Part shown: positions 1 through 64,000 of the stretch, one piece after another | Layout of the letters: every line of letters starts with the position of its first letter | How positions within the stretch are numbered: position 1 is the first letter of the stretch | Assembly: GCA_028749475.1 (NCBI GenBank) | Contig: JAQVWN010000002.1 | Coordinates: 62,001 to 126,000, forward strand | Direction: 5' to 3' | Source of the DNA: Thomasclavelia sp. | Lineage (GTDB): Bacteria; Bacillota_I; Bacilli_A; Erysipelotrichales; Coprobacillaceae | Length of the DNA: 64,000 nt | The notes under the pieces: generated by a model | The model's input: only the letters and a program-made list of their open reading frames with translations | The model's database searches: none | Told to the model about the DNA's origin: nothing | Position numbers and translations under genes: made by a program

Positions 1-1
1 C

Positions 2-355
2 ATTCCTTTAGCTGCCGGAGCTTTATATATCCCTTTTGGAATAAAACTCTCACCAATGATTGGAGCAGCAGCTATGAGTTTAAGTTCAGTATGCGTTGTA
101 TCTAATGCTTTAAGATTAAAGAGATTTAAAGTAGTAAAAAAGGAGAATGATTATATGAAGACAGTATTAAATATTGAAGGTATGATGTGCGAAAACTGTG
201 TAAGACACGTTAATAAGGCTTTAAGTGAATTAGATGGTGTTATAAGTGTAGAAGTATCTTTAAAAGATAATAATGCAGTAGTAACTACTGATAAAGATAT
301 TCCATTAGATGTGTATTCTAATGCTTTAAATGAAGCAGGCTATAAACTTAAATAG
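2..355 (+). CDS. copA: Copper P-type ATPase (CopA), C-terminal part, fused to a CopZ-like HMA domain (5' partial)
   Basis: The gene runs in from before the window. The first codons match the last membrane segments of copper-exporting P1B ATPases, including the family tail motif AAAMSLSS followed by VVSNALRL (from position 56). The frame continues without a stop into a roughly 66-residue heavy-metal-associated domain carrying the copper-binding motif GMMCENC. A strong ribosome binding site, AAGGAG at 140-145, lies 9 bases before an in-frame ATG at 155, exactly where a free CopZ chaperone would start. One long protein, a separate CopZ, or both could therefore be made. Family knowledge: CopA pumps Cu(I) out of the cytoplasm and CopZ delivers it. 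The domain call is firm; the internal start is inferred. Confidence 0.85.
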
Positions 356-420
356 ATGCTTTATAATTATAGTTAAAAAGCATATAATATCCCTATAAAT
401 AAATTTATGGGGGTATTTTT

Positions 421-1725
421 ATGCAAAGTTTAATAGCTAAATTAATAATATATGCAGATATGGATGAAAGTAGTATTTTAATTCAATTAAGTAAATTAGT
501 TGATGATACTACAAGGGATAAACATATTGTAATAAAAGATATTTATACACAAATAAAAAGATTATTAGAGGTTTCTACTAAGTATGCTTTTGATGGTAAT
601 TTATGGCAAAACTATCTAACTTATGTCTTAATCACAACTGAAAATCCATTTAGCATCACTTGTGAAAAACAAGGAGCTAGTGATGGTAGTGTAAATCATT
701 TTGCCTTAAATGATTTTGCAATCTTCCAACAATTATTTCATTATGATTTTAAAGAAGTGGAAACTAGACTAGGAATTGATTGCTTTAGTACAATCACTAA
801 TTATAAAGCTCTTTCTAAACCAGAACTTATGTATAATAAAAATGTTTCAAGCAAAGTAAAAGAATTATCTATTAAACTAAATAATACAAAAGATCCTCAA
901 GAATTTTTTGATTTAGTTACAAACTTCTATAAAGAATATGGAGTAGGAATGTTTGGTTTAAACAAAGCCTTTAGAATAGCTACAAGTGGAGAGAATAGTG
1001 TTGAACTTAAAGCTATTAATAATATGGACGAAGTAAGATTAGATGATTTAGTTGGTTATGAACTTCAAAAGAAGAAACTTATTGATAATACTGAAGCCTT
1101 TGTAGAAGGAAGAAAATCTAATAATGCTTTATTATATGGTGATAGTGGTACTGGTAAATCAACTTCTATCAAAGCAATTGTCAATGAATATTATCCTCAA
1201 GGGCTTAGAATGATAGAAATATATAAACATCAATTTAAGGATTTGAGTAATATTATCGCCAAGATAAAAAATCGTAATTATCGATTTATTATTTATATGG
1301 ATGACTTATCATTTGAAGAATTTGAAATTGAATATAAATTTTTAAAAGCTGTAATTGAAGGTGGGGTTGAAACTAAACCTGAAAATATCCTTATTTATGC
1401 AACAAGTAATAGAAGACATTTAATCAAAGAAACTTGGAATGATCGAGATGATATGAAGACAGGTGCTGGATTACATCAATCAGATACTATGGAAGAAAAA
1501 CTTTCTTTAGTAAATAGATTTGGATGTAAAATTAATTACTCTAAACCTTCTCGTAAGGAATACAATAATATCGTTGTTGAACTTGCTAAAGCTCAACATT
1601 TAAAAGCTAGTGAAGAGACTTTAATTGCTGAAGCCAATAAATGGGAAATTGCTCATGGTGGTATTTCTGGTCGTACAGCTCAACAATTTATCAACTATAT
1701 GGCAGGAATAGAAGAAAATGACTAA
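421..1725 (+). CDS. DUF815-family AAA+ ATPase
   Basis: This 434-residue cytosolic protein has an N-terminal helical region (about 1-210) and an AAA-type ATPase module. The Walker A motif GDSGTGKS is at residues 240-247, and a Walker B-like stretch IIYMDDLSFE follows near 289-298. A later ATSNRRHL segment resembles sensor 1, and EEKLSLVNRFG is typical of the DUF815 family. That family is common in Firmicutes and has no settled function; it may be an AAA+ remodelling factor. The start has a G-rich ribosome binding site (GGGGG) about 7 bases upstream. The stop overlaps the next gene by 8 bases, suggesting co-translation with the YjdF-like membrane protein. Confidence 0.85.
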   Translation: MQSLIAKLIIYADMDESSILIQLSKLVDDTTRDKHIVIKDIYTQIKRLLEVSTKYAFDGNLWQNYLTYVLITTENPFSITCEKQGASDGSVNHFALNDFAIFQQLFHYDFKEVETRLGIDCFSTITNYKALSKPELMYNKNVSSKVKELSIKLNNTKDPQEFFDLVTNFYKEYGVGMFGLNKAFRIATSGENSVELKAINNMDEVRLDDLVGYELQKKKLIDNTEAFVEGRKSNNALLYGDSGTGKSTSIKAIVNEYYPQGLRMIEIYKHQFKDLSNIIAKIKNRNYRFIIYMDDLSFEEFEIEYKFLKAVIEGGVETKPENILIYATSNRRHLIKETWNDRDDMKTGAGLHQSDTMEEKLSLVNRFGCKINYSKPSRKEYNNIVVELAKAQHLKASEETLIAEANKWEIAHGGISGRTAQQFINYMAGIEEND

Positions 1726-2425
1726 AAACACCAAAAGAATTAGATTAATTCTTCTATTAATTACGGTATCTTTAACAATTGCCACAGTTATTAGATTTTT
1801 CTTTGTTACAACAGACAAACAAAAAACTCAAATGATATTTTCATGCTTACAATATGTTGCCATGTTAATAGTAATTGCTCTACCACATATATTTAAGAAG
1901 AGATTTAATTTAGAAATCCCAACGGCAATATATTTAGCTGTTGCTTGTTTCTCTTTTAGTGAATTAGTTTTAGGTGATGGCTTAAATTTTTATGGAAAAT
2001 TTGGTTGGTGGGATTCATTTTTGCATTTCCAATCTGGGTACATTCTTTCATTAATTGGAGTTTGGGTCATCAAACTCGTTATGAGTAAAGATAGTCATGT
2101 AATCTATATGAATAGACTGTTCCTTTCAATCTTTACAATTTGTTTTTCAGTTTGCGTTGGAGCTTGTTGGGAAATTATTGAATATGTTAGTGATGATGTC
2201 TTACATACCAATGCTCAACAGTATTTAGAATCTAATCGGGGAACTATTGCTAGTAAAAAAGATGTTCCTTTAGTTGGACATGCTGCTTTAGCAGATACAA
2301 TTAAAGATTTATCTTTAGATTTGCTTGGATCTTCATTAGTAGCTGTTGCTGTATATTTTATGGATGAAAAGAGCTTTGATTTAAGAATAAAAAGAATCAA
2401 TAATGAAGAAAAAGATAATGATTAA
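1718..2425 (+). CDS. YjdF/DUF2238-like integral membrane protein
   Basis: This 235-residue protein has about six hydrophobic segments. It carries conserved polar motifs between helices that fit the YjdF/DUF2238 family: FGWWDSFLHFQSGY near residue 90, WEIIEY near 150, and DTIKDLSLDLLG near 190. The biochemical role of that family is not established. The ATG overlaps the end of the DUF815 gene in ATGACTAA, so expression is probably coupled. The last codons (KDND and stop) lie inside a perfect palindrome that also encodes the end of the converging amylase gene. Confidence 0.75.
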   Translation: MTKNTKRIRLILLLITVSLTIATVIRFFFVTTDKQKTQMIFSCLQYVAMLIVIALPHIFKKRFNLEIPTAIYLAVACFSFSELVLGDGLNFYGKFGWWDSFLHFQSGYILSLIGVWVIKLVMSKDSHVIYMNRLFLSIFTICFSVCVGACWEIIEYVSDDVLHTNAQQYLESNRGTIASKKDVPLVGHAALADTIKDLSLDLLGSSLVAVAVYFMDEKSFDLRIKRINNEEKDND

Positions 2426-2442
2426 TTAATCATTATCTTTTT
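2409..2442. terminator. Bidirectional terminator, 34-base perfect palindrome
   Basis: The sequence is a perfect inverted repeat centred between 2425 and 2426, with A-rich and T-rich ends that give a T run for each strand. It contains both stop codons, which abut back to back (TAA at 2423-2425 on plus, TAA at 2426-2428 on minus). It should stop transcription of both converging genes. Confidence 0.9.
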
Positions 2443-3874
2443 TGTTATTTATTGTATAAATACTTAAACTTCCACCAGCAACTTTAAAAGTTCCATTACC
2501 ATCGTTGTCTATTACAACATCCTCTTCTTCACCAAATATATCTGACATTGTTTTACCAGCCCATTTTTGACCTACTTGCATTTCTTTATTACCTTCATTG
2601 TAATCTGAAATAATTATAACTAAAGGATCATTTTCTTTATCTTTAACCCATCCAATAACATTAGGATTATCAAGGTAATCATCTTGGGTTGTGTGATTAT
2701 GAAGTTGACGTAGTTTGATAAATAAATCAATATACTCATGTTTGGCTTTGACATTAGCTTCACTAATTCCATAGTAGTCACCATAAAAGACACAAGGATA
2801 ACCTTCATCACGAAGCAAAATTAGGGCGTATGCCATTGGTTTAAACCAATCTGGTATAAATGACTGAAGGCCCTGATTTGGCTCAGTATCGTGATTATCT
2901 ACGAATGTGACAGCGTTGCTAGGTCTACTTGCAACAATTGTATCATTAAAGATCTCTCTTAAATCATATTCTCCATTACTAGTAGCTGCTTTATACATAT
3001 TAAAATGCAGCGCTACATCAAATAAAGACAATTCATTATCAACATCATCAAGATACTTTAATAGTTTGTTTCCATCGCCATTCCAATATTCACCAACCAC
3101 AAATAAATCTTTTTTAATAGTTTTGAAATGTTTAATATAGTCTCTCATAAATGAACTAGAAATATGTTTTAAGGCATCCATTCTAAGTCCATCAATCTTA
3201 CTGATATCTAAATACCAATTAGTCCAATTATAAACTTCTTCAACAGTTTCTTTGTTATCGAAATCTAAATCAGTTCCCATTAAATAATCATAATTATCAA
3301 ACTCATCATCAACATCACTATTCCATGATTTAGTTGCAAATAGATAAGGACCTTTATCATCAGATAAAGCATCATAGTCAACGCCACTAAAATGAGTCCA
3401 ATTCCATTTAAATGAAGAATATTTGTCTTTTCTTCCTTCAAAAGTATATTTAGTAGGGGCTTTAATTATTTTAAGATCCCCAATAGTATTATTACGATGT
3501 TCATTATCTACTTTACTAGCTGCAACTAATTCATAGTCATCAGCACCCATTCGATGATTTAAAACAATATCACCATATATATTTAATTTATTGTTATGTA
3601 ATGATTTAATGCATTTTAGATATTCATCTTTAGTTCCATATTTAGTCGGAATTGAACCTTTTTGGTTAAATTCCCCTAAATCATATAAATCATAAACTCC
3701 ATATCCAACATCATTTTTACCACTATACCCTTTATAAGCAGGTGGCATCCAAACACTAGTAAAACCAACTTTAGCTAAATGCTTTGCATCATTAGATAAC
3801 TGATTCCAAAATTTTATATTATCATTTAAATACCATTGAAAGTATTGTATCATCACACCATTATTTGTAGACAT
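2426..3874 (-). CDS. Cytoplasmic alpha-amylase, GH13 family
   Basis: This 482-residue protein has no signal peptide, so it probably acts on intracellular or imported alpha-glucans. It starts with GVMIQYFQWY, as in Bacillus-type liquefying amylases. Visible GH13 signatures are DIVLNHRMGADD (about 102-113), the nucleophile in RMDALKH (Asp233), the acid/base in GEYWN (Glu262), and the transition-state Asp in FVDNHDTEP (Asp329). Length is normal for the family. The start has AAGGAG 8 bases upstream. It is transcribed alone, divergently from the AEC carrier and convergent with the YjdF-like gene. Confidence 0.93.
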   Translation of the reverse strand: MSTNNGVMIQYFQWYLNDNIKFWNQLSNDAKHLAKVGFTSVWMPPAYKGYSGKNDVGYGVYDLYDLGEFNQKGSIPTKYGTKDEYLKCIKSLHNNKLNIYGDIVLNHRMGADDYELVAASKVDNEHRNNTIGDLKIIKAPTKYTFEGRKDKYSSFKWNWTHFSGVDYDALSDDKGPYLFATKSWNSDVDDEFDNYDYLMGTDLDFDNKETVEEVYNWTNWYLDISKIDGLRMDALKHISSSFMRDYIKHFKTIKKDLFVVGEYWNGDGNKLLKYLDDVDNELSLFDVALHFNMYKAATSNGEYDLREIFNDTIVASRPSNAVTFVDNHDTEPNQGLQSFIPDWFKPMAYALILLRDEGYPCVFYGDYYGISEANVKAKHEYIDLFIKLRQLHNHTTQDDYLDNPNVIGWVKDKENDPLVIIISDYNEGNKEMQVGQKWAGKTMSDIFGEEEDVVIDNDGNGTFKVAGGSLSIYTINNKKDND

Positions 3875-3950
3875 TAAATCAACTCCTTAGTAAACATTAT
3901 AGTAAAATAACCCAATTTGTGATATAAATATGATAATTAAGAGGAAAAAG

Positions 3951-4865
3951 ATGGAGATACTTAATCTACAAATTGAAATATTTTTATTGTTATTTATTGG
4001 TTACATTTTATCTAAATTAGGACTATTTTCAAAGACTACGAGAGCTCAACTTACTAGTATAACATTATCAGTTATCTTGCCAGCAGCAATTATTGAATCA
4101 TTCGATATGGATTTAACCTTTGAAGTCTTTCAATCAACAATTATTGTGTTAGTTGTTTCCTTATGTATTCAAATTTTATATTTTATCTTTAATAAATTTT
4201 TATATAATAAATATCCTAGTGATAAAAAAATAAATTTGAAATATTCCACAATGGTTTCTAATGCTGGATTTATGGGGATGCCAATAGCTCAAGCTACATT
4301 TGGAAATACTGGTCTATTATATGCTTCAATCTTTTTAATACCTCAAAGAATCTTTATGTGGTCAGAAGGACTATCATTATATACAACTGTCAGTAAAAAA
4401 GATCTTGTTAAAAATGTTTTAACTCATCCTTGTATTATAGCTTTATTTATAGGAGTAATTGTAATGTGTCTAAGAATGGTTGGTATCACAATGCCAGCTG
4501 CCTTAGATAATACCATTCAAGCAGTAGCTAATTGTAATACTGCTATTAGTATGATTGTAATCGGAGGAATACTTTCAGATGTCACTCCGAAAGAATTTAT
4601 TGATGTAGATGCCTTTTACTATAGTCTCATTAGATTAATCTTATTACCAATAATTATATTCATTATTGTTAGATTAATAGGAATTAGTCCTCTAGCAGCT
4701 AATGTTTGTGTTTTACTTTCTGCTATGCCAGCAGCTAGTACTAGTGCTATGCTAGCTCAAAAATATGAAGTCAATCCCGAATTTGCTAGTAAACTGGTTT
4801 TTGTATCAACTCTTTTATCTTTAATAACAATTCCTTTAATAACGATAATTCTCAAAACTTTCTAA
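3951..4865 (+). CDS. AEC-family (auxin efflux carrier-like) transporter
   Basis: About 304 residues with ten hydrophobic segments, matching the bacterial AEC family (malate or other organic acid permeases). The N-terminal QIEIFLLLFIGYILSKLGLF and the C-terminal CVLLSAMPAASTSAMLAQKY are typical. An ATG at 3930 also opens the frame, but the ATG at 3951 has GAGG 6 bases upstream and matches the usual family N terminus. The substrate cannot be read from sequence. A second AEC gene lies at 34489; the two are clearly diverged. The stop codon is inside the terminator stem. Confidence 0.88.
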   Translation: MEILNLQIEIFLLLFIGYILSKLGLFSKTTRAQLTSITLSVILPAAIIESFDMDLTFEVFQSTIIVLVVSLCIQILYFIFNKFLYNKYPSDKKINLKYSTMVSNAGFMGMPIAQATFGNTGLLYASIFLIPQRIFMWSEGLSLYTTVSKKDLVKNVLTHPCIIALFIGVIVMCLRMVGITMPAALDNTIQAVANCNTAISMIVIGGILSDVTPKEFIDVDAFYYSLIRLILLPIIIFIIVRLIGISPLAANVCVLLSAMPAASTSAMLAQKYEVNPEFASKLVFVSTLLSLITIPLITIILKTF

Positions 4866-4883
4866 TACTTTTAGAAAGTTTTA
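4854..4883 (+). terminator. Rho-independent terminator of the AEC gene
   Basis: An 11-bp perfect stem (AAAACTTTCTA with TAGAAAGTTTT) surrounds a 7-base loop. The stem includes the stop codon of the AEC gene. Confidence 0.8.
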
Positions 4884-4915
4884 TAGTATAATCTTGATAG
4901 GTGGTGGAGTGTGAC

Positions 4916-6826
4916 ATGTTATATAATTTTAGTTTTGATATTGCGGCAATAATATTTGAAGCAATATTATATGTATATTTTAATATGAAGATAAAAAAGA
5001 TGGAAAACCTTAGAGTTAAAATCTTTGGATTTTTTATTGTCTTTTTATTTATAACCGGAGTATTTGATATTATTACATGTTTTATGTCTACGGGGACTAA
5101 TCATATACTTTTATCTCATGTTACGAATGTTATTTTTCTATTATGTGAATCTATCAGCCCAGTTTTGTATGTTGTATATGCCTACTTGATTGCTAAAAAG
5201 AATCAACCATTTGATACTGCTTTTTGGCTTCTTTGTATTCCAGCATTTATTTGTTGTGTGATGGTTCTTGTTTCACCAGGAACTGGTTTAATGTATTACC
5301 TCAATGATAAAGGTGCCTACTTTCATGGCAGTCTTCATTTTATTTTATATATTAGTGGAGCCTTTTATGCAATTTCAGCTTTGACAATTATGTATCTTTC
5401 TGAAAGAAAAAAGAGAAAATCAAACACAATATTTACTCTCATAGCTTGTTTAGTTATTTTTACTGCTATGATTATTCAAAATATTTATCCGAAACAACTA
5501 CTAATTGTCTTTTCTAGTGTCATAGTTATGTGGATGATGTTTATAAACTATGAACTTGTTAATGAAGATTATGATCGGCTTACCAAAATTTATAATCGTC
5601 ATGCTTTTGATGGGGAAGTAAGAAGATTACTTAGAGTTCATCCCAATACTGAATATGCCATTATTGTATTAAATATCAATGTGTTTAAAATTTATAATGA
5701 GTTATTTGGAACTAAGGTTGGAGATTCTATTTTATGTGTGGTTGCCAATTATTTAGAAAATAAAATAGGCGATAAAGGAATTGTAGCTAGGTATGAATCA
5801 GACAATTTTGCAGTTTGTATGGAATCGAAAGATTTAGAAATTATCTCATTGCCTTCAAGCTATGATGATAATAAGATTTATATCGAAACTTTAAATCATA
5901 ATATTTCATTTACTTTAGGTATCTATAAAACAAAGGGCAATTCTCAAACACCTATTCCAGTAATGGTTGATTATGCAATTATTGCTTTAAAGAATGTTAG
6001 AATGGATTCACTTGTTCCATATGGAATATATAATTATGAAATGAGTAAAAATACTTTAGCTACTAAACGTTTAATAGTTGATTTTGATGAGTCTTTAAAT
6101 AATGATCAATTCACTTATGCAATTCAACCAATTTATAATAATTCTGGTACTAAGATAGAATATGGTGAAGTTTTAGTTAGATGGAATCATCCGTTTTATG
6201 GAATGTTAGATAGTAGTGTTTTTATTAACTCTTTAGAGGATAATAACTTAATCTCTAAAATGGATTGGTATGTCTGGAATAAAGCTTGTGATTGTATTAA
6301 AAAGTTAAACGATGAAGGTATTAATGTTCCATTAACTGTTAATGTTAGTAGAGGACATTTATATGACATTGATTTCCATCATAAATTAAATGAGTTATTA
6401 ACTAAGAAAGGCATTAGTAAAAACCAAATAGTCTTAGAGATAACCGAAAATGATAGTTGTGCTGAAAACTGGGAATTAATGGATGTCTATCAAAAACTTC
6501 GAGAAGATGGATATAAGATAATGATGGATGACTTTGGATCAGGTTATTCTTCTTTAAATATGTTGAAAGATGTAGATGTCGATATAATCAAAATTGATTT
6601 ATTGTTTTTGTCTAATGTTCAAAATTCTAAAACAAAAATCATTTTTGAAAATATATTAAATATGATTCATGAATTAGGGTTTAAATCAGTAGTTGAAGGA
6701 GTAGAAACAAGAGAACAATATTCATTGATTAAAGAATTAGACAATGAATTTATCCAAGGATACTTCTTTTCTAAACCAGTTAGTGCTACTGAATTTATTC
6801 AATTAGTAAAAAAAGAAAATAAATAG
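4916..6826 (+). CDS. Membrane-anchored EAL-domain c-di-GMP phosphodiesterase with degenerate GGDEF
   Basis: About 636 residues. The first 200 residues hold six or seven hydrophobic segments. A GGDEF-like domain follows (about 220-370) whose signature is altered to RYESDNF, so it should not make c-di-GMP. The EAL domain (about 380-636) keeps its catalytic set: EVLVRW in place of EAL, NVSRGHL, LEITEN, MDDFGSGYSS, IIKID, VVEGVET and FIQGYFFSKP. It should therefore hydrolyse c-di-GMP. A GTG at 4901 is in frame, but the ATG at 4916 follows GGAG by 6 bases and is the better start. No other c-di-GMP gene is in the window. Confidence 0.9.
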   Translation: MLYNFSFDIAAIIFEAILYVYFNMKIKKMENLRVKIFGFFIVFLFITGVFDIITCFMSTGTNHILLSHVTNVIFLLCESISPVLYVVYAYLIAKKNQPFDTAFWLLCIPAFICCVMVLVSPGTGLMYYLNDKGAYFHGSLHFILYISGAFYAISALTIMYLSERKKRKSNTIFTLIACLVIFTAMIIQNIYPKQLLIVFSSVIVMWMMFINYELVNEDYDRLTKIYNRHAFDGEVRRLLRVHPNTEYAIIVLNINVFKIYNELFGTKVGDSILCVVANYLENKIGDKGIVARYESDNFAVCMESKDLEIISLPSSYDDNKIYIETLNHNISFTLGIYKTKGNSQTPIPVMVDYAIIALKNVRMDSLVPYGIYNYEMSKNTLATKRLIVDFDESLNNDQFTYAIQPIYNNSGTKIEYGEVLVRWNHPFYGMLDSSVFINSLEDNNLISKMDWYVWNKACDCIKKLNDEGINVPLTVNVSRGHLYDIDFHHKLNELLTKKGISKNQIVLEITENDSCAENWELMDVYQKLREDGYKIMMDDFGSGYSSLNMLKDVDVDIIKIDLLFLSNVQNSKTKIIFENILNMIHELGFKSVVEGVETREQYSLIKELDNEFIQGYFFSKPVSATEFIQLVKKENK

Positions 6827-6849
6827 AGATGAAATATTCATCTCTATTT
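6821..6849. terminator. Bidirectional terminator between EAL and zinc-ribbon genes
   Basis: A 13-bp perfect stem (AAATAGAGATGAA with TTCATCTCTATTT) has a 3-base loop and A/T-rich flanks on both sides. It serves both converging genes. Confidence 0.88.
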
Positions 6850-7244
6850 TAAGTTCTTTTATCAAATTTTTGTTGGCATTTTGGACAAGTGACAGTAATT
6901 TCTCCTTTATGACGTGGAAGTCTAATCATTTGATGACAAAATGGACAAATAATATATTTATGTTTTAAATCTTTAATTTGTTTAGTGAATAACTTAAACT
7001 TCCTTTTAATTGGTCTAGTAATATATTCAAAAACCGTATTTTCATGATATCTTTTTTGAATATTGCCTGAGAATGTTCTAAATAGAAATATAATTACTAA
7101 TAACCAATATAAGACATTAGCTACAATATTTTTCCCACCAGTTGGTAGATTAATTAAGAATATGATAACCATTAAAATAATTAAAAATTTATTTAATGAA
7201 TCGATTCCGTTTCTAGTTTGTAAAAATCTTTTAAATTTATTCAT
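6849..7244 (-). CDS. Small membrane protein with C-terminal zinc ribbon
   Basis: A 131-residue protein. Two hydrophobic segments (about 19-35 and 40-57) are followed by a strongly basic linker and a C-terminal CPFC...CPKC pair spaced as in a zinc ribbon. Proteins of this layout are widespread in Firmicutes and uncharacterised. It stands alone on the minus strand, with an upstream region shared divergently with the TIM-barrel gene. A nucleic-acid or protein-binding role at the membrane is possible but not shown. Confidence 0.75.
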   Translation of the reverse strand: MNKFKRFLQTRNGIDSLNKFLIILMVIIFLINLPTGGKNIVANVLYWLLVIIFLFRTFSGNIQKRYHENTVFEYITRPIKRKFKLFTKQIKDLKHKYIICPFCHQMIRLPRHKGEITVTCPKCQQKFDKRT

Positions 7245-7360
7245 TTTATTACTTCCTTCGTTAGTAGTTATACTAACATAATATTAACTAATTATGAATT
7301 ATTTTTATATTGATTAAACTTGTATATACTAGTAGAATTAATATATCGGAGGAAATAATG

Positions 7361-8254
7361 ATGAAAAGACTATTAAACTGTACATCAAAAGAGTTGTTAA
7401 GCTATAACGGAGATGAATTAAAACAAGCAATTTTAGCTAGTGAAGGAAGAACTGTTTTAACTGAAACATGTTTAGTTCCTTATCCATTAATGGGAGATAT
7501 TACTAACGCTGAAATGGCTGCTGCTTTTGGAAGTGACTTAATTTTACTTAATTTATTTGATTGTGATAATCCGGTTATTCCAGGACTAGATACTGATACT
7601 AATACTATTGAAAGACTAAAAGAATTAGTTGGTCGTCCTATTGGTTGTAACCTTGAACCTGTCGATTTAAATGCCAAGATGTTAGAAGATCGTCAAAATA
7701 TCTGTAAAGGAAGACAAGCTACTAAGGATACTTATCAAAAAGCTGAAAAACTTGGATTTAACTTTATTTGTTTAACTGGAAATCCTGGTGTTGGAGTTTC
7801 TAATAAGTCTATTTGTGAAGCAATTAAGGTTGCTAAAGAAAACTTTAGTGGAATGATTATTGCTGGTAAGATGCATGGTGCCGGAGTTGACGAACCTATT
7901 GTTGATATGAATTCAATAAAAGAATTCATTGAAGCAGGAGCTGATGTAATTTTAATGCCAGCTGTTAATACAGTACCTGGTTTATCAGAAGAAACAGTTA
8001 CTAAAGCCTGTGAATATATTCATTCAAAAGGATGTGTAGCCCTTAGTGCTATAGGTACTTCTCAAGAAGGATCTGATCAAGAAACTATTCGTGAAATGGG
8101 TATTATAAATAAAAGATGTGGTATTGATGTTCAACATATTGGAGATGCTGGTTATTGTGGTATGGCTCTTCCTGAAAACATAATGGCCCTTTCTGTAGCA
8201 ATAAGAGGAGTACGTCATACATATCATCGTATTGCGAGTTCAATTAATAGATAA
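7361..8254 (+). CDS. PEP phosphonomutase-like TIM-barrel protein (DUF7916 type)
   Basis: About 297 residues. The pattern MGDITNAEMAAAFGSDLILLNLFDCDNP, here split over two strands of a barrel, and later GNPGVGVS, ADVILMPAVNTVPG and ALSAIGTSQEGSD are typical of an uncharacterised TIM-barrel family in gut Firmicutes, often mislabelled as a haloacid dehalogenase. The substrate is unknown. Two adjacent ATGs exist (7358 and 7361); GGAGG at 7348-7352 favours 7361. The frame is open further upstream (from 7310) but lacks a ribosome binding site there. It is a single-gene unit ending in a strong terminator. Confidence 0.75.
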   Translation: MKRLLNCTSKELLSYNGDELKQAILASEGRTVLTETCLVPYPLMGDITNAEMAAAFGSDLILLNLFDCDNPVIPGLDTDTNTIERLKELVGRPIGCNLEPVDLNAKMLEDRQNICKGRQATKDTYQKAEKLGFNFICLTGNPGVGVSNKSICEAIKVAKENFSGMIIAGKMHGAGVDEPIVDMNSIKEFIEAGADVILMPAVNTVPGLSEETVTKACEYIHSKGCVALSAIGTSQEGSDQETIREMGIINKRCGIDVQHIGDAGYCGMALPENIMALSVAIRGVRHTYHRIASSINR

Positions 8255-8279
8255 TGGCAACATTATCTATTATTTTTTT
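8245..8279 (+). terminator. Rho-independent terminator
   Basis: A 12-bp stem (TAATAGATAATG with CATTATCTATTA), a GCAA loop and a seven-T run. The stem contains the stop codon of the TIM-barrel gene. Confidence 0.92.
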
Positions 8280-8280
8280 G

Positions 8281-8289
8281 TGTTATACT
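8281..8289 (+). promoter_or_regulatory. Extended -10 promoter giving a probable leaderless mRNA
   Basis: TGTTATACT is an extended -10 element (TGN then TATACT). Its end is 8 bases before the ATG at 8298, so transcription should start at or next to the start codon. The usual -35 position falls in the preceding terminator stem and is weak. Confidence 0.55.
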
Positions 8290-8297
8290 GATTAAGT

Positions 8298-9143
8298 ATG
8301 AAACATATATTTATTGCAAAAAAAGGATATGATGGTGATTTGTTAAATTCAATTGTAAGTATCATGCAAGGTTATGATTATAAAATTGTTTATACTAGTA
8401 AAATTGAAGATGCTAAACAAATTGCTAGTGAGTATAACCATCTTCAAGAACCAGTTAGAATATATTCTATCGGAGGAGATGGAATGGCATATTGGACAGT
8501 TAATGGTATGGTCGGCTCAAATAATGAACTAGTTATTTTACCAAGAGGAACTGGTAATGATACTGCTAGAGCATTATATGATACTTTAGATCCGATTCAA
8601 ATTTTAAAATCAACTCTTAAACAAGAAGCTAAAACTTCCACCTTAATGCAGATTAATGAACATTACTCTATTAATGTTATTTGTTGTGGCTTAGATGCTG
8701 AAATAGCTAATAGTGTCCATGATAATAATTCTGGTTTTAAAGGTAAATATATCTTTACCTTGCTTAATAAAATTAAAAATTTAACATTATATCCAACAAT
8801 AATTAAATCTAACAATGAAGTTATTTATAAAGGTAAGTGTGCAGTATGTGCAATATGTAATGGTAAATATTTTGGTGGAGGATTTATGATTGGATATCAT
8901 TCATCATTTAACTCATCTACCCTTGATATCAATATTGTAGATAATATAAAAAAGAAAGATTTATTAAAATGTTTAAAAGCTTTAGTAACAAAAAAAATAC
9001 CATCTTTACCACAATATAAAACCTTCAATTTAAATGAAATAGAAATTACTTCAACCCAAAGATTTAATGTTGATGGTGAAATATTTGAACCAGGAACATA
9101 TAAAATAAAGAAAATAGAAAATATTATAAATATAGTATATTAG
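8298..9143 (+). CDS. Diacylglycerol/lipid kinase, DAGK (YegS/DgkB-like) family
   Basis: This 281-residue protein has the DAGK catalytic fold: the nucleotide-binding SIGGDGMAYWTVNG (about residues 55-68) and LPRGTGNDTARAL (about 81-93), then a C-terminal lid ending VDGEIFEPG. Such enzymes phosphorylate diacylglycerol or related lipids at the membrane for phospholipid recycling. The glycine-rich motif reads GGDGM instead of the common GGDGT, a mild variation. No ribosome binding site precedes the ATG; a -10 element sits so close that the message is probably leaderless. The MurE-HAD gene follows after 9 bases and may be co-transcribed. Confidence 0.88.
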   Translation: MKHIFIAKKGYDGDLLNSIVSIMQGYDYKIVYTSKIEDAKQIASEYNHLQEPVRIYSIGGDGMAYWTVNGMVGSNNELVILPRGTGNDTARALYDTLDPIQILKSTLKQEAKTSTLMQINEHYSINVICCGLDAEIANSVHDNNSGFKGKYIFTLLNKIKNLTLYPTIIKSNNEVIYKGKCAVCAICNGKYFGGGFMIGYHSSFNSSTLDINIVDNIKKKDLLKCLKALVTKKIPSLPQYKTFNLNEIEITSTQRFNVDGEIFEPGTYKIKKIENIINIVY

Positions 9144-9152
9144 GAGCTAAAT

Positions 9153-11309
9153 ATGGAAATAGACATCAAAACAGATTCTCGAAAAGTAAAACCCGGAGAT
9201 ACATTTATTGCAATTAGAAATGTTGAAAGAGATGGCCATGATTATATTGAGAGTGCCATTAAAAATGGCGCTAGTAAAGTAATTGTTGAAGAAGGAAATT
9301 ACCCTGTCGAAACAATCAAAGTAAAAGATACAAGAAAGTATTTGAATAAATATTTATATAATAATTATTATTCTTATATTAGTGATATGAATTTTGTAGG
9401 TGTTACTGGAACCAATGGTAAAACAACTATTTGTTTTATGATGTATAAAATGCTTAGAATGTTAGGTAAAAAAGTTGCTTATATGGGGACTATTGGTTTC
9501 TACTATAATGATGAATATTTACCAATGGTTAATACTACTCCTGATGTTGATGTCTTATATAGTTATTTACTTAAAGCTAAAGACGCTGGTTGTGAAACAA
9601 TTATTATGGAAGTATCATCACATGCTTTAGCTAAAAATAGAATATATGGTTTAGAATATGATGAAGTAGCTTTTACTAATCTAACCCAAGATCATTTAGA
9701 TTTTCATAAGACTATTGATAATTATATTAAAGCTAAACAACAATTATTTCTAAGAACTCGTAATGATAAGATTGCGATAATTAATGGTGATGATAAATAT
9801 AGTGATAAGTTTATTTTTAAAGATAATAAAAATATAATTATCTCAAAAAATGATGCTGATTTAACAATTAAAAATATTTCTTATTCTCATTTAGGAACTT
9901 CTTTTACTTTTGTATTTAATAATAAGACTTATACGACAACTATTAATATGGTAGGTAAATATAATGTCTATAATTATTTAACAGCAATGTTGCTAAGCTA
10001 TTATTTAGGAATTGATATTGAAGATTTACTTACTTGTAATGATAAACTTCAAGCTCCCGAAGGTCGAATGGAATTAATTAAATACCAAGGTAATAGTATC
10101 TTTATTGATTTTGCCCATACGCCTGATGGAATGAAAAATGTATTAGAAGCTACTAAAGATTTCAATGTTGATAAAGTAATTACTATCTTTGGTTGTGGTG
10201 GAAATAGAGATAAAACAAAAAGACCTATCATGGGTGAAATAGCTTGTAAAAATAGCACTAAAGTAATAATTACTAACGATAACCCTCGTCATGAAAAACC
10301 TTTAGATATAATAAATGATATTACTAAAGACTTGAACTACTCTAATTATGAAGTTATTCCTGATCGAAAAGAAGCAATTAAAAGAGGAATGAGTTTATTG
10401 AATGGTAATGATGTTTTAATGCTTCTTGGTAAAGGTCATGAACAGTATGAAATTATTGGAGATGAAAAGATTCATTATAATGACAAAGAAGAGGTATATA
10501 AATACATGAATAAAGATAAAAAAATAGCCTTCTTTGATGTGGATGGAACCTTATTAGATGTTCCAAATGGAATGGTTCATCCTACTAGCAAAACAGTTGA
10601 AGCATTAACTCAATTTCAAAAAGAAGGCAATTATATTGTGGTTGCATCAGCTAGAGGGGTTATACCCGATAGTTTAAATGTCATCGACTTTGATGGATTA
10701 GTTGGGTGTGATGGTCATTATATTGAATTTCATCATGACATTTATATTGATAATAAGTTTAGTGTTGAAGAAATGAAAATGATGGATAAAGTGGCTAAAG
10801 AAAATAATGGTAGTTATATTTTCTCAGGTCATTATGGTGAATGGCTAATGGACCCAAGAGATCCATTAATTAGAAAACATCAAACAATTTATTTAGGGAC
10901 ACCAGAACCTGCAAGAGGTTATGATTTTAAGTGGGAATATAGCGATGTAAAGAGTAACGTGGCTACAATTATCTTTAATAATGCTAATGATATGTATCAA
11001 GCTTTAAAACAGTTACCTAAAGACTGGGCTATCAATGCCTATGACGAAGATCATATTCGAATGGATATTCATAAACAAGGATTTTCTAAAGGAACTGGTT
11101 GTATGTATTTAGCTAATCAATTAGGGATTTCTCAAGAAAATACTTATGCCTTTGGTGATGGTTTTAATGATCGTGAAATGTTAAAACTTGTATCTCATGG
11201 GCAAGCAATGGGGAATGCAGTTAAAGAATTAGAAGGATACTATGATGAAAAGATAGACAGCGTTGATAATGATGGTATTTATAAATACTTTAAAAAGAAT
11301 TTGTTATAG
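9153..11309 (+). CDS. murE: MurE-type Mur ligase fused to a Cof-like HAD phosphatase
   Basis: One 718-residue frame joins two enzymes. Residues 1-451 are a MurE ligase: TDSRKVKPGD at the start, ATP loop GTNGKTT at 86-92, EVSSHAL, then APEGRME, DFAHTPDGM and DNPR (376-379). DNPR is the motif associated with meso-diaminopimelate addition. Residues 452-718 are a complete Cof-type HAD phosphatase, with catalytic Asp462 in FFDVDGTLL, a cap, and FGDGFNDREML. The join is at ATG 10506, where a free HAD would begin; GAGG at 10491-10494 could allow internal initiation. MurE extends the UDP-MurNAc peptide in wall synthesis. The HAD substrate is unknown. Both domains look intact. Confidence 0.88.
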   Translation: MEIDIKTDSRKVKPGDTFIAIRNVERDGHDYIESAIKNGASKVIVEEGNYPVETIKVKDTRKYLNKYLYNNYYSYISDMNFVGVTGTNGKTTICFMMYKMLRMLGKKVAYMGTIGFYYNDEYLPMVNTTPDVDVLYSYLLKAKDAGCETIIMEVSSHALAKNRIYGLEYDEVAFTNLTQDHLDFHKTIDNYIKAKQQLFLRTRNDKIAIINGDDKYSDKFIFKDNKNIIISKNDADLTIKNISYSHLGTSFTFVFNNKTYTTTINMVGKYNVYNYLTAMLLSYYLGIDIEDLLTCNDKLQAPEGRMELIKYQGNSIFIDFAHTPDGMKNVLEATKDFNVDKVITIFGCGGNRDKTKRPIMGEIACKNSTKVIITNDNPRHEKPLDIINDITKDLNYSNYEVIPDRKEAIKRGMSLLNGNDVLMLLGKGHEQYEIIGDEKIHYNDKEEVYKYMNKDKKIAFFDVDGTLLDVPNGMVHPTSKTVEALTQFQKEGNYIVVASARGVIPDSLNVIDFDGLVGCDGHYIEFHHDIYIDNKFSVEEMKMMDKVAKENNGSYIFSGHYGEWLMDPRDPLIRKHQTIYLGTPEPARGYDFKWEYSDVKSNVATIIFNNANDMYQALKQLPKDWAINAYDEDHIRMDIHKQGFSKGTGCMYLANQLGISQENTYAFGDGFNDREMLKLVSHGQAMGNAVKELEGYYDEKIDSVDNDGIYKYFKKNLL

Positions 11310-11319
11310 AGGTGTGTAG

Positions 11320-11751
11320 ATGATTAGATTAATGGAAATAAACGATTATGAAGAAGTGTTTAAACAATGGGTGATTGATGATCCTTTAGGACTTAGAAAA
11401 GAAGAAGATAGTTACGAAGCTATCGATATCTTTTTAAAAAACAATCCAACTACTAGTTTTGTCTTTGAAAACGAAGGTAAAATCATTGGTTCTATTTTAG
11501 CTGGAAATGATGCTCGAAGAGGATATATTTATCGAATAAGTGTTGTTGATAAATATAATCGTAATATGATTTGTAGTGCTTTAGTAGATCAAACAATTAA
11601 AGCCATGAATGCTTTAGGAATCAAAAAAATAGGTTGTCATATGTATACTGATTCAATTGAGGAAAGAGACTTTTGGTTATCACAAGACTTTATCCTTAGA
11701 GAAGATCTTGTTTACTTTGATAAGCTAATTGGTAACGAAGATGATTATTAA
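11320..11751 (+). CDS. GNAT-family N-acetyltransferase
   Basis: A 143-residue single-domain protein with the GNAT pattern: an N-terminal MIRLMEINDYEEV strand-helix, GKIIGSILAGND, the RISVVDKYNR strand with an acetyl-CoA-binding helix, and a late IGCHMYTDS strand. The acceptor substrate is not predictable. The start has GAGG 8 bases upstream, and the gene follows murE-HAD by 10 bases, so it probably belongs to the same transcript. Its end overlaps the ParB-like gene by 11 bases. Confidence 0.8.
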   Translation: MIRLMEINDYEEVFKQWVIDDPLGLRKEEDSYEAIDIFLKNNPTTSFVFENEGKIIGSILAGNDARRGYIYRISVVDKYNRNMICSALVDQTIKAMNALGIKKIGCHMYTDSIEERDFWLSQDFILREDLVYFDKLIGNEDDY

Positions 11752-12025
11752 AAGAATTGATATTGAAGATATCTCTTTTAATCAAGTAACATATGATAAT
11801 GATTTACTAGATTCAATTAAAAGAGTTGGGTTAACTTTTCCCATTAAAGTGGCCCTTAAAAATAATAAATATGTCTGCATAGATGGAAATAAACGTTTAT
11901 CAGCAATCCATGATTTAATCAAGTTAGATTCAAAATATAATAAATTAAAAAAAATAAATATAATTGTCGTTAATGATGGCAGTGTTCATTCAAATGATTG
12001 TTGGCGTGACCGTAATACTCATTAG
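11741..12025 (+). CDS. Small stand-alone ParB N-terminal-like domain protein
   Basis: About 94 residues. It shows the ParB N-domain pattern: a DISFNQ-type opening, DSIKRVGLTFPIKV, then YVCIDGNKRLSAIHDLI. GNKRLSA corresponds to the GxxRxxA nucleotide-binding motif. The DNA-binding HTH and dimer domains of true ParB are absent, so this is not a chromosome partition protein. It overlaps the GNAT gene by 11 bases, implying coupled translation. The ATG at 11741 fits the domain better than the upstream ATG at 11729. The C-terminal end, rich in Asp, Asn and Arg, is unusual. Function unknown. Confidence 0.6.
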   Translation: MIIKRIDIEDISFNQVTYDNDLLDSIKRVGLTFPIKVALKNNKYVCIDGNKRLSAIHDLIKLDSKYNKLKKINIIVVNDGSVHSNDCWRDRNTH

Positions 12026-12027
12026 CA

Positions 12028-12056
12028 TTGACTATTCTTAAATTAATTAGTAAACT
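12028..12056 (+). promoter_or_regulatory. Promoter of the Mn riboswitch/P-type ATPase transcript
   Basis: TTGACT at 12028-12033 and TAAACT at 12051-12056 are separated by 17 bases. The expected start near 12062 places the first transcribed bases at the 5' strand of riboswitch stem P1. Confidence 0.75.
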
Positions 12057-12062
12057 AAAAGT

Positions 12063-12182
12063 ATAAGAGGGAGTAGTTGGCCAATAGGTTTACGATATCG
12101 ACAATCTCGATAGAATACTATCCGTATCGTAATTAAACAGCAAGACTTTTATTGATTATCAATAAAGTTTTGCTGTTTTTAT
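12063..12182 (+). ncRNA. yybP-ykoY manganese riboswitch with overlapping terminator
   Basis: The 5' element GGGAGTAG (12069-12076 region) and the 3' element AGCAAGA followed by CTTTTAT (12139-12152) match the conserved loops of the yybP-ykoY Mn2+ riboswitch as known from Lactococcus. ATAAGAG (12063-12069) pairs with CTTTTAT to form P1. The 3' aptamer strand is reused in a strong terminator hairpin (about 12135-12178, CAGCAA... with ...TTGCTG, then T-rich). Mn2+ binding should stabilise P1, prevent the terminator and switch on the downstream pump. Family assignment is from recalled consensus; the pairing is visible in the sequence. Confidence 0.85.
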
Positions 12183-12200
12183 TTTTAAGGAGGAAAGACT

Positions 12201-14801
12201 ATGTACTATAACCAAAGTATTGAAGAACTAGAAAAAGAATTGGATACTGATTTAAAAAATGGTTTAACAACAACTAAGGTAAATCAACGTTTATTACAAA
12301 ATGGTCCTAATGAATTAGAAAAAGAAAAAAAGGACTCTTTAATAAAAAGATTTATTCTCCAGTTTAAAGATGCTCTAACAATTATTCTGATTATTGCGGC
12401 AATTGTTTCTATAGTAGTTCAACCAGAAGATTGGGTTGACTCAGCAATTATTATCTTTGTAGTAGTTGTAAATGCCATTCTTGGATTAGTTCAAGAAAAT
12501 AATGCTGAAAAATCACTAGAGGCTCTTCAAAATATGGCTTCTCCTAAGGCTAAAGTAATTAGAGATGGTAATAATCAAGTTATTGAATCTAAGGATTTAG
12601 TAGTAGGTGATATTGTCTTACTTGATGCAGGTGATTGTGTTAGTAGCGATGCTAGATTAATTGAAGCCTTTAATCTTAAATTAGATGAAAGTGCTCTTAC
12701 AGGAGAAAGTGTCCCGGTAGATAAAAATATTAACCTTATAGAGGGAGATGATGTGCCTTTAGGTGATCGAACTAATATGGTCTATTCTTCTTGTAATGTT
12801 ACATATGGAAGAGGAGTAGGGGTTGTAGTAACTACGGGTAAAGACAATGAAGTTGGTAAAATTGCAACAATGCTGACGAATTCCACTCGAGAAAGAACAC
12901 CTTTACAAGGAAAACTAGATCAAATTGGTAAATCAATAGGAGTGATTTGTGTTGTCATTTGTATTATTGTTTTTGGAATGGAATTATTTACTGGTTTATC
13001 AGTCATAGATGCTTTTGAAACTGCTGTTGCTTTGGCTGTGGCAGCTATACCAGAAGGCTTAGCTACGGTGGTAACTATTGTTTTAGCTCTTTCAGTTAGT
13101 AAGATGGCTAAGGAAAATGCCATAGTTAAATCATTACCTGCTGTTGAAACCTTAGGATGTACTTCAATAGTGTGTTCAGATAAAACAGGGACTTTAACTC
13201 AAAATAAAATGACAGTAGTTAAAACCTATTTAAATAATAAAGACATTGAACCTTTAGAAACATCATCTAAGGATACTGATGAATTATTAAGATACTTCTC
13301 TCTATGTTCAGATGGAAGTGTAGAAGTAATTAATGGCGTTGAAGAAAATGTTGGTGATCCAACAGAAACAGCTTTAGTTAAAGCGGCAATGGATAAGGGA
13401 TATCCTAAATCATTATTAAATGAAAAATATCCTCGTTTTAATGAACTATCATTTGATAGTGATCGTAAAATGATGAGTGTCTTTGTAAAACATGAAGGTC
13501 AAATAATATCAATTACTAAAGGGGGACCAGATGTTATCTTTAGTCGTTGTAATAATATTGATTTACCAACAGTTGAAGCAATCAATGAAAAATTATCCAA
13601 TGATGCTTTAAGAGTATTAGCACTAGCAATAAAAATATGGGATAAAGAACCAGAAGTTATTGATAGTGAACATGTTGAAAATGATTTAACATTTATTGGT
13701 TTAGTAGGAATGATTGATCCTCCTAGAGAAGAAGCTAAAAAAGCTGTCTTAGAAGCTAAGAAAGCTGGCGTTAGAACTATTATGATTACTGGTGATCATA
13801 TTGTGACTGCTAGTGCAATCGCTAAAAGTTTAGGTATTATGGAACCTGGTCAAAAAGCCATTATGGGTTCTGAGTTAAATAACATGAGTGATGAAGAGTT
13901 CGATAGTTGTATCGAAGATTATGCAGTGTATGCCAGAGTAGCCCCAGAGCATAAAGTTAGAATTGTTAACGGATGGAAATCCAAAAACAAAGTAGTTGCT
14001 ATGACTGGTGATGGTGTAAATGATTCTCCAGCTCTTAAAGCTGCTGATATTGGTTGTGCAATGGGAATCACTGGTAGTGATGTCGCAAAAGGTGCTGCTT
14101 CAATGATTTTAACAGATGATAACTTTGCAACTATTATTAGATCAATAAAAGAAGGTCGGGGTATTTATGATAATATTCGTAAATGTGTTGAATTCTTGCT
14201 TTCTAGTAATATAGGAGAAGTTATTACAATCTTTGTGGCTTCTTTATTAAGTGTCTTTAATCCAACAATAGGTATTCCACTGTTACCAATTCATTTATTA
14301 TGGGTTAATCTTATAACTGATAGTTTACCAGCTTTTGCTCTTGGCTTAGAACCAGTTGAAGAAGAAGTAATGGAAAGAAAGCCAAGGGGTAAAGATGAAT
14401 CATTCTTTAGTGGTCATTTAGGAGTTAAAATTGCAATTGAAGGTATTATGATAGGAGCTCTAACTTTAACTTCATATCTGATTGGAAATAGTATTTCTCA
14501 TCCAACAGGAATGACAATGGCTTTTATAACTCTATGTGGATGCCAATTAGTGCATGCGTTCAATGTTAAAAGTTCTCATAGTATTTTAAACAAAACTCTC
14601 TTTAATAATCCTTATTTGTGGGGAGCACTGGCTGCAGGACTATTTTTACAAGTTATTATTATTACAATTCCTGAACTTAGCAGTATATTTAAATTGGAAA
14701 GACTACATTTAAATCAATGGCTTATTTGTGTTGGTTTATCTTTGTGCACAGTCGTATTTTTAGAAATATATAAATTTATTGTTAGAAAAAAATCAAAGTA
14801 A
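12201..14801 (+). CDS. P2A-type cation ATPase, probable Mn2+ (or Ca2+) exporter
   Basis: 866 residues with the full P-type ATPase plan: an N-terminal cation_ATPase_N segment, TGES in the actuator, IPEGL in the M4 transport site, phosphorylation site DKTGTLT (Asp327), TGDGVND in the hinge, and a C-terminal membrane block with NLITDSLPA. Motifs are those of SERCA-like P2A pumps. Such pumps are often called calcium ATPases, but the manganese riboswitch directly upstream argues for Mn2+ export, as with Lactococcus YoaB and pneumococcal MgtA. AAGGAGG lies 7 bases before the ATG. It is a single-gene unit with its own terminator. Confidence 0.92.
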   Translation: MYYNQSIEELEKELDTDLKNGLTTTKVNQRLLQNGPNELEKEKKDSLIKRFILQFKDALTIILIIAAIVSIVVQPEDWVDSAIIIFVVVVNAILGLVQENNAEKSLEALQNMASPKAKVIRDGNNQVIESKDLVVGDIVLLDAGDCVSSDARLIEAFNLKLDESALTGESVPVDKNINLIEGDDVPLGDRTNMVYSSCNVTYGRGVGVVVTTGKDNEVGKIATMLTNSTRERTPLQGKLDQIGKSIGVICVVICIIVFGMELFTGLSVIDAFETAVALAVAAIPEGLATVVTIVLALSVSKMAKENAIVKSLPAVETLGCTSIVCSDKTGTLTQNKMTVVKTYLNNKDIEPLETSSKDTDELLRYFSLCSDGSVEVINGVEENVGDPTETALVKAAMDKGYPKSLLNEKYPRFNELSFDSDRKMMSVFVKHEGQIISITKGGPDVIFSRCNNIDLPTVEAINEKLSNDALRVLALAIKIWDKEPEVIDSEHVENDLTFIGLVGMIDPPREEAKKAVLEAKKAGVRTIMITGDHIVTASAIAKSLGIMEPGQKAIMGSELNNMSDEEFDSCIEDYAVYARVAPEHKVRIVNGWKSKNKVVAMTGDGVNDSPALKAADIGCAMGITGSDVAKGAASMILTDDNFATIIRSIKEGRGIYDNIRKCVEFLLSSNIGEVITIFVASLLSVFNPTIGIPLLPIHLLWVNLITDSLPAFALGLEPVEEEVMERKPRGKDESFFSGHLGVKIAIEGIMIGALTLTSYLIGNSISHPTGMTMAFITLCGCQLVHAFNVKSSHSILNKTLFNNPYLWGALAAGLFLQVIIITIPELSSIFKLERLHLNQWLICVGLSLCTVVFLEIYKFIVRKKSK

Positions 14802-14810
14802 TAATATCTT

Positions 14811-14839
14811 AGAATAGTAGCTAGGCTACTATTCTTTTT
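14811..14839 (+). terminator. Rho-independent terminator of the P-type ATPase gene
   Basis: An 11-bp stem (AGAATAGTAGC with GCTACTATTCT), a 3-base loop, then a T run. Confidence 0.92.
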
Positions 14840-14874
14840 AAATTTATTTTATAATAAAAGAAAGGAGAAAGTAT

Positions 14875-15141
14875 ATGATTAGAGTCCATATTTATTTTTC
14901 AGGAATAGTTCAAGGTGTTGGTTTTAGATATCGTTGTTATAATATTGCTAGTCAATTAGGCCTTACTGGTTGGGCTCGTAATCTTTATGATGGAAGAGTT
15001 GAGTGTGAACTTCAAGGCTCTAAAAATAATATTGAAGATTTTATTTCTAATTTAAAAAAACAACCATTTATTGATATAAGTAATATTGAGCAAGAAGAAA
15101 TTCCTACCCAAGTCGAGAGTGGTTTTAATATTGTTGGATAA
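14875..15141 (+). CDS. Acylphosphatase
   Basis: 88 residues, the normal length. It carries the family signatures GIVQGVGFRYR (with the catalytic Arg in the phosphate loop) and LTGWARNLYDGRVE (with the catalytic Asn). It hydrolyses acyl phosphates such as carbamoyl phosphate in the cytosol; the physiological role in bacteria is unclear. AAAGGAG precedes the ATG by 9 bases. Single-gene unit, converging with the DUF1836 gene. Confidence 0.92.
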   Translation: MIRVHIYFSGIVQGVGFRYRCYNIASQLGLTGWARNLYDGRVECELQGSKNNIEDFISNLKKQPFIDISNIEQEEIPTQVESGFNIVG

Positions 15142-15143
15142 AA

Positions 15144-15167
15144 AAATAAGGCTAAGGCCTTATTTTT
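15144..15167. terminator. Bidirectional terminator, acylphosphatase/DUF1836
   Basis: A 9-bp stem (AAATAAGGC with GCCTTATTT), a TAAG loop, and A/T runs on both sides. It sits between converging genes and overlaps the DUF1836 stop. Confidence 0.85.
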
Positions 15168-15708
15168 CTTCTTTATAGAAATCATCTACTATTTTTTCCA
15201 TTACTTCATTGATTTGAGTTGATAATGATGAAAGTACTAATAATGTTGTTAGTCTGTTTTCATCATTATTAAGGTTTAAATTATTAATACTAATATATTT
15301 TTCTATAATACTTGTTAAGATATTTTCATTTTTATTTTCTATATCTAAAAAGTCATTATAAATCTTTTCAAGTGATATTTCCTTTTCGTATATAGGGGAT
15401 GTAACTTGTTTTATTTCGGAAATACTCAATTGATTCTTTAAAGCATATACTATCATCATTTGAATGATTTGTTCTTTAGTATATTTTTTCCCTTTTACTG
15501 ATGAAATAACACCTGCTTTTGAATAATTATTTATCATAGTCTTAGTAAGGATTTTGTCATCATCGTATCTTTTTGTATCTTTAAGTTTCTCATCAAATAA
15601 TGTGAGTATTTGATCCATATATAAATCTAAAGAAGGAATATCTTCTACTTTCATTTGATAATGAGTTTCTATTTCTTTAGATATTTCAATTAGTTTATCT
15701 TTTTTCAT
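15160..15708 (-). CDS. DUF1836-family protein, probable transcription regulator
   Basis: About 182 residues. The central part resembles a MerR-like helix-turn-helix: TKTMINNYSKAGVISS then GKKYTKEQIIQMMIVYALKNQLSISEIKQV, as in the DUF1836 family (Bacillus YkrK type). The C-terminal half is helical and acidic. The gene is divergent from hemolysin III and shares a 125-base region with a palindrome, suggesting it controls that gene and itself. GAGG is only 1 base before the first ATG but 7 bases before the second, so the second is the likely start. Confidence 0.75.
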   Translation of the reverse strand: MKKDKLIEISKEIETHYQMKVEDIPSLDLYMDQILTLFDEKLKDTKRYDDDKILTKTMINNYSKAGVISSVKGKKYTKEQIIQMMIVYALKNQLSISEIKQVTSPIYEKEISLEKIYNDFLDIENKNENILTSIIEKYISINNLNLNNDENRLTTLLVLSSLSTQINEVMEKIVDDFYKEEK

Positions 15709-15761
15709 ATACATACCTCGTATATATTTTAAAACTAAATATATAATATATCAATAAATAG

Positions 15762-15817
15762 TTGACATAAATGTATATAGTGTTAGTATATTTATATAAA
15801 GTAGTAATGGATACTAC
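15762..15817 (+). promoter_or_regulatory. Promoter and operator-like palindrome upstream of hemolysin III
   Basis: TTGACA at 15762-15767 is followed by TATATT at 15787-15792 (19-base spacer) or TAGTAT at 15784-15789 (16-base spacer). An inverted repeat GTAGTA-N5-TACTAC at 15801-15817 lies at the transcription start and ends just before the ribosome binding site. It is a plausible site for the divergent DUF1836 regulator. Confidence 0.5.
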
Positions 15818-15833
15818 ATAAGGAGGTATAAAT

Positions 15834-16487
15834 ATGAAACTTTATAAAAAAGCAATGGACCCAGTAAGTTTTGAAACTCATTTTATTGGTGCAATTGTTT
15901 CTATTTCACTTTTAGTGATTACTTTAATGGTTGAATTATTTAAAGGGGCTAGTAAAACAACTTTGATTTCCGCAATTGTCTTTCTTGGCTCATGTGTCGC
16001 TTTATATAGCGCTAGTAGTATATATCATTACTATACTGGTAGTGATGATAATAAAATTAAATTAATTTTAAGAAAACTAGATCATTCAATGATTTTCGTT
16101 TTAATTGCCGGTACTTATACACCGCTTGTTTTAACGTATCTGCCTAAAATAAATGGTTATATCTTTTTGGGAGTAATTTGGAGTATTGCTTTAGTTGGAA
16201 TAATTATAAAACTATGTTGGATGGATGCTCCTCGAGCTTTATCAACACTTGTTTACTTATTAATGGGGTGGGCATTAGTGTTTGATTATCAAGCTTTTAG
16301 TAGTGTTCCTCTTGGCTGCTTAGTTTTAATTGCTATGGGAGGAGTGGCTTATTCAATTGGAGCCTTAATCTATATTTTTAAAAAGCCTAACTTCTTAAAA
16401 GCTTTTGGATTCCATGAATTATTTCATATCTTTGTCTTAATTGGAACCTTATTTCATTTTATTGCAATTGCTATATTTATTTTATAA
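15834..16487 (+). CDS. Hemolysin III / YqfA family (PAQR-like) membrane protein
   Basis: 217 residues with seven hydrophobic segments. It has the conserved PAQR/hemolysin III motifs: ETHFIGA near the start, SSIYHYYTG and DHSMIFVLIAGTYTP in the middle, and FHELFHIFVLIGTLFHF at the end, supplying the metal-binding Asp and His residues. The family is probably a zinc-dependent hydrolase of the membrane; haemolytic activity should not be assumed. AAGGAGG is 7 bases before the ATG. Likely under control of the divergent DUF1836 protein. Confidence 0.9.
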   Translation: MKLYKKAMDPVSFETHFIGAIVSISLLVITLMVELFKGASKTTLISAIVFLGSCVALYSASSIYHYYTGSDDNKIKLILRKLDHSMIFVLIAGTYTPLVLTYLPKINGYIFLGVIWSIALVGIIIKLCWMDAPRALSTLVYLLMGWALVFDYQAFSSVPLGCLVLIAMGGVAYSIGALIYIFKKPNFLKAFGFHELFHIFVLIGTLFHFIAIAIFIL

Positions 16488-16505
16488 GTCACGGAAGTGA
16501 CTTTT
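16486..16505 (+). terminator. Rho-independent terminator of the hemolysin III gene
   Basis: A 7-bp stem (AAGTCAC with GTGACTT), a GGAA tetraloop and a short T run. It overlaps the stop codon. Confidence 0.82.
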
Positions 16506-16519
16506 TAAATATTGTTAAC

Positions 16520-16548
16520 TTGTTAACATAGCAGAAACAATATATAAT
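16520..16548 (+). promoter_or_regulatory. Promoter of the lspA-rluD-comEB operon
   Basis: TTGTTA at 16520-16525 and a perfect TATAAT at 16543-16548 are 17 bases apart. The -10 overlaps an ATG at 16547, so that codon cannot be the start; the transcript should begin near 16555, just before the ATG at 16565. Confidence 0.8.
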
Positions 16549-16564
16549 GGACACAGGTAAATTT

Positions 16565-17071
16565 ATGAAATATGTAACTAAAAATCAAATTATTATATAC
16601 GTAGTAGCTTTTATAGGTGTTCTCGGAGGAGATTTATTTACAAAGTATTTAGTAGATGCTAAGATGCAAATCAATCAATCACAAACTATGATTTCAAACT
16701 TCTTCTATTTTACTTATGTCCATAATGAAGGAGCTGCTTGGTCATTAATGAGCGGATCTGTTTGGGTATTTGTAATTGTGGCTTTATTAGCTTCTATAGC
16801 TCTTATTTATTTCTTTATTAATTCAAAGAAATATCAAATACTAGCTCGATTTGGATCTGTTCTAGTTATGGCTGGATTACTTGGAAATCTTTTTGATAGA
16901 TTATTTCTTGGGTATGTTCGAGACTTTATTGATTTCGTAGTACTAGGATATAACTTTCCTGTATTTAATATTGCTGATATAGGAGTAGTTGTTGGTGTGA
17001 TAATTATAATGATAGAAGTATTATTTGAGGATAAAATAAATGAAAAACTTTCAACTAAAAGTGACAACTAG
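16565..17071 (+). CDS. lspA: Lipoprotein signal peptidase (signal peptidase II)
   Basis: 168 residues with four membrane helices. It holds the two catalytic aspartates: RDFIDF after LFDRLFLGYV, and FNIADIGVVVG. It cuts the signal peptides of diacylglyceryl-modified prolipoproteins. An earlier in-frame ATG (16547) lies inside the promoter -10 box, so the start is set at the next ATG. The expected 5' untranslated part is only about 10 bases, with a weak AGGT. The end overlaps rluD by 32 bases. Confidence 0.93.
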   Translation: MKYVTKNQIIIYVVAFIGVLGGDLFTKYLVDAKMQINQSQTMISNFFYFTYVHNEGAAWSLMSGSVWVFVIVALLASIALIYFFINSKKYQILARFGSVLVMAGLLGNLFDRLFLGYVRDFIDFVVLGYNFPVFNIADIGVVVGVIIIMIEVLFEDKINEKLSTKSDN

Positions 17072-17954
17072 TAATGAACGTTTAGATAAGTTTGTAGCAG
17101 ATAATATGCCTGAACTATCTAGAACTTTGATTAAAGATTATATTAAAAATGGACATATCTTAGTAAATAATAAACAAGAAAAAGCTAGTTATAAACTTAA
17201 AGAAAACGAAACTATTAGTATTACTATACCTGAAAATACTAATCTTGATATTGAACCAGAAGATATTCCTTTGAATATTGTGTATGAAGATAGTGATGTG
17301 ATAGTTGTTGATAAACCTAGTGGAATGATAGTTCATCCTAGTTTGAATATTACTTCTGGTACTTTGGTTAATGCTTTATTATTTCATTGTAAAGACTTAT
17401 CTGGTATTAATGGAGTTAACCGTCCAGGTATTGTTCATAGAATAGATAAAGAGACTAGTGGTATGTTAATGGTTGCTAAAAATGATTTAGCTCATAAATC
17501 ACTTGCTAAACAACTAAAAGATCATACTGTAACTAGAAGATACATTGCCTTAGTTCATGGTGTTATTCCTCATGAAATAGGTAAAATTGATGCTCCTATA
17601 GGTAGAGATAAAAACAATCGTCAAAATATGAGTGTTACAAAAGATAATTCTAAAACTGCGATCACTAACTTTAAAGTGTTAAAAAGATATAAAGATATGA
17701 CTTTAATTGAATGTCGTTTGGAAACTGGTAGAACTCACCAAATAAGAGTCCATTTAGCCTACATTGGATATCCAGTTTATGGTGATCCTAAATATGGACT
17801 TAAGAAAGATGATACAACTCATGGCCAATTTTTACATGCCAAGGTTTTAGGGTTTAATCATCCTCGAACTGATGAATATCTTGAATTTAAAAGTCCTTTA
17901 CCAGATTATTTTCAAGCTAAATTGGATGAATTGGAGGCGGAGTTAGATGAATAG
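17040..17954 (+). CDS. rluD: RluD-family 23S rRNA pseudouridine synthase
   Basis: 304 residues. An N-terminal S4 RNA-binding domain (about 12-70, ERLDKFVADNMPELSRTLIKDYIKNG) is followed by the catalytic domain with HRIDKETSGMLMVAK, where Asp is the nucleophile, and LETGRTHQIRVHLA. It isomerises uridines in 23S rRNA. GAGG at 17027-17030 is 9 bases before the ATG, which lies inside lspA (32-base overlap). lspA followed by rluD is a common order in Firmicutes. The end overlaps comEB by 8 bases. Confidence 0.93.
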   Translation: MKNFQLKVTTSNERLDKFVADNMPELSRTLIKDYIKNGHILVNNKQEKASYKLKENETISITIPENTNLDIEPEDIPLNIVYEDSDVIVVDKPSGMIVHPSLNITSGTLVNALLFHCKDLSGINGVNRPGIVHRIDKETSGMLMVAKNDLAHKSLAKQLKDHTVTRRYIALVHGVIPHEIGKIDAPIGRDKNNRQNMSVTKDNSKTAITNFKVLKRYKDMTLIECRLETGRTHQIRVHLAYIGYPVYGDPKYGLKKDDTTHGQFLHAKVLGFNHPRTDEYLEFKSPLPDYFQAKLDELEAELDE

Positions 17955-18414
17955 AATAATTAGTTGGAACGAATATTTTATGGGAGTTGCTAAGCTTTCT
18001 GCTTATCGCTCTAAAGACCCTAATACGCAAGTAGGTGCTTGTATTGTTGATAAAGGGAATAAGATAGTTGGAGTAGGGTATAATGGCTTACCTTGGGGAT
18101 GTGATGACAAAGATTTTCCTTGGGAAGTAAGAGAAGGGGAATTATACGAAACTAAATATCCATATGTTGTTCATGCGGAATTAAATGCTATCTTAAATGG
18201 CACTAAATCATTAGAAGGATGTCGGATATATGTTTCATTATTTCCTTGTCATGAATGTGTAAAAGCCATTATCCAATCAGGTATAAAAGAAATTATATTT
18301 GAAGATGAGAAATATAATGGTACTGAAAGTGACCGGGCTGCTAAAAGAATGTTAGATGCGGCTGGAGTTAAATATACAAAGGTTGAACCATTTGATATCG
18401 AAATAAAAAAATAG
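17947..18414 (+). CDS. comEB: dCMP/cytidine deaminase family protein (ComEB type)
   Basis: 155 residues. It carries the zinc-binding deaminase motif HAELNAIL together with PCHECVKAII, and an N-terminal DPNTQVGACIV segment. It should convert dCMP to dUMP for dTTP synthesis. The comEB name reflects similarity to the Bacillus gene; here it lies apart from comEA and comEC. GGAGGCGGAG precedes the ATG closely, and translation is coupled to rluD. Confidence 0.9.
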   Translation: MNRIISWNEYFMGVAKLSAYRSKDPNTQVGACIVDKGNKIVGVGYNGLPWGCDDKDFPWEVREGELYETKYPYVVHAELNAILNGTKSLEGCRIYVSLFPCHECVKAIIQSGIKEIIFEDEKYNGTESDRAAKRMLDAAGVKYTKVEPFDIEIKK

Positions 18415-18438
18415 TTTAGAATTTCTAAACTATTTTTT
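18405..18438. terminator. Bidirectional terminator encoding the ends of comEB and rnhC
   Basis: A stem of about 15 bp (AAAATAGTTTAGA with TCTAAACTATTTT at its core) has a 3-base loop and A/T runs. Both converging genes end inside it with the same three codons, Lys-Lys-stop (AAA AAA TAG). Confidence 0.88.
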
Positions 18439-19173
18439 TAATGCTTCTTTTACTCTTTTAAAACTTGTAAGATTATTTTTAGTTACTTTGTGTAACATTT
18501 TAAATCCATATTTATTTGCGATTTCAACAGCAACACCTTCTGCTGTTGAAGTTGTTCCTCTAGGAATTTTGATTTTTAAAGCTTTTGACATATTATTGAA
18601 ATATTGATAATAAGCGTATCTTGATAAGATAGAAGCACACATGATAGCAGCATATTTATCATATCCCTCTTTTGTGAATTTTAAATCTTTTACCACAATT
18701 ACTTCATTCTTTAAATAATTAAAATAAGTTTTAGGTGATACAAATTGGTTAGCTATTTTTAAAGTATTATTCATAGCTAATTTTTGCATTACGTTAGTTA
18801 TAGCTTGATTATATAACTTAGCTTTAATTGTAGCTAAATTATTACCTTCATTGGCAAAATTGTTATAATGGGAATTATCTAACATTAATAAAGAATAGAT
18901 AACTCGATCTTTAATTTCTTGAGCAATTTTAATAACTTCATTAGAATCCATTTCAGTAGGATTGTGAAGTCCTAAACTTATTAACCAATCAATATCTCTA
19001 GCATCAATATAACAAGCAACTACACATAAAGGCCCAAAAAAATCACCAGAACCAGTTTCGTCACATCCAATATGTGATTTTTTATAGTAGTTACTATAGT
19101 CAACATCACTGGAAACGGCTTCTACAGGTGAATGTTTAATTAGATTATTAAATTGTAGTGTATTTACTTTCAT
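18430..19173 (-). CDS. rnhC: Ribonuclease HIII with shortened N-terminal domain
   Basis: 247 residues. The catalytic domain begins at HIGCDETGSGDFFGPL near residue 35, with further acidic residues as in type 2 RNases H. It removes RNA from RNA-DNA hybrids. Family members are usually about 300 residues, with an 80-90 residue TBP-like substrate-binding domain in front; here only about 33 residues precede the catalytic domain. GGAGGG directly before the ATG confirms the start, so the short N terminus is real unless bases are missing upstream. It is transcribed alone. Confidence 0.88.
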   Translation of the reverse strand: MKVNTLQFNNLIKHSPVEAVSSDVDYSNYYKKSHIGCDETGSGDFFGPLCVVACYIDARDIDWLISLGLHNPTEMDSNEVIKIAQEIKDRVIYSLLMLDNSHYNNFANEGNNLATIKAKLYNQAITNVMQKLAMNNTLKIANQFVSPKTYFNYLKNEVIVVKDLKFTKEGYDKYAAIMCASILSRYAYYQYFNNMSKALKIKIPRGTTSTAEGVAVEIANKYGFKMLHKVTKNNLTSFKRVKEALKK

Positions 19174-19223
19174 CTAATCCCTCCTATAGGCGTGTGAATT
19201 AATTATATCATATTTCTTAATTT

Positions 19224-19252
19224 TTGACACTATTTTTTTGATTTGATAGAAT
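19224..19252 (+). promoter_or_regulatory. Promoter of the cvpA-mutS2-uvrC operon
   Basis: A consensus TTGACA (19224-19229) and TAGAAT (19247-19252) are exactly 17 bases apart, 23 bases before the cvpA start. Confidence 0.85.
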
Positions 19253-19274
19253 GATGTGAGAGGTAAATTAGAAG

Positions 19275-20066
19275 ATGACATCAACAACAATTGATATTGG
19301 GATTATAGTTTTTCTACTTGTGATGATAATTATTGGATATATGCGAGGATTTGTCTTACGTTTATATTCTTTAGTGTCTTTGATTGTTTCTATTCTAGGA
19401 GCTTATATTATCTCTGATCCAGTTAGTAAAATGATTATTATTTATAAACTTGATGATTTCTTATCTACTGTGGGTGAGTTTATTAATCGAATGATAATAT
19501 TTTTTGTTTTATTTGTAATAATAAAACTATTATTAATGGCTCTTGGCTTTTTACTCAGGCCATTTATAAAAGATGTATTATATAAAGTGAATATAATTGA
19601 AAAGGCCGATCATGTATTAGGGGTATTTGTTGGTTTAATTGAAGGTTTTATTTATGTTTATTTTATATTAATTCTCGTGGTATCACCATTAGTGGGTGGA
19701 GGAAAAGATGCTGTTGATAATAGTTTCCTTGGTAATCAAATAGTTAAATTAATTCCTAATGTTTATTCTCAATTATCAGCGACAACTGATCTTAGCAGTA
19801 TTAGTATAAATACCGCTGATACTGGAGATACATTATATTCAGTAGCAACAACTTTAAACAAAGCCTATGATGCAGGATTAATAAGTAATGAACAACTTAA
19901 TAGCATGGCTGGAAACTATATTCAGTATTTAGATGATGTTGATAGTATTAACCTAACATCATCTCAAAGAGAAGAAGTTGTGAAACTTGTTAACAAACTT
20001 GATAATACCAAGTATAATCATGAAGACATATTAAAAAAGATTAAGGTAAGTGAAACAGATGAATAA
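19275..20066 (+). CDS. cvpA: CvpA-family membrane protein
   Basis: 263 residues. Four hydrophobic segments in the first 150 residues include the family pattern DIGIIVFLLVMIIIGYMRGF. A polar C-terminal tail of about 100 residues follows. CvpA proteins are needed for colicin V production in E. coli and have wider roles in envelope homeostasis; the mechanism is unclear. In Firmicutes the gene commonly precedes mutS2, as here, where the two overlap by 8 bases. It is the first gene of a DNA-repair operon. Confidence 0.85.
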   Translation: MTSTTIDIGIIVFLLVMIIIGYMRGFVLRLYSLVSLIVSILGAYIISDPVSKMIIIYKLDDFLSTVGEFINRMIIFFVLFVIIKLLLMALGFLLRPFIKDVLYKVNIIEKADHVLGVFVGLIEGFIYVYFILILVVSPLVGGGKDAVDNSFLGNQIVKLIPNVYSQLSATTDLSSISINTADTGDTLYSVATTLNKAYDAGLISNEQLNSMAGNYIQYLDDVDSINLTSSQREEVVKLVNKLDNTKYNHEDILKKIKVSETDE

Positions 20067-22365
20067 TGAAGAAGTTTTAGAATTTGATATTATCAAACAA
20101 AATATTGCTAAAAATTGTCGTAGTGAACTTTCACGAGACTACATTTTAAGCATTCAACCATATAATGATCTTGATGAACTACAAACTTATCAAGAATATG
20201 GTAGAGAAGCACTTAAATTAATTTATGCATATTCTAATATATCTTTAGGAAATTACGAAAATATTAAACCTTTCTTAACTAAAATTGATAAAGGTGGAAT
20301 CTTATTACCAGAAGAACTTATAGCTATTAAGAACCAAATAACCAATGTAGTATTAATGAAAAACTATATTAGCGATAATGAAATTGAAGATTATAAAATA
20401 CTAGATATTATTAATCGTTTATATAATCCGAAAGATTTATCCAAAAGAATTAATAGTTCAATTGCTCCTAATGGAGAAATATTAGATACGGCTAGTGTTG
20501 AACTTGCCAGAATTAGAAGACATATTACTTCGTTAGAATCTTCTTTAAGAAATAAAATGAATTCTATTAAAGCATCTTATAAAGATTACTTAGCTAGTGA
20601 AAATATTTCTAGTCGTGACGATCACCTAGTTTTACCTATTAAAGCCGCTTATAAGAGTAAAGTTAATGGAATAGTTCACGCGGTTAGTGCCACTGGACAA
20701 ACATTATTTATTGAACCGATGGCAATAGTAAATGCTAGTAATGATATTATGCAAGCTCGCAACGCTGAATTAGAAGAAATAAATAAAATACTTAAAGATT
20801 TAACATTTTTGGTTGATTCATATAAAGATGTTTTAACTAGTAATCAAGATGATTTGGTGTTTTTAGAATGTTTATTTGTTGAAGCTAACTATGGTAAAAG
20901 TGTTGATGGAACATATGCTTCAATAAATGAAGATTATCAAAGTTTATCTTTAATTAAAGCTATTCATCCTCTTTTAGATAGAAATACTGCAGTCGCTAAT
21001 GATATGAGTTTAGATAATCCTTTTGATGTAATGCTAATAAGTGGTAGTAATACAGGTGGTAAAACTGTTGTTTTAAAGACAATTGGTTTACTTGTAATGA
21101 TGAGCTTATCAGGGCTTCCAATTACTTGTAAAGAAGCATCAATTCCGTTCTTTGATAATATCTTAGTAGATATAGGTGATAATCAGTCAATTGAAGAATC
21201 ATTATCTACTTTTTCAGCCCATATGAAATCTATTGTGAGTATTACATCGAATATTACTAAGCACTCCCTTGTGTTAATCGATGAAATAGGTTCGGGAACT
21301 GATCCTAAAGAAGGAGAAAGTCTTGCTCAAGCTATTATCGAATATTTACATTTAAATGCCGGATTAACTGTAGTAAGTACTCACTATTCTGCTTTAAAAC
21401 AATTTGCTAAGAATCAAGACTATATTTTAGTTGAAGCAGTAGAATTTGATAAACAGACTATGAAACCAACCTATAAATTAATTAGAGGTAGTGTTGGTAA
21501 CTCTTATGCAATCGAAATATCTAAAAGATTAGGTTTAGATCAAAGTATTGTTGATAAAGCTAAAATAATTAAAGAAGATAATCAAACTGAGTCTGACAAA
21601 CTTTTAGAAAAGCTTCAGGATGAATTATCAACTATTGAATTAGAAAAAGAAAATCTAGAAACTAAAATAAAAGAATCTAATGAACTATTGAAAAGATATA
21701 ATAATCAATTAGAAAAACTTAATAATTCAAAAGATAAAATGCTGGAAGAAGCTAAAGAAGAAGCTAATAAAGTTTTAGAAGAAGCTAAAAAAGAAGTTGA
21801 TGAAGTTGTAAGTAAACTACGAGTTAATGTTAAAGACCATGAAGTAATTGCAGCTAAAAGAAAACTAGAAACTTCTAAACATGAATCGAAAAAACTAACT
21901 AATAATAGTAACCATGAATTTAAAATAGGTGACATAGTAAAAGTGTTAAGTGTAAATAGACAAGGCGAAGTAGTAAAAGTCTCTAAAAAAGGTCAACTAA
22001 CCATCATGATGGGAGATATCAAACTAAATGCTAAAACTAATGAAGTGGAATATCTTCATGAAAAAGTTAAACCAGTAATTACTAAAAGTGGAACAAAGTC
22101 AATTAGGAAAACAACTACTGGTGGCAGCTATGAATTAAACATAATTGGTCAACGCTATGAAGAAGCAATGATTAATGTTGATAAATTCTTGGATGATGCA
22201 ATAGTAAATAATTATTCAATGGTGCGAATTGTTCATGGAATGGGAACTGGTGTTTTAAGAAATGGAGTTCATAATCTTTTAGATAAAAATAAAAATGTTG
22301 TAAGTTACCGTGACGGAGGACCTAATGAAGGTGGTTTAGGCGCTACATTAGTGTATTTTGAATAA
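20059..22365 (+). CDS. mutS2: MutS2 endonuclease / ribosome-rescue ATPase
   Basis: About 768 residues, normal length. It has a helical clamp and lever region, then an ABC-type ATPase with Walker A GSNTGGKT (from residue 329), signature STFSAHM, and Walker B VLIDEIGSGTDP. A long charged coiled coil (about 500-620) and a C-terminal Smr domain with RIVHGMGTGVLRNGV follow. It acts in suppression of recombination and, in Bacillus, in splitting collided ribosomes. A GTG at 20050 is also in frame, but the ATG at 20059 fits the family. The stop overlaps uvrC as TAATG. Confidence 0.93.
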   Translation: MNNEEVLEFDIIKQNIAKNCRSELSRDYILSIQPYNDLDELQTYQEYGREALKLIYAYSNISLGNYENIKPFLTKIDKGGILLPEELIAIKNQITNVVLMKNYISDNEIEDYKILDIINRLYNPKDLSKRINSSIAPNGEILDTASVELARIRRHITSLESSLRNKMNSIKASYKDYLASENISSRDDHLVLPIKAAYKSKVNGIVHAVSATGQTLFIEPMAIVNASNDIMQARNAELEEINKILKDLTFLVDSYKDVLTSNQDDLVFLECLFVEANYGKSVDGTYASINEDYQSLSLIKAIHPLLDRNTAVANDMSLDNPFDVMLISGSNTGGKTVVLKTIGLLVMMSLSGLPITCKEASIPFFDNILVDIGDNQSIEESLSTFSAHMKSIVSITSNITKHSLVLIDEIGSGTDPKEGESLAQAIIEYLHLNAGLTVVSTHYSALKQFAKNQDYILVEAVEFDKQTMKPTYKLIRGSVGNSYAIEISKRLGLDQSIVDKAKIIKEDNQTESDKLLEKLQDELSTIELEKENLETKIKESNELLKRYNNQLEKLNNSKDKMLEEAKEEANKVLEEAKKEVDEVVSKLRVNVKDHEVIAAKRKLETSKHESKKLTNNSNHEFKIGDIVKVLSVNRQGEVVKVSKKGQLTIMMGDIKLNAKTNEVEYLHEKVKPVITKSGTKSIRKTTTGGSYELNIIGQRYEEAMINVDKFLDDAIVNNYSMVRIVHGMGTGVLRNGVHNLLDKNKNVVSYRDGGPNEGGLGATLVYFE

Positions 22366-24131
22366 TGTATAATCAAAAATATATAAAAGACAAATTATCT
22401 TTACTGCCTAGTAAACCAGGTTCTTATCAAATGAAGGATAAGGATGGAACTATTATTTATGTCGGTAAAGCTAAAAATCTAAAGAATAGAGTATCTTCTT
22501 ATTTTAACGGAGTTCATAATTATAAAACTACTAAGTTAGTTGAAGAAATAAATGATTTTGAATATATCGTTACAGATAGCGAAAAAGAAGCTCTCTTATT
22601 AGAAATAAACCTTATTAAAGATTACCAACCTAAATATAACATTATGTTTATGGATAATTCTTATTATCCATATATTGAACTCACAAAAGAAAAACATCCA
22701 ACCTTAAAAATAGTAAGAAATGCCAAAGATAAAAAACATTATTACTATGGTCCTTTTCCAGATGCTACGGCAGCTAGAGAAACATTCAATTTATTAAATA
22801 GATTGTATCCTCTTAGAAAATGTAAAAATATTCCTAGTAAACCATGTTTATTCTATTCTTTAAATCAGTGTGTTGGACCATGTATTAATGAAATAGATCC
22901 TAATGTATATAAAGACATTACCAAACAAATTAATTCATTTATTAAAGGTGATACATCTTCAATAATAAATGATTTAACTAGTAAAATGGTAAAAGCATCG
23001 AATGAATTAAACTTTGAACAAGCTAAAGAATATCGGGATTTAATAACTTATATTGATCACGTTACAGCTAAACAACATGTTCAATTTAAAGATCAAGTCG
23101 ACCGTGATATTATTGGCTATTATCAAGATAAAGGCTATTTATCTATTCAAATATATTTTATGCGTAATGGTAAACTATTATCTCGTAATCTAGACTTAAT
23201 TCCAGTTAGTGATGATGTTGAAGAACAAATCATTCATTTTATCGTTACTTTTTATCAAAAGAATACTTATCCTAAGGAATTATTACTACCCAAGGATTTA
23301 AATATTGAATTATTAAAAGAAATATTAGAATGTAAAATCAATCAACCACAACGTGGTCAAAAACTTAATTTAGTGAAAATGGCTATTAAAAATTCCAAAG
23401 AGTATTTAGAAAAGAAATTCTTATTAATGGACAAAAATGAAAAAGCAACTGTTGGGGCAATGAAAGAACTATCAGATCTTTTAAAGATACCTAATATGCA
23501 TACTATTGAATTATTTGATAACTCTAATATTCAAGGTAGTTATGCGGTGGCGGGAATGGTTTGCTTTAAAGATGGGGTGCCTTTTAAGAAAGGATACCGT
23601 AAATTTAAAATAAAAACTGTGGAAGGCCCTGATGATTATGGAAGTATGAAAGAAGTAATCTATCGAAGATACTATCGAGTTTTAGTTGATAATCTACCTA
23701 GACCAGATTTAATAATTGTTGATGGGGGTAAGGGCCAAATTAAAGTCGCTAAAGAAGTTATTGATTCTTTAAATATGGGGATTAAAGTCTGTGGACTTGC
23801 TAAAGATGATAATCATAATACAGCTATGCTGCTAGATGAAAATGGAGAAGAAATTAAGATATCTAAAAGATCTCAATTATTCTTCTTATTAAGTAGAATG
23901 CAAGATGAAGTCCATCGCTTTGCTATTAGTTTTCATAAAGACATTAGAAGTAAAGGAATGATTAAATCTATTTTAGATGATGTTGAAGGCATTGGACCGA
24001 AGCGAAAGAAGGTCCTATTAAGACATTTTGGATCCTTAAAAAATATAAAAAGTGCTTCTAAAGAAGAACTTGAAGAAGTATTACCTAAAGAAGTGGCTAA
24101 CACTTTATATACACTTATTCATCCTGAATAA
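22365..24131 (+). CDS. uvrC: UvrABC excinuclease subunit C
   Basis: 588 residues, full length. It has the GIY-YIG nuclease domain (KPGSYQMKDKDGTIIYVGKAKNLKNRV), a UVR motif near 200, the RNase H-like nuclease half with ELFDNSNIQG, and a C-terminal helix-hairpin-helix pair (VEGIGPKRKKVLL). It makes both incisions in nucleotide excision repair. The start overlaps the mutS2 stop as TAATG, so translation is coupled. The gene ends within its own terminator stem. Confidence 0.96.
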   Translation: MYNQKYIKDKLSLLPSKPGSYQMKDKDGTIIYVGKAKNLKNRVSSYFNGVHNYKTTKLVEEINDFEYIVTDSEKEALLLEINLIKDYQPKYNIMFMDNSYYPYIELTKEKHPTLKIVRNAKDKKHYYYGPFPDATAARETFNLLNRLYPLRKCKNIPSKPCLFYSLNQCVGPCINEIDPNVYKDITKQINSFIKGDTSSIINDLTSKMVKASNELNFEQAKEYRDLITYIDHVTAKQHVQFKDQVDRDIIGYYQDKGYLSIQIYFMRNGKLLSRNLDLIPVSDDVEEQIIHFIVTFYQKNTYPKELLLPKDLNIELLKEILECKINQPQRGQKLNLVKMAIKNSKEYLEKKFLLMDKNEKATVGAMKELSDLLKIPNMHTIELFDNSNIQGSYAVAGMVCFKDGVPFKKGYRKFKIKTVEGPDDYGSMKEVIYRRYYRVLVDNLPRPDLIIVDGGKGQIKVAKEVIDSLNMGIKVCGLAKDDNHNTAMLLDENGEEIKISKRSQLFFLLSRMQDEVHRFAISFHKDIRSKGMIKSILDDVEGIGPKRKKVLLRHFGSLKNIKSASKEELEEVLPKEVANTLYTLIHPE

Positions 24132-24148
24132 GTGTATATTTATTTTTA
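24107..24148 (+). terminator. Terminator embedded in the 3' end of uvrC
   Basis: A 15-bp perfect stem with a TCC loop (24107-24121 with 24125-24139) covers the last eight codons and the stop, followed by a T-rich run. Confidence 0.85.
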
Positions 24149-24184
24149 AGACATATTAAGATATAATGGTGGCAGGTGAAATAG

Positions 24185-25327
24185 ATGAAATTAAAAAGAT
24201 TATCTTTATATATAATAGTAACAATTTGTTTTGTTTTAGTGTTTGTCGGACTTAATATGAAGTACGATCGTTTTTATCGTGTCAATGGAATTGATAATGA
24301 TAATAGAGCCTTAATTGAAAGATACTTAGATGAAGACGAACAAGACTATTTAGTTGATAACGCTATTCCAGTAAGTAAATTCATTGATTATATTGAAGAA
24401 AAAGATTTCAAACTTCAAAACTATACTTATTACAATGCCTTAAAAAGCACTAAAGAATATAGCAGTAACTCTGAAATTATTAGTGTTGGTAATAATATTG
24501 TTAATTTACTAACAACGCAATATGGAAATAGGGCATCAACTAACTTTAATACATTAATGCATGACGATTTAATTAAAGCTTATTTAAGTGATAATCAAAA
24601 CTTTGATTTTGATAATTGTACGTATTATCAACGTACAAAGATTATTTATGATGATAATGATTATACTTATATCAGTGATACAAATAATTATGTTAAAATA
24701 TTAGAAGATATTAATGAAAACATGAATTTAGATAAAACTTTTAAATCTTTAGTTAATAATTATTCAAAAGACTCATTAAAAGTTTTACTTACTACTCAAA
24801 TTCCTGAAAATGTAAGTAGAATTGTTAGATTATCACCGCTTACTTCAGTAGTAAATAGTTCTAATTTTATTGGTAGTTATGAGCCTGAAAGACTAAATAT
24901 TATTGAAGGTGTACCAAGAGTAAAATACTCGATCTATCTTCAAAGAGATGCCTATACTAATTTATTAAACATGTATAAAGATATGAAAGAGAGTATTAAG
25001 GGGAGATTTATTGTTCAACAAGGATATGTTGACTATAACACTTTACAACTAGAAAATAATGCTACTGCTGGTTATAGTGAACTTCAACTAGGAACTACAG
25101 TAAAACTATCAATAGAAGGTTATAGTGACGAAGATTTTGGTGGTAGTGAAGTGTCTAAATGGTTAATGGAAAATAGTTATAAGTATGGTTATATTTTAAG
25201 ATATCCTAGTGGAAAAGAAGCCACTACAGGGGTTAATTACAATCCAACATTATATCGTTATGTTGGGGTTGAAAATGCCACTAAGATTAAAAATAATAAT
25301 CAATGTTTAGAAGAATTTAAAGATTAA
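24185..25327 (+). CDS. VanY-like (M15B) D-Ala-D-Ala carboxypeptidase homologue lacking the zinc ligands
   Basis: 380 residues: an N-terminal membrane anchor (about 7-24), a long extracellular region, and a C-terminal domain that aligns by eye with VanY-type peptidases. Active enzymes have S-E-H-Q-x-G-x-x-x-D and E-P-W-H-Y-R-Y-V. Here the first reads SELQLGTTVK (His to Leu300, Asp to Lys307) and the second NPTLYRYV (Glu to Asn353, His to Leu356). All three zinc ligands and the general base are gone, while the surrounding YGYILRYPSGKE scaffold is kept. It is probably a non-catalytic wall-binding or regulatory protein. GGTGG is the likely ribosome binding site. Confidence 0.78.
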   Translation: MKLKRLSLYIIVTICFVLVFVGLNMKYDRFYRVNGIDNDNRALIERYLDEDEQDYLVDNAIPVSKFIDYIEEKDFKLQNYTYYNALKSTKEYSSNSEIISVGNNIVNLLTTQYGNRASTNFNTLMHDDLIKAYLSDNQNFDFDNCTYYQRTKIIYDDNDYTYISDTNNYVKILEDINENMNLDKTFKSLVNNYSKDSLKVLLTTQIPENVSRIVRLSPLTSVVNSSNFIGSYEPERLNIIEGVPRVKYSIYLQRDAYTNLLNMYKDMKESIKGRFIVQQGYVDYNTLQLENNATAGYSELQLGTTVKLSIEGYSDEDFGGSEVSKWLMENSYKYGYILRYPSGKEATTGVNYNPTLYRYVGVENATKIKNNNQCLEEFKD

Positions 25328-25344
25328 TAAACATAAGGAGAGTA

Positions 25345-25809
25345 ATGATGAAAAAGATTGTTGTTATGTCTGATAATCATGGTGAAGATAGTGCTATAGT
25401 AGATATCCAATATAAAGAATCAGATGCTGATTATTATGTTCATTGTGGAGATTCAGAAGCTAGTCCTGATTTACTTGAACAATGGATAGTAGTTGCTGGA
25501 AATAATGATTGGGGACTACCCTATGATGAATATAAAAGATTTGAAGTAGAAGGTTTATCTTTCTTTGTTGTTCATGGTCATCAATTTGGCTACTATGAAA
25601 GAGAAGAAAAGATGGTTGATCTTTTAAAAGAATATCATTGTGATGTCCTTTTATCAGGGCACACGCATGTACCTATGTTTGAACAAAAGGGTAACTTTAC
25701 TCTTATTAATCCTGGTTCAACAACTCTTCCTAGACGTGATTCTAATCGATCATATTGTGTATTATATGTTGATGGAGATAATCTAAAATATGAATTTAAA
25801 GAATATTAA
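25345..25809 (+). CDS. YfcE/MJ0936-family metallophosphodiesterase
   Basis: 154 residues, a compact calcineurin-like fold. Metal-binding motifs in order: SDNHG near the start, HCGDSE, VAGNND, VVHGH and SGHTHVP. The family hydrolyses phosphodiesters with Mn2+; the natural substrate is not known. AAGGAG precedes two tandem ATGs (25345 and 25348), either of which may be used. It follows the M15-like gene by 17 bases and is probably on the same transcript. Confidence 0.9.
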   Translation: MMKKIVVMSDNHGEDSAIVDIQYKESDADYYVHCGDSEASPDLLEQWIVVAGNNDWGLPYDEYKRFEVEGLSFFVVHGHQFGYYEREEKMVDLLKEYHCDVLLSGHTHVPMFEQKGNFTLINPGSTTLPRRDSNRSYCVLYVDGDNLKYEFKEY

Positions 25810-25828
25810 TGATATCCTTTAAAATATC

Positions 25829-25857
25829 TTGAAACTGCATTTTTCCTATGTTATTAT
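25829..25857 (+). promoter_or_regulatory. Promoter of the tRNA-Arg gene
   Basis: TTGAAA (25829-25834) and TATTAT (25852-25857) with a 17-base spacer, about 20 bases before the mature tRNA 5' end. Confidence 0.75.
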
Positions 25858-25876
25858 AGGAAAGCAGTCAAGTTAT

Positions 25877-25953
25877 GTCTACGTAGCTCAGCTGGATAGA
25901 GCACACGCCTTCTAAGCGTGCGGTCATGGGTTCGAATCCCCTCGTGGACGCCA
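25877..25953 (+). tRNA. tRNA-Arg (anticodon UCU)
   Basis: A 77-base cloverleaf: acceptor GUCUACG with CGUGGAC, D loop with AGCUGGAUAGA, anticodon loop CUUCUAA giving UCU, and T loop GGGTTCGAATCCC. The CCA end is encoded. It reads AGA, by far the commonest Arg codon in this window. Confidence 0.97.
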
Positions 25954-25962
25954 TTTAAAAAT

Positions 25963-25990
25963 AACCATTGATTAATTTCAATGGTTTTTA
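25963..25990 (+). terminator. Terminator after tRNA-Arg
   Basis: A 9-bp stem (AACCATTGA with TCAATGGTT) followed by a T-rich tract. Confidence 0.88.
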
Positions 25991-25997
25991 TTTTCTC

Positions 25998-26025
25998 TTG
26001 ACAACATTTTTTAGATAAGTATACT
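25998..26025 (+). promoter_or_regulatory. Promoter of the feo operon
   Basis: TTGACA (25998-26003) and TATACT (26020-26025) with a 16-base spacer. A palindrome starts 8 bases after the -10 box. Confidence 0.82.
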
Positions 26026-26032
26026 GATAGTG

Positions 26033-26050
26033 AGTTAGGAATACCTAACT
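26033..26050 (+). promoter_or_regulatory. Operator-like palindrome 1 in the feo leader
   Basis: AGTTAGG-AATA-CCTAACT is a perfect 7-bp inverted repeat at the expected transcription start. The TTAGG/CCTAA halves resemble DtxR/IdeR/MntR-family metal-repressor boxes. Confidence 0.6.
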
Positions 26051-26067
26051 ATTAATTTTGTTAACTA

Positions 26068-26083
26068 GTTAGTTATAACTAAC
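26068..26083 (+). promoter_or_regulatory. Operator-like palindrome 2 in the feo leader
   Basis: GTTAGTTATAACTAAC is a 16-base perfect palindrome, just before the feoA ribosome binding site. It shares GTTAG/CTAAC halves with the palindromes at 26033 and 26561. Confidence 0.55.
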
Positions 26084-26098
26084 AAAGGAGGAATAATT

Positions 26099-26308
26099 AT
26101 GCCATTAGCGTTTGCAAGTATTAATGATACTAATACTATCTTGAATGTAGGAGGAAACATCGAAACGAAACATCATTTAGAAAATCTTGGATTTGTTACT
26201 GGAAGTGAAGTAACGATTATCAACAAGGTTAATGAGAATATTATTGTTAGTATTAAAAATACTCGGGTGGCCTTAAGTAAAGAATTAGCTAATAAGATCA
26301 GTGTTTAA
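26099..26308 (+). CDS. feoA: FeoA-like protein (first copy)
   Basis: 69 residues, a single SH3-like FeoA domain (ETKHHLENLGFVTGSEVTIINK). FeoA is a small cytosolic partner of the FeoB ferrous iron transporter. It differs clearly from the second copy, lacking the VxRKVAPLGDP segment. AAAGGAGG is 8 bases before the ATG. It heads a four-gene ferrous iron operon. Confidence 0.9.
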   Translation: MPLAFASINDTNTILNVGGNIETKHHLENLGFVTGSEVTIINKVNENIIVSIKNTRVALSKELANKISV

Positions 26309-26320
26309 AAGGAGAAGCAG

Positions 26321-26539
26321 ATGACATTAAAAGATGTAAAAGTAGGAGAAAGTGTTCAAATAGTCAAACTAAATGGACAAGGTGCTACAAAAAGAAGAAT
26401 CATGGATATGGGTATAACCAAAGGAGTTAGCGTTTATGTTCGTAAAGTAGCCCCATTAGGTGATCCAGTTGAAGTCACTGTAAGAGGGTATGAATTATCT
26501 CTTAGAAAAGAAGATGCAGCTTTAATAGATGTTATTTAA
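26321..26539 (+). CDS. feoA: FeoA-like protein (second copy)
   Basis: 72 residues with the classical FeoA core: LNGQGATKRRIMDMGITKGV and VRKVAPLGDPVEVTVRGYELSLRKEDA. It follows the first feoA by 12 bases with AAGGAG upstream. Paired feoA genes before feoB are common in Firmicutes. A partly palindromic segment at its end and a further palindrome separate it from feoB. Confidence 0.93.
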   Translation: MTLKDVKVGESVQIVKLNGQGATKRRIMDMGITKGVSVYVRKVAPLGDPVEVTVRGYELSLRKEDAALIDVI

Positions 26540-26552
26540 CATCTTATATTTT
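26527..26552 (+). terminator. Weak hairpin between feoA2 and feoB
   Basis: AGATGTTA and TAACATCT form a stem over the feoA2 stop, followed by TATATTTTT. It may act as a partial terminator that lowers feoB relative to feoA. Confidence 0.4.
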
Positions 26553-26560
26553 TAATAATA

Positions 26561-26578
26561 AGTTAGTGAAAACTAACT
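26561..26578 (+). promoter_or_regulatory. Operator-like palindrome 3, before feoB
   Basis: AGTTAGT-GAAA-ACTAACT, an inverted repeat of the same type as those in the feo leader, directly before the feoB ribosome binding site. It could be a metal-repressor site or an RNA hairpin. Confidence 0.5.
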
Positions 26579-26594
26579 AACAAAGGAGAAAGAA

Positions 26595-28718
26595 ATGTCG
26601 ATAAAAGTAGCGTTAGCCGGAAATCCAAATAGTGGAAAAACAACCTTATTTAATTTACTTACCGGCTCTAATCAGTTTGTGGGAAACTGGCCAGGAGTAA
26701 CAGTAGAAAAGAAAACAGGGAAATTTAAAAATGATAAAGAAATAGAAATAACTGACTTACCAGGTATCTATTCTTTATCTCCATATACTTTAGAGGAAGT
26801 AGTTTCTAGGGAATTCTTACTTAATGAAAAAGTGGATGTTTTAATTAATATTGTAGATGGATCTAATCTAGAAAGAAATCTCTATCTAACAACTCAATTA
26901 TTAGAACTTAATATTCCAACAGTTTTAGCTGTTAATATGTTAGATGTAGTTCAAAAAAGAGGGGATATAATAGATTATAACCAACTATCCAAAGAACTTG
27001 GATGTCCAGTCATTAGTATTTCAGCCCTTAAAAAAGAAGGTATCGATTCTTTAACACAAAAAGTAAAAGAATTAACTAATCAAAAAGTAAATAATCATAA
27101 TATTTATGATAATGATATTACTGAAACTCTTAATAGAATAATTGATACATTACCATCTAATCTAGATGAAAATAAAAAACTATTTTATGCCATTAAATTA
27201 TTTGAAAGAGATAATAAAATTAAAGAATTAATTAAAGTTGACAATGAAACCTTAATTAAAAATTTAGAAATAAAATTAGATGATGATTCAGAGAGTATTA
27301 TTACTAATGCGAGATATGAATATATAACTAGTATTATTGATGATTGTTACAAAAGAAATGTTAAAGAAAAACTTACTACATCTGATAAGATTGATAAAAT
27401 TGTGACTAATCGATTTTTAGCATTACCTATCTTTGCAGTGATTATGTATATCGTTTATTTTGTGTCAGTTACTAGTGTTGGGACGATAGTTACAGATTGG
27501 ACTAATGATGTCCTATTTGGAACAATCATTCCACCAGCTATTGAAGGACTATTAAATAGTATAAACTGCGTAGGATGGCTTCAAAGTTTAATTCTAGATG
27601 GTATTGTTGGTGGAGTTGGAGCAGTACTAGGATTTGTACCTCAGATGTTTGTCTTATTTGCCTTTTTAGCAGTCCTAGAGGATTGTGGCTACATGGCAAG
27701 AGTAGCTTTTATCATGGATAGAATCTTTAGAAAATTTGGCTTATCGGGTAAATCTTTTATCCCAATGTTAATAGGAAGTGGATGTGGAGTACCGGGTATA
27801 ATGGCTAGTAGAACCATTGAAAACGATCGTGATCGTAAAATGACCATTATGACAACTACCTTCATTCCTTGTAGTGCTAAACTTCCTATTATTGCCCTTA
27901 TTAGTGGAGCGTTATTTAATAAAGCTAGTTGGGTAGCTCCAAGTGCATATTTCCTTGGAGTAGGGGCGATTATAATTTCAGGAATCATTTTAAAGAAAAC
28001 AAAAATATTCGTTGGTGAGCCATCACCATTTGTAATGGAAATGCCAGAATATCATCTTCCAAGAATAATAAATGTTTTAAGAAGCATGTGGGAGAGAGGA
28101 TATTCCTTTATTAAGAAAGCTGGAACAGTAATACTTCTATCTACTATTTGTATTTGGTTTTTACAATCCTTTGGATTTGAAGGTGGAACCTTCAAAATGG
28201 TACAGGATATCAATAATTCATTACTAGCATCAATTGGGAAACTATTTGCTTGGATCTTTACACCTCTTGGATGGGGTGATTGGAAAGCAACAGTTGCTTC
28301 TATGACTGGACTGGTGGCTAAAGAAAATGTAGTTGGAACATTTGGACAACTATATCACTTTGGTGAAGTAGGAGAAAATGGAAATGAAATTTGGACTACG
28401 TTAGCTACTAGTTTTACGGCTTTGTCAGCCTATTCATTCTTAGCCTTTAACTTATTATGTGCTCCATGCTTTGCAGCCATGGGTGCTATTAAAAGAGAAA
28501 TGAACAACCCTAAATGGACAGTCTTTGCAATCACATATCAATGTGTCTTTGCTTATGTAGTAGCTTTAATTATTTATCAAATTGGTTCATTTGCGATAAC
28601 TGGAATATTTACCTTAGGTACTTTAGTTGCATTAGTATTAATTACTTTAGTTATCTACTTGTTATTTAGACCAGTTAAACAAAGTAATCAATTAGATATA
28701 GATTTTTCAGTAAAGTAG
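26595..28718 (+). CDS. feoB: FeoB ferrous iron transporter
   Basis: 707 residues. The N-terminal G domain has G1 GNPNSGKTT (residues 8-16), the switch-region NWPGVTVEKKTG, DLPGIYSL, and NMLD as G4. A helical insert leads to the membrane part (from about 275), with GSGCGVPGIMASRT and CSAKLPII gate motifs and GLVAKENVVG. It imports Fe2+ across the cytoplasmic membrane. It lacks the C-terminal FeoC-like extension, as in many Firmicutes. AAAGGAG is 8 bases before the ATG. Confidence 0.97.
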   Translation: MSIKVALAGNPNSGKTTLFNLLTGSNQFVGNWPGVTVEKKTGKFKNDKEIEITDLPGIYSLSPYTLEEVVSREFLLNEKVDVLINIVDGSNLERNLYLTTQLLELNIPTVLAVNMLDVVQKRGDIIDYNQLSKELGCPVISISALKKEGIDSLTQKVKELTNQKVNNHNIYDNDITETLNRIIDTLPSNLDENKKLFYAIKLFERDNKIKELIKVDNETLIKNLEIKLDDDSESIITNARYEYITSIIDDCYKRNVKEKLTTSDKIDKIVTNRFLALPIFAVIMYIVYFVSVTSVGTIVTDWTNDVLFGTIIPPAIEGLLNSINCVGWLQSLILDGIVGGVGAVLGFVPQMFVLFAFLAVLEDCGYMARVAFIMDRIFRKFGLSGKSFIPMLIGSGCGVPGIMASRTIENDRDRKMTIMTTTFIPCSAKLPIIALISGALFNKASWVAPSAYFLGVGAIIISGIILKKTKIFVGEPSPFVMEMPEYHLPRIINVLRSMWERGYSFIKKAGTVILLSTICIWFLQSFGFEGGTFKMVQDINNSLLASIGKLFAWIFTPLGWGDWKATVASMTGLVAKENVVGTFGQLYHFGEVGENGNEIWTTLATSFTALSAYSFLAFNLLCAPCFAAMGAIKREMNNPKWTVFAITYQCVFAYVVALIIYQIGSFAITGIFTLGTLVALVLITLVIYLLFRPVKQSNQLDIDFSVK

Positions 28719-28733
28719 AAAGGAGAAGTTAAA

Positions 28734-28922
28734 ATGAATTTTTCATCAGCTATTGTTCTAATTATTATTTTAATCCTTGTAACTTGTATAATTAAAAAAA
28801 TGCACAATGATCACAAAAGTGGAAAACACTCTTGTGGTGGTAATTGTGGAAGCTGTGGTAACATGCATTGTAATACTTCTTCTAATTTAGTAGACACTTA
28901 TCATAAATGTGAAAAATGCTAG
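28734..28922 (+). CDS. FeoB-associated Cys-rich membrane peptide
   Basis: 62 residues: one membrane helix (about 6-23) followed by a Cys/Gly/His-rich tail with CGGNCGSCGNMHC and KCEKC. Small proteins of this type follow feoB in many Firmicutes and are thought to help in iron handling, perhaps replacing FeoC. AAAGGAG precedes the ATG; it is 15 bases after feoB in the same operon. Confidence 0.88.
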   Translation: MNFSSAIVLIIILILVTCIIKKMHNDHKSGKHSCGGNCGSCGNMHCNTSSNLVDTYHKCEKC

Positions 28923-28937
28923 ATTACTACTAAACTA

Positions 28938-28970
28938 AAAACGACTATCTATTTGTTAGATAGTCGTTTT
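28938..28970. terminator. Bidirectional terminator between feo and the SGNH-MBOAT operon
   Basis: A 14-bp stem (AAAACGACTATCTA with TAGATAGTCGTTTT), a 5-base loop, and T-rich ends on both strands. Confidence 0.93.
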
Positions 28971-28971
28971 A

Positions 28972-30090
28972 TTATTTAATAAGGTCTTCTAAAGATGTGT
29001 CGCTATAAAATGTATTCATATTATATACAAACATAACTTCATTTATTTGGTTATCTTCAATTAGAGTATTGATATCATCATAGTAGTAGCGAGGATCAAC
29101 AATTGTAATTTCACTATAATATGGAGCAATAAAAGGGATAAAACAATTAGCGTACGAATCTTTAAAGATTAGTAGTTTTTTATTATTTGAATTAGTAGTT
29201 TTAATTTTAATACAAGGATGATTTCCGCCTAAAAATACATCATAAGCATCAGTAGATTGTTGTTTAGATGAATCATAGAAACTTGTAGTTTTAGTATTAG
29301 TATCTAAATAATTTACAACATATTTAAATGATTTACTTTTGTTTAAATAAATATTAATTGTATCTTTGGTAGGACGATAGCCAATCTTATTAGCTAGAGT
29401 TCCACTAAAATCATCATTACTAAGTTTAATATCATACTTTTGCTTAGTTCCTACGACATTATCTGCCACATACTTAGCTCCTTTAGTTGTCCAATGATGG
29501 TCGGTATGATAGAAGATTTCTTCATTGGCATGACTTTTAAGGATAGACCTTGTATCTATCTTTTTAATACTACCATCGATATTGTTATTAAAATAATCAT
29601 ATAGTTCATTTTGATTACTTTTAGTCGCGTTACTAGGAAGTTTATCTTCATATATACTAATTTTGTTAGGAACTAAAACAGTTGTGAAGTTCATAGAAGA
29701 ATACTTTGATTTAAAAGAATTTATGGCATTAATTCGACTTTGACCTTTATCAGTTGAAGTGTTTTGATCAGTTTGGATTAAATAATTATCACTACCAATA
29801 TAAACATCTTGGAATTTTTTTACACCTTCAGCTAATTCTAATCTAGTTTTAGTTGACATCCATCGATTTCTTCCAGGAAATTGATCATTAGTATAATTAG
29901 AATAATTTGTTTGAAAAGACTTATCATTCCAAGATGATAAAGAAAAAGTAGGACTAGTTTCAAGTGATCTATTTTCATATGGTGAATAGGTATTATCACT
30001 ATGAAATAAAGAACTAATCGAACCAATAGAAAGTATTATTCCAAGGATGAATATCATCCCAAAGTTTTTATTTATTCTAGTTTTCTTCAT
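28972..30090 (-). CDS. DHHW-family protein (AlgX/AlgJ-like SGNH fold)
   Basis: 372 residues with an N-terminal signal anchor (about 11-30). Features include YENRSLETSPTFS, NDQFPGRNRW, YHTDHHWTTKGA (the DHHW signature near residue 195), and late KDSYANCF. This layout matches the AlgX/AlgJ-like partners of MBOAT acyltransferases that acetylate extracellular polymers. It is the last gene of a four-gene minus-strand operon and probably the outside-facing acyl transferase or esterase. Which polymer is modified is not known. Confidence 0.85.
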   Translation of the reverse strand: MKKTRINKNFGMIFILGIILSIGSISSLFHSDNTYSPYENRSLETSPTFSLSSWNDKSFQTNYSNYTNDQFPGRNRWMSTKTRLELAEGVKKFQDVYIGSDNYLIQTDQNTSTDKGQSRINAINSFKSKYSSMNFTTVLVPNKISIYEDKLPSNATKSNQNELYDYFNNNIDGSIKKIDTRSILKSHANEEIFYHTDHHWTTKGAKYVADNVVGTKQKYDIKLSNDDFSGTLANKIGYRPTKDTINIYLNKSKSFKYVVNYLDTNTKTTSFYDSSKQQSTDAYDVFLGGNHPCIKIKTTNSNNKKLLIFKDSYANCFIPFIAPYYSEITIVDPRYYYDDINTLIEDNQINEVMFVYNMNTFYSDTSLEDLIK

Positions 30091-30105
30091 ATAAACTCCT
30101 TTCTT

Positions 30106-31473
30106 TTAAAATGAAAAATATAAGAATGATTGATATGTACTACTAATCATATATGCAATACTAATAATTAAAAGCATTGCTCCAGAAGCATTGTTTATTA
30201 AATAATAATATTGATTGAACTTCTTATTTAAATTAATTCCAATATTTTTAAGTAATGGCGTACATCCAATAATTCCAATAATTAAATAAATACTATAAGT
30301 CTTTAAATAGAATAGAGATGCACTGCTAGTACTAAATGAGAATAAATGAATAATTGTATTAAACGCGTCACCAATTGATGGACTAGAAAAGAACACCCAA
30401 CCAATCATAATTAAAAAGATAGTAATTAACCAATTGATAAAACTAGGCAGGATTCTTTTTATATCTTTTAATAAATATTTTTCAAGTATTAATATAACGC
30501 CATAGTAAAGTCCCCAAAAGATAAATGTCCAATTAGCCCCATGCCATAAACCCGTCAGCATCCAAACAATTAATAAGTTAATAATATGTCTTTTAAAAGG
30601 TACTCTATTACCTCCAAGAGGGATATAAACATAGTCTCTAAAGAAACTACCTAAAGTTATATGCCACCTCCGCCAAAAGTCAGATACAGAAAGACTTAGA
30701 TAAGGATAGTTGAAGTTTTCTGGTAAAGTAAATCCAAAGATATTACCAAGGCCAATGGCCATATTAGTGTATCCTACAAAATCAAAGTAGATATCTAATG
30801 TGTAAGCAATCATTAATAGCCAAGCTGACAGACCATCACTAGCATTTAAAGAACTATATAATGATGCAAAGGTATTAGCTAAGATTACTTTTTGAGCTAA
30901 ACCAATAATAAATCGTCTAGCACCAGTATTAAGTAAATTTGTTCTGATGGGATGATTTCTTATTTGAGGTTTAAACTGTGAATAAGTAGTTATCGGTCCC
31001 ATTACAAGTTTTGGAAAGAATGATACAAATAACGCAAAATTAAATATATTATGTTCAGCTTTAGTTTTCTTATAGTAAATATCAAATAAATAAGCTAAAC
31101 ATGAAAAGATAAAGAAAGAAACACCTAGTGGCATATCAAACATTTTATATTCTAACTTAAAAGGTAAAATAGAAAATAGTGTATCTAAGACAAAAGAATA
31201 ATACTTAAAATAGAAAAGAATAAATATATTAAGGCCAATACTTAAACATAAGGCTTCAAATTTATTTTTAGTTTGTTCTATCCAAAGTCCAAATAAATAA
31301 TTTAATAGAATCATAAATAGTAGTAAAAAGACATAAATAGGTTCACCCCATGCATAGAAAAACAAACTTGCAATTAAAAGTAGGGGATTCTTTAGTTTTA
31401 TCGGTACTAAAAAATAAAGCAATAGTACGATTGGTAAAAATTTAAATACAAACAATAAGGTACTAAACGACAT
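30106..31473 (-). CDS. MBOAT-family O-acyltransferase (AlgI/DltB-like)
   Basis: About 455 residues with ten or more membrane helices. MBOAT signatures: VSDFWRRWHITLGSFFRDYVYIPLGG and LTGLWHGANWTFIFWGLYYG with the active-site His. It should pass acetyl groups across the membrane to a surface polymer, with the DHHW protein as partner. AAAGGAGG is 5 bases before the ATG at 31473; the frame is open seven codons further upstream but has no ribosome binding site there. Residue pattern is closer to AlgI/PatA than to teichoic acid DltB. Confidence 0.92.
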   Translation of the reverse strand: MSFSTLLFVFKFLPIVLLLYFLVPIKLKNPLLLIASLFFYAWGEPIYVFLLLFMILLNYLFGLWIEQTKNKFEALCLSIGLNIFILFYFKYYSFVLDTLFSILPFKLEYKMFDMPLGVSFFIFSCLAYLFDIYYKKTKAEHNIFNFALFVSFFPKLVMGPITTYSQFKPQIRNHPIRTNLLNTGARRFIIGLAQKVILANTFASLYSSLNASDGLSAWLLMIAYTLDIYFDFVGYTNMAIGLGNIFGFTLPENFNYPYLSLSVSDFWRRWHITLGSFFRDYVYIPLGGNRVPFKRHIINLLIVWMLTGLWHGANWTFIFWGLYYGVILILEKYLLKDIKRILPSFINWLITIFLIMIGWVFFSSPSIGDAFNTIIHLFSFSTSSASLFYLKTYSIYLIIGIIGCTPLLKNIGINLNKKFNQYYYLINNASGAMLLIISIAYMISSTYQSFLYFSF

Positions 31474-31484
31474 ATTTCCTCCTT

Positions 31485-31943
31485 TTAAAAACAAGCCTCT
31501 AACTCATTTTTTATATCTCTCGACTTATTATCGACAATCACAATTACATAATTTCCTTTTTCAAAAACTTCAGCTTTTTTAAGTAATTTAGTTTGCTTAA
31601 CACCATATCCTTCAAAAGCTTTTATTTGACTTTTAATATGATTATTAGCACTTTCCAGTAATTGTTTTCTTATGTCACTATTTGTTTGACGCATAATAAC
31701 TATTTCTTCAACACTCATAAAATTAGTTGGCTCATAGGCTATAAATGATTCTACCGAATTTTTACTAATTTTATATAATTGTCGAACTTTATTTATATCG
31801 ACTTTACTCACAATGTTTTTATCAACATTTTTAGTTACTGTTTTATTAAAACTATTAATGGGAATATCTTTTTCCACTCTAGTAAAAGGAATGATAAGTA
31901 ATATGATGACAATCCCAATTATGCTATATTTAATGTATTTCAT
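31485..31943 (-). CDS. DUF4358-family secreted or anchored protein
   Basis: About 152 residues with an N-terminal membrane segment. The pattern ESFIAYEPTNFMSVEEIVIM and KAFEGYGVKQTKLLKKAEVFEKGNYVIVIV fits DUF4358, an uncharacterised extracellular domain often encoded with MBOAT and SGNH genes in gut Firmicutes. The frame is open to a TTG six codons upstream, but the ATG at 31943 is the simpler start. It lies between the SGNH and MBOAT genes. Confidence 0.72.
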   Translation of the reverse strand: MKYIKYSIIGIVIILLIIPFTRVEKDIPINSFNKTVTKNVDKNIVSKVDINKVRQLYKISKNSVESFIAYEPTNFMSVEEIVIMRQTNSDIRKQLLESANNHIKSQIKAFEGYGVKQTKLLKKAEVFEKGNYVIVIVDNKSRDIKNELEACF

Positions 31944-31947
31944 TTTT

Positions 31948-32730
31948 CTATAACCCCGCAACTTCCATCATATGATCAACCCATAATTTATAATAAGTTT
32001 TAGTGGGATGAATGCCATCTGGTTCATATTTATTAGGAATACTATTGAAGATTTCTATATTATCAATATAAGTACATCCTTCTTCTTTAGATAATTGTTT
32101 TAGTTTTGCATTAAAATCATTATATTTTTTGTAAGATGGTTTTTTACTAACAATACTAGATGATACAGGTAGTAAACAATTTATATAAATTTTAGCTGTA
32201 GGCAAGGCTTTTTTAATCATTTCCACAGTCGTTTTATAATTATTATAGAATTTATCAGCATTACCTAGTACATAGGTAATATCATTCATACCATAGTTTA
32301 AAAAGATATGTTTAGGATTAGTGGCTTTAATGCTGTCAAAAGTAGAACTCATATTATCTATCCTTTGACCTCTTGTCCCAATACATTGTTCTTTTGTTAA
32401 AATAGAATAATCAGTTATTCCTTCAGCAATACTATCCCCAAGAACAATACTACTTATAAACCGGTCTTTAACTGGGGCATTACTTGCTCTTAAAGCTTCG
32501 GCTTTTTTACTTGATATCTTTTCTTCTACCGCCGCGACACTACCTTTTTCATAGTTTTTTAAAATAGTGTTAGTACTTTCTTCTTTATCATTAATAGTTT
32601 CACTACTAGATGGTAAAACAGTAAAACCTAAAAAGACTAAACCTATTACTAAGCTTAGAATTATTAATCTTCTAATTTTACTATCTAAAGAATTGTATTT
32701 ATTTGTCAGATTTGAATTACTCTTCTTCAT
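31948..32730 (-). CDS. SGNH/GDSL-family extracellular hydrolase
   Basis: 260 residues with an N-terminal signal anchor (about 22-42). Blocks of the SGNH superfamily are visible: LGDSIAEG with catalytic Ser, a Gly in GTRGQRIDNM, LNYGMNDI, and DGIHPTKTYYK with catalytic Asp and His. It probably esterifies or de-esterifies the same surface polymer as the downstream MBOAT and DHHW proteins. First gene of the operon, with AGGG close to the ATG. A -10-like TATAAT lies about 20 bases upstream on the minus strand. Confidence 0.88.
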   Translation of the reverse strand: MKKSNSNLTNKYNSLDSKIRRLIILSLVIGLVFLGFTVLPSSSETINDKEESTNTILKNYEKGSVAAVEEKISSKKAEALRASNAPVKDRFISSIVLGDSIAEGITDYSILTKEQCIGTRGQRIDNMSSTFDSIKATNPKHIFLNYGMNDITYVLGNADKFYNNYKTTVEMIKKALPTAKIYINCLLPVSSSIVSKKPSYKKYNDFNAKLKQLSKEEGCTYIDNIEIFNSIPNKYEPDGIHPTKTYYKLWVDHMMEVAGL

Positions 32731-32824
32731 ATTTTCCCTACGTATTTATGTACATATTATAATAAAATGAGTGTTATTTCTACTTATATATATGTATGCT
32801 TATCGTAATATTTTTTATGTTTTG

Positions 32825-32833
32825 TGCTATAAT
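32825..32833 (+). promoter_or_regulatory. Extended -10 promoter of the merR gene
   Basis: TGCTATAAT: a TGN extension directly before a perfect TATAAT, 18 bases before the merR ATG. No good -35. Confidence 0.6.
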
Positions 32834-32851
32834 TTTTGTCGGAGGTAATCT

Positions 32852-33244
32852 ATGAAGATAGGTCAAGTTGCAAAAGAATATGGGTTAAGTGCTGATACTC
32901 TAAGGTATTATGAAAAAACTGGACTAATAGATCCTGTTGAAAAAGATCAAAGTGGAATTAGAAACTACCAAGATAAAGACTTAAGAAGAATCCGTTTTAT
33001 CAAAATAATGCGAGAAGCTGGTTTAAGTATTCAAGATATCAAACAATATGTAGACTTATTTCATCAAGGATTAATAACCATTGATGAAAGAAAAACTATC
33101 TTGGATGAAAGATTAAAATCTTTATATCAAAAAAGAGATGCTTTAGATAAAACAATTAATGAATTAGAATCTCTTTTAGATGATTTTGATAATACTTTAT
33201 TAAAAAGAGAAAATGAAAATTATGGACCAGGACGAAGAAAGTAG
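32852..33244 (+). CDS. MerR-family transcription regulator
   Basis: 130 residues. Winged helix-turn-helix MKIGQVAKEYGLSADTLRYYEKTGLIDP, then RIRFIKIMREAGLSIQDIK, and a long C-terminal coiled coil for dimerisation. No Cys-based metal site is visible, so it is closer to the NmlR/AdhR type than to metal sensors such as CueR. CGGAGG lies 6 bases before the ATG. A classical MerR operator follows directly after the gene, so it very likely controls the downstream metallophosphoesterase. Confidence 0.9.
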   Translation: MKIGQVAKEYGLSADTLRYYEKTGLIDPVEKDQSGIRNYQDKDLRRIRFIKIMREAGLSIQDIKQYVDLFHQGLITIDERKTILDERLKSLYQKRDALDKTINELESLLDDFDNTLLKRENENYGPGRRK

Positions 33245-33262
33245 AAAATTTTTCTACTTTTT
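33238..33262 (+). terminator. Terminator of merR
   Basis: A 10-bp stem (AAAGTAGAAA with TTTCTACTTT), a 3-base loop and a short T tract. It includes the stop codon. Confidence 0.8.
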
Positions 33263-33263
33263 C

Positions 33264-33294
33264 TTGACTTGAAGTTCACTTCAAGCTTTATTAT
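33264..33294 (+). promoter_or_regulatory. MerR-controlled promoter with 19-base spacer and dyad
   Basis: TTGACT (33264-33269) and TATTAT (33289-33294) are 19 bases apart, the over-long spacing typical of MerR-activated promoters. The spacer holds an inverted repeat, CTTGAAGT-TC-ACTTCAAG (33268-33285). MerR proteins untwist such spacers to activate. Confidence 0.85.
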
Positions 33295-33334
33295 ATTGAA
33301 TAATCATTTATTAAAATGATACAAGGAGGTTAGT

Positions 33335-34411
33335 ATGATTGGTTATTTATTACTAGGAGGACTAGGAATGATAGGTAGTGGAATATATATATTTCACTTT
33401 CTAAAAAGATTTTTAATAAATATTTTAAATATTGAATTTACAGGTAAGGTGGTAGTGTTAGTAGCAATAATTTCGATACTAATAGTACTTCCAGCTTATA
33501 ATTTCTTTAGATTATATACGATTGTTCTTTATCATTTCGTTGTTATTTCATTAGTATTAGAATTAGTAAATATCTTTTTAAAGAACAATGGGTTATTTAG
33601 ATATATCTATCAAACAGGTATCATTTCAATTGTGATTGCTAGTATGTTTCTTGGATATGGTTTATACAATATGAATCATGTTTCTCAAACAAATAAGAAT
33701 TTTACTAGTTCAAAAGTGAATGATTTAACAATTCTTCAAATCACTGATTTACATATGGGTACAACTATGGGAACTAGTAAATTGAAAAAATTATGTAATG
33801 AAATGAGTCAAACAAAACCAGATATTGTTGTTTTAACTGGCGATATTGTTGATGAAAGTACAACAAAAAAAGAAATGGAAGAATGTTTTAAACTTTTAGG
33901 TGATATCTATAATACTAAAGGAGTGTATTATGTCTTTGGAAATCATGATTCTGCTACCTATAGTTCAAATCCTCCATTTAATCATCAACAAGTAAGAGAA
34001 ACTGTTGAAAGTAATAAAATAATCTGTTTAGAAGATGAACCATATACAGTTGATAATATTACAATTATTGGTCGTAAAGATCCTGGCTTCTCTGATAATA
34101 TCAAAAGAAAAACAACTAAAGAATTAATGAAAGATGTTAATAAGAACAATTATATTATTATGTTAGATCATCAACCATTAGATTTAGATAACAATGAAAA
34201 ATATGGAGTTAATCTTCAACTTTCAGGACATACTCATGGTGGTCAAATATGGCCAGCAGGAATATTTGAACATCTAGTTCAAGGTACTTTGGTATATGGT
34301 ACAAAGGATGATGGAAAGTTTGTTGCATATACATCTAGTGGGATAGCCGGATGGGGATATCCAATAAAAACTGGTGCTAAATCAGAGTATGTTTATATTA
34401 CAGTTAAATAA
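33335..34411 (+). CDS. Membrane-anchored metallophosphoesterase (YkuE/YaeI-like)
   Basis: 358 residues. Four hydrophobic segments (about 1-110) precede a calcineurin-like domain with ITDLHMG, VVLTGDIVDE, FGNHDS, MLDHQP and LSGHTHGGQIWP as metal ligands. The layout matches YkuE-type phosphoesterases, some of which act on lipid intermediates at the membrane. Promoter analysis puts it under the MerR-type regulator encoded just upstream. AAGGAGG is 6 bases before the ATG. Confidence 0.9.
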   Translation: MIGYLLLGGLGMIGSGIYIFHFLKRFLINILNIEFTGKVVVLVAIISILIVLPAYNFFRLYTIVLYHFVVISLVLELVNIFLKNNGLFRYIYQTGIISIVIASMFLGYGLYNMNHVSQTNKNFTSSKVNDLTILQITDLHMGTTMGTSKLKKLCNEMSQTKPDIVVLTGDIVDESTTKKEMEECFKLLGDIYNTKGVYYVFGNHDSATYSSNPPFNHQQVRETVESNKIICLEDEPYTVDNITIIGRKDPGFSDNIKRKTTKELMKDVNKNNYIIMLDHQPLDLDNNEKYGVNLQLSGHTHGGQIWPAGIFEHLVQGTLVYGTKDDGKFVAYTSSGIAGWGYPIKTGAKSEYVYITVK

Positions 34412-34440
34412 TTTAAAAAATATTTTTATATTTTGAAAAA

Positions 34441-34480
34441 CTCAAGACTATCGTTATAAATATGTATATAATGACTTGAG
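34441..34480 (+). promoter_or_regulatory. Putative promoter with flanking inverted repeat, before the second AEC gene
   Basis: TATAAT at 34467-34472 lies between CTCAAG (34441-34446) and CTTGAG (34475-34480), an inverted repeat with a 28-base gap. A repressor bound to both arms would cover the promoter. No good -35 is visible. Confidence 0.4.
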
Positions 34481-34488
34481 GTGGAAAA

Positions 34489-35418
34489 ATGGAACTTAGC
34501 ATACTTTTAATTAAACAAATAATTGGATTGTTTCTAATCGTAGTACTTGGATTTGTGATTGTAAAAATGAAGGTTTTATCAACATTTGACAGCAAAACTA
34601 TCTCAACCTTAGTTTTATATGTTGTCGCTCCATGTACAATAATTAATGCCTTTCAAATAGAATTTACTAAAGATACATTCAATGGATTAATGCTTTCTTT
34701 TTTAGCAGCAGGCATTGTCCATATAATATTTTTTGTGATAACCCCAATCTTTGATAAAATGTTTCATTTTATGAATATTGAAAAAGCAACCGTAATGTAT
34801 TCCAATTCTGGTAATTTAGTAATTCCTTTAGTAAGTGCTGTCTTAGGACCTAAATGGGTATTATATTGTAGTGGATATATGATTATTCAAACAATTCTAC
34901 TTTGGACTCATTGTAAAGCGCTTGTTTGTGAAGAAAATGATTTTTCTTTTAAAAAGATTCTTTTAAATATCAATGTTATATCAATATTTATTGGAATATT
35001 ATTATTTGTATTTAAAATTCAACTTCCTTCCATGATTGCAACACCAGTTACTAATATCGGAAATATGATTGGTCCTTTAAGTATGCTAGTAATAGGAATG
35101 GTACTTGCAAATATTAATTTCAAAAATGTATTCGCTTCTAAAAGGACTTATTTAATTTGCTTTTTAAGATTAGTAGTATATCCTTTAATTGTTATTGGGG
35201 TTTTTAAATTATGTAACATTCAAAGTCTTCATCCAGAAGGATTTAAGATTTTACTTATTACAGTGTTAGCAGCTAGTGCACCAGCTGGATCAACAGTTAC
35301 CCAGTTTGCTCAACTGTATGATAAACATCCAGGATATGCTTCAGCAATGAATGTTTTATCAGTAATCTTTTGTATAATTACAATGCCTTTAATGATAATG
35401 CTTTATCAAATGTTATAG
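34489..35418 (+). CDS. AEC-family transporter (second copy)
   Basis: 309 residues with about ten hydrophobic segments and AEC motifs: IIGLFLIVVLGFVIVKM near the start, MYSNSGNLVIPLVSAVLG, and LAASAPAGSTVTQFAQLYD at the end. A putative organic acid or related efflux or uptake carrier; the substrate is unknown. It is diverged from the copy at 3951. GAGGTGG is 6 bases before the ATG. A small membrane protein gene follows after 9 bases. Confidence 0.88.
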   Translation: MELSILLIKQIIGLFLIVVLGFVIVKMKVLSTFDSKTISTLVLYVVAPCTIINAFQIEFTKDTFNGLMLSFLAAGIVHIIFFVITPIFDKMFHFMNIEKATVMYSNSGNLVIPLVSAVLGPKWVLYCSGYMIIQTILLWTHCKALVCEENDFSFKKILLNINVISIFIGILLFVFKIQLPSMIATPVTNIGNMIGPLSMLVIGMVLANINFKNVFASKRTYLICFLRLVVYPLIVIGVFKLCNIQSLHPEGFKILLITVLAASAPAGSTVTQFAQLYDKHPGYASAMNVLSVIFCIITMPLMIMLYQML

Positions 35419-35427
35419 GAGGATTTT

Positions 35428-35682
35428 ATGGATTTACTTAGTAATGGAATTATTGTAATGGTTATTGGACTAATTGGTTTATTGTTCAATGTTTATTACA
35501 ATTATAAAAAATATGGTAATGGTAAAATATATAGTGTGCTTATATGTATTATGATGCTAGTGTGTGTTATTGCTAACTTTATTGAAACTAGTCAAGGCTT
35601 AAAAGAATATCTAATTCTTGGAGGCTCATTAATTGCATTTATTGCTAATATCTATATAATATTTATTCTAAACAAGGAGTGA
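35428..35682 (+). CDS. Small three-helix membrane protein
   Basis: 84 residues, almost entirely hydrophobic: three predicted membrane helices (about 6-22, 31-49, 56-78). No recognisable family. AGGAGG is 6 bases before the ATG, and it is probably co-transcribed with the AEC gene. It ends in TGA, one of only two such stops in the window. Confidence 0.65.
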   Translation: MDLLSNGIIVMVIGLIGLLFNVYYNYKKYGNGKIYSVLICIMMLVCVIANFIETSQGLKEYLILGGSLIAFIANIYIIFILNKE

Positions 35683-35686
35683 TAAT

Positions 35687-35842
35687 ATGCCTTTAAAGGA
35701 TGATAATTTTGCTAAGGTTGGAAAACCTGAAGCCTATACTAAAGTATTAGATGAATTAATGGATGAACAAGATAAAGGTAAACCAAGTGAGGAATATACT
35801 TTTGATCTTGAAGATGAACAAAAGGATGATAATGATGAGTAA
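35687..35842 (+). CDS. Small acidic protein of unknown function (51 residues)
   Basis: A 51-codon frame starts at the ATG at 35687, 4 bases after the preceding stop, with AAGGAG at 35674-35679 upstream. The product begins MPLKDDNFAKVGKPEAY and ends in an acidic run, so it is soluble and highly charged (many Asp, Glu, Lys). Its stop (35840-35842) overlaps the next gene, whose start lies at 35832 or 35835. The good ribosome binding site and the tight packing between two genes support it being real. Function unknown. Confidence 0.65.
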   Translation: MPLKDDNFAKVGKPEAYTKVLDELMDEQDKGKPSEEYTFDLEDEQKDDNDE

Positions 35843-36755
35843 TTTAATCGAAGAAGGAAGATTTAATGAAGCTTTAGAATCTTTAACTGATTTATCAGAT
35901 GAGGATGTTAGATATAATCGATTAATATGTTTATGTGGTCTAGGAGAATATGACAAAGCTAAAATAGAAGGTAAAGATGCTTTAGATAAAGCTAGTAAAA
36001 CCTACTACGATGTAGTAGGTATTTATGTATCTATCTTAAAAGAACTACAAGAATACGAAGAAGCTATTGATATATTAGTTAAAGAACTATCTATGCCTTA
36101 TATTCCATATAACTATGAATCAACATATAACGCTGCATATGATGAATTGCTTTTAGAAAAGCAAGAATTAAATAAAGAATATGAATATAAAGATAAAGTC
36201 TTTAAAGAAGAAGATATTGAATCAGTTTTAGAACGAGATGATGTCAAAAAAGAAGTTCTATTGATGGTTATTGATCAAATGAGTTCAATGAATATTCGTC
36301 GATTAATTCCCTCAATAAGAAACTTTTTAGCGGATAAAAGTAAAGATGGAATTATCAAAAGTGTTATGATCGAACTTATGATTGATCAAGAAATTGATGA
36401 AGAATTTGTAGTAAATAAAAACAATAATGAATATGAAGTTAATCCTTCATATGCACCAATGGTTATTAATAGTGAAGTAGCGGATAGTATAACTAGTTAC
36501 TTACAAAGAAGTCTAGAAGATGATAATCCTTCACTTTTAGAAATGTGTATAGAATTTCTTCAATACTATTTATATGAAATATATCCAGCTTATATTGATG
36601 AAAATGAATATAAGGTTATAGCTGCGGCAGTTCATTATTATATGGCTGCTCTTCAATCTATAGATATTGAATTAGATGCCTTAGAAGAAATGTATGATTG
36701 TGATAGAAATCAAGTCCTTGATAAACTTCAAACACTTGAAAATGTTGAATATTAA
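35835..36755 (+). CDS. TPR-like DUF3196-type protein
   Basis: About 306 residues, all-helical. The N-terminal third has TPR-like repeats (LIEEGRFNEALESL, CLGEYDKAKIEGK-like, LQEYEEAIDILV); the rest is acidic. It resembles the DUF3196 family of Erysipelotrichia and relatives, function unknown. The frame is open from 35763, but the tandem ATGs at 35832 and 35835 follow AAAGGA and overlap the end of the small acidic gene, so the start is set there. Trigger factor follows, on its own promoter. Confidence 0.72.
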   Translation: MSNLIEEGRFNEALESLTDLSDEDVRYNRLICLCGLGEYDKAKIEGKDALDKASKTYYDVVGIYVSILKELQEYEEAIDILVKELSMPYIPYNYESTYNAAYDELLLEKQELNKEYEYKDKVFKEEDIESVLERDDVKKEVLLMVIDQMSSMNIRRLIPSIRNFLADKSKDGIIKSVMIELMIDQEIDEEFVVNKNNNEYEVNPSYAPMVINSEVADSITSYLQRSLEDDNPSLLEMCIEFLQYYLYEIYPAYIDENEYKVIAAAVHYYMAALQSIDIELDALEEMYDCDRNQVLDKLQTLENVEY

Positions 36756-36806
36756 ATATTTAGTTAATACTTAGTTCACAAGCCTATAATAATATTACCA
36801 AATAAG

Positions 36807-36835
36807 TTGAAAAGGACTAGGGATTATAATATAAT
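36807..36835 (+). promoter_or_regulatory. Promoter of the trigger factor gene
   Basis: TTGAAA (36807-36812) and a perfect TATAAT (36830-36835) with a 17-base spacer. The -10 is framed by CTAGG (36818) and CCTAG, a possible operator dyad. Confidence 0.82.
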
Positions 36836-36860
36836 ACCTAGGAAATATAAGGAGATAGAA

Positions 36861-38141
36861 ATGAAAACAAGTACTAAAAGATTAGAGAATGCTGTTACTG
36901 AAATTACAGTAACATTTGATAAAAAAGAATGGGACGAAGCAAAAGAAGAAGCTACAGATAAACTTGCTAAAAATGTTAAAGTTGATGGATTCAGAGAAGG
37001 TAAAGCACCTGCTGAACTAGTTAAAGCTAAAATTAGTAAAGCAAGCGTTATTGAAGAAGCTACTGACTTAATTCTTCAAAAGAATTATGTTGATATCTTA
37101 ACTAAAGCTGAAGTTGCTCCAGTAGCTCAACCTGGAATCTCAATTGATAAAGTTGATGATGAAGGATTAGCTTGTAAGATTATGGTTCCAGTTAAACCTG
37201 AAGTTGAACTAGGAGACTATAAAGGATTAGAAGTTAAAAAAGGAAAAGTATCAGTTGCTAAAAAAGATATTGATGCTGCTTTAGAATCATACCAAGCTCA
37301 ATATGCTGAACTTTCTAATAAAGATGGTAAAGTTGAAAACGGAGATACTGCTGTAATTGACTTTGAAGGATTTGTAGATGGTGTTGCTTTTGATGGTGGT
37401 AAAGGAGAAAACTATCCACTTGAAATCGGTTCAGGATCATTCATTCCTGGATTTGAAGAACAATTAATTGGAATGAAAGTTAATGATACTAAAGATGTTG
37501 TTGTTACTTTCCCAAAAGAATACCAAGCTGCTGATTTAGCTGGAAAAGAAGCTACTTTCAAAGTAACTGTTCATGAAATTAAAGAAAAGAAATTACCAGA
37601 AATTGATGATGAATTAGCTAAAGATGTTAATATTGATGGTGTAGAAACACTAGAACAATTAAAAGATCATTTAAAATCACAAATTAAAGCTCAAAAAGAA
37701 TCTGAAGTAGAAAATAAATTTAATGAAGATTTATTTAAAGCAATTGTTGCTTCTAGTAAAGTTGAAGAAAGTGTCGCTTTAGTAGAAGAAGAATGTAACC
37801 AAATGTTAAATGAGATTGAACAAAATCTTAAACAACAAGGTATGACATTTGAACTATATGAACAATTCACAGGTAAAAATAAAGATGCAATTAAGGAAGA
37901 TATTAAAGATCAAGCATCTGATCGTGTTAAATTAAATGCAATTCTTTTTCAAATTATTGAAGCTGAAAAGCTTGAAGTAACTAAAGAAGAATTAGATAAA
38001 GAATTAGAAGAAATTGCTTCATATTATCAAAGAGAATTAGATGAAGTTAAAAAGATTTTTGAAGGTAATATGGGAAGAATTGAATCTGATTTACTTAGCC
38101 GTAAAGCTTTAAATGTAGTAAAAGATAATCTTAAAAAATAA
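36861..38141 (+). CDS. tig: Trigger factor
   Basis: 426 residues. The N-terminal ribosome-binding domain contains the signature GFREGKAP (as VDGFREGKAPAELVK). The FKBP-type prolyl isomerase domain (about 150-245) has GDTAVIDFEGFVDG and LEIGSGSFIPGFEEQLIGM. A long helical C-terminal arm completes the cradle. It folds nascent chains at the ribosome exit. AAGGAG is 7 bases before the ATG at 36861; an in-frame ATG further upstream lies in the transcribed leader or promoter and is rejected. Confidence 0.95.
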   Translation: MKTSTKRLENAVTEITVTFDKKEWDEAKEEATDKLAKNVKVDGFREGKAPAELVKAKISKASVIEEATDLILQKNYVDILTKAEVAPVAQPGISIDKVDDEGLACKIMVPVKPEVELGDYKGLEVKKGKVSVAKKDIDAALESYQAQYAELSNKDGKVENGDTAVIDFEGFVDGVAFDGGKGENYPLEIGSGSFIPGFEEQLIGMKVNDTKDVVVTFPKEYQAADLAGKEATFKVTVHEIKEKKLPEIDDELAKDVNIDGVETLEQLKDHLKSQIKAQKESEVENKFNEDLFKAIVASSKVEESVALVEEECNQMLNEIEQNLKQQGMTFELYEQFTGKNKDAIKEDIKDQASDRVKLNAILFQIIEAEKLEVTKEELDKELEEIASYYQRELDEVKKIFEGNMGRIESDLLSRKALNVVKDNLKK

Positions 38142-38163
38142 AAGACGCTCAAGCGTCTTTTAG
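38140..38163 (+). terminator. Terminator of tig
   Basis: A 9-bp GC-containing stem (AAAAGACGC with GCGTCTTTT) and a TCAA loop. Confidence 0.9.
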
Positions 38164-38184
38164 AATATAAAGGAGGAATATCTG

Positions 38185-40503
38185 ATGGAAGAGATTATAG
38201 AAACATTACCTATAGTGGCTACTCGTGGAGTACTAGTATTTCCTTTTAATGATGTGACATTAGATGTTGGAAGACCTACTTCATTATTATCTGTAGGTTT
38301 AGCAGAAAAAGATTATGATTCAAATGTTATTTTTGTTTCACAGATTAATCCAGCAGTTAATGAACCTACTTTTGATGATTTATATCATATAGGTACATTA
38401 TGTAAAATTGAGCGTAAAGTGCGTAGGGATGCTCAAGGAACTATTAAGCTTACTGTTGCAGGACAAAAGAGAGTTAAGATTAAAGCCCTTTCTACAAAAG
38501 AAGGAGCGTTAATGGCTAGCTATGAAGTTCTAGAAGATGTTTTTGGAGATAAAAACGAAGAAGTAGCTTTAGTAAGAAGAGTGACAGATTTCTTTGATGA
38601 TTTAAGAAAAGAATTACCTCATCTTCCGGTTGAGGCTGAAAATACTATTTTATCTCATGCTTCAGCTAATGAATTAGCTGATACAGTTGGTCAATATCTA
38701 CCAATCGAATTAGACCGCAAACAAACTATCCTATCAACTATTGAAGTAAATAATCGTTTACTTACAATTCTTTCTTCTATTCAATCTGAAAAAGAAATCA
38801 ACAGAATTGAAGAAGAAATAAACGATAAAGTTCGTCAATCAATTGATGAAAATCAAAAAGAATTCTATCTAAGAGAAAAACTAAAAGCGATTAGAGAAGA
38901 ATTAGGTGATACGGTTGATAAAGATGAAGATACTGATGCAATTAGACAAAAACTAAAAGACAATCCTTATCCTGATTATATTAAGGAAAAGATTGAAGAT
39001 GAATTAAAACGTTATGAAATGATGCCAGCGGCATCAGCTGAAAGTAATGTTGTTAGAAGTTATATTGATTGGGTTTTAAAAACTCCTTGGTATGAAGAAA
39101 CAAAAGACCAAGAAGATTTAAATGAAATTGAAAGAATTTTAGAAGAAGATCATTATGGTTTAAAGAAAGTAAAAGAAAGAGTGCTAGAATACTTAGGAGT
39201 TAAACAAATGACTAACTCTTTAAAGGCGCCTATTATTTGTTTAGTTGGGCCTCCAGGTGTTGGTAAAACTTCTATTAGTAAAAGTATTGCTAGAGCCCTT
39301 GATAGAAAATTTGTTAAAGCTTCACTTGGTGGAGTAAGAGATGAAGCGGAAGTTAGAGGACATAGAAGAACATATCTTGGTTCTATGCCAGGAAGAATTA
39401 TTCAAGCAATGTCTAAAGCTGGCGTAGTTAATCCAGTATTCTTATTAGATGAAATTGATAAAATGTCTTCTGATTATAAAGGTGATCCAACAAGTGCAAT
39501 GCTTGAAGTATTGGATCCAGAACAAAATCAATTCTTCTCTGATAACTACATTGAAGAACCGTACGATTTATCTAAAGTATTATTTATCGCTACTGCTAAT
39601 GATTTAGGAGCAATTCCTGAACCGCTTAGAGATAGATTAGAAATCATTGAAGTCTCTTCTTATACTGAACAAGAAAAACTAATGATTGCTAAAGAACATT
39701 TAATTAATAAACAATTAAAAGCTCATGGTTTATCTGCTTCTAAATTAGTATTTAAAGATGATGCTATCATGACAATAATTCAACACTATACTCGAGAAGC
39801 TGGTGTCAGAGAATTAGAAAGATATATTGCTAAAATCTGTCGTAAAGCAGTTCTTCAAATATTACAAGAAGGTAAACGCAAAATTACAATTAATCAAGCT
39901 AAACTAACAGAATATCTTGGTAAAGCTCCATTTGATCATACTAAGAAACTTAAGAAGGATACTGTTGGAGTTGTAACTGGTATGGCTTATACTCAATATG
40001 GGGGAGATATTCTTCCAATTGAAGTAAACCATTTTGCTGGAACTGGTAAATTCAACGTTACTGGACAACTTGGTGATGTAATGAAAGAATCAGCTTCTAT
40101 TGCCTTAGACTATTTAAAGGCTAATAAGAAGAAATATCGTTTAGATAAAATTGATTTTGATAAAGAAGATATTCATATTCATGTACCAGAAGGTGCAGTT
40201 AAAAAAGATGGACCAAGTGCTGGGGTATCTTTAACTACTGCAATTTATTCATCATTCTCTAACTTACCAGTTAGAAATGATGTTGCAATGACAGGTGAAG
40301 TAACTCTAAATGGTAATGTTTTACCAATTGGTGGACTTAAAGAGAAATCAATTTCTGCACATCGTTCAGGAATTAAAACAATTATTATTCCGAAAGATAA
40401 TGAAAAAGATATTGATGAAATACCTGAATCAGTTAAGAAAGATTTAAACATCATTTTAGCTGATAATGTGGATACTTATATCAAAAACGCAATTGTAAAG
40501 TAA
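38185..40503 (+). CDS. lon: ATP-dependent protease Lon
   Basis: 772 residues. A substrate-binding N domain is followed by AAA+ with Walker A GPPGVGKTS, Walker B VFLLDEIDKM, and the protease domain with catalytic Ser in KDGPSAGVSLTTA and Lys in LKEKSISAHRSGI. It degrades misfolded and regulatory proteins. AAAGGAGG is 9 bases before the ATG. The tig-lon-engB order is widely conserved in Firmicutes; here each gene has its own terminator. clpX, often present at this place, is absent. Confidence 0.97.
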   Translation: MEEIIETLPIVATRGVLVFPFNDVTLDVGRPTSLLSVGLAEKDYDSNVIFVSQINPAVNEPTFDDLYHIGTLCKIERKVRRDAQGTIKLTVAGQKRVKIKALSTKEGALMASYEVLEDVFGDKNEEVALVRRVTDFFDDLRKELPHLPVEAENTILSHASANELADTVGQYLPIELDRKQTILSTIEVNNRLLTILSSIQSEKEINRIEEEINDKVRQSIDENQKEFYLREKLKAIREELGDTVDKDEDTDAIRQKLKDNPYPDYIKEKIEDELKRYEMMPAASAESNVVRSYIDWVLKTPWYEETKDQEDLNEIERILEEDHYGLKKVKERVLEYLGVKQMTNSLKAPIICLVGPPGVGKTSISKSIARALDRKFVKASLGGVRDEAEVRGHRRTYLGSMPGRIIQAMSKAGVVNPVFLLDEIDKMSSDYKGDPTSAMLEVLDPEQNQFFSDNYIEEPYDLSKVLFIATANDLGAIPEPLRDRLEIIEVSSYTEQEKLMIAKEHLINKQLKAHGLSASKLVFKDDAIMTIIQHYTREAGVRELERYIAKICRKAVLQILQEGKRKITINQAKLTEYLGKAPFDHTKKLKKDTVGVVTGMAYTQYGGDILPIEVNHFAGTGKFNVTGQLGDVMKESASIALDYLKANKKKYRLDKIDFDKEDIHIHVPEGAVKKDGPSAGVSLTTAIYSSFSNLPVRNDVAMTGEVTLNGNVLPIGGLKEKSISAHRSGIKTIIIPKDNEKDIDEIPESVKKDLNIILADNVDTYIKNAIVK

Positions 40504-40527
40504 AGAAGCCTTAGCTTCTTTTCTTTT
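40503..40527 (+). terminator. Terminator of lon
   Basis: A 7-bp stem (AAGAAGC with GCTTCTT), a CTTA loop and a T-rich tail. Confidence 0.88.
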
Positions 40528-40574
40528 TGTATTAATTTAAAAAATTCTATGGTAAGATGATTTGGGTGATAAAA

Positions 40575-41174
40575 ATGGCAAAAATAAATAAAGCAGAATA
40601 TGTTTTATCAGCAGTATGGTCATCTCAATGGCCAGAAGAAGATTCTCCAGAAATAATGTTGGCAGGAAGAAGTAATGTTGGTAAATCATCATTTATAAAT
40701 ACAATCCTTAGTCGAAAAGCTTTGGCTAGAGTATCCGCTACTCCAGGTAAAACTAGAACTTTGAACTTTTATAATGTAAATGATGCCTTAACTTTAGTTG
40801 ATGTACCAGGTTATGGTTATGCAAAGGTAAATGATGAAATGACTAAGTCATTTGGTAAAATGATGGATGAGTACTTATCAAAAAGAAATACTTTAAGAGG
40901 AATGATTTTATTAGTTGATTATCGACATAAACCAACTAAAGATGATATTAGTATGTATGAATTTATCAAACATTATAACGTTCCTGTTTTGGTAGTAGCT
41001 ACCAAAGAAGACAAACTAAAAAGAAACGATTTAAAAAAGAATGAAAAACTAATTAAAGAAACTTTAAACTTAGATAAAAGAGATAAATTCTTTAGATTTT
41101 CTTCTTTAAAGAAAACTGGAATTAATGAAGTTTGGCAAGAAATATATCATTTAACTGGAGTAAATTTTGAATAA
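40575..41174 (+). CDS. engB: Ribosome biogenesis GTPase EngB/YsxC
   Basis: 199 residues. G1 AGRSNVGKSSFIN, the switch ATPGKTRTLNFY, G3 DVPGYGYAKV and G4 ATKEDKL are all present. It acts in late assembly of the 50S subunit. GGGTGAT is 5 bases before the ATG at 40575; an ATG six codons earlier lacks a ribosome binding site. Confidence 0.96.
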   Translation: MAKINKAEYVLSAVWSSQWPEEDSPEIMLAGRSNVGKSSFINTILSRKALARVSATPGKTRTLNFYNVNDALTLVDVPGYGYAKVNDEMTKSFGKMMDEYLSKRNTLRGMILLVDYRHKPTKDDISMYEFIKHYNVPVLVVATKEDKLKRNDLKKNEKLIKETLNLDKRDKFFRFSSLKKTGINEVWQEIYHLTGVNFE

Positions 41175-41177
41175 TAA

Positions 41178-41206
41178 TTGCATAAGATAAGTAGTTTTGT
41201 TAGAAT
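41178..41206 (+). promoter_or_regulatory. Promoter of the T-box/valS transcript
   Basis: TTGCAT (41178-41183) and TAGAAT (41201-41206), 17 bases apart, just after engB. Confidence 0.72.
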
Positions 41207-41212
41207 GAATTT

Positions 41213-41432
41213 AGCATTGAATAGGAAGAGTAATATTATTAGTCTTTTAGAGATCTCTTGATGGTGGAAATAGGGAAGATAACTAATATGAAGGTAGCCT
41301 AGGAGCTTGATTAGTGAACTAATAGTAACTAATCACGAGTAGCTGCGTTAAAGTGATAAGAGGGCATAACAATTGTTATGAACTAAGGTGGTAACGCGAT
41401 AAAGTCGTCCTTAGATAGGATGGCTTTTTTTA
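41213..41432 (+). ncRNA. T-box leader with Val specifier (GUA)
   Basis: The T-box sequence TGGTAACGCG is at 41389-41398. CTAAGG (41383-41388) can pair with CCTTAG (41409-41414) as antiterminator; the competing terminator is AAGTCGTCC with GGATGGCTT plus seven Ts (41402-41431). Stem I lies upstream; on its 3' side the likely specifier loop reads GAAGGTAGCC, with GUA (Val) at 41294-41296. Uncharged tRNA-Val should permit readthrough into DUF4375-valS. The specifier call is made by position and by the valS gene downstream. Confidence 0.92.
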
Positions 41433-41454
41433 ATGGAAAGAAAGAGGAACAATT

Positions 41455-42090
41455 ATGGATACAAATAGTATGATTATTACGATGTTTATGGTGCTTTGTG
41501 TTTTTTTATGTATTAATTACTTTAGAAGAATTCAAAAAAACAAAAAAATACAAGCTGAACATATTGCTAAGGAAGAAGTTAAAAAAGAAAAATATGAACA
41601 TATTACTTCATCAGAATTTGATGAAATACCAGATGAAGAATTAACTCATGCAATTCTTTATCATATTATGCATAAAGAAGATATGATTTATGAAAGCGAT
41701 GATATTGATCAAGAATTAGTGGATACTCTAACTACTGGTGAAAAATATATCTATGCGATATATCAAATTGAAAATTCTATTTCAACAGTAAGAAATGGTT
41801 CTATTCATACCTATTTCTTAGAAGAACCTTATAAGAGTTATGTCCCATATGTTGAAGAGGCACTTAAGATTGTTGGATGCTTAGAAGCATCTAAATTAAT
41901 GGAAGCAGCTCATCACCTAGCAACACTTATTGAAGAAGATAGAGAAGATGATGACGATTCAGAATATAGTACATACAATTTCAGTGATTTCACAAATGCA
42001 ATTACAACTGAATTAAGATCTTCAAATATAGTAAAAAGAATGGGAGACTATATTAGAAGTAATAAAGATGATTTTATTGATAAAGACTAA
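41455..42090 (+). CDS. Membrane-anchored DUF4375 (DMP19-like) protein
   Basis: 211 residues. One N-terminal membrane helix (about 6-24), a charged linker, then an all-helical domain with [21 protein letters not shown] and [26 protein letters not shown], like the DUF4375/DMP19 family. The function is unknown. It is the first gene behind the T-box and before valS (20 bases apart), so its synthesis should rise when charged tRNA-Val runs low. AAGAGG is the ribosome binding site. Confidence 0.7.
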
Positions 42091-42110
42091 GATATAAGAG
42101 GGTGAAAATA

Positions 42111-44732
42111 ATGGTAAAACAATTAGATAGTAAATATAACCATTTAACAGTAGAAAAAAATAAATATCAAACTTGGATAGATAAAAAATACTTTGAGGCG
42201 GGAGACTTAACTAAAAAACCTTATAGTATTGTTATTCCTCCTCCTAATGTTACTGGAAAACTACATTTAGGACATGCTTGGGATACTACTCTTCAAGATA
42301 TGGTATGCCGATATAAAAGAATGCAAGGCTATGATGTTTTATGGCTTCCAGGAATGGATCATGCCGGAATTGCTACACAAGCTAAAGTTGAAGCTCGAAT
42401 GAGAGAAGAAGGAATTTCTAGATATGATTTAGGAAGAGAAAAATTCTTAGAAAAAGCTTGGTCATGGAAAGAAGAATATGCTTCTATTATTAGAGCACAA
42501 TGGGAAAAACTAGGTTTGTCTTTAGATTATTCTAAAGAAAGATTTACTTTAGATGAAGGACTTAGTGATGCTGTTAAAGAAGTATTTGTAAAGTTATATG
42601 AAAAAGGATTAATTTATCAAGGTGAAAGAATTATTAACTGGGACCCAGTTCAAAGAACAGCCCTTTCTAATATTGAAGTAATCCATAAAGAAATACCTGG
42701 ACATATGTATTATTTCAAATACAAAGTAGTAGAAAATGGACAAGAGTTAGTAATTGCTACTACACGTCCAGAAACAATGTTTGCTGACCAAGCAATCTTT
42801 GTTCATCCAGATGATGAACGATACAAAGATATTGTTGGAATGCATGCGATTAACCCTGCTAATGGTGATGAACTGCCAATCATGGCTGATAGTTATATTG
42901 ATATGAGTTTTGGTACAGCTGTAATGAAATGTACGCCAGCTCATGATCCAAATGACTTTGCTCTAGCTAAAAAATATAATTTAGAAATGCCAGTATGTAT
43001 GAATGATGATGGTACGATGAATGAAATGTGTGGTAAATATACTAACATGGATCGTTTTGAATGCCGTGAAGCGTTAGTTAATGATTTTGAAAAGGCTGGG
43101 GTTGTTGATCATATTGAAGAACATACTCATCCTGTTGGTCACTCAGAAAGATCAGGAGCTATTGTAGAACCATATCTTTCTAAACAATGGTTTGTAAAAA
43201 TGAAACCTTTAGCTAAAGCAGCTTTAGAACTTCAAAAAACTGATGATAAAGTTAACTTTGTTCCTGAAAGATTTGAAAAAACATTTACTCAATGGATGGA
43301 TAATATTGAAGATTGGTGTATTTCGAGACAACTTTGGTGGGGACATCGTGTACCCGCTTGGTATCATAAAGAAACTGGAGAAGTATATGTTGGTAAAAAA
43401 CCACCTGAAGATATTGAAAACTATAAACAAGATGAAGATGTTTTAGATACTTGGTTTTCATCTGCATTGTGGCCATTTAGTACGATGGGATGGCCTAATA
43501 CAGAAGATCCATTATTTAAAAGATACTTTCCTACTAATACATTAGTTACAGGTTACGATATTATATTCTTTTGGGTAAGTAGAATGATTTTCCAATCTAA
43601 AGAATTTACTGGTAAAGCTCCATTTAAACATGTTTTGATTCATGGGCTAATTAGAGATGAACAAGGAAGAAAAATGTCTAAATCTTTAGGAAATGGTATT
43701 GATCCAATGGATGTTATCGATGAATATGGGGCGGATTCATTAAGATGGTTCTTAACAACTAATTCAGCTCCTGGAATGGATCTTAGATACACTTCTAATA
43801 AACTAGAAGCTTCTTGGAACTTTATTAATAAGATTTGGAATTCTGCTCGATTTGTATTAATGAATTTACCAGAAGATGCTAAATATCAAGATATTGATAG
43901 TTCTAATCTTAATCTTTGTGATAAATGGATTTTAAATCGTTTAAATAATGTTATTAAAGAAGTTGAAACAAACATGGACAAATTTGAATTTGTTAATGTT
44001 GGAAGTGAACTTTATAAATTTATATGGAATGATTTTTGTTCATGGTATATTGAACTTAGCAAAGTTCATTTAAATAGTGAAAATGCAAAAGAAAAAGAAG
44101 CTAGTTTAAATACACTTGTTTATGTATTAAATGCGATTGTAAAAATGTTACATCCTTTTATGCCATTTGTTACTGAAGAAATATATCAAACAATTCCTCA
44201 TTTACATGAATCTATTTGTTTATCTTCTTATCCTCAAATAAATGATGAATTTAATAATGAAGATATTGCTGATCAATTCGATTATTTAATTGATGTTATT
44301 AAAGGAATTAGAGAAATAAGAACTGAATATACAATTAAGAATTCTATCGATGTTGAATACTCTATATCAACAAGCAATAAACAATTAAAAGAATTATTAG
44401 AAACTTGCCAACCATATATTACTAAATTATGTAATGGTAAATGTATTGGTTACAATATTGATAATTCTGATGATATTGCTACTAAAACAATTAAAGGTGG
44501 TAATTCATTAATTGTTGAACTTGGAAACTATGTAGATAAAGAAGCTGAAAAAGAAAAGTTAGTTAAAGAACTTAAAAGACTAGAAGGAGAAATCAAACGT
44601 AGTAATGGAATGCTTTCTAATGAAAAGTTTGTATCAAAGGCTCCTAAAGCAAAAGTAGATGAAGAAAAAGCTAAATTAGAAGATTATAAAGCTAAATATG
44701 AAACTACTAAGCAACAACTAGATAACCTATAA
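42111..44732 (+). CDS. valS: Valyl-tRNA synthetase
   Basis: 873 residues, full length. The class I signatures are HLGHAWD (HIGH) near residue 45 and KMSKS near 520. An editing domain lies between, with [17 protein letters not shown]; a helical anticodon-binding region follows, and a C-terminal coiled-coil tRNA-binding arm (about 805-873). It charges tRNA-Val. GAGGG is upstream of the ATG at 42111; a GTG at 42102 is in frame but inside the ribosome binding region. Controlled by the T-box. Confidence 0.97.
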
Positions 44733-44737
44733 TTATT

Positions 44738-44768
44738 AACCGTAAATAATATTATTTACGGTTTTTTT
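44738..44768 (+). terminator. Terminator of valS
   Basis: A perfect 26-base palindrome (AACCGTAAATAAT with ATTATTTACGGTT) followed by a T run. Confidence 0.92.
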
Positions 44769-44801
44769 AAAGTAAATATTAATAATTCTAGGTATATATA
44801 A

Positions 44802-44843
44802 ATGAGGATAGTTAGTGGAATGTAGTAGCCTCTAAAAAGGAGG
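44802..44843 (+). promoter_or_regulatory. Possible translation-control leader of the GG-peptide genes
   Basis: CCTC at 44829-44832 can pair either with GAGG at 44804-44807 or with GAGG of the ribosome binding site (44840-44843). Pairing with the second would hide the site. A 7-codon frame (ATG 44802 to TAG 44825) overlaps the first GAGG, so its translation could shift the balance. This is a structural inference only. Confidence 0.3.
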
Positions 44844-44850
44844 AAATGAA

Positions 44851-45009
44851 ATGAATGAATTATGTATTATGGATCAAATGGAAGTCAGTGGTGGTGGAGT
44901 AGGTACAGTTCTTATTTGTATAGTTGTCGGAGCTGGCGTTTATAAGATTATTAGGTCAGCCAGAGGAAGAATATCAATTCCTAAATTCTTATCATTGGAG
45001 TGGCGCTAA
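44851..45009 (+). CDS. Double-glycine-leader peptide 1 (bacteriocin- or signal-like)
   Basis: 52 residues. The N terminus MNELCIMDQMEVSGGG matches the double-glycine leader pattern (ELxxxxMxExSGG) that PCAT-type ABC exporters cut. The predicted mature part (about 37 residues) is a glycine-rich hydrophobic helix, GVGTVLICIVVGAGVY, followed by a basic, amphipathic tail with four Arg and two Lys. This resembles one half of a two-peptide bacteriocin. AAAGGAGG lies 7 bases before the ATG. The stop overlaps the start of peptide 2 as TAATG. No transporter, immunity or kinase gene is in the window. Confidence 0.8.
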   Translation: MNELCIMDQMEVSGGGVGTVLICIVVGAGVYKIIRSARGRISIPKFLSLEWR

Positions 45010-45134
45010 TGAAAGAACTAACAAAAAAACAAATGCAAGAAACTAGTGGTGGAGGAATAATCATGTTTGGAATCATCCGCTATTTATTTAAAAGCATTTA
45101 TTTTGCAGGTCCAATAAGAAGGTGTATAAGATAA
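45009..45134 (+). CDS. Double-glycine-leader peptide 2 (bacteriocin- or signal-like)
   Basis: 41 residues. The leader MKELTKKQMQETSGGG is an even clearer double-glycine leader than that of peptide 1. The mature part is about 26 residues, hydrophobic and basic: GIIMFGIIRYLF, then KSIYFAGPIRRCIR with four Arg, one Lys and one Cys in total. The start overlaps the stop of peptide 1, so the two are translated as a pair, and a terminator follows at once. Both leaders share the pattern but the mature parts differ, as in class IIb bacteriocins. Confidence 0.8.
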   Translation: MKELTKKQMQETSGGGIIMFGIIRYLFKSIYFAGPIRRCIR

Positions 45135-45160
45135 GGAAAGGTATTACCTTTCCTTTCTTT
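45133..45160 (+). terminator. Terminator of the GG-peptide pair
   Basis: A 9-bp stem (AAGGAAAGG with CCTTTCCTT), loop TATTA, then TTCTTT. It begins at the peptide 2 stop codon. Confidence 0.88.
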
Positions 45161-45168
45161 AATGAATA

Positions 45169-45855
45169 ATGAAAGTTAGAGAATATCCATTAACTAAAAG
45201 ACCTCGAGAAAAAGCTTTATTATATGGCTTTGGTAGCTTGTCTGATGAAGAAGTTTTAGCAATCATACTGCATACAGGTTCTTTAGATAAGTCAGCCATA
45301 GAATTGTCTCAAGAAATCATTAAAGATGTCGATGGTATTAATAATCTAAAATATATTACTATTAATGAACTAACAAAATATAAAGGTATTAAGGAAGCTA
45401 AAGCTATTACTATTCAAGCAAGTATTGAACTAGCAAAAAGAATTCTTAGTACTAGCAAACAGGAAAAACAGGTTATTAAATCTCCTATTGAAGCTTATAA
45501 AATAATTAGAAATCAAGTTTTGTTTGAGCATAACGAAAGAGTGATTGTCTTGTGTTTAAATTCTAAATTAGAAATAATAAGAAATAGAACGATTTCGATT
45601 GGAACAATCGATGGTTCTATGATGTGTAGTAATGATATTGTAAAAGAAGCGTTAATATGTGGATCTAATCGGATAATGATATTTCATAATCATCCTAGTG
45701 GAAATCCTGTACCATCTAAGGAAGATATTGAGTCCACTAAAAAACTTGAAAAAATATCAAATGAATTAAATATTGAACTAGTTGATCATATTATTGTAGG
45801 AAATAATTGCTTTTATAGTTTTAAATCCAAACAGATAATTCATGTAGAAGATTAA
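45169..45855 (+). CDS. radC: RadC / JAMM-domain protein
   Basis: 228 residues. An N-terminal helix-hairpin-helix-like part (REKALLYGFGSLSDEEVLAIILHTG) is followed by the JAMM/MPN domain with HNHPSGNPVPSKEDIE supplying two His, Ser and Asp. The family was once linked to DNA repair; the true role is uncertain. The start matches family N termini, but there is no ribosome binding site and the ATG lies only 8 bases after a terminator tract, so expression may be low or rely on readthrough. radC before mreC is a common order. Confidence 0.92.
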   Translation: MKVREYPLTKRPREKALLYGFGSLSDEEVLAIILHTGSLDKSAIELSQEIIKDVDGINNLKYITINELTKYKGIKEAKAITIQASIELAKRILSTSKQEKQVIKSPIEAYKIIRNQVLFEHNERVIVLCLNSKLEIIRNRTISIGTIDGSMMCSNDIVKEALICGSNRIMIFHNHPSGNPVPSKEDIESTKKLEKISNELNIELVDHIIVGNNCFYSFKSKQIIHVED

Positions 45856-45862
45856 CCCTTTA

Positions 45863-45891
45863 TTGATTTTTGGAGTGCTTGTCGATATAAT
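45863..45891 (+). promoter_or_regulatory. Promoter of mreCD
   Basis: TTGATT (45863-45868) and TATAAT (45886-45891), spacer 17, about 20 bases before mreC. Confidence 0.8.
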
Positions 45892-45911
45892 AACTTCGTT
45901 AGGAGTTAGAA

Positions 45912-46751
45912 ATGGACAGAAATAAAAAGAAACGTAATAAAAAAATAATAATTGCAGTATTATGTATTGCTGTCAGTTTTACTTTGTTTTCTGTTTTTGT
46001 TGGAAAAACTCCTGTAGAACAAATGCTTTCAGATTCTGTAAATACTGTTGAGTATTATGTGATAAAAAAACCAATAGAATTTCTTGGTGGGATAGTAGAC
46101 GAATATAATTCTTTAAAGGATGTTTATAATGAAAATAAAGAATTGAAAAAGAAACTAAATAAATATGCTTCGTCTCAAGCTACAATAAACAAACTTCAAA
46201 AAGAGATTGATAAACTTAAAAAGGCACAGGATCTTAGCTATTTACCTTCTGACTACAAAACAACCAATGCTTCAGTAATTACTAGAGATGCTACAACTTG
46301 GTCTCAAGAAATTACAATTAATGTTGGTTCAAATTCAGGTATTCAAGAGGGAATGGTAGTAGTAAATTCTAAAAGTATGGTTGGACTTGTAAGTAAGGTC
46401 TCTACTACGACAGCTAATGTCACTTTGCTTAGTGCTCCAAATAATACTAATCAACTTCCTGTTATGATTGAAAATGGAAATGAAACAATTTATGGTTTAC
46501 TAGATTCTTATGATGCTAGTAGTAATCGTTATAGTATTACTCTTCTAACTAATGCTGATAAACTTGATAAAGATGCTAAGGTATATACATCAGGTCTAGG
46601 TGGTAAAGGTAAAGCACCTAAAGGTGTTTATATTGGTACTGCAAAAAGCATAAGTAGTAGTGATAGTGGTAGTGGAAAAATTATTAAGGTAAAACCTGGA
46701 ACATCATTTGATGATTTATCTTACGTTTCAGTCGTTAAAAAGGTAAATTAA
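45912..46751 (+). CDS. mreC: Rod shape-determining protein MreC
   Basis: 279 residues. A membrane anchor (about 10-28), a coiled coil (about 65-110), and a beta-rich extracellular domain with TRDATTWSQEITINVGSNSG and GMVVVNSKSMVGLV. It scaffolds the elongasome for side-wall peptidoglycan synthesis. GGAG is 7 bases before the ATG. mreD follows after one base. mreB is not in the window, though it often sits just upstream; here radC does. Confidence 0.93.
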   Translation: MDRNKKKRNKKIIIAVLCIAVSFTLFSVFVGKTPVEQMLSDSVNTVEYYVIKKPIEFLGGIVDEYNSLKDVYNENKELKKKLNKYASSQATINKLQKEIDKLKKAQDLSYLPSDYKTTNASVITRDATTWSQEITINVGSNSGIQEGMVVVNSKSMVGLVSKVSTTTANVTLLSAPNNTNQLPVMIENGNETIYGLLDSYDASSNRYSITLLTNADKLDKDAKVYTSGLGGKGKAPKGVYIGTAKSISSSDSGSGKIIKVKPGTSFDDLSYVSVVKKVN

Positions 46752-46752
46752 A

Positions 46753-47277
46753 ATGAATAGAAAGACTATAATTTTCTTAATAATTATGTTTGGGGCTTTC
46801 TGCGTTGATAATTTACTTGGTTATTTTTTACCATATAATTTTTCATACCAAAGTATAACTTTAATACCTTATGTTTCACTTATCATGTTTGTGTTTTTAA
46901 GTAATAAAGTTAATCCAAGCGAACGTTATTTATTTTCAATTATTTGTGGCCTATATTACGCTGTTATTTATACAAATAGTTTATATGTATTCGTAATTGT
47001 ATATTGTATATATGCCTTTGGAGTTGAAAGATACGCTAATAAATCAACGTTATCATTTTTTGAGGGTTTGCTAACATGTGGTGTGATAGTTTTAATTAAT
47101 GAAACAATTCTTTATGTGATTTCCTGTATTTTTGGAATGAATAGTATGAATATTTTATTGTTTGTTGGCTTAAGACTTATTCCAACAATAATAATGAATT
47201 TAGTTTTATATATTCCTTGTTATTTTATTAATACTAAGATCCAAAGCAGTAATGATGATTTTATCTTAGATTATTAG
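46753..47277 (+). CDS. mreD: Rod shape-determining protein MreD
   Basis: 174 residues, five or six membrane helices, no soluble domain. Assigned by size, topology and position directly after mreC; sequence of this family is poorly conserved. It works with MreC, RodA and PBP2 in cell elongation. The gene is one base downstream of mreC. Confidence 0.8.
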   Translation: MNRKTIIFLIIMFGAFCVDNLLGYFLPYNFSYQSITLIPYVSLIMFVFLSNKVNPSERYLFSIICGLYYAVIYTNSLYVFVIVYCIYAFGVERYANKSTLSFFEGLLTCGVIVLINETILYVISCIFGMNSMNILLFVGLRLIPTIIMNLVLYIPCYFINTKIQSSNDDFILDY

Positions 47278-47313
47278 AAGAAGATTTAATGAAATTTATT
47301 AAATCTTCTTTTT
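47278..47313 (+). terminator. Terminator of mreCD
   Basis: A 13-bp stem (AAGAAGATTTAAT with ATTAAATCTTCTT), a 7-base loop and a T run. Confidence 0.92.
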
Positions 47314-47331
47314 CGTTTCCTAAAAAAAACA

Positions 47332-47360
47332 TTGACTTTAGCGTAAAAAATCTTTATATT
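47332..47360 (+). promoter_or_regulatory. Promoter of the rplU-prp-rpmA operon
   Basis: TTGACT (47332-47337) and TATATT (47355-47360) with a 17-base spacer. Confidence 0.82.
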
Positions 47361-47366
47361 GTTATT

Positions 47367-47460
47367 GTTGTAGACCTCTAGACTACAACCGCTCATAAAA
47401 GGTATTAAATGTTTTAATAACTGCCTTGGTTGGCGAGTCTTAGAAGAAAATATAGGAGGT
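47367..47460 (+). ncRNA. Ribosomal protein L21 leader (autoregulatory mRNA element)
   Basis: The untranslated leader of rplU carries a GTAG/CTAC hairpin, then a compound stem in which CTC and AAGG (47390s-47400s) pair with CCTT and GAG (47430s-47440s) around TATTAAA/TTTAATA. The core ACCGCTCATAAAAGG and GCCTTGGTTGGCGAG resemble the Firmicutes L21 leader, by recall. L21 is thought to bind it and repress the operon. Sequence position and pairing are clear; the family match needs a covariance search. Confidence 0.75.
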
Positions 47461-47465
47461 ACGCT

Positions 47466-48008
47466 ATGTACGCAATTATTGAAACAGGTGGAAAACAATT
47501 AAAAGTTGAAGCCGGTGACACAGTTTTCGTAGAAAAACTAGATGTTGAAGCAGGAAAGAAATTTACTTTTGACAAAGTATTACTTATTGGAGATAAGACT
47601 GTTAAAGTTGGTGCTCCTTACTTAAAAGGTGCTACTGTAACAGCTACAGTTGAAAAACAAGGTAAAGAAAAGAAAGTAACTATTTATAAATATAATGCTA
47701 AAAAGCATTATCATAAAAAACAAGGTCATAGACAACCTTATACAAAGTTAGTTATCGATGCAATCAATGCTAAAGCTACAGCTGCTAAAGCAACTGATGA
47801 TGCAACAGAAGAAAAGAAAGCAACTGCTGCTAAAAAGCCAGCTGCTAAAAAGGCTACTGCTGCTAAGAAAACTACAACTGCTAAAAAACCAGCAGCAAAG
47901 AAAACTACAACTGCTAAAAAAACAACTACTGCAAAAAAGACAACTGCTAAAAAAACTACAGCAGCTAAAAAACCTGCAGCAAAGAAAACAACTAAAACTG
48001 ATAAATAA
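47466..48008 (+). CDS. rplU: Ribosomal protein L21 with long Lys/Ala/Thr-rich C-terminal tail
   Basis: 180 residues, whereas L21 is usually about 103. Residues 1-101 are a normal L21 ([18 protein letters not shown] to [24 protein letters not shown]). The remaining 75-80 residues are low complexity: repeats of AAKKP, AAKK and TTTAKK, strongly basic, like histone H1 or HC2 tails. The tail may contact rRNA or DNA. AGGAGG is 7 bases before the ATG at 47466; an earlier ATG is in frame but lies in the leader RNA. The stop overlaps prp as TAATG. Confidence 0.95.
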
Positions 48009-48328
48009 TGATTAAAATCATTGAAATAAAAAAAGATAATTTAATTACTGAATTTGAAATTTCTGGTCATGCTGGAAGTGGTGAATATGGTCAAGATATT
48101 GTCTGTGCTGGAGTTAGTGCAGTAATAGTTGGTGTTTGTAACACGATTGATCAAAAAGGCTACTCAGCTAACTGTGATATTCAAATTAAAAGTGGTTATA
48201 CAAAAATATTAGTAAAGAAATCAAATAATGATATTCAAGTGATTCTAGAGACCTTAGAATATACATTAAAAGGATTTCTAAATGAACAGTATAGTGATTT
48301 TGTTAAATATACACTCAAGGAGGAATAA
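48008..48328 (+). CDS. prp: Ribosomal-processing cysteine protease Prp
   Basis: 106 residues. The catalytic dyad is visible in ISGHAGSGEYGQDIVCAGVSA (His, then Cys 12 residues later). Prp cuts the N-terminal extension of L27 in Firmicutes. It lies between rplU and rpmA as usual, starting within the rplU stop. Confidence 0.95.
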   Translation: MIKIIEIKKDNLITEFEISGHAGSGEYGQDIVCAGVSAVIVGVCNTIDQKGYSANCDIQIKSGYTKILVKKSNNDIQVILETLEYTLKGFLNEQYSDFVKYTLKEE

Positions 48329-48331
48329 ATC

Positions 48332-48616
48332 ATGAAATACGTATTAGACTTACAATTATTCGCTTCTAAAAAGGGAGTTGGTTCTACTAAGAACGGTCGT
48401 GACTCTGCAGGAAGAAGATTAGGAGCTAAATTATCAGATGGGCAATTTTGTCAAGCTGGTTCTATCATTTATAGACAAAGAGGAACTAAGGTTCATCCTG
48501 GTACTAATGTAGGTAAAGGTGGAGATGACACTTTATTTGCAAAAGTTGATGGAATTGTTAAATTTGAAAGATTAGGAAAAGACAGAAAACAAGTTTCTGT
48601 TTATCCAGCTGCATAA
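48332..48616 (+). CDS. rpmA: Ribosomal protein L27 with Prp-cleaved N-terminal extension
   Basis: 94 residues. The extension [10 protein letters not shown] ends in the Prp recognition sequence, with expected cleavage before [15 protein letters not shown]; the mature protein starts there. L27 reaches the peptidyl transferase centre, so the extension must be removed. AAGGAGG precedes the ATG, and prp is directly upstream. Confidence 0.96.
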
Positions 48617-48618
48617 TT

Positions 48619-48644
48619 AAATCCCTTTAATAGGGATTTTTTTT
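48619..48644 (+). terminator. Terminator of rplU-prp-rpmA
   Basis: An 8-bp stem (AAATCCCT with AGGGATTT), a 5-base loop and a long T run. Confidence 0.92.
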
Positions 48645-48665
48645 AGGAAGAAAGAAGGTGAAGTT

Positions 48666-49949
48666 ATGCAATTTATCGATAAAGCAATAATTCATGTTGA
48701 AGCTGGTAATGGTGGTAACGGAACAGTTGCCTTTAGACGTGAAGCCCATGTCCCAAAAGGGGGACCTGCTGGTGGAGACGGTGGTAGAGGTGGAGATGTA
48801 GTGTTATACGCTACTACTTCCTTATCAACTTTATTAGATTTAAAATATAAAAGAGTATATAAAGCTCGTCATGGTGAAGGTGGAATGCCTAAAAAAATGC
48901 ATGGAGCTGATGCTAATGATTTAGTTATCAATGTTCCGGTTGGAACTCAAATATTAGATCAAGAAACCGGAAAAATCTTAGCTGATTTAACGGAAGACAA
49001 ACAAAGAGTAATTATCGCTAAAGGCGGACGAGGTGGAAGAGGAAATGCTAGATTTGCTACTTCTAGAAATCCTGCTCCCCAAATTTGTGAAAACGGAGAA
49101 CCTGGTGCTAAATTAGATATCATCTGTGAGTTAAAACTCCTTGCTGATGTCGGACTTGTTGGTTTCCCTTCAGTTGGTAAATCAACTTTACTTTCTGTTG
49201 TTTCTAAGGCTAGACCTGAAATCGCAGATTACCATTTTACAACTATTGTTCCTAATTTAGGAGTGGTTCAAGTTCCGGATGGTCGTTCATTTGTTATGGC
49301 TGACTTACCTGGGCTTATTCAAGGTGCTAGTGAAGGAAAAGGATTAGGATATCAATTCCTTCGTCATATCGAAAGATGTCGAGTAATAGTCCATGTTATT
49401 GATATGGGAGCTACTGAAGGCCGTGATCCATATGAAGATTTTGAAACTATTAATAAAGAACTTGGTTCTTATAAATATCGTTTACTTGAAAGACCTCAAA
49501 TAGTAGTTGCCAATAAAATGGATGAAGATGGGGCAAAAGAAAACTTAGAAGCTTTTAAAGCAAAAATATCGAAAGATATTAAAGTTTTCCCAATTAGTGC
49601 CATTATTCACGAAGGTGTCGACCAAGTATTATACGCTATTGCTGATACACTTGCTAATGCTCCTTCATTTGAAGAAGAAGAGGAAGATGTCGAAAATACG
49701 GTAGTATATACTATGGAAGATCAAGAAGCACCATTCACAGTCCATAATCTTGGAAATGGTAATTGGAATATTACTGGTAAAAAGATTGAAAGACTTGTTG
49801 CAATGACTTCTCTTACTAGTGATGATTCAATAAAACGTTTATCTATTAAGATGCGAAATATGGGAATTGACCAAGCTTTAAGAGATGCTGGTTGTAAAGA
49901 TGGTGACACAGTTACCATTGAAGACTTTGAATTTGAATTCTATGAATAA
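48666..49949 (+). CDS. obg: Obg-family GTPase
   Basis: 427 residues in the three-part Obg layout: glycine-rich Obg fold (about 1-158, VEAGNGGNGTVAFRREAHVPKGG), G domain with GFPSVGKSTLLS, DLPGLIQGA and NKMD, and the C-terminal OCT domain (about 345-427). It acts in 50S assembly and the stringent response. AAGGTGAAG precedes the ATG. The rpmA-obg order is conserved. Confidence 0.97.
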   Translation: MQFIDKAIIHVEAGNGGNGTVAFRREAHVPKGGPAGGDGGRGGDVVLYATTSLSTLLDLKYKRVYKARHGEGGMPKKMHGADANDLVINVPVGTQILDQETGKILADLTEDKQRVIIAKGGRGGRGNARFATSRNPAPQICENGEPGAKLDIICELKLLADVGLVGFPSVGKSTLLSVVSKARPEIADYHFTTIVPNLGVVQVPDGRSFVMADLPGLIQGASEGKGLGYQFLRHIERCRVIVHVIDMGATEGRDPYEDFETINKELGSYKYRLLERPQIVVANKMDEDGAKENLEAFKAKISKDIKVFPISAIIHEGVDQVLYAIADTLANAPSFEEEEEDVENTVVYTMEDQEAPFTVHNLGNGNWNITGKKIERLVAMTSLTSDDSIKRLSIKMRNMGIDQALRDAGCKDGDTVTIEDFEFEFYE

Positions 49950-49952
49950 TAT

Positions 49953-49996
49953 AAAAGCTTACTTGGAAATATAATTATTTCTAGTAAGCTTTTTAA
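49953..49996 (+). terminator. Terminator of obg
   Basis: A long stem of about 18 bp with one small mismatch (AAAAGCTTACT... with ...AGTAAGCTTTT) and a T-rich end. Confidence 0.88.
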
Positions 49997-50063
49997 TTTA
50001 AACATTTTATACTATTGGTTGTTTTATTATATATAAATAAATAGGTATGTTATAATGTTTAAG

Positions 50064-50111
50064 AAATTTGAAACAAATTTGAAACGAACTTAATAAAAAT
50101 CTAAGTATAAT
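50064..50111 (+). promoter_or_regulatory. Upstream region of ruvAB: tandem repeat and -10 box
   Basis: AAATTTGAAAC occurs twice head to tail (50064-50074 and 50075-50085), followed by a perfect TATAAT at 50106-50111. No good -35 is spaced from that -10. The 11-base period places the repeats on one face of the helix. There is no complete LexA box. Confidence 0.45.
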
Positions 50112-50130
50112 ATAAAGAGTGGGTGAATAT

Positions 50131-50694
50131 ATGTATAGTTATTTAATAGGTATTATTACAAGCATTAATTCTAATAGTGTTGTAGTAGAAAATAATGGTA
50201 TTGGATATTTAATCTATGTTAGTAATCCTTATAACTTTAAATTAAATAAAGAAACCAAAGTTTTTCTTTATCAACAAGTAAAAGAAGATGGAATACTGCT
50301 TTTTGGATTCTTAACTAGTGAAGAAAAAGATTTATTCTTAAGACTAATTACAGTTAAAGGTATTGGATGTAAAAGTGCTATCGGAATTTTAGCTACAGGA
50401 GAAGTAAATAATATTATTTCAGCTATTGAAACAAGTAATGTAGCTTATCTTAAAAAGATTCCAGGAATTGGTCCTAAAGCGGCTAGTCAAATAATATTGG
50501 ATTTACAAGGTAAATTTAAAGGAACTAATTTAGTTGAAACAATTTCTAATGATTCTTTAGAAGAAGCTAGCCAAGTACTACTAGCTTTAGGATATAAGAG
50601 TAAAGAAGTAGATAAAGTAACAGCCAAATTAGTGTCTGAAGATTTAGATACTAATGGTTATATTAAAAAAGCACTTAGTATGTTAGTAAAATAG
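50131..50694 (+). CDS. ruvA: Holliday junction DNA helicase subunit RuvA
   Basis: 187 residues: OB-fold domain, helix-hairpin-helix pairs (ITVKGIGCKSAIGILATG and KKIPGIGPKAASQIILDL), and the C-terminal RuvB-binding domain. It binds four-way junctions. GGGTGA precedes the ATG at 50131; a GTG four codons earlier is part of that site. ruvB follows after 12 bases. Confidence 0.95.
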   Translation: MYSYLIGIITSINSNSVVVENNGIGYLIYVSNPYNFKLNKETKVFLYQQVKEDGILLFGFLTSEEKDLFLRLITVKGIGCKSAIGILATGEVNNIISAIETSNVAYLKKIPGIGPKAASQIILDLQGKFKGTNLVETISNDSLEEASQVLLALGYKSKEVDKVTAKLVSEDLDTNGYIKKALSMLVK

Positions 50695-50706
50695 TGAGGA
50701 AAGAGT

Positions 50707-51696
50707 ATGGAAAATGATGATGTTTTAAATCCCCAAATTGAAGATGATGAAAGTAGTTTAAGACCTTCATCGTTTGAAGAATACATTGGTCAGGAAAATC
50801 TAAAAGAAAATTTAAAAGTCTTTGTAACAGCTGCAAAAAAGCGTAATGAATCATTAGACCATGTATTACTTTATGGACCACCCGGTTTAGGTAAAACAAC
50901 AATGTCGATGATAATAGCTAATGAGATGGGAACAAATGTTAAAATTACAACTGGTCCTAGTATTGAAAAAACTGGTGACTTGGTGGCTATTCTAACTAGT
51001 TTAAATCCTGGAGATATCTTATTTATTGATGAAATCCATCGTTTAAATAAGGTTGTTGAAGAAATTCTATATCCAGCAATGGAAGATTTTTGTGTCGATG
51101 TAATCATTGGTAAAGATTCTTCTACTAGATCAGTTCGAATTGATTTACCACCATTTACCTTAGTAGGGGCAACTACTAGAGCCGGTGACCTTTCAGCTCC
51201 TCTAAGAGACCGTTTTGGAATCGTTAATCAATTAAACTATTATGAGATAGATGATTTATCAAAAATAATTAATCGAACGAGTAAGGTGTATGAAATGCCT
51301 ATAGACGAAGATGCTGTACTTGAACTGGCTAAACGTTCAAGAGGAACACCACGTATTGCTAATAGATTATTTAGAAGAGTAAGAGATTTTGCTCAGTTTT
51401 ATGAAGATGAATCAATTTCTTTAAATCGAACTGTGGAAGCTCTTCAAAGATTAAAGGTCGATGATTTAGGATTAGATGAAGTTGATCATAAATATCTAAA
51501 GGGAATTATTAGTCGTTTTAATGGGGGACCAGTAGGACTTGAAGCAATATCAGCTTCTATTGGAGAAGAACCTCAAACACTAGAAGATGTTAACGAACCA
51601 TATTTATTACAAATTGGTTTAATCAAAAGAACACCTAGGGGTAGAATCGCAACAGCTAAAGCATATAATCATTTAAATATTAAACAGGAGTTATAA
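50707..51696 (+). CDS. ruvB: Holliday junction DNA helicase motor RuvB
   Basis: 329 residues. AAA+ motor with Walker [10 protein letters not shown], Walker [11 protein letters not shown] and sensor 1 [18 protein letters not shown], plus the winged-helix C domain ending [15 protein letters not shown]. It drives branch migration with RuvA. GAGGAAAG precedes the ATG. The gene ends in a terminator that starts at its stop. Confidence 0.97.
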
Positions 51697-51709
51697 CTCC
51701 TGTTTTTAT
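51682..51709 (+). terminator. Terminator of ruvAB
   Basis: A perfect 24-base palindrome (AAACAGGAGTTA with TAACTCCTGTTT) plus T run. It overlaps the ruvB stop and ends directly before the comEA ATG. Confidence 0.9.
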
Positions 51710-51710
51710 T

Positions 51711-52175
51711 ATGAAAATAAAAGAAATAGGACTTCTCTTCTTCTTTTTTATCATTTCTACTGTATATGCATACTCTACCCCCAGCGATTCTATCGAAAAT
51801 ATTCAAGTCAATAAAAACATCGAAATAACGGTTGAAGGTAAAATAGATACAACCCTTTCTTTTGATCATACACCTAGTGTTAAAGAAGTATTTAAATCAT
51901 TAAAGATAAATAACTATTATGGGTTTAATGAAGATTTATTACTAGAAGCAGGAAGCTATATTTATATTCCAGTTAAAGATAATCTAATATCTCTAAATAC
52001 GGCTTCAATTGATGAATTAATGAGTATAAAAGGTATCGGGAAAGTAACGGCTAGTAAAATAATAGAATATCGTTGTAGTAACGGATTTGATGTAATTGAA
52101 GATATTAAAAAAGTTGATGGAATAGGAGATAAAACATATCAAAAACTTAGAATATATTTCTCCTGTAAAAAATAG
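51711..52175 (+). CDS. comEA: Competence protein ComEA
   Basis: 154 residues. A signal anchor (about 5-22), a SLBB-like middle, and a C-terminal helix-hairpin-helix DNA-binding domain (LNTASIDELMSIKGIGKVTASKIIEYR, VDGIGDKTYQKL). It binds incoming double-stranded DNA outside the membrane. The ATG comes right after the ruvB terminator tract and has no ribosome binding site, so translation may be inefficient or conditional. Its end overlaps the likely comEC start. Confidence 0.92.
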   Translation: MKIKEIGLLFFFFIISTVYAYSTPSDSIENIQVNKNIEITVEGKIDTTLSFDHTPSVKEVFKSLKINNYYGFNEDLLLEAGSYIYIPVKDNLISLNTASIDELMSIKGIGKVTASKIIEYRCSNGFDVIEDIKKVDGIGDKTYQKLRIYFSCKK

Positions 52176-54159
52176 AATATTTGCACTAGCTATTGGAGTT
52201 ATTATTTTAGTAGTTAGTGCTTTTTATAATTATGTTTTTCTATTATTTTATATTCCTTATTTTATCTTTAGTATTAAAAGATTTGGATTTAAAATTACTT
52301 TTATTATTACCATTATCTTAATAGCTTTCTTTGGTACAATGCGTTCTTTAACATATGAAAATAGATCTATTATTAGTGGAATTATTGTAAAAAAGGAAGA
52401 TAATAACGTAATTGTCAAAACTAGTAAGGGCAAAGTGAAAGTATATTGTAATCTTACTGATTTACAAAAAGATGATGAAGTTAAAATGAGTATTAGTTAT
52501 TTTAAGATTGGTGATGTTAGAAATGATAATGGCTTTAATTATAAGAATTATTTATATAGTCTAGGTATTACTAAACAAGCTACTATGAATAAACTTATCA
52601 GTTATAAAAAGAATGATACAATCTTTAAATTTATTTTAAGTAGGATAAGTAAATCAACTAAGGTTGACAGTTATTCTAGAATGCTACTAGTTGGCATCAA
52701 AGATGATAATGTTAGTAGTTTATATGATAATTTAAAAGACTTATCAATTATTCATTTATTTGCTTTAAGTGGAATGCATCTTCACGTATTATCTAAACTT
52801 ATCAATAATGTTTTAAAGTATTTTTGTAGTAAAAGGGTTGCTAAAATAATAACTTTGTTGATTCTAGGATTATATGTTTTTTCTTTACCTATTAATATTT
52901 CTTTAATTAGAGCTTTTCTAGTTATCTTAATTAATACTTTATTTAGTAAATATTTAAATTCATTAGATTCCATTGGTTTAGTAGCTATGATTATGTTATG
53001 GATTAACCCATATCTAATATATAATATCTCCTTTATATTTTCTTTTTTAATATATTTAATAGTAATTATGGCTTCAAAATATAAATATAGTTCGATAATT
53101 ATATTTATAGGATCTATTCCGATAATACTTTCATTAAATTATCGAATTAATATTTGTAGTTTTATTCTAGCTTTTGCTTTAACGCCTTTAGTGGAAGTAC
53201 TATATAGTTTAATTATTTTAAATGTCATTTTTGTTTCGATGCTTGGACCAGTACTTAATTCACTAATCAATGTTTTTGAAAACATTACTAAAATGTTTAC
53301 AGATTTTAGCTTTTATTTATCTTTTAGCAAACCCAATTATTTCTTTATATTAGTCTATTATTATTTTTATTTTAAAATAATTCTTAAAATAAATAGTAAT
53401 CAAAGATTTCATAAAGATATGTTGATAATAATATCTTTAATGTTAGCTTTTTACTTTTATCCTTTTTATCATATTAAGGGTCGGGTAGTTATGATAAATG
53501 TTGAACAGGGAGATTGTTTTTTAATTAATCAACCTTTCAACAAAGGAAATATTTTAATTGATACTGGTGGACTTAGAAATGAAGATGTTTCAAAGAATAT
53601 TGTAAGTCCTTATTTAAGATCTTTAGGAATTCAAAAATTAGATTATGTCTTTATTTCTCATAATGATTTTGATCATTGTGGTGGCCTTACAACCTTAACT
53701 GATTATATTGATTGTCAACATATAATAAGAGATTATAAAGAAAGGATGACTATTGGGAATGTAAAAATAAATATGTATAAATCAGACAAACATTATCAAG
53801 ATGAAAATAATAATTCTTTAGTTATTAAAGCAAAAGTTAATAATATTAATTATTTATTTACTGGTGATATAAGTAAAGAATTAGAATATGATTTATATCA
53901 AAAATATCAACATATTGATGTTGATGTCTTAAAGGTATCTCATCATGGAAGTAAGACTGGAACTAGTAATTACTTGCTAGAAATGACTAGTCCAAAGATT
54001 GCTTTAATAAGTTGTGGTAAAAATAATGTTTATGGTCATCCACACTTAGAAACAATTAAAAGATTAAAAGCTTATGGTATCAAAATATATCGAACTGATT
54101 TTAGTGGAACTGTTAGTATTGTTTACTTTGATAAAAAACATAATTATATATATGAATAA
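52138..54159 (+). CDS. comEC: Competence protein ComEC, probable non-AUG (AUC) start
   Basis: The first ATG in frame (52339) would remove about 67 residues of a typical ComEC N terminus. The frame is open back to 52126 and encodes NRIFALAIGVIILVVSAF and a second helix, as in other ComEC proteins. No ATG, GTG or TTG exists there, but AGGAG at 52124-52128 is 9 bases before an ATC at 52138. With that start the protein has about 673 residues: membrane helices, OB-like DUF4131, the Competence domain (LFALSGMHLHVLS) and a beta-lactamase-like domain with SHNDFDHCGG. It forms the DNA uptake channel. Confidence 0.85.
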   Translation: MKNLEYISPVKNRIFALAIGVIILVVSAFYNYVFLLFYIPYFIFSIKRFGFKITFIITIILIAFFGTMRSLTYENRSIISGIIVKKEDNNVIVKTSKGKVKVYCNLTDLQKDDEVKMSISYFKIGDVRNDNGFNYKNYLYSLGITKQATMNKLISYKKNDTIFKFILSRISKSTKVDSYSRMLLVGIKDDNVSSLYDNLKDLSIIHLFALSGMHLHVLSKLINNVLKYFCSKRVAKIITLLILGLYVFSLPINISLIRAFLVILINTLFSKYLNSLDSIGLVAMIMLWINPYLIYNISFIFSFLIYLIVIMASKYKYSSIIIFIGSIPIILSLNYRINICSFILAFALTPLVEVLYSLIILNVIFVSMLGPVLNSLINVFENITKMFTDFSFYLSFSKPNYFFILVYYYFYFKIILKINSNQRFHKDMLIIISLMLAFYFYPFYHIKGRVVMINVEQGDCFLINQPFNKGNILIDTGGLRNEDVSKNIVSPYLRSLGIQKLDYVFISHNDFDHCGGLTTLTDYIDCQHIIRDYKERMTIGNVKINMYKSDKHYQDENNNSLVIKAKVNNINYLFTGDISKELEYDLYQKYQHIDVDVLKVSHHGSKTGTSNYLLEMTSPKIALISCGKNNVYGHPHLETIKRLKAYGIKIYRTDFSGTVSIVYFDKKHNYIYE

Positions 54160-54209
54160 AATGTAATTATTATTTAGATAAGTTATAATATCAAATAGTG
54201 AGGTTATAG

Positions 54210-55160
54210 ATGATATATATTATAAGTGGTGAGGAAAGACTCCTCATGGATACAAAACTAAAAGAACTTAAAGAAAAGTTAAAATGTAATGAAGAAAATA
54301 TGAATTATACAGAATATGATTTAGAAAATGATTCATTAAATGATGCTTATCTTGACGCTATTACTCTACCTTTTTTTACTGATAATAAAATGGTAGTTAT
54401 AAAAAATCCAACCTTTTTAACTACTCAAAAAGTTAAAACTAATAAAGAAGATGCTGATATCTTTTTAAAGATGATAGAAGAAATAGATGATAGTGTTAAT
54501 TTAGTTATCTTTAATTTTAATAATAACTTTGATAAGAAAAAGAAAACTGTAAAACAATTATTAAAGGTTGCTAAAATGTATAATTTTGAGCAACTATCTT
54601 CTAATCGAATCAGTGATGCATGTCGTAAATCAATTAGAGCAAGAGGTGCTACTATTGATGATGATGCTTTAGATTTATTGATTGCTAGAAAAGGTGAAAA
54701 TTTAATGAGTGCAGCTAGTGAAGTTGAAAAACTATGTTTATATACTAAACATATTGATTTAAAAGCAGTTGATTCTTTAGTTACTAAACCATTAGATGAA
54801 AATGTCTTTGATTTAACAGGAGCAATTTTAAAAAGGGATTTAAATAAAGCTTATAGTGTATATAATGATTTAAAAGTATTAAATGAAGAACCGGTGAAAC
54901 TAATCATTTTAATAGCTAACTCTATTAGAATTAGTTATCAAGTTAAAGTTTTATCTTCTAAAGGATATTCAAATAATGAGATGGCTAGAATGCTTAAAAC
55001 ATCTCCTCAAAGAATATATTATGTATTAAAGGAAATTGGAGCTTATAATCAAAACGAATTACTAAAACTTTTAGATCAATTATCAAATCTTGATATAAAA
55101 ATTAAAACTGGTCAAATTGATAAAAATATTGGATTAGAATTATTTCTAATGAAATTGTAG
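54210..55160 (+). CDS. holA: DNA polymerase III delta subunit
   Basis: 316 residues. The HolA fold shows at the N terminus (MIYIISGEERLLMDTKLKELK) and in the central segment FFTDNKMVVIKNP; RKGENLMSAASEVEKLCLY and the C-terminal helical domain follow. It opens the sliding clamp as part of the clamp loader. GTGAGG is 7 bases before the ATG. The comEC-holA order is conserved in Firmicutes. Confidence 0.93.
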   Translation: MIYIISGEERLLMDTKLKELKEKLKCNEENMNYTEYDLENDSLNDAYLDAITLPFFTDNKMVVIKNPTFLTTQKVKTNKEDADIFLKMIEEIDDSVNLVIFNFNNNFDKKKKTVKQLLKVAKMYNFEQLSSNRISDACRKSIRARGATIDDDALDLLIARKGENLMSAASEVEKLCLYTKHIDLKAVDSLVTKPLDENVFDLTGAILKRDLNKAYSVYNDLKVLNEEPVKLIILIANSIRISYQVKVLSSKGYSNNEMARMLKTSPQRIYYVLKEIGAYNQNELLKLLDQLSNLDIKIKTGQIDKNIGLELFLMKL

Positions 55161-55168
55161 GAGGAAAT

Positions 55169-56377
55169 ATGGAATCACTTAAGGAGTTATATCGAATTGG
55201 ACATGGACCTTCTTCTAGTCATACTTTAGGTCCTAGCTATTTCGCAAAATGTGTAAAAGATAAATATCCAAGCAATAGTTATGAAGTTACACTATATGGG
55301 TCACTTTCACTAACTGGTAAAGGACACTTAACAGATGAAACGTTTTCAAGCATTCTTGGCAAAGAAAATACTAAGATAATCTTTTCTAAGAAGACCTTAG
55401 ATTATCATCCTAACGGAATGGAAGTAAAAGTATTAGATAATAATAAAGTGATTGATGATATTGTTGCTTACTCTGTTGGTGGTGGAAAAATAGTCTATGA
55501 CGTAAATAAAGATGAAAAAATAAAAGATGTTTATAAAGAAAAAAACATGGAAGAAATTCTTGCTTATTGTTCTAAAAACAATTTGTCTTTTTATGAATAT
55601 GCTATTCAACATGAAGATGATGATTTTAAAGAATATATCTTAGAAGTATTAGATACTATGTATGCTTCAATAAAAAGAGGACTTAGTACTACGGGTGTAA
55701 TTCCAGGTAAATTAAAACTTCAAAGAGTAGCTAAAGCAATGAATGATAATATCTTTGATTCAAATCAACCTTCTGAAAGATGGCTGATTGCAGTAAGCAG
55801 TTATGCATATGCAGTTGCTGAAGAAAATGCTTGTGGCAATGTGATCGTTACAGCACCTACTTGCGGAGCTAGTGGGGTATTACCAGCTGTTCTTTACTAT
55901 TGTTATAATGATTTAGGTGTTAAAAAAAATCAACTTGTGGAAGCATTATGTGTAGCAGGAATAATTGGAAATGTTGTAAAAAATAATGCCACTATTTCTG
56001 GTGCTGAAGGTGGTTGTCAAGCTGAAATTGGAGTAGCTTGTTCAATGGCGGCAGGAGCATACGCTTATATTAACTCACTAAGTAACAAACAAATTTGTTA
56101 TGCTAGTGAAATGGGATTAGAACATAATCTTGGACTTACATGTGATCCAATAGGGGGTTATGTTCAAATACCATGTATTGAAAGAAATGGTTTTGCGGCT
56201 TTAAGAGCAATTGATTGCGCTAATTATGCTAAACAACTAGGACCATTAAGAGAAAATAAAATATCATTTGATACAATTGTGAAAGTCATGAAAGAAACTG
56301 GTAAAGATTTAGGTAGCGCCTATAAAGAAACAAGTCTTGGTGGACTTGCTAGGGAGTATAAACTAGATGAAGACTAA
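55169..56377 (+). CDS. sdaA: L-serine dehydratase, single-chain iron-sulfur type
   Basis: 402 residues. The beta domain comes first (GPSSSHTLGPSYFA), then the alpha domain with cluster-binding Cys in APTCGASGV, GAEGGCQAEIG and LTCDPIGG. It deaminates serine to pyruvate using a 4Fe-4S cluster. Many Firmicutes split this into sdaAA and sdaAB; here both parts are one chain, as in E. coli, though shorter. AGGAGG precedes the ATG. It overlaps hemW by 11 bases. Confidence 0.93.
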   Translation: MESLKELYRIGHGPSSSHTLGPSYFAKCVKDKYPSNSYEVTLYGSLSLTGKGHLTDETFSSILGKENTKIIFSKKTLDYHPNGMEVKVLDNNKVIDDIVAYSVGGGKIVYDVNKDEKIKDVYKEKNMEEILAYCSKNNLSFYEYAIQHEDDDFKEYILEVLDTMYASIKRGLSTTGVIPGKLKLQRVAKAMNDNIFDSNQPSERWLIAVSSYAYAVAEENACGNVIVTAPTCGASGVLPAVLYYCYNDLGVKKNQLVEALCVAGIIGNVVKNNATISGAEGGCQAEIGVACSMAAGAYAYINSLSNKQICYASEMGLEHNLGLTCDPIGGYVQIPCIERNGFAALRAIDCANYAKQLGPLRENKISFDTIVKVMKETGKDLGSAYKETSLGGLAREYKLDED

Positions 56378-57452
56378 AGCGTTGTACGTTCATATTCCTT
56401 TTTGTGATCACATATGTAGTTATTGTGACTTTTGTAAAGTTCTATATAGAGAAAAAACAGCTAATGATTATTTAGCTGTTTTAAAAAAAGAAATCGAATC
56501 ATTAAATATAAAAGAAAACTTGGATACTATCTTTATTGGTGGGGGAACTCCTTCTTCTTTAGATGATACCCAACTTGAGGATTTGCTTATTTGTTTAAAG
56601 CCATATGCTAATAATGTGAAAGAATATAGTATTGAAGTTAATCCTGAATCAATGGATTATTATAAACTTAAAATTTTAAAGCAATATGGTATTACGCGAT
56701 TAAGTATTGGAGTCCAAACGTTTAATAATGATTTGTTAAAAAGTATTAATCGTTTACATAATAAAACGCAAGTTATAAGTATTATTAAGTATGCTACAAA
56801 AATAGGAATTGAAAACATCTCAATAGATTTAATGTATGGTTTACCAGGCCAAACTATTAATGATATTAAGAATGATTTAAAAGAAGCTTTATCTTTACCA
56901 ATCACTCATATTTCTTATTATTCATTAATATTAGAGGATAATACAAAACTAAAATTAGATAATTATCAACCTATTGATGAAGAAACATCATATCAAATTA
57001 ATATGTTAATAGATAATACGCTTTCTAAAAATGGTTTTAATAAATATGAGGTTAGTAATTATTCAAAGGCTGGCTACCAGTCAATGCATAATAAAGCTTA
57101 TTGGCATTATGATAATTATTATGGAGTTGGAGTTGGAGCTACATCTAAGATTGATAATCAAATAATTACTCACTCCAAATCCTTAACTAAATATCTTCAA
57201 AATGAAGATATTACTTCGATAGAGGGGTTATCATTAGAAGATACTATGTTTAATAATTTAATGATGTCTTTAAGACTGTTAGAGGGACTAGATCTAAATG
57301 CTTTTACTGCAAGATATAACCAAGATGCTTTAAAAGTTTATGAAGAGGTAATCTTAAAACAAAAGAATAACTTAGAGATTATCAACAATCATTTAAGAGT
57401 AAAAGAAGATAAGATTTATTTACTTAATGAAATATTAATGGATTTTTTATAA
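56367..57452 (+). CDS. hemW: Radical SAM protein HemW-like (heme chaperone family)
   Basis: 361 residues. HIPFCDHICSYCDFCK carries the CxxxCxxC radical SAM motif plus the extra Cys typical of HemW; GGGTPSSL and RLSIGVQTF follow. HemW is now viewed as a heme chaperone, not a coproporphyrinogen oxidase. No heme biosynthesis gene lies nearby. The start overlaps the end of the serine dehydratase gene. Confidence 0.92.
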   Translation: MKTKALYVHIPFCDHICSYCDFCKVLYREKTANDYLAVLKKEIESLNIKENLDTIFIGGGTPSSLDDTQLEDLLICLKPYANNVKEYSIEVNPESMDYYKLKILKQYGITRLSIGVQTFNNDLLKSINRLHNKTQVISIIKYATKIGIENISIDLMYGLPGQTINDIKNDLKEALSLPITHISYYSLILEDNTKLKLDNYQPIDEETSYQINMLIDNTLSKNGFNKYEVSNYSKAGYQSMHNKAYWHYDNYYGVGVGATSKIDNQIITHSKSLTKYLQNEDITSIEGLSLEDTMFNNLMMSLRLLEGLDLNAFTARYNQDALKVYEEVILKQKNNLEIINNHLRVKEDKIYLLNEILMDFL

Positions 57453-57460
57453 ATGTATAG

Positions 57461-57488
57461 TATAATATAATTAGTAATGATTACTAAT
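57461..57488 (+). promoter_or_regulatory. -10 box and PerR/Fur-like palindrome before the rubredoxin fusion gene
   Basis: TATAAT (57461-57466) is followed by the 19-base perfect palindrome ATTAGTAAT-G-ATTACTAAT (57470-57488), immediately before AAGGAG. The 7-1-7 core TAGTAAT-G-ATTACTA agrees with the PerR box TTATAATNATTATAA at most positions. Confidence 0.65.
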
Positions 57489-57502
57489 AAGGAGAAAAAA
57501 TT

Positions 57503-58123
57503 ATGGATAATAATGCATTTAGAAAACTAAGTTATGGTTTATATGTAGTATCAAGTAAAGATTCAAAAAAAGATAATGGATGTATAGCTAATACTTTTAC
57601 TCAAGTAACATCATCTCCAGCCGGAGTATGTATTACTCTTAATAAAGATAACTACACAACTAATCAAATTAAAGAAAGTAAGATTTATAATGTAGCTGTT
57701 TTACTAGAAGAAGTAGACATGGATTTAATTAGAAACTTTGGCTTCCAAAGTGGAAAAGATGTTGATAAGTATGCAAACATTAAGGCTGACAAAGACTCTC
57801 TTGGAATAAAGTATCCTACAGAAGGAGTCGCAGCTGTATTTAGTGTTGAAGTGACTAAAGAAGTTGAATTATCTACTCATATTATGTTTATTGGTGAAGT
57901 TAAAGATGCGAAAGTTTTAAATGATAAAGAAGTATTAACATACGCTAATTATCATAAAATAAAAAATGGAGCAACTCCAAAGAATGCTCCAAGTTACATT
58001 GAAGAAAAGAAAACTGGTTGGCGTTGTAGCGTTTGTGGGTATATCTATGAAGGAGAAAACCTACCTGAAGATTTTATCTGTCCAGTATGTAAACAACCTG
58101 CTTCAGTGTTTGAAAAGATCTAA
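57503..58123 (+). CDS. Flavin reductase-rubredoxin fusion (high molecular weight rubredoxin)
   Basis: 206 residues. Residues 1-155 are an FMN-binding flavin reductase-like domain (NAFRKLSYGLYVVSS, ANTFTQVTSSPAGVCITLNK); residues 165-206 are a rubredoxin with WRCSVCGYIYEGE and FICPVCKQPASVFE, holding four Cys for iron. Such fusions pass electrons to flavodiiron oxygen reductases in anaerobes and are induced by oxygen. A PerR-like palindrome upstream supports oxidative-stress control. Confidence 0.92.
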   Translation: MDNNAFRKLSYGLYVVSSKDSKKDNGCIANTFTQVTSSPAGVCITLNKDNYTTNQIKESKIYNVAVLLEEVDMDLIRNFGFQSGKDVDKYANIKADKDSLGIKYPTEGVAAVFSVEVTKEVELSTHIMFIGEVKDAKVLNDKEVLTYANYHKIKNGATPKNAPSYIEEKKTGWRCSVCGYIYEGENLPEDFICPVCKQPASVFEKI

Positions 58124-58126
58124 TTT

Positions 58127-58153
58127 AAAGCAACCTTGAAAAAGGTTGCTTTT
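58127..58153 (+). terminator. Terminator of the rubredoxin fusion gene
   Basis: An 11-bp stem (AAAGCAACCTT with AAGGTTGCTTT), a GAAA loop and a T run. Confidence 0.92.
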
Positions 58154-58189
58154 GTCTTTATAATAGCCATTAATTGAGGTGATGAAAAG

Positions 58190-59029
58190 ATGAAAACTGG
58201 AATTATCGATGTAGGTGGCGGACTAAGAGGAATATATGCGGTTGGCGTATTTGATTATTTAATGGATCAAGGAATTACTTTTGATCTTGGAATTGGAATA
58301 TCAGCAGGTAGTGCAAACGTTGCATCATATATTGCTGGTCAAAAACATCGTAATTATCGATTTTATACAAGGTATTCTTTTAATAAAGAGTATATGTCTT
58401 TAGAAAACTTTCTAAAAACTAAAAATTATATTGGCTATGATTATATTTATAGTGATTTATCAAATTCAGATGGTAAAGATCCTTTAGATTATAATCAAAT
58501 TATAAAGAGTAAGACTGATTTTAGAGTAATAGCTACTAATGCCTTTACTGGTCAACCAAGATACTTTAATAAAGACGATATAAAACAGGATGACTATGAT
58601 ATCTTTAAAGCATCATGTTGTTTACCAGGAGTTAGCACTCCTTATGAAATAAATGGTATTCCATATTTTGATGGGGCTTTGTCTGATTGTGTACCTATTA
58701 AAAAAGCCTTTGAAGAAGGTTGTGATAAAGTAGTACTAGTTTTAACTAAACCAAAAGATGTTTTAAGAGATTCTAAAAAAGATGATGTAATATCTAAAAT
58801 GATTTCAAAAGAATATCCAATTGCGGCAAAAGGATTGAAAGATAGAGCAAAAACATATAATCATGGTGTAAAACTTGCAAAAAGATTAGAAGAGGAAGGA
58901 CATTGTTTAATCATTGCTCCTGATGATACTTGTGGTGTTGATACTTTAAAAAGAAGTAAAGAATCTTTAATTGAGTTATATAAAAAAGGTTATGAAGATG
59001 CTAAACAAATAAAAGACTTTATAAAATAA
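58190..59029 (+). CDS. Patatin-family phospholipase
   Basis: 279 residues. The oxyanion loop DVGGGLRGIYAVGV, the nucleophile elbow GISAGSANVAS (GxSxG) and the catalytic Asp in FDGALSDCVPI are all present, as in bacterial YjjU-type patatins. Cytosolic; no signal peptide. The physiological lipid substrate is unknown. GAGGTGATG precedes the ATG. Single-gene unit. Confidence 0.9.
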   Translation: MKTGIIDVGGGLRGIYAVGVFDYLMDQGITFDLGIGISAGSANVASYIAGQKHRNYRFYTRYSFNKEYMSLENFLKTKNYIGYDYIYSDLSNSDGKDPLDYNQIIKSKTDFRVIATNAFTGQPRYFNKDDIKQDDYDIFKASCCLPGVSTPYEINGIPYFDGALSDCVPIKKAFEEGCDKVVLVLTKPKDVLRDSKKDDVISKMISKEYPIAAKGLKDRAKTYNHGVKLAKRLEEEGHCLIIAPDDTCGVDTLKRSKESLIELYKKGYEDAKQIKDFIK

Positions 59030-59050
59030 CGGTTTATCCGTTATTTTTTT
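59025..59050 (+). terminator. Terminator of the patatin gene
   Basis: An 8-bp stem (AATAACGG with CCGTTATT), a 5-base loop and seven Ts. Confidence 0.9.
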
Positions 59051-59096
59051 GCATTTATGGCTATAAAATCTAGAGGAAAATAAATTATTTTATTAT

Positions 59097-59123
59097 TTAG
59101 CACAAAAGTGTTGACAGTGCTAA
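59097..59123 (+). promoter_or_regulatory. CIRCE element 1 (over the -35 box)
   Basis: TTAGCACAA-N9-CAGTGCTAA, the 9-9-9 layout of the HrcA operator with outer seven bases perfect. It contains the -35 box TTGACA. Confidence 0.85.
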
Positions 59124-59138
59124 ATAATGCTATATAAT
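59111..59138 (+). promoter_or_regulatory. Promoter of hrcA-grpE-dnaK
   Basis: TTGACA (59111-59116) and TATAAT (59133-59138) with a 16-base spacer, between and within two CIRCE elements. Confidence 0.88.
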
Positions 59139-59142
59139 AAAC

Positions 59143-59169
59143 TTAGCACCAGAGAAGAAAGAGTGCTAA
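59143..59169 (+). promoter_or_regulatory. CIRCE element 2 (at the transcription start)
   Basis: TTAGCACCA-N9-GAGTGCTAA; the right arm is full consensus, the left differs in its last two bases. Confidence 0.92.
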
Positions 59170-59183
59170 AGGTGGTGAACTTG

Positions 59184-60236
59184 ATGTTATCAGCAAGACA
59201 ATTATTGATATTTCAATGTATTGTTAAAGAATTTATTAATACAGCTGAACCAGTAGGTTCAAAGACATTGATGACTAAATATCAATTGCCATATTCTAGT
59301 GCAACAATTCGTAATGAAATGAGCGCTTTGGAAAATGCTGGGTATTTACAAAAGACCCATACATCTTCGGGTAGAGTTCCTTCGAAAGATGGGTATCGTT
59401 TCTATGTCGAACATTTAGATAAAGTCGATATAAGTGATGATGTCAAAACACAAGTTGCTACTATATTTAACGATAGACATCGTGATTTAAATGATATAGT
59501 TCATGAGTCATGTAATATCTTAAGTGAACTCACTAATCTAACTACTGTTGCTTTAGGCGATGACAATGGTGAAGAATGCTTCCAACGTATTACTATTGTT
59601 CCGATTGATGAACAAAAAGTAACGGCAATTATTATTACAAGCAAAGGTCATGTTGAAAATAAGAATTTTCAATTAGCCGATGATATTGAAATGGAAGATT
59701 TACTTAATTGTGTCAATTGTATCAATGATATGATTGAAGGAACGCCAATGAGTGAAGTGGCCTATAGATTAGAACATGATGTTAAACCTAATTTGACTTA
59801 TAAAGTTCAAAAACATGAAGTGTTATTTAATGCTTTCATGGATGCATTTATGAAATTCGCAAATAGTAATATTTATTTTTCAGGTAAGGAGCATATGCTT
59901 TATCAACCTGAATATAATGATGTTGAGAAATTAAGAAGAATTGTTAGCGCATTTGATAATTTCAATTTGTGGAAATCGTTAGAACCAGGTGATCAGAAAG
60001 ATGATGATCGAATAACTCTTCGTATAGGAAATGAATCTCCTATTGAAAATGTTGAAGATGTTTCAGTAGTTTCTGCATCATTTAAAACTGGTGAAAAGTC
60101 GAAAGGTTCAATATCTGTAATAGGACCAACGAGAATGCCTTATGAAAAGGTTGTATCGTTAGTTGAATTTATTTCAAAAAATATTGAAAAAGCTTTTCTA
60201 GATGATGAAGAAAAAGATGATGAGGACTCGAGGTGA
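59184..60236 (+). CDS. hrcA: Heat-shock repressor HrcA
   Basis: 350 residues. N-terminal winged helix: ARQLLIFQCIVKEFINTAEPVGSKTL, SSATIRNEMSALENAGYLQKTHTSSGRVPS. A dimerisation/GAF-like domain follows. It binds CIRCE and represses the chaperone operon. An ATG at 59127 is in frame, but it precedes the second CIRCE and lies within the promoter. AAAGGTGG puts the true start at 59184. The stop is TGA, rare here. Confidence 0.95.
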   Translation: MLSARQLLIFQCIVKEFINTAEPVGSKTLMTKYQLPYSSATIRNEMSALENAGYLQKTHTSSGRVPSKDGYRFYVEHLDKVDISDDVKTQVATIFNDRHRDLNDIVHESCNILSELTNLTTVALGDDNGEECFQRITIVPIDEQKVTAIIITSKGHVENKNFQLADDIEMEDLLNCVNCINDMIEGTPMSEVAYRLEHDVKPNLTYKVQKHEVLFNAFMDAFMKFANSNIYFSGKEHMLYQPEYNDVEKLRRIVSAFDNFNLWKSLEPGDQKDDDRITLRIGNESPIENVEDVSVVSASFKTGEKSKGSISVIGPTRMPYEKVVSLVEFISKNIEKAFLDDEEKDDEDSR

Positions 60237-60240
60237 TATT

Positions 60241-60801
60241 ATGGCTAGCAAAAAAGATAAAAAAGACAAAAAAGAAAAAGATGAATTAGAAGAAGAAAAA
60301 GAAATAGAAGAAACTGAAGAAGACAATGATGAAACTAAGGAATCTGATGAAAAAGAAGAAGTAGATTTAGAAGCCGAAGTTGAGAAATGGAAGAATCAGT
60401 ATTATTCAGTATTTGCAGATATGCAAAACACAAAGAAAAGAATGCAAACTGAACATGAGAATAATCTTAAATATATGACTCAATCATTTATTGAAGAACT
60501 TCTTCCAGTTATAGATAATTTTGAAAGATCATTAATGATTCAAAATCCTAGTGATGAAATAAAGAATTTCTTAAAAGGATATGAAATGATTTATTCTCAA
60601 TTGATGAATGTATTAGAAAACCAAGGTGTAGAAGAAATACAAGTTGAACCTGGTGATGAATTTGATCCAAATATTCATCATGCAGTTGAACAAGTAGAAG
60701 ATGAAAACTTTGGAGAAAATCAAGTAGTTGCAGTTATGCAAAAAGGTTATAAATTAAAAGATCGTGTAATAAGAGCGACTTTAGTAAAGGTAAACAAATA
60801 G
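60241..60801 (+). CDS. grpE: Nucleotide exchange factor GrpE
   Basis: 186 residues. A highly charged Lys/Glu tail (1-50) precedes the GrpE core: a long dimer helix with VEKWKNQYYSVFADMQNTKKRM and a beta domain ending GYKLKDRVIRATLVKVNK. It speeds ADP release from DnaK. GAGGTGAT, overlapping the hrcA TGA stop, is the ribosome binding site, so translation is coupled. Confidence 0.95.
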   Translation: MASKKDKKDKKEKDELEEEKEIEETEEDNDETKESDEKEEVDLEAEVEKWKNQYYSVFADMQNTKKRMQTEHENNLKYMTQSFIEELLPVIDNFERSLMIQNPSDEIKNFLKGYEMIYSQLMNVLENQGVEEIQVEPGDEFDPNIHHAVEQVEDENFGENQVVAVMQKGYKLKDRVIRATLVKVNK

Positions 60802-62625
<1,824 letters not shown>

Positions 62626-62632
62626 CCTAGAT

Positions 62633-62656
62633 AACCAAGGGCAACCTTGGTTTTAG
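62633..62656 (+). terminator. Attenuating hairpin between dnaK and dnaJ
   Basis: An 8-bp stem (AACCAAGG with CCTTGGTT) with a GCAA loop and only four Ts. It probably lowers dnaJ relative to dnaK or stabilises the upstream mRNA. Confidence 0.6.
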
Positions 62657-62674
62657 GTTCATAGGGTGATAAAA

Positions 62675-63805
62675 ATGGCTGAAAAAAGAGATTATTATGA
62701 TGTCTTGGGTGTTAGTAAATCGGCAACACAAGACGAAATTAAAAAAGCATATCGTAAAATGGCAAAGAAGTACCATCCTGACATAAATAAAGCTGCTGAC
62801 GCTGAAGAAAAATTTAAAGAAGTTAACGAAGCTTATGAAGTTCTATCAGATGACAATAAAAAGGCTGCTTATGATAGATATGGACATGCTGCTTTTGATC
62901 AAACTCAAGGTGGAGGTCCAGGAGGATTTGGTGGCTTTGGCGGATTCCAAGGTGGATTTAACGCTGATGATTTAGGGGATATCTTTGGTTCATTCTTTGG
63001 AGGAGGTAGGTCTTCTAGAAGATCTACTGGTCCTACAAGAGGTGATGATCATTTAATGCGTTTGAATATTAACTTCATGGAAGCAGTTAATGGAACAAAG
63101 AAGGATATTCAAGTTACATATGATGCTCCTTGTTCTCATTGTCATGGTACTGGTGCAAAAAATCCAAATGATGTTCAAACATGTCCAAGATGTGGTGGAC
63201 GTGGTACTATTCAACAACAGCAACAAACTTTTATGGGGACAGTAATGTCTGAAACAGTTTGTCCTGATTGTCATGGTACTGGTAAAATAGTAAAAGAAAA
63301 ATGTCCACAATGTCATGGAACAGGATATGAAAATAAAAAAGTTACTGTTCAACTAAATATTCCGGCTGGAATTGATACAGGTCAACAACTTCGTATTGAA
63401 GGTAAAGGTGGAAAAGGTTCCAATGGAGGACCTAATGGTGACTTATTTGTAGAGATCCATGTAGGAGGACATCCTCACTTTAAACGTGAAGGAACTGATA
63501 TTAGTATTCAAGTGCCAATTAGTGTCACAGATGCTACATTAGGTACTGAAATCGATGTACCAACAGTCCAAGGCGATGTATCTTTAAAAATACCTGCCGG
63601 TACTCAAAGTGGTACTAAGTTCCGTTTAAAAGGTAAAGGAATTAAATCTTTAAGAGGTAATGGTTATGGTAACCAATATGTAAAGGTTGAAGTAAAGATT
63701 CCCCAAAAGCTTAATGCCAAACAAAAGAAGTTATATGAAGATTTAGCAGCAACTAACAGTAAAGAATCTGTATTTGATACGTTTAAAAAAGCATTTAAAA
63801 GATAA
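62675..63805 (+). CDS. dnaJ: Chaperone DnaJ (Hsp40)
   Basis: 376 residues. J domain with YHPDIN; Gly/Phe-rich linker (about 75-100); four CxxCxGxG zinc repeats ([32 protein letters not shown]); C-terminal substrate domain. It delivers clients to DnaK. GGGTGAT precedes the ATG at 62675; a GTG three codons earlier is within that site. Confidence 0.97.
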
Positions 63806-63808
63806 AAT

Positions 63809-63840
63809 AAGGACTAGTTCAAATTGAACTAGTCCTTTTA
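63809..63840. terminator. Terminator of dnaJ
   Basis: A 12-bp stem (AAGGACTAGTTC with GAACTAGTCCTT), a 5-base loop and a T run. Confidence 0.92.
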
Positions 63841-63850
63841 GTTACAGATT

Positions 63851-63880
63851 AAAGAAAAAACAACTCCAATAGGAGTTGTT
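63851..63880 (-). terminator. Terminator of rpmB (minus strand)
   Basis: A 9-bp stem (AACAACTCC with GGAGTTGTT), a 4-base loop and a T-rich tract on the minus strand. Confidence 0.9.
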
Positions 63881-63890
63881 ACATATTATG

Positions 63891-64000
63891 TTATGCAGAT
63901 TTTCTAATACTTCTTAATTCTCTTGCAGAAATTTTAACTTTTTTTGGTTTTCCATTTACTAAAATAGTAGCTTTTTGTAAGTTTACATTCCATTTTCTTC
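63891..64000 (-). CDS. rpmB: Ribosomal protein L28, C-terminal part (5' end outside window)
   Basis: On the minus strand the frame reads [18 protein letters not shown] and [17 protein letters not shown] before a TAA, matching the end of L28. It runs off the window edge, so the N terminus is not visible. It converges with dnaJ, and both genes have their own terminators. Confidence 0.9.

Follow-up and report, generated by a model that had tools for sequence, protein, structure and literature searches.

The window, a 64 kb stretch of a Thomasclavelia genome that was analysed as a whole, contained two short genes between valS (42102–44732, forward strand), the upstream syntenic marker, and radC (45169–45855, forward strand), the downstream marker of the peptide throughout the class. 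The first gene, pepA (44851–45009, forward strand), encoded 52 aa from an ATG at 44851 to a TAA at 45007–45009, and its product began MNELCIMDQMEVSGGG. The second, pepB (45009–45134, forward strand), encoded 41 aa from an ATG at 45009 to a TAA at 45132–45134, with a product beginning MKELTKKQMQETSGGG, and the two reading frames overlapped as TAATG. The ribosome binding site of pepA, AAGGAGG, was read at 44837–44843 (forward strand). An intrinsic terminator of valS (44738–44763, forward strand) set this gene apart from the peptide pair, and terminator prediction placed another 3′ of pepB (45133–45155, forward strand); two were thus found at the locus, compared with 0.2 expected in shuffles. These results confirmed the coordinates of the first-pass annotation, which had described overlapping genes of 52 and 41 codons with double-glycine (GG) leaders, a strong ribosome binding site and their own terminator.

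Alignment of ten upstream regions displayed an element in the 5′ UTR of pepA (44804–44832, forward strand) with a conserved core (G/T)TTAGTGG and the flanks GAGG/CCTC. The flanks could pair, and the element was a candidate small hairpin or regulator site. An Rfam search at the locus, this element included, gave no RNA family match.

PepA comprised the leader MNELCIMDQMEVSGG, a single hydrophobic helix GTVLICIVVGAGVYKII and a conserved C-terminus RSARGRISIPKFLSLEWR. The leader positions L4, D8, V12 and G14G15 followed the double-glycine pattern (a GG, GA or GS end, L(-12), E(-8), and hydrophobic residues at -7 and -4). In the alignment of family peptides, L(-12) and G(-2) were each found in 28 of 29 sequences, and position -7 was Gln, not hydrophobic, in much of the family. 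PepB carried a leader of the same kind (MKELTKKQMQETSGG); its core was basic and hydrophobic and unlike that of PepA, in agreement with the first description of two different mature parts. The only ORFs of 30–75 aa with an M-x-E-L...GG leader in the window were pepA and pepB, and shuffled windows (n = 60) held a mean of 0.017 such ORFs per window. PepB was above the curated cut-off of the NCBIfam family TIGR01847 (bacteriocin_sig; 16.7 vs. 15.7 bits), and PepA gave no match to it. Scans with Pfam and PADLOC identified no family for either peptide. Both were real genes, as first observed.

The genes neighboring the peptide were valS, radC and mreC, plus a SPOR-domain gene in most genomes of the family; no immunity gene was found at the locus, and no two-component or other receptor gene adjoined the peptide or the C39 peptidase locus in the loci read. 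The SPOR-domain product, a membrane-anchored protein of 120–130 aa, was encoded in the pepA-radC interval of most Coprobacillaceae (L033:5013 region, L003, L045, L037, L042, and L040), and that of Thomasclavelia cocleata matched PF05036 (E 4e-11). This protein was not an obligate partner of the peptide, because the window genome contained no PF05036 match at all. The linkage to radC, and to mreC in Erysipelotrichales, may represent ancestral gene order only.

Thomasclavelia belongs to Coprobacillaceae in the NCBI taxonomy, and 43 genomes of this family (f1) from 20 genera were searched at the DNA level and then with a profile. The pepA gene was present in 40 of the 43 genomes and 18 of the 20 genera, including Thomasclavelia, Faecalibacillus, Massilimicrobiota, Longibaculum, and Candidatus Stoquefichus. 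It lay between valS and radC where the loci were readable, and wherever radC could be read it was the next gene downstream or nearly so. The products shared the pattern M-x-E-L...GG, a helix ending (L/V)GA(A/G)xYK, and a tail (K/R)S-x-x-G(R/K)ISIP(K/R)xxSIEW, and the C-terminus was near-invariant across the family. The gene was under purifying selection (pN ~0.15–0.22 vs. pS ~0.6; average pN/pS 0.25–0.35). No peptide was found in genome G009 in the family search, and none was detected in G010 though the exporter was present at a contig edge; G024 was an incomplete genome. Comparison of these genomes indicated that pepA is a core gene that is passed on vertically and keeps its position. The pair had first been taken for an orphan one, and a lineage-specific orphan pair was not supported.

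The situation of pepB was different. Most pepA loci had no pepB, and pepB-like second peptides were observed in Thomasclavelia-type genomes, where they differed greatly from one another. Conservation of the frames in relatives therefore applied widely to pepA and in a limited lineage to pepB, which is a fast-changing paralogue and is probably handled by the same exporter as pepA. Of the pair, only pepB was lineage-limited and fast-changing, as expected of a bacteriocin-like partner. The pepA gene was single-copy in most genera, and three or four tandem copies existed in some. In one genus with three to four tandem PepA paralogues, some helix motifs were altered (L010, L016, L017, L019, and L121). 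Genome G002 (L113, 3620–4036) contained three differing GG-leader peptides in tandem; the last was the PepA homologue, and two cores were unrelated to PepA. The PepA homologue of G004 (L110, 3929–4090) had GE replacing GG, and this genome retained a full C39-ABC exporter.

The window genome (1.84 Mb, 43 contigs, 98% complete) contained exactly one Peptidase_C39 match (G000:C31:52682-53068, E 5.5e-32), which was not on the contig of the peptides. The gene (G000:C31:52643-54712) encoded a 689 aa exporter with the C39, transmembrane (TMD) and ATPase (NBD) domains in one chain (PF03412, PF00664, and PF00005). The Walker A (GEVASGKT), LSSGQ and VLILDE motifs were intact, and the catalytic C, H and D were aligned, so that the protein had the complete composition of a PCAT. 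It was located between an argD-like aminotransferase and ybeY-cdd-era-recO. The first-pass annotation had seen no peptidase-exporter within 64 kb and had suggested that a distant one served the pair. Both statements agreed with the single full C39-ABC upstream of ybeY on another contig, which may handle these peptides, and complete absence of such an exporter from the genome was not the case. Genes with the same leader were also sought across the genome with the family profile, which recovered pepA and, weakly via its leader, pepB, and no others.

A full-length C39-ABC was found in every pepA-bearing genome of f1 except G001, which was 69% complete. It adjoined the aminotransferase in most loci examined, and in the loci read for ybeY it immediately preceded this gene. 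The ybeY-linked gene of G009 had lost the catalytic Cys position, as read by eye, and Walker A. Together with the missing peptide, this state was in line with joint decay. Across the lineages studied, the ybeY-linked C39 protein displayed three architectures, namely C39-TMD-NBD, C39-TMD without an ATPase, and C39 alone.

The last of these forms was found in the sister family f2. Distant homologues of pepA were present in 29 genomes of f2 and were upstream of radC in all 17 loci read. The leaders varied: some ended in GG and others in GK, GS, GR or GL, some of the latter in C39-bearing genomes. Some peptides had no leader and started straight at the helix after a strong ribosome binding site, e.g., MTTSSLLLYVAIVAGIAAIYKLLTSGRGRVSIPGIEMTWGK. 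The slot upstream of ybeY, which was the phoH-ybeY interval in several genomes, was occupied by a bare C39 protein of 111–127 aa. Where both genes were read, a ybeY-linked C39 accompanied the leader-bearing peptide in 16 of 16 genomes (G057, G197, G260, G261, G263, G273–G278, G280, G282, and G284–G286) and the leaderless peptide in none of eight (G046, G053, G252, G272, G296, G297, G298, and G300). Leader and C39 were thus lost jointly. The Fisher value of the association was 1.4e-6 by genome and 0.012 by genus, in samples that are not independent. On the RadC tree, in which G262 and G603 were labelled by clade and not by a C39 read, the leaderless state corresponded to up to three changes, and the sign test was powerless because only one or two independent pairs were available. 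The pattern is striking, and few events underlie it, with one to three independent losses.

When 13 C39 sequences were aligned (12 bare proteins of f2 and the domain of the window genome, with identities down to 19%), the catalytic Cys, His and Asp were the sole invariant columns. The predicted protease structure (pLDDT 91.5) gave its best PDB match to 6mpz (TM 0.76), a protease for GG motifs whose structure includes the bound leader peptide.

Of 395 genomes sampled from the class, a widened profile detected the peptide in 81, which represented 43 genera. The family comprised peptides of 40–80 residues with one helix, and the common form in the class was ELTxxExxxIKGGE(L/A)T-helix-(Y/F)RLFxSxxGxxTIPGGFKFTW. 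In 18 of 20 further loci radC was next or nearly next, often in the order valS-peptide-radC-rplU-rpmA-obg. C39 was over the Pfam cut-off in 54 of the 55 peptide-bearing genomes of other families. Most of these proteins (the form of families f8 and f19) were 380–420 aa long and consisted of C39 and a transmembrane domain. Neither an ABC_tran match nor Walker A was found in any of the 16 analyzed, so the ATPase of a PCAT was lacking. Of the 23 loci read, 16 had ybeY as the next gene, and the predicted structure (pLDDT 87.6) aligned to PCAT1 across the protease and the TMD with a TM score of ~0.7.

Two genomes, G464 and G583, used in-frame TGA for Trp. In G583 a C39-ABC gene immediately preceded ybeY; in G464 it was one gene away (L290 and L291). 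Their GG peptides (L289 in G583 and L255 in G464), candidate substrates of these transporters, had a conserved Trp encoded by TGA, and the neighbors of the peptide were rplU in G464 and ileS and lspA-like genes in G583. The extension to these genomes was tentative because the peptide scores were weak (E 1.6e-5 and 8.4e-4).

Lineages without an ATPase kept both the peptide and the protease, and lineages without C39 kept a leaderless peptide. This implied that those lineages can do without powered export by this system, and that what all the forms share is a small peptide crossing the producer's own membrane once. We consider it somewhat probable (roughly 0.55) that C39 cuts the PepA leader and that the product is the producer's own membrane micropeptide in N-out/C-in orientation, and not a bacteriocin. 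PepA would be made as a precursor with a GG-type leader, and this leader would dock on a C39 cysteine protease dedicated to it, whose gene has a conserved position of its own just upstream of ybeY. Cleavage after GG would yield a 37-residue product. The mature peptide would span the membrane once, with its uncharged N-terminus outside and its basic conserved tail, (K/R)S-x-x-GRISIP-x-x-x-x-EW, inside. It would act at or within the producer's membrane in a structural, regulatory or envelope role and not as an antimicrobial weapon; pepB, with the same kind of leader, would be co-translated with pepA. The C-flank of the helix was more basic than the N-flank in 33 of 33 aligned peptides, and N-out/C-in insertion was therefore predicted, by a positive-inside logic that is not valid for an ABC-exported peptide. 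Counting against this explanation are the few independent losses behind the leader-protease association, the intact NBD motifs of the exporter in the window genome and its family, the GK, GS, GR and GL sequences in some C39-bearing lineages of f2, which are noncanonical sites, and the exporter of G010 with no detected peptide.

Here, three other explanations were weighed. In the first, mature PepA leaves the cell through the C39-ABC together with PepB and is perceived by neighbors, either as a pheromone or as a surface-active peptide. Since the NBD motifs of the window-genome exporter are intact, secretion of the peptide may well occur there, and release of PepA outside the cell is possible in all lineages with a full exporter, the window genome included. 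The leader is also near the PCAT consensus, with L(-12), E/Q/D(-8) and a hydrophobic residue at -4; the consensus is L(-12)xxxE(-8)L(-7)xxxxGG, and cleavage by PCAT1 is strictly coupled to translocation (PMC6959990). The product is small, basic and conserved, and pneumococci also have GG peptides that lack an adjacent receptor (PMC7595303). However, the same core was kept in ATPase-less, bare-C39 and leaderless C39-less lineages, and no two-component or receptor gene was beside either locus in those read. A secreted signal was thus possible and, on balance, rather unlikely.

The second is the two-peptide (class IIb) bacteriocin proposed in the first-pass annotation, in which PepA and PepB would jointly hit competitors. 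The peptides resemble class IIb families (lactobin A/cerein 7B, TIGR03949, and TIGR01847) in leader type, in a small basic hydrophobic core with small-residue, GxxxG-like helix motifs, and in the pairing of genes in some genera. The genes overlap, PepB passes the TIGR01847 cut-off, six family members weakly match the cerein/lactobin family, and tandem paralogues occur in some genera. Unlike class IIb systems, however, pepA had neither an immunity gene nor a linked exporter, and it was conserved vertically at one place across the class with a near-invariant C-terminus. Class IIb peptides are always encoded together and with a dedicated adjoining immunity gene, whereas most pepA loci had no pepB. 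Sister lineages had an ATPase-less exporter, only its protease, or neither exporter nor leader, and in the last of these the peptide persisted without any C39. This explanation was improbable, and PepA looks less like a weapon than like a housekeeping or signalling peptide. The last and least probable, that the ybeY-linked C39 serves another substrate and co-occurs with the radC-linked peptide through shared ancestry, would fit the few independent losses and G010, with GG peptides of the window genome sought by the family profile in a non-exhaustive search for C39 substrates, but the window genome had one peptide locus and one C39, the leader went exactly where C39 went in f2, and in G009, in which no peptide was found, both the Cys position and Walker A were missing from the ybeY-linked gene.

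If PepA is a processed micropeptide of the producer's own membrane, the pair may further represent an undescribed maturation route of small membrane proteins, which we put forward tentatively and at slightly less than even odds. A core, radC-linked GG precursor would be served by a dedicated ybeY-linked C39, and the exporter would have lost its parts step by step, from C39-TMD-NBD to C39-TMD, to a lone C39, or to no C39 at all with a peptide that has no leader; the function in the own membrane would have been kept throughout. The route would operate in Erysipelotrichales and in several families of this class that have small genomes, and it may extend to genomes with the mycoplasma code. To our knowledge, nearly all GG-leader peptides described are bacteriocins or pheromones, and accessory clusters usually encode them. 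Here, the GG-leader chemistry would serve a pair of core genes that are inherited vertically in a whole class, common gut commensals included, and the ATPase-less or protease-only exporters could be regarded as a natural dissection of the purpose of the C39 domain. No description of the pair was found in the open-access literature on GG peptides of Erysipelotrichaceae or Coprobacillus, on C39 of mycoplasma or Mollicutes, or on stand-alone C39.

The exporter of the window genome shared with PCAT/AMS systems (PCAT1, ComA, and LahT) a C39 with Cys-His-Asp, a TMD and an NBD, and the peptides shared the substrate leader with L(-12), an acidic residue or Gln at -8, a hydrophobic residue at -4, and GG. 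The predicted folds of the C39 proteins matched PCAT1, ComA and 6mpz. Unlike in PCAT/AMS systems, substrate and exporter were encoded at two conserved housekeeping loci distant from each other, and related lineages ran the pair without an ATPase or with C39 alone. The pneumococcal core peptides VP1 and BriC are likewise conserved GG peptides without a neighboring two-component receptor (PMC7595303). No sequence relation to pepA was found beyond the leader, and VP1 and BriC differ in a far narrower taxonomic range and in full PCATs only.

The window-genome exporter had its best family match in NF045998, the Mbov_0121 family of mycoplasma peptidase-containing ABC proteins, as had the C39-TMD and the bare C39 proteins that were scanned. 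The window-genome exporter (307 bits) was a relative and not a member of this family because it was below the cut-off of 500, and the two exporters of the TGA=Trp genomes scored 526.7 and 758.4. No description of a substrate of the Mbov_0121 family was found in the open-access literature, and for the C39 transporters linked to ybeY in mycoplasma-code genomes, PepA-like peptides would offer a candidate substrate type. Genome G371 contained a separate full C39-ABC (L294) adjoining a radical SAM/SPASM-type protein; it was distinct from the ybeY-linked C39-TMD gene (L295) of the same genome and looked like part of an ordinary modified-peptide cluster.
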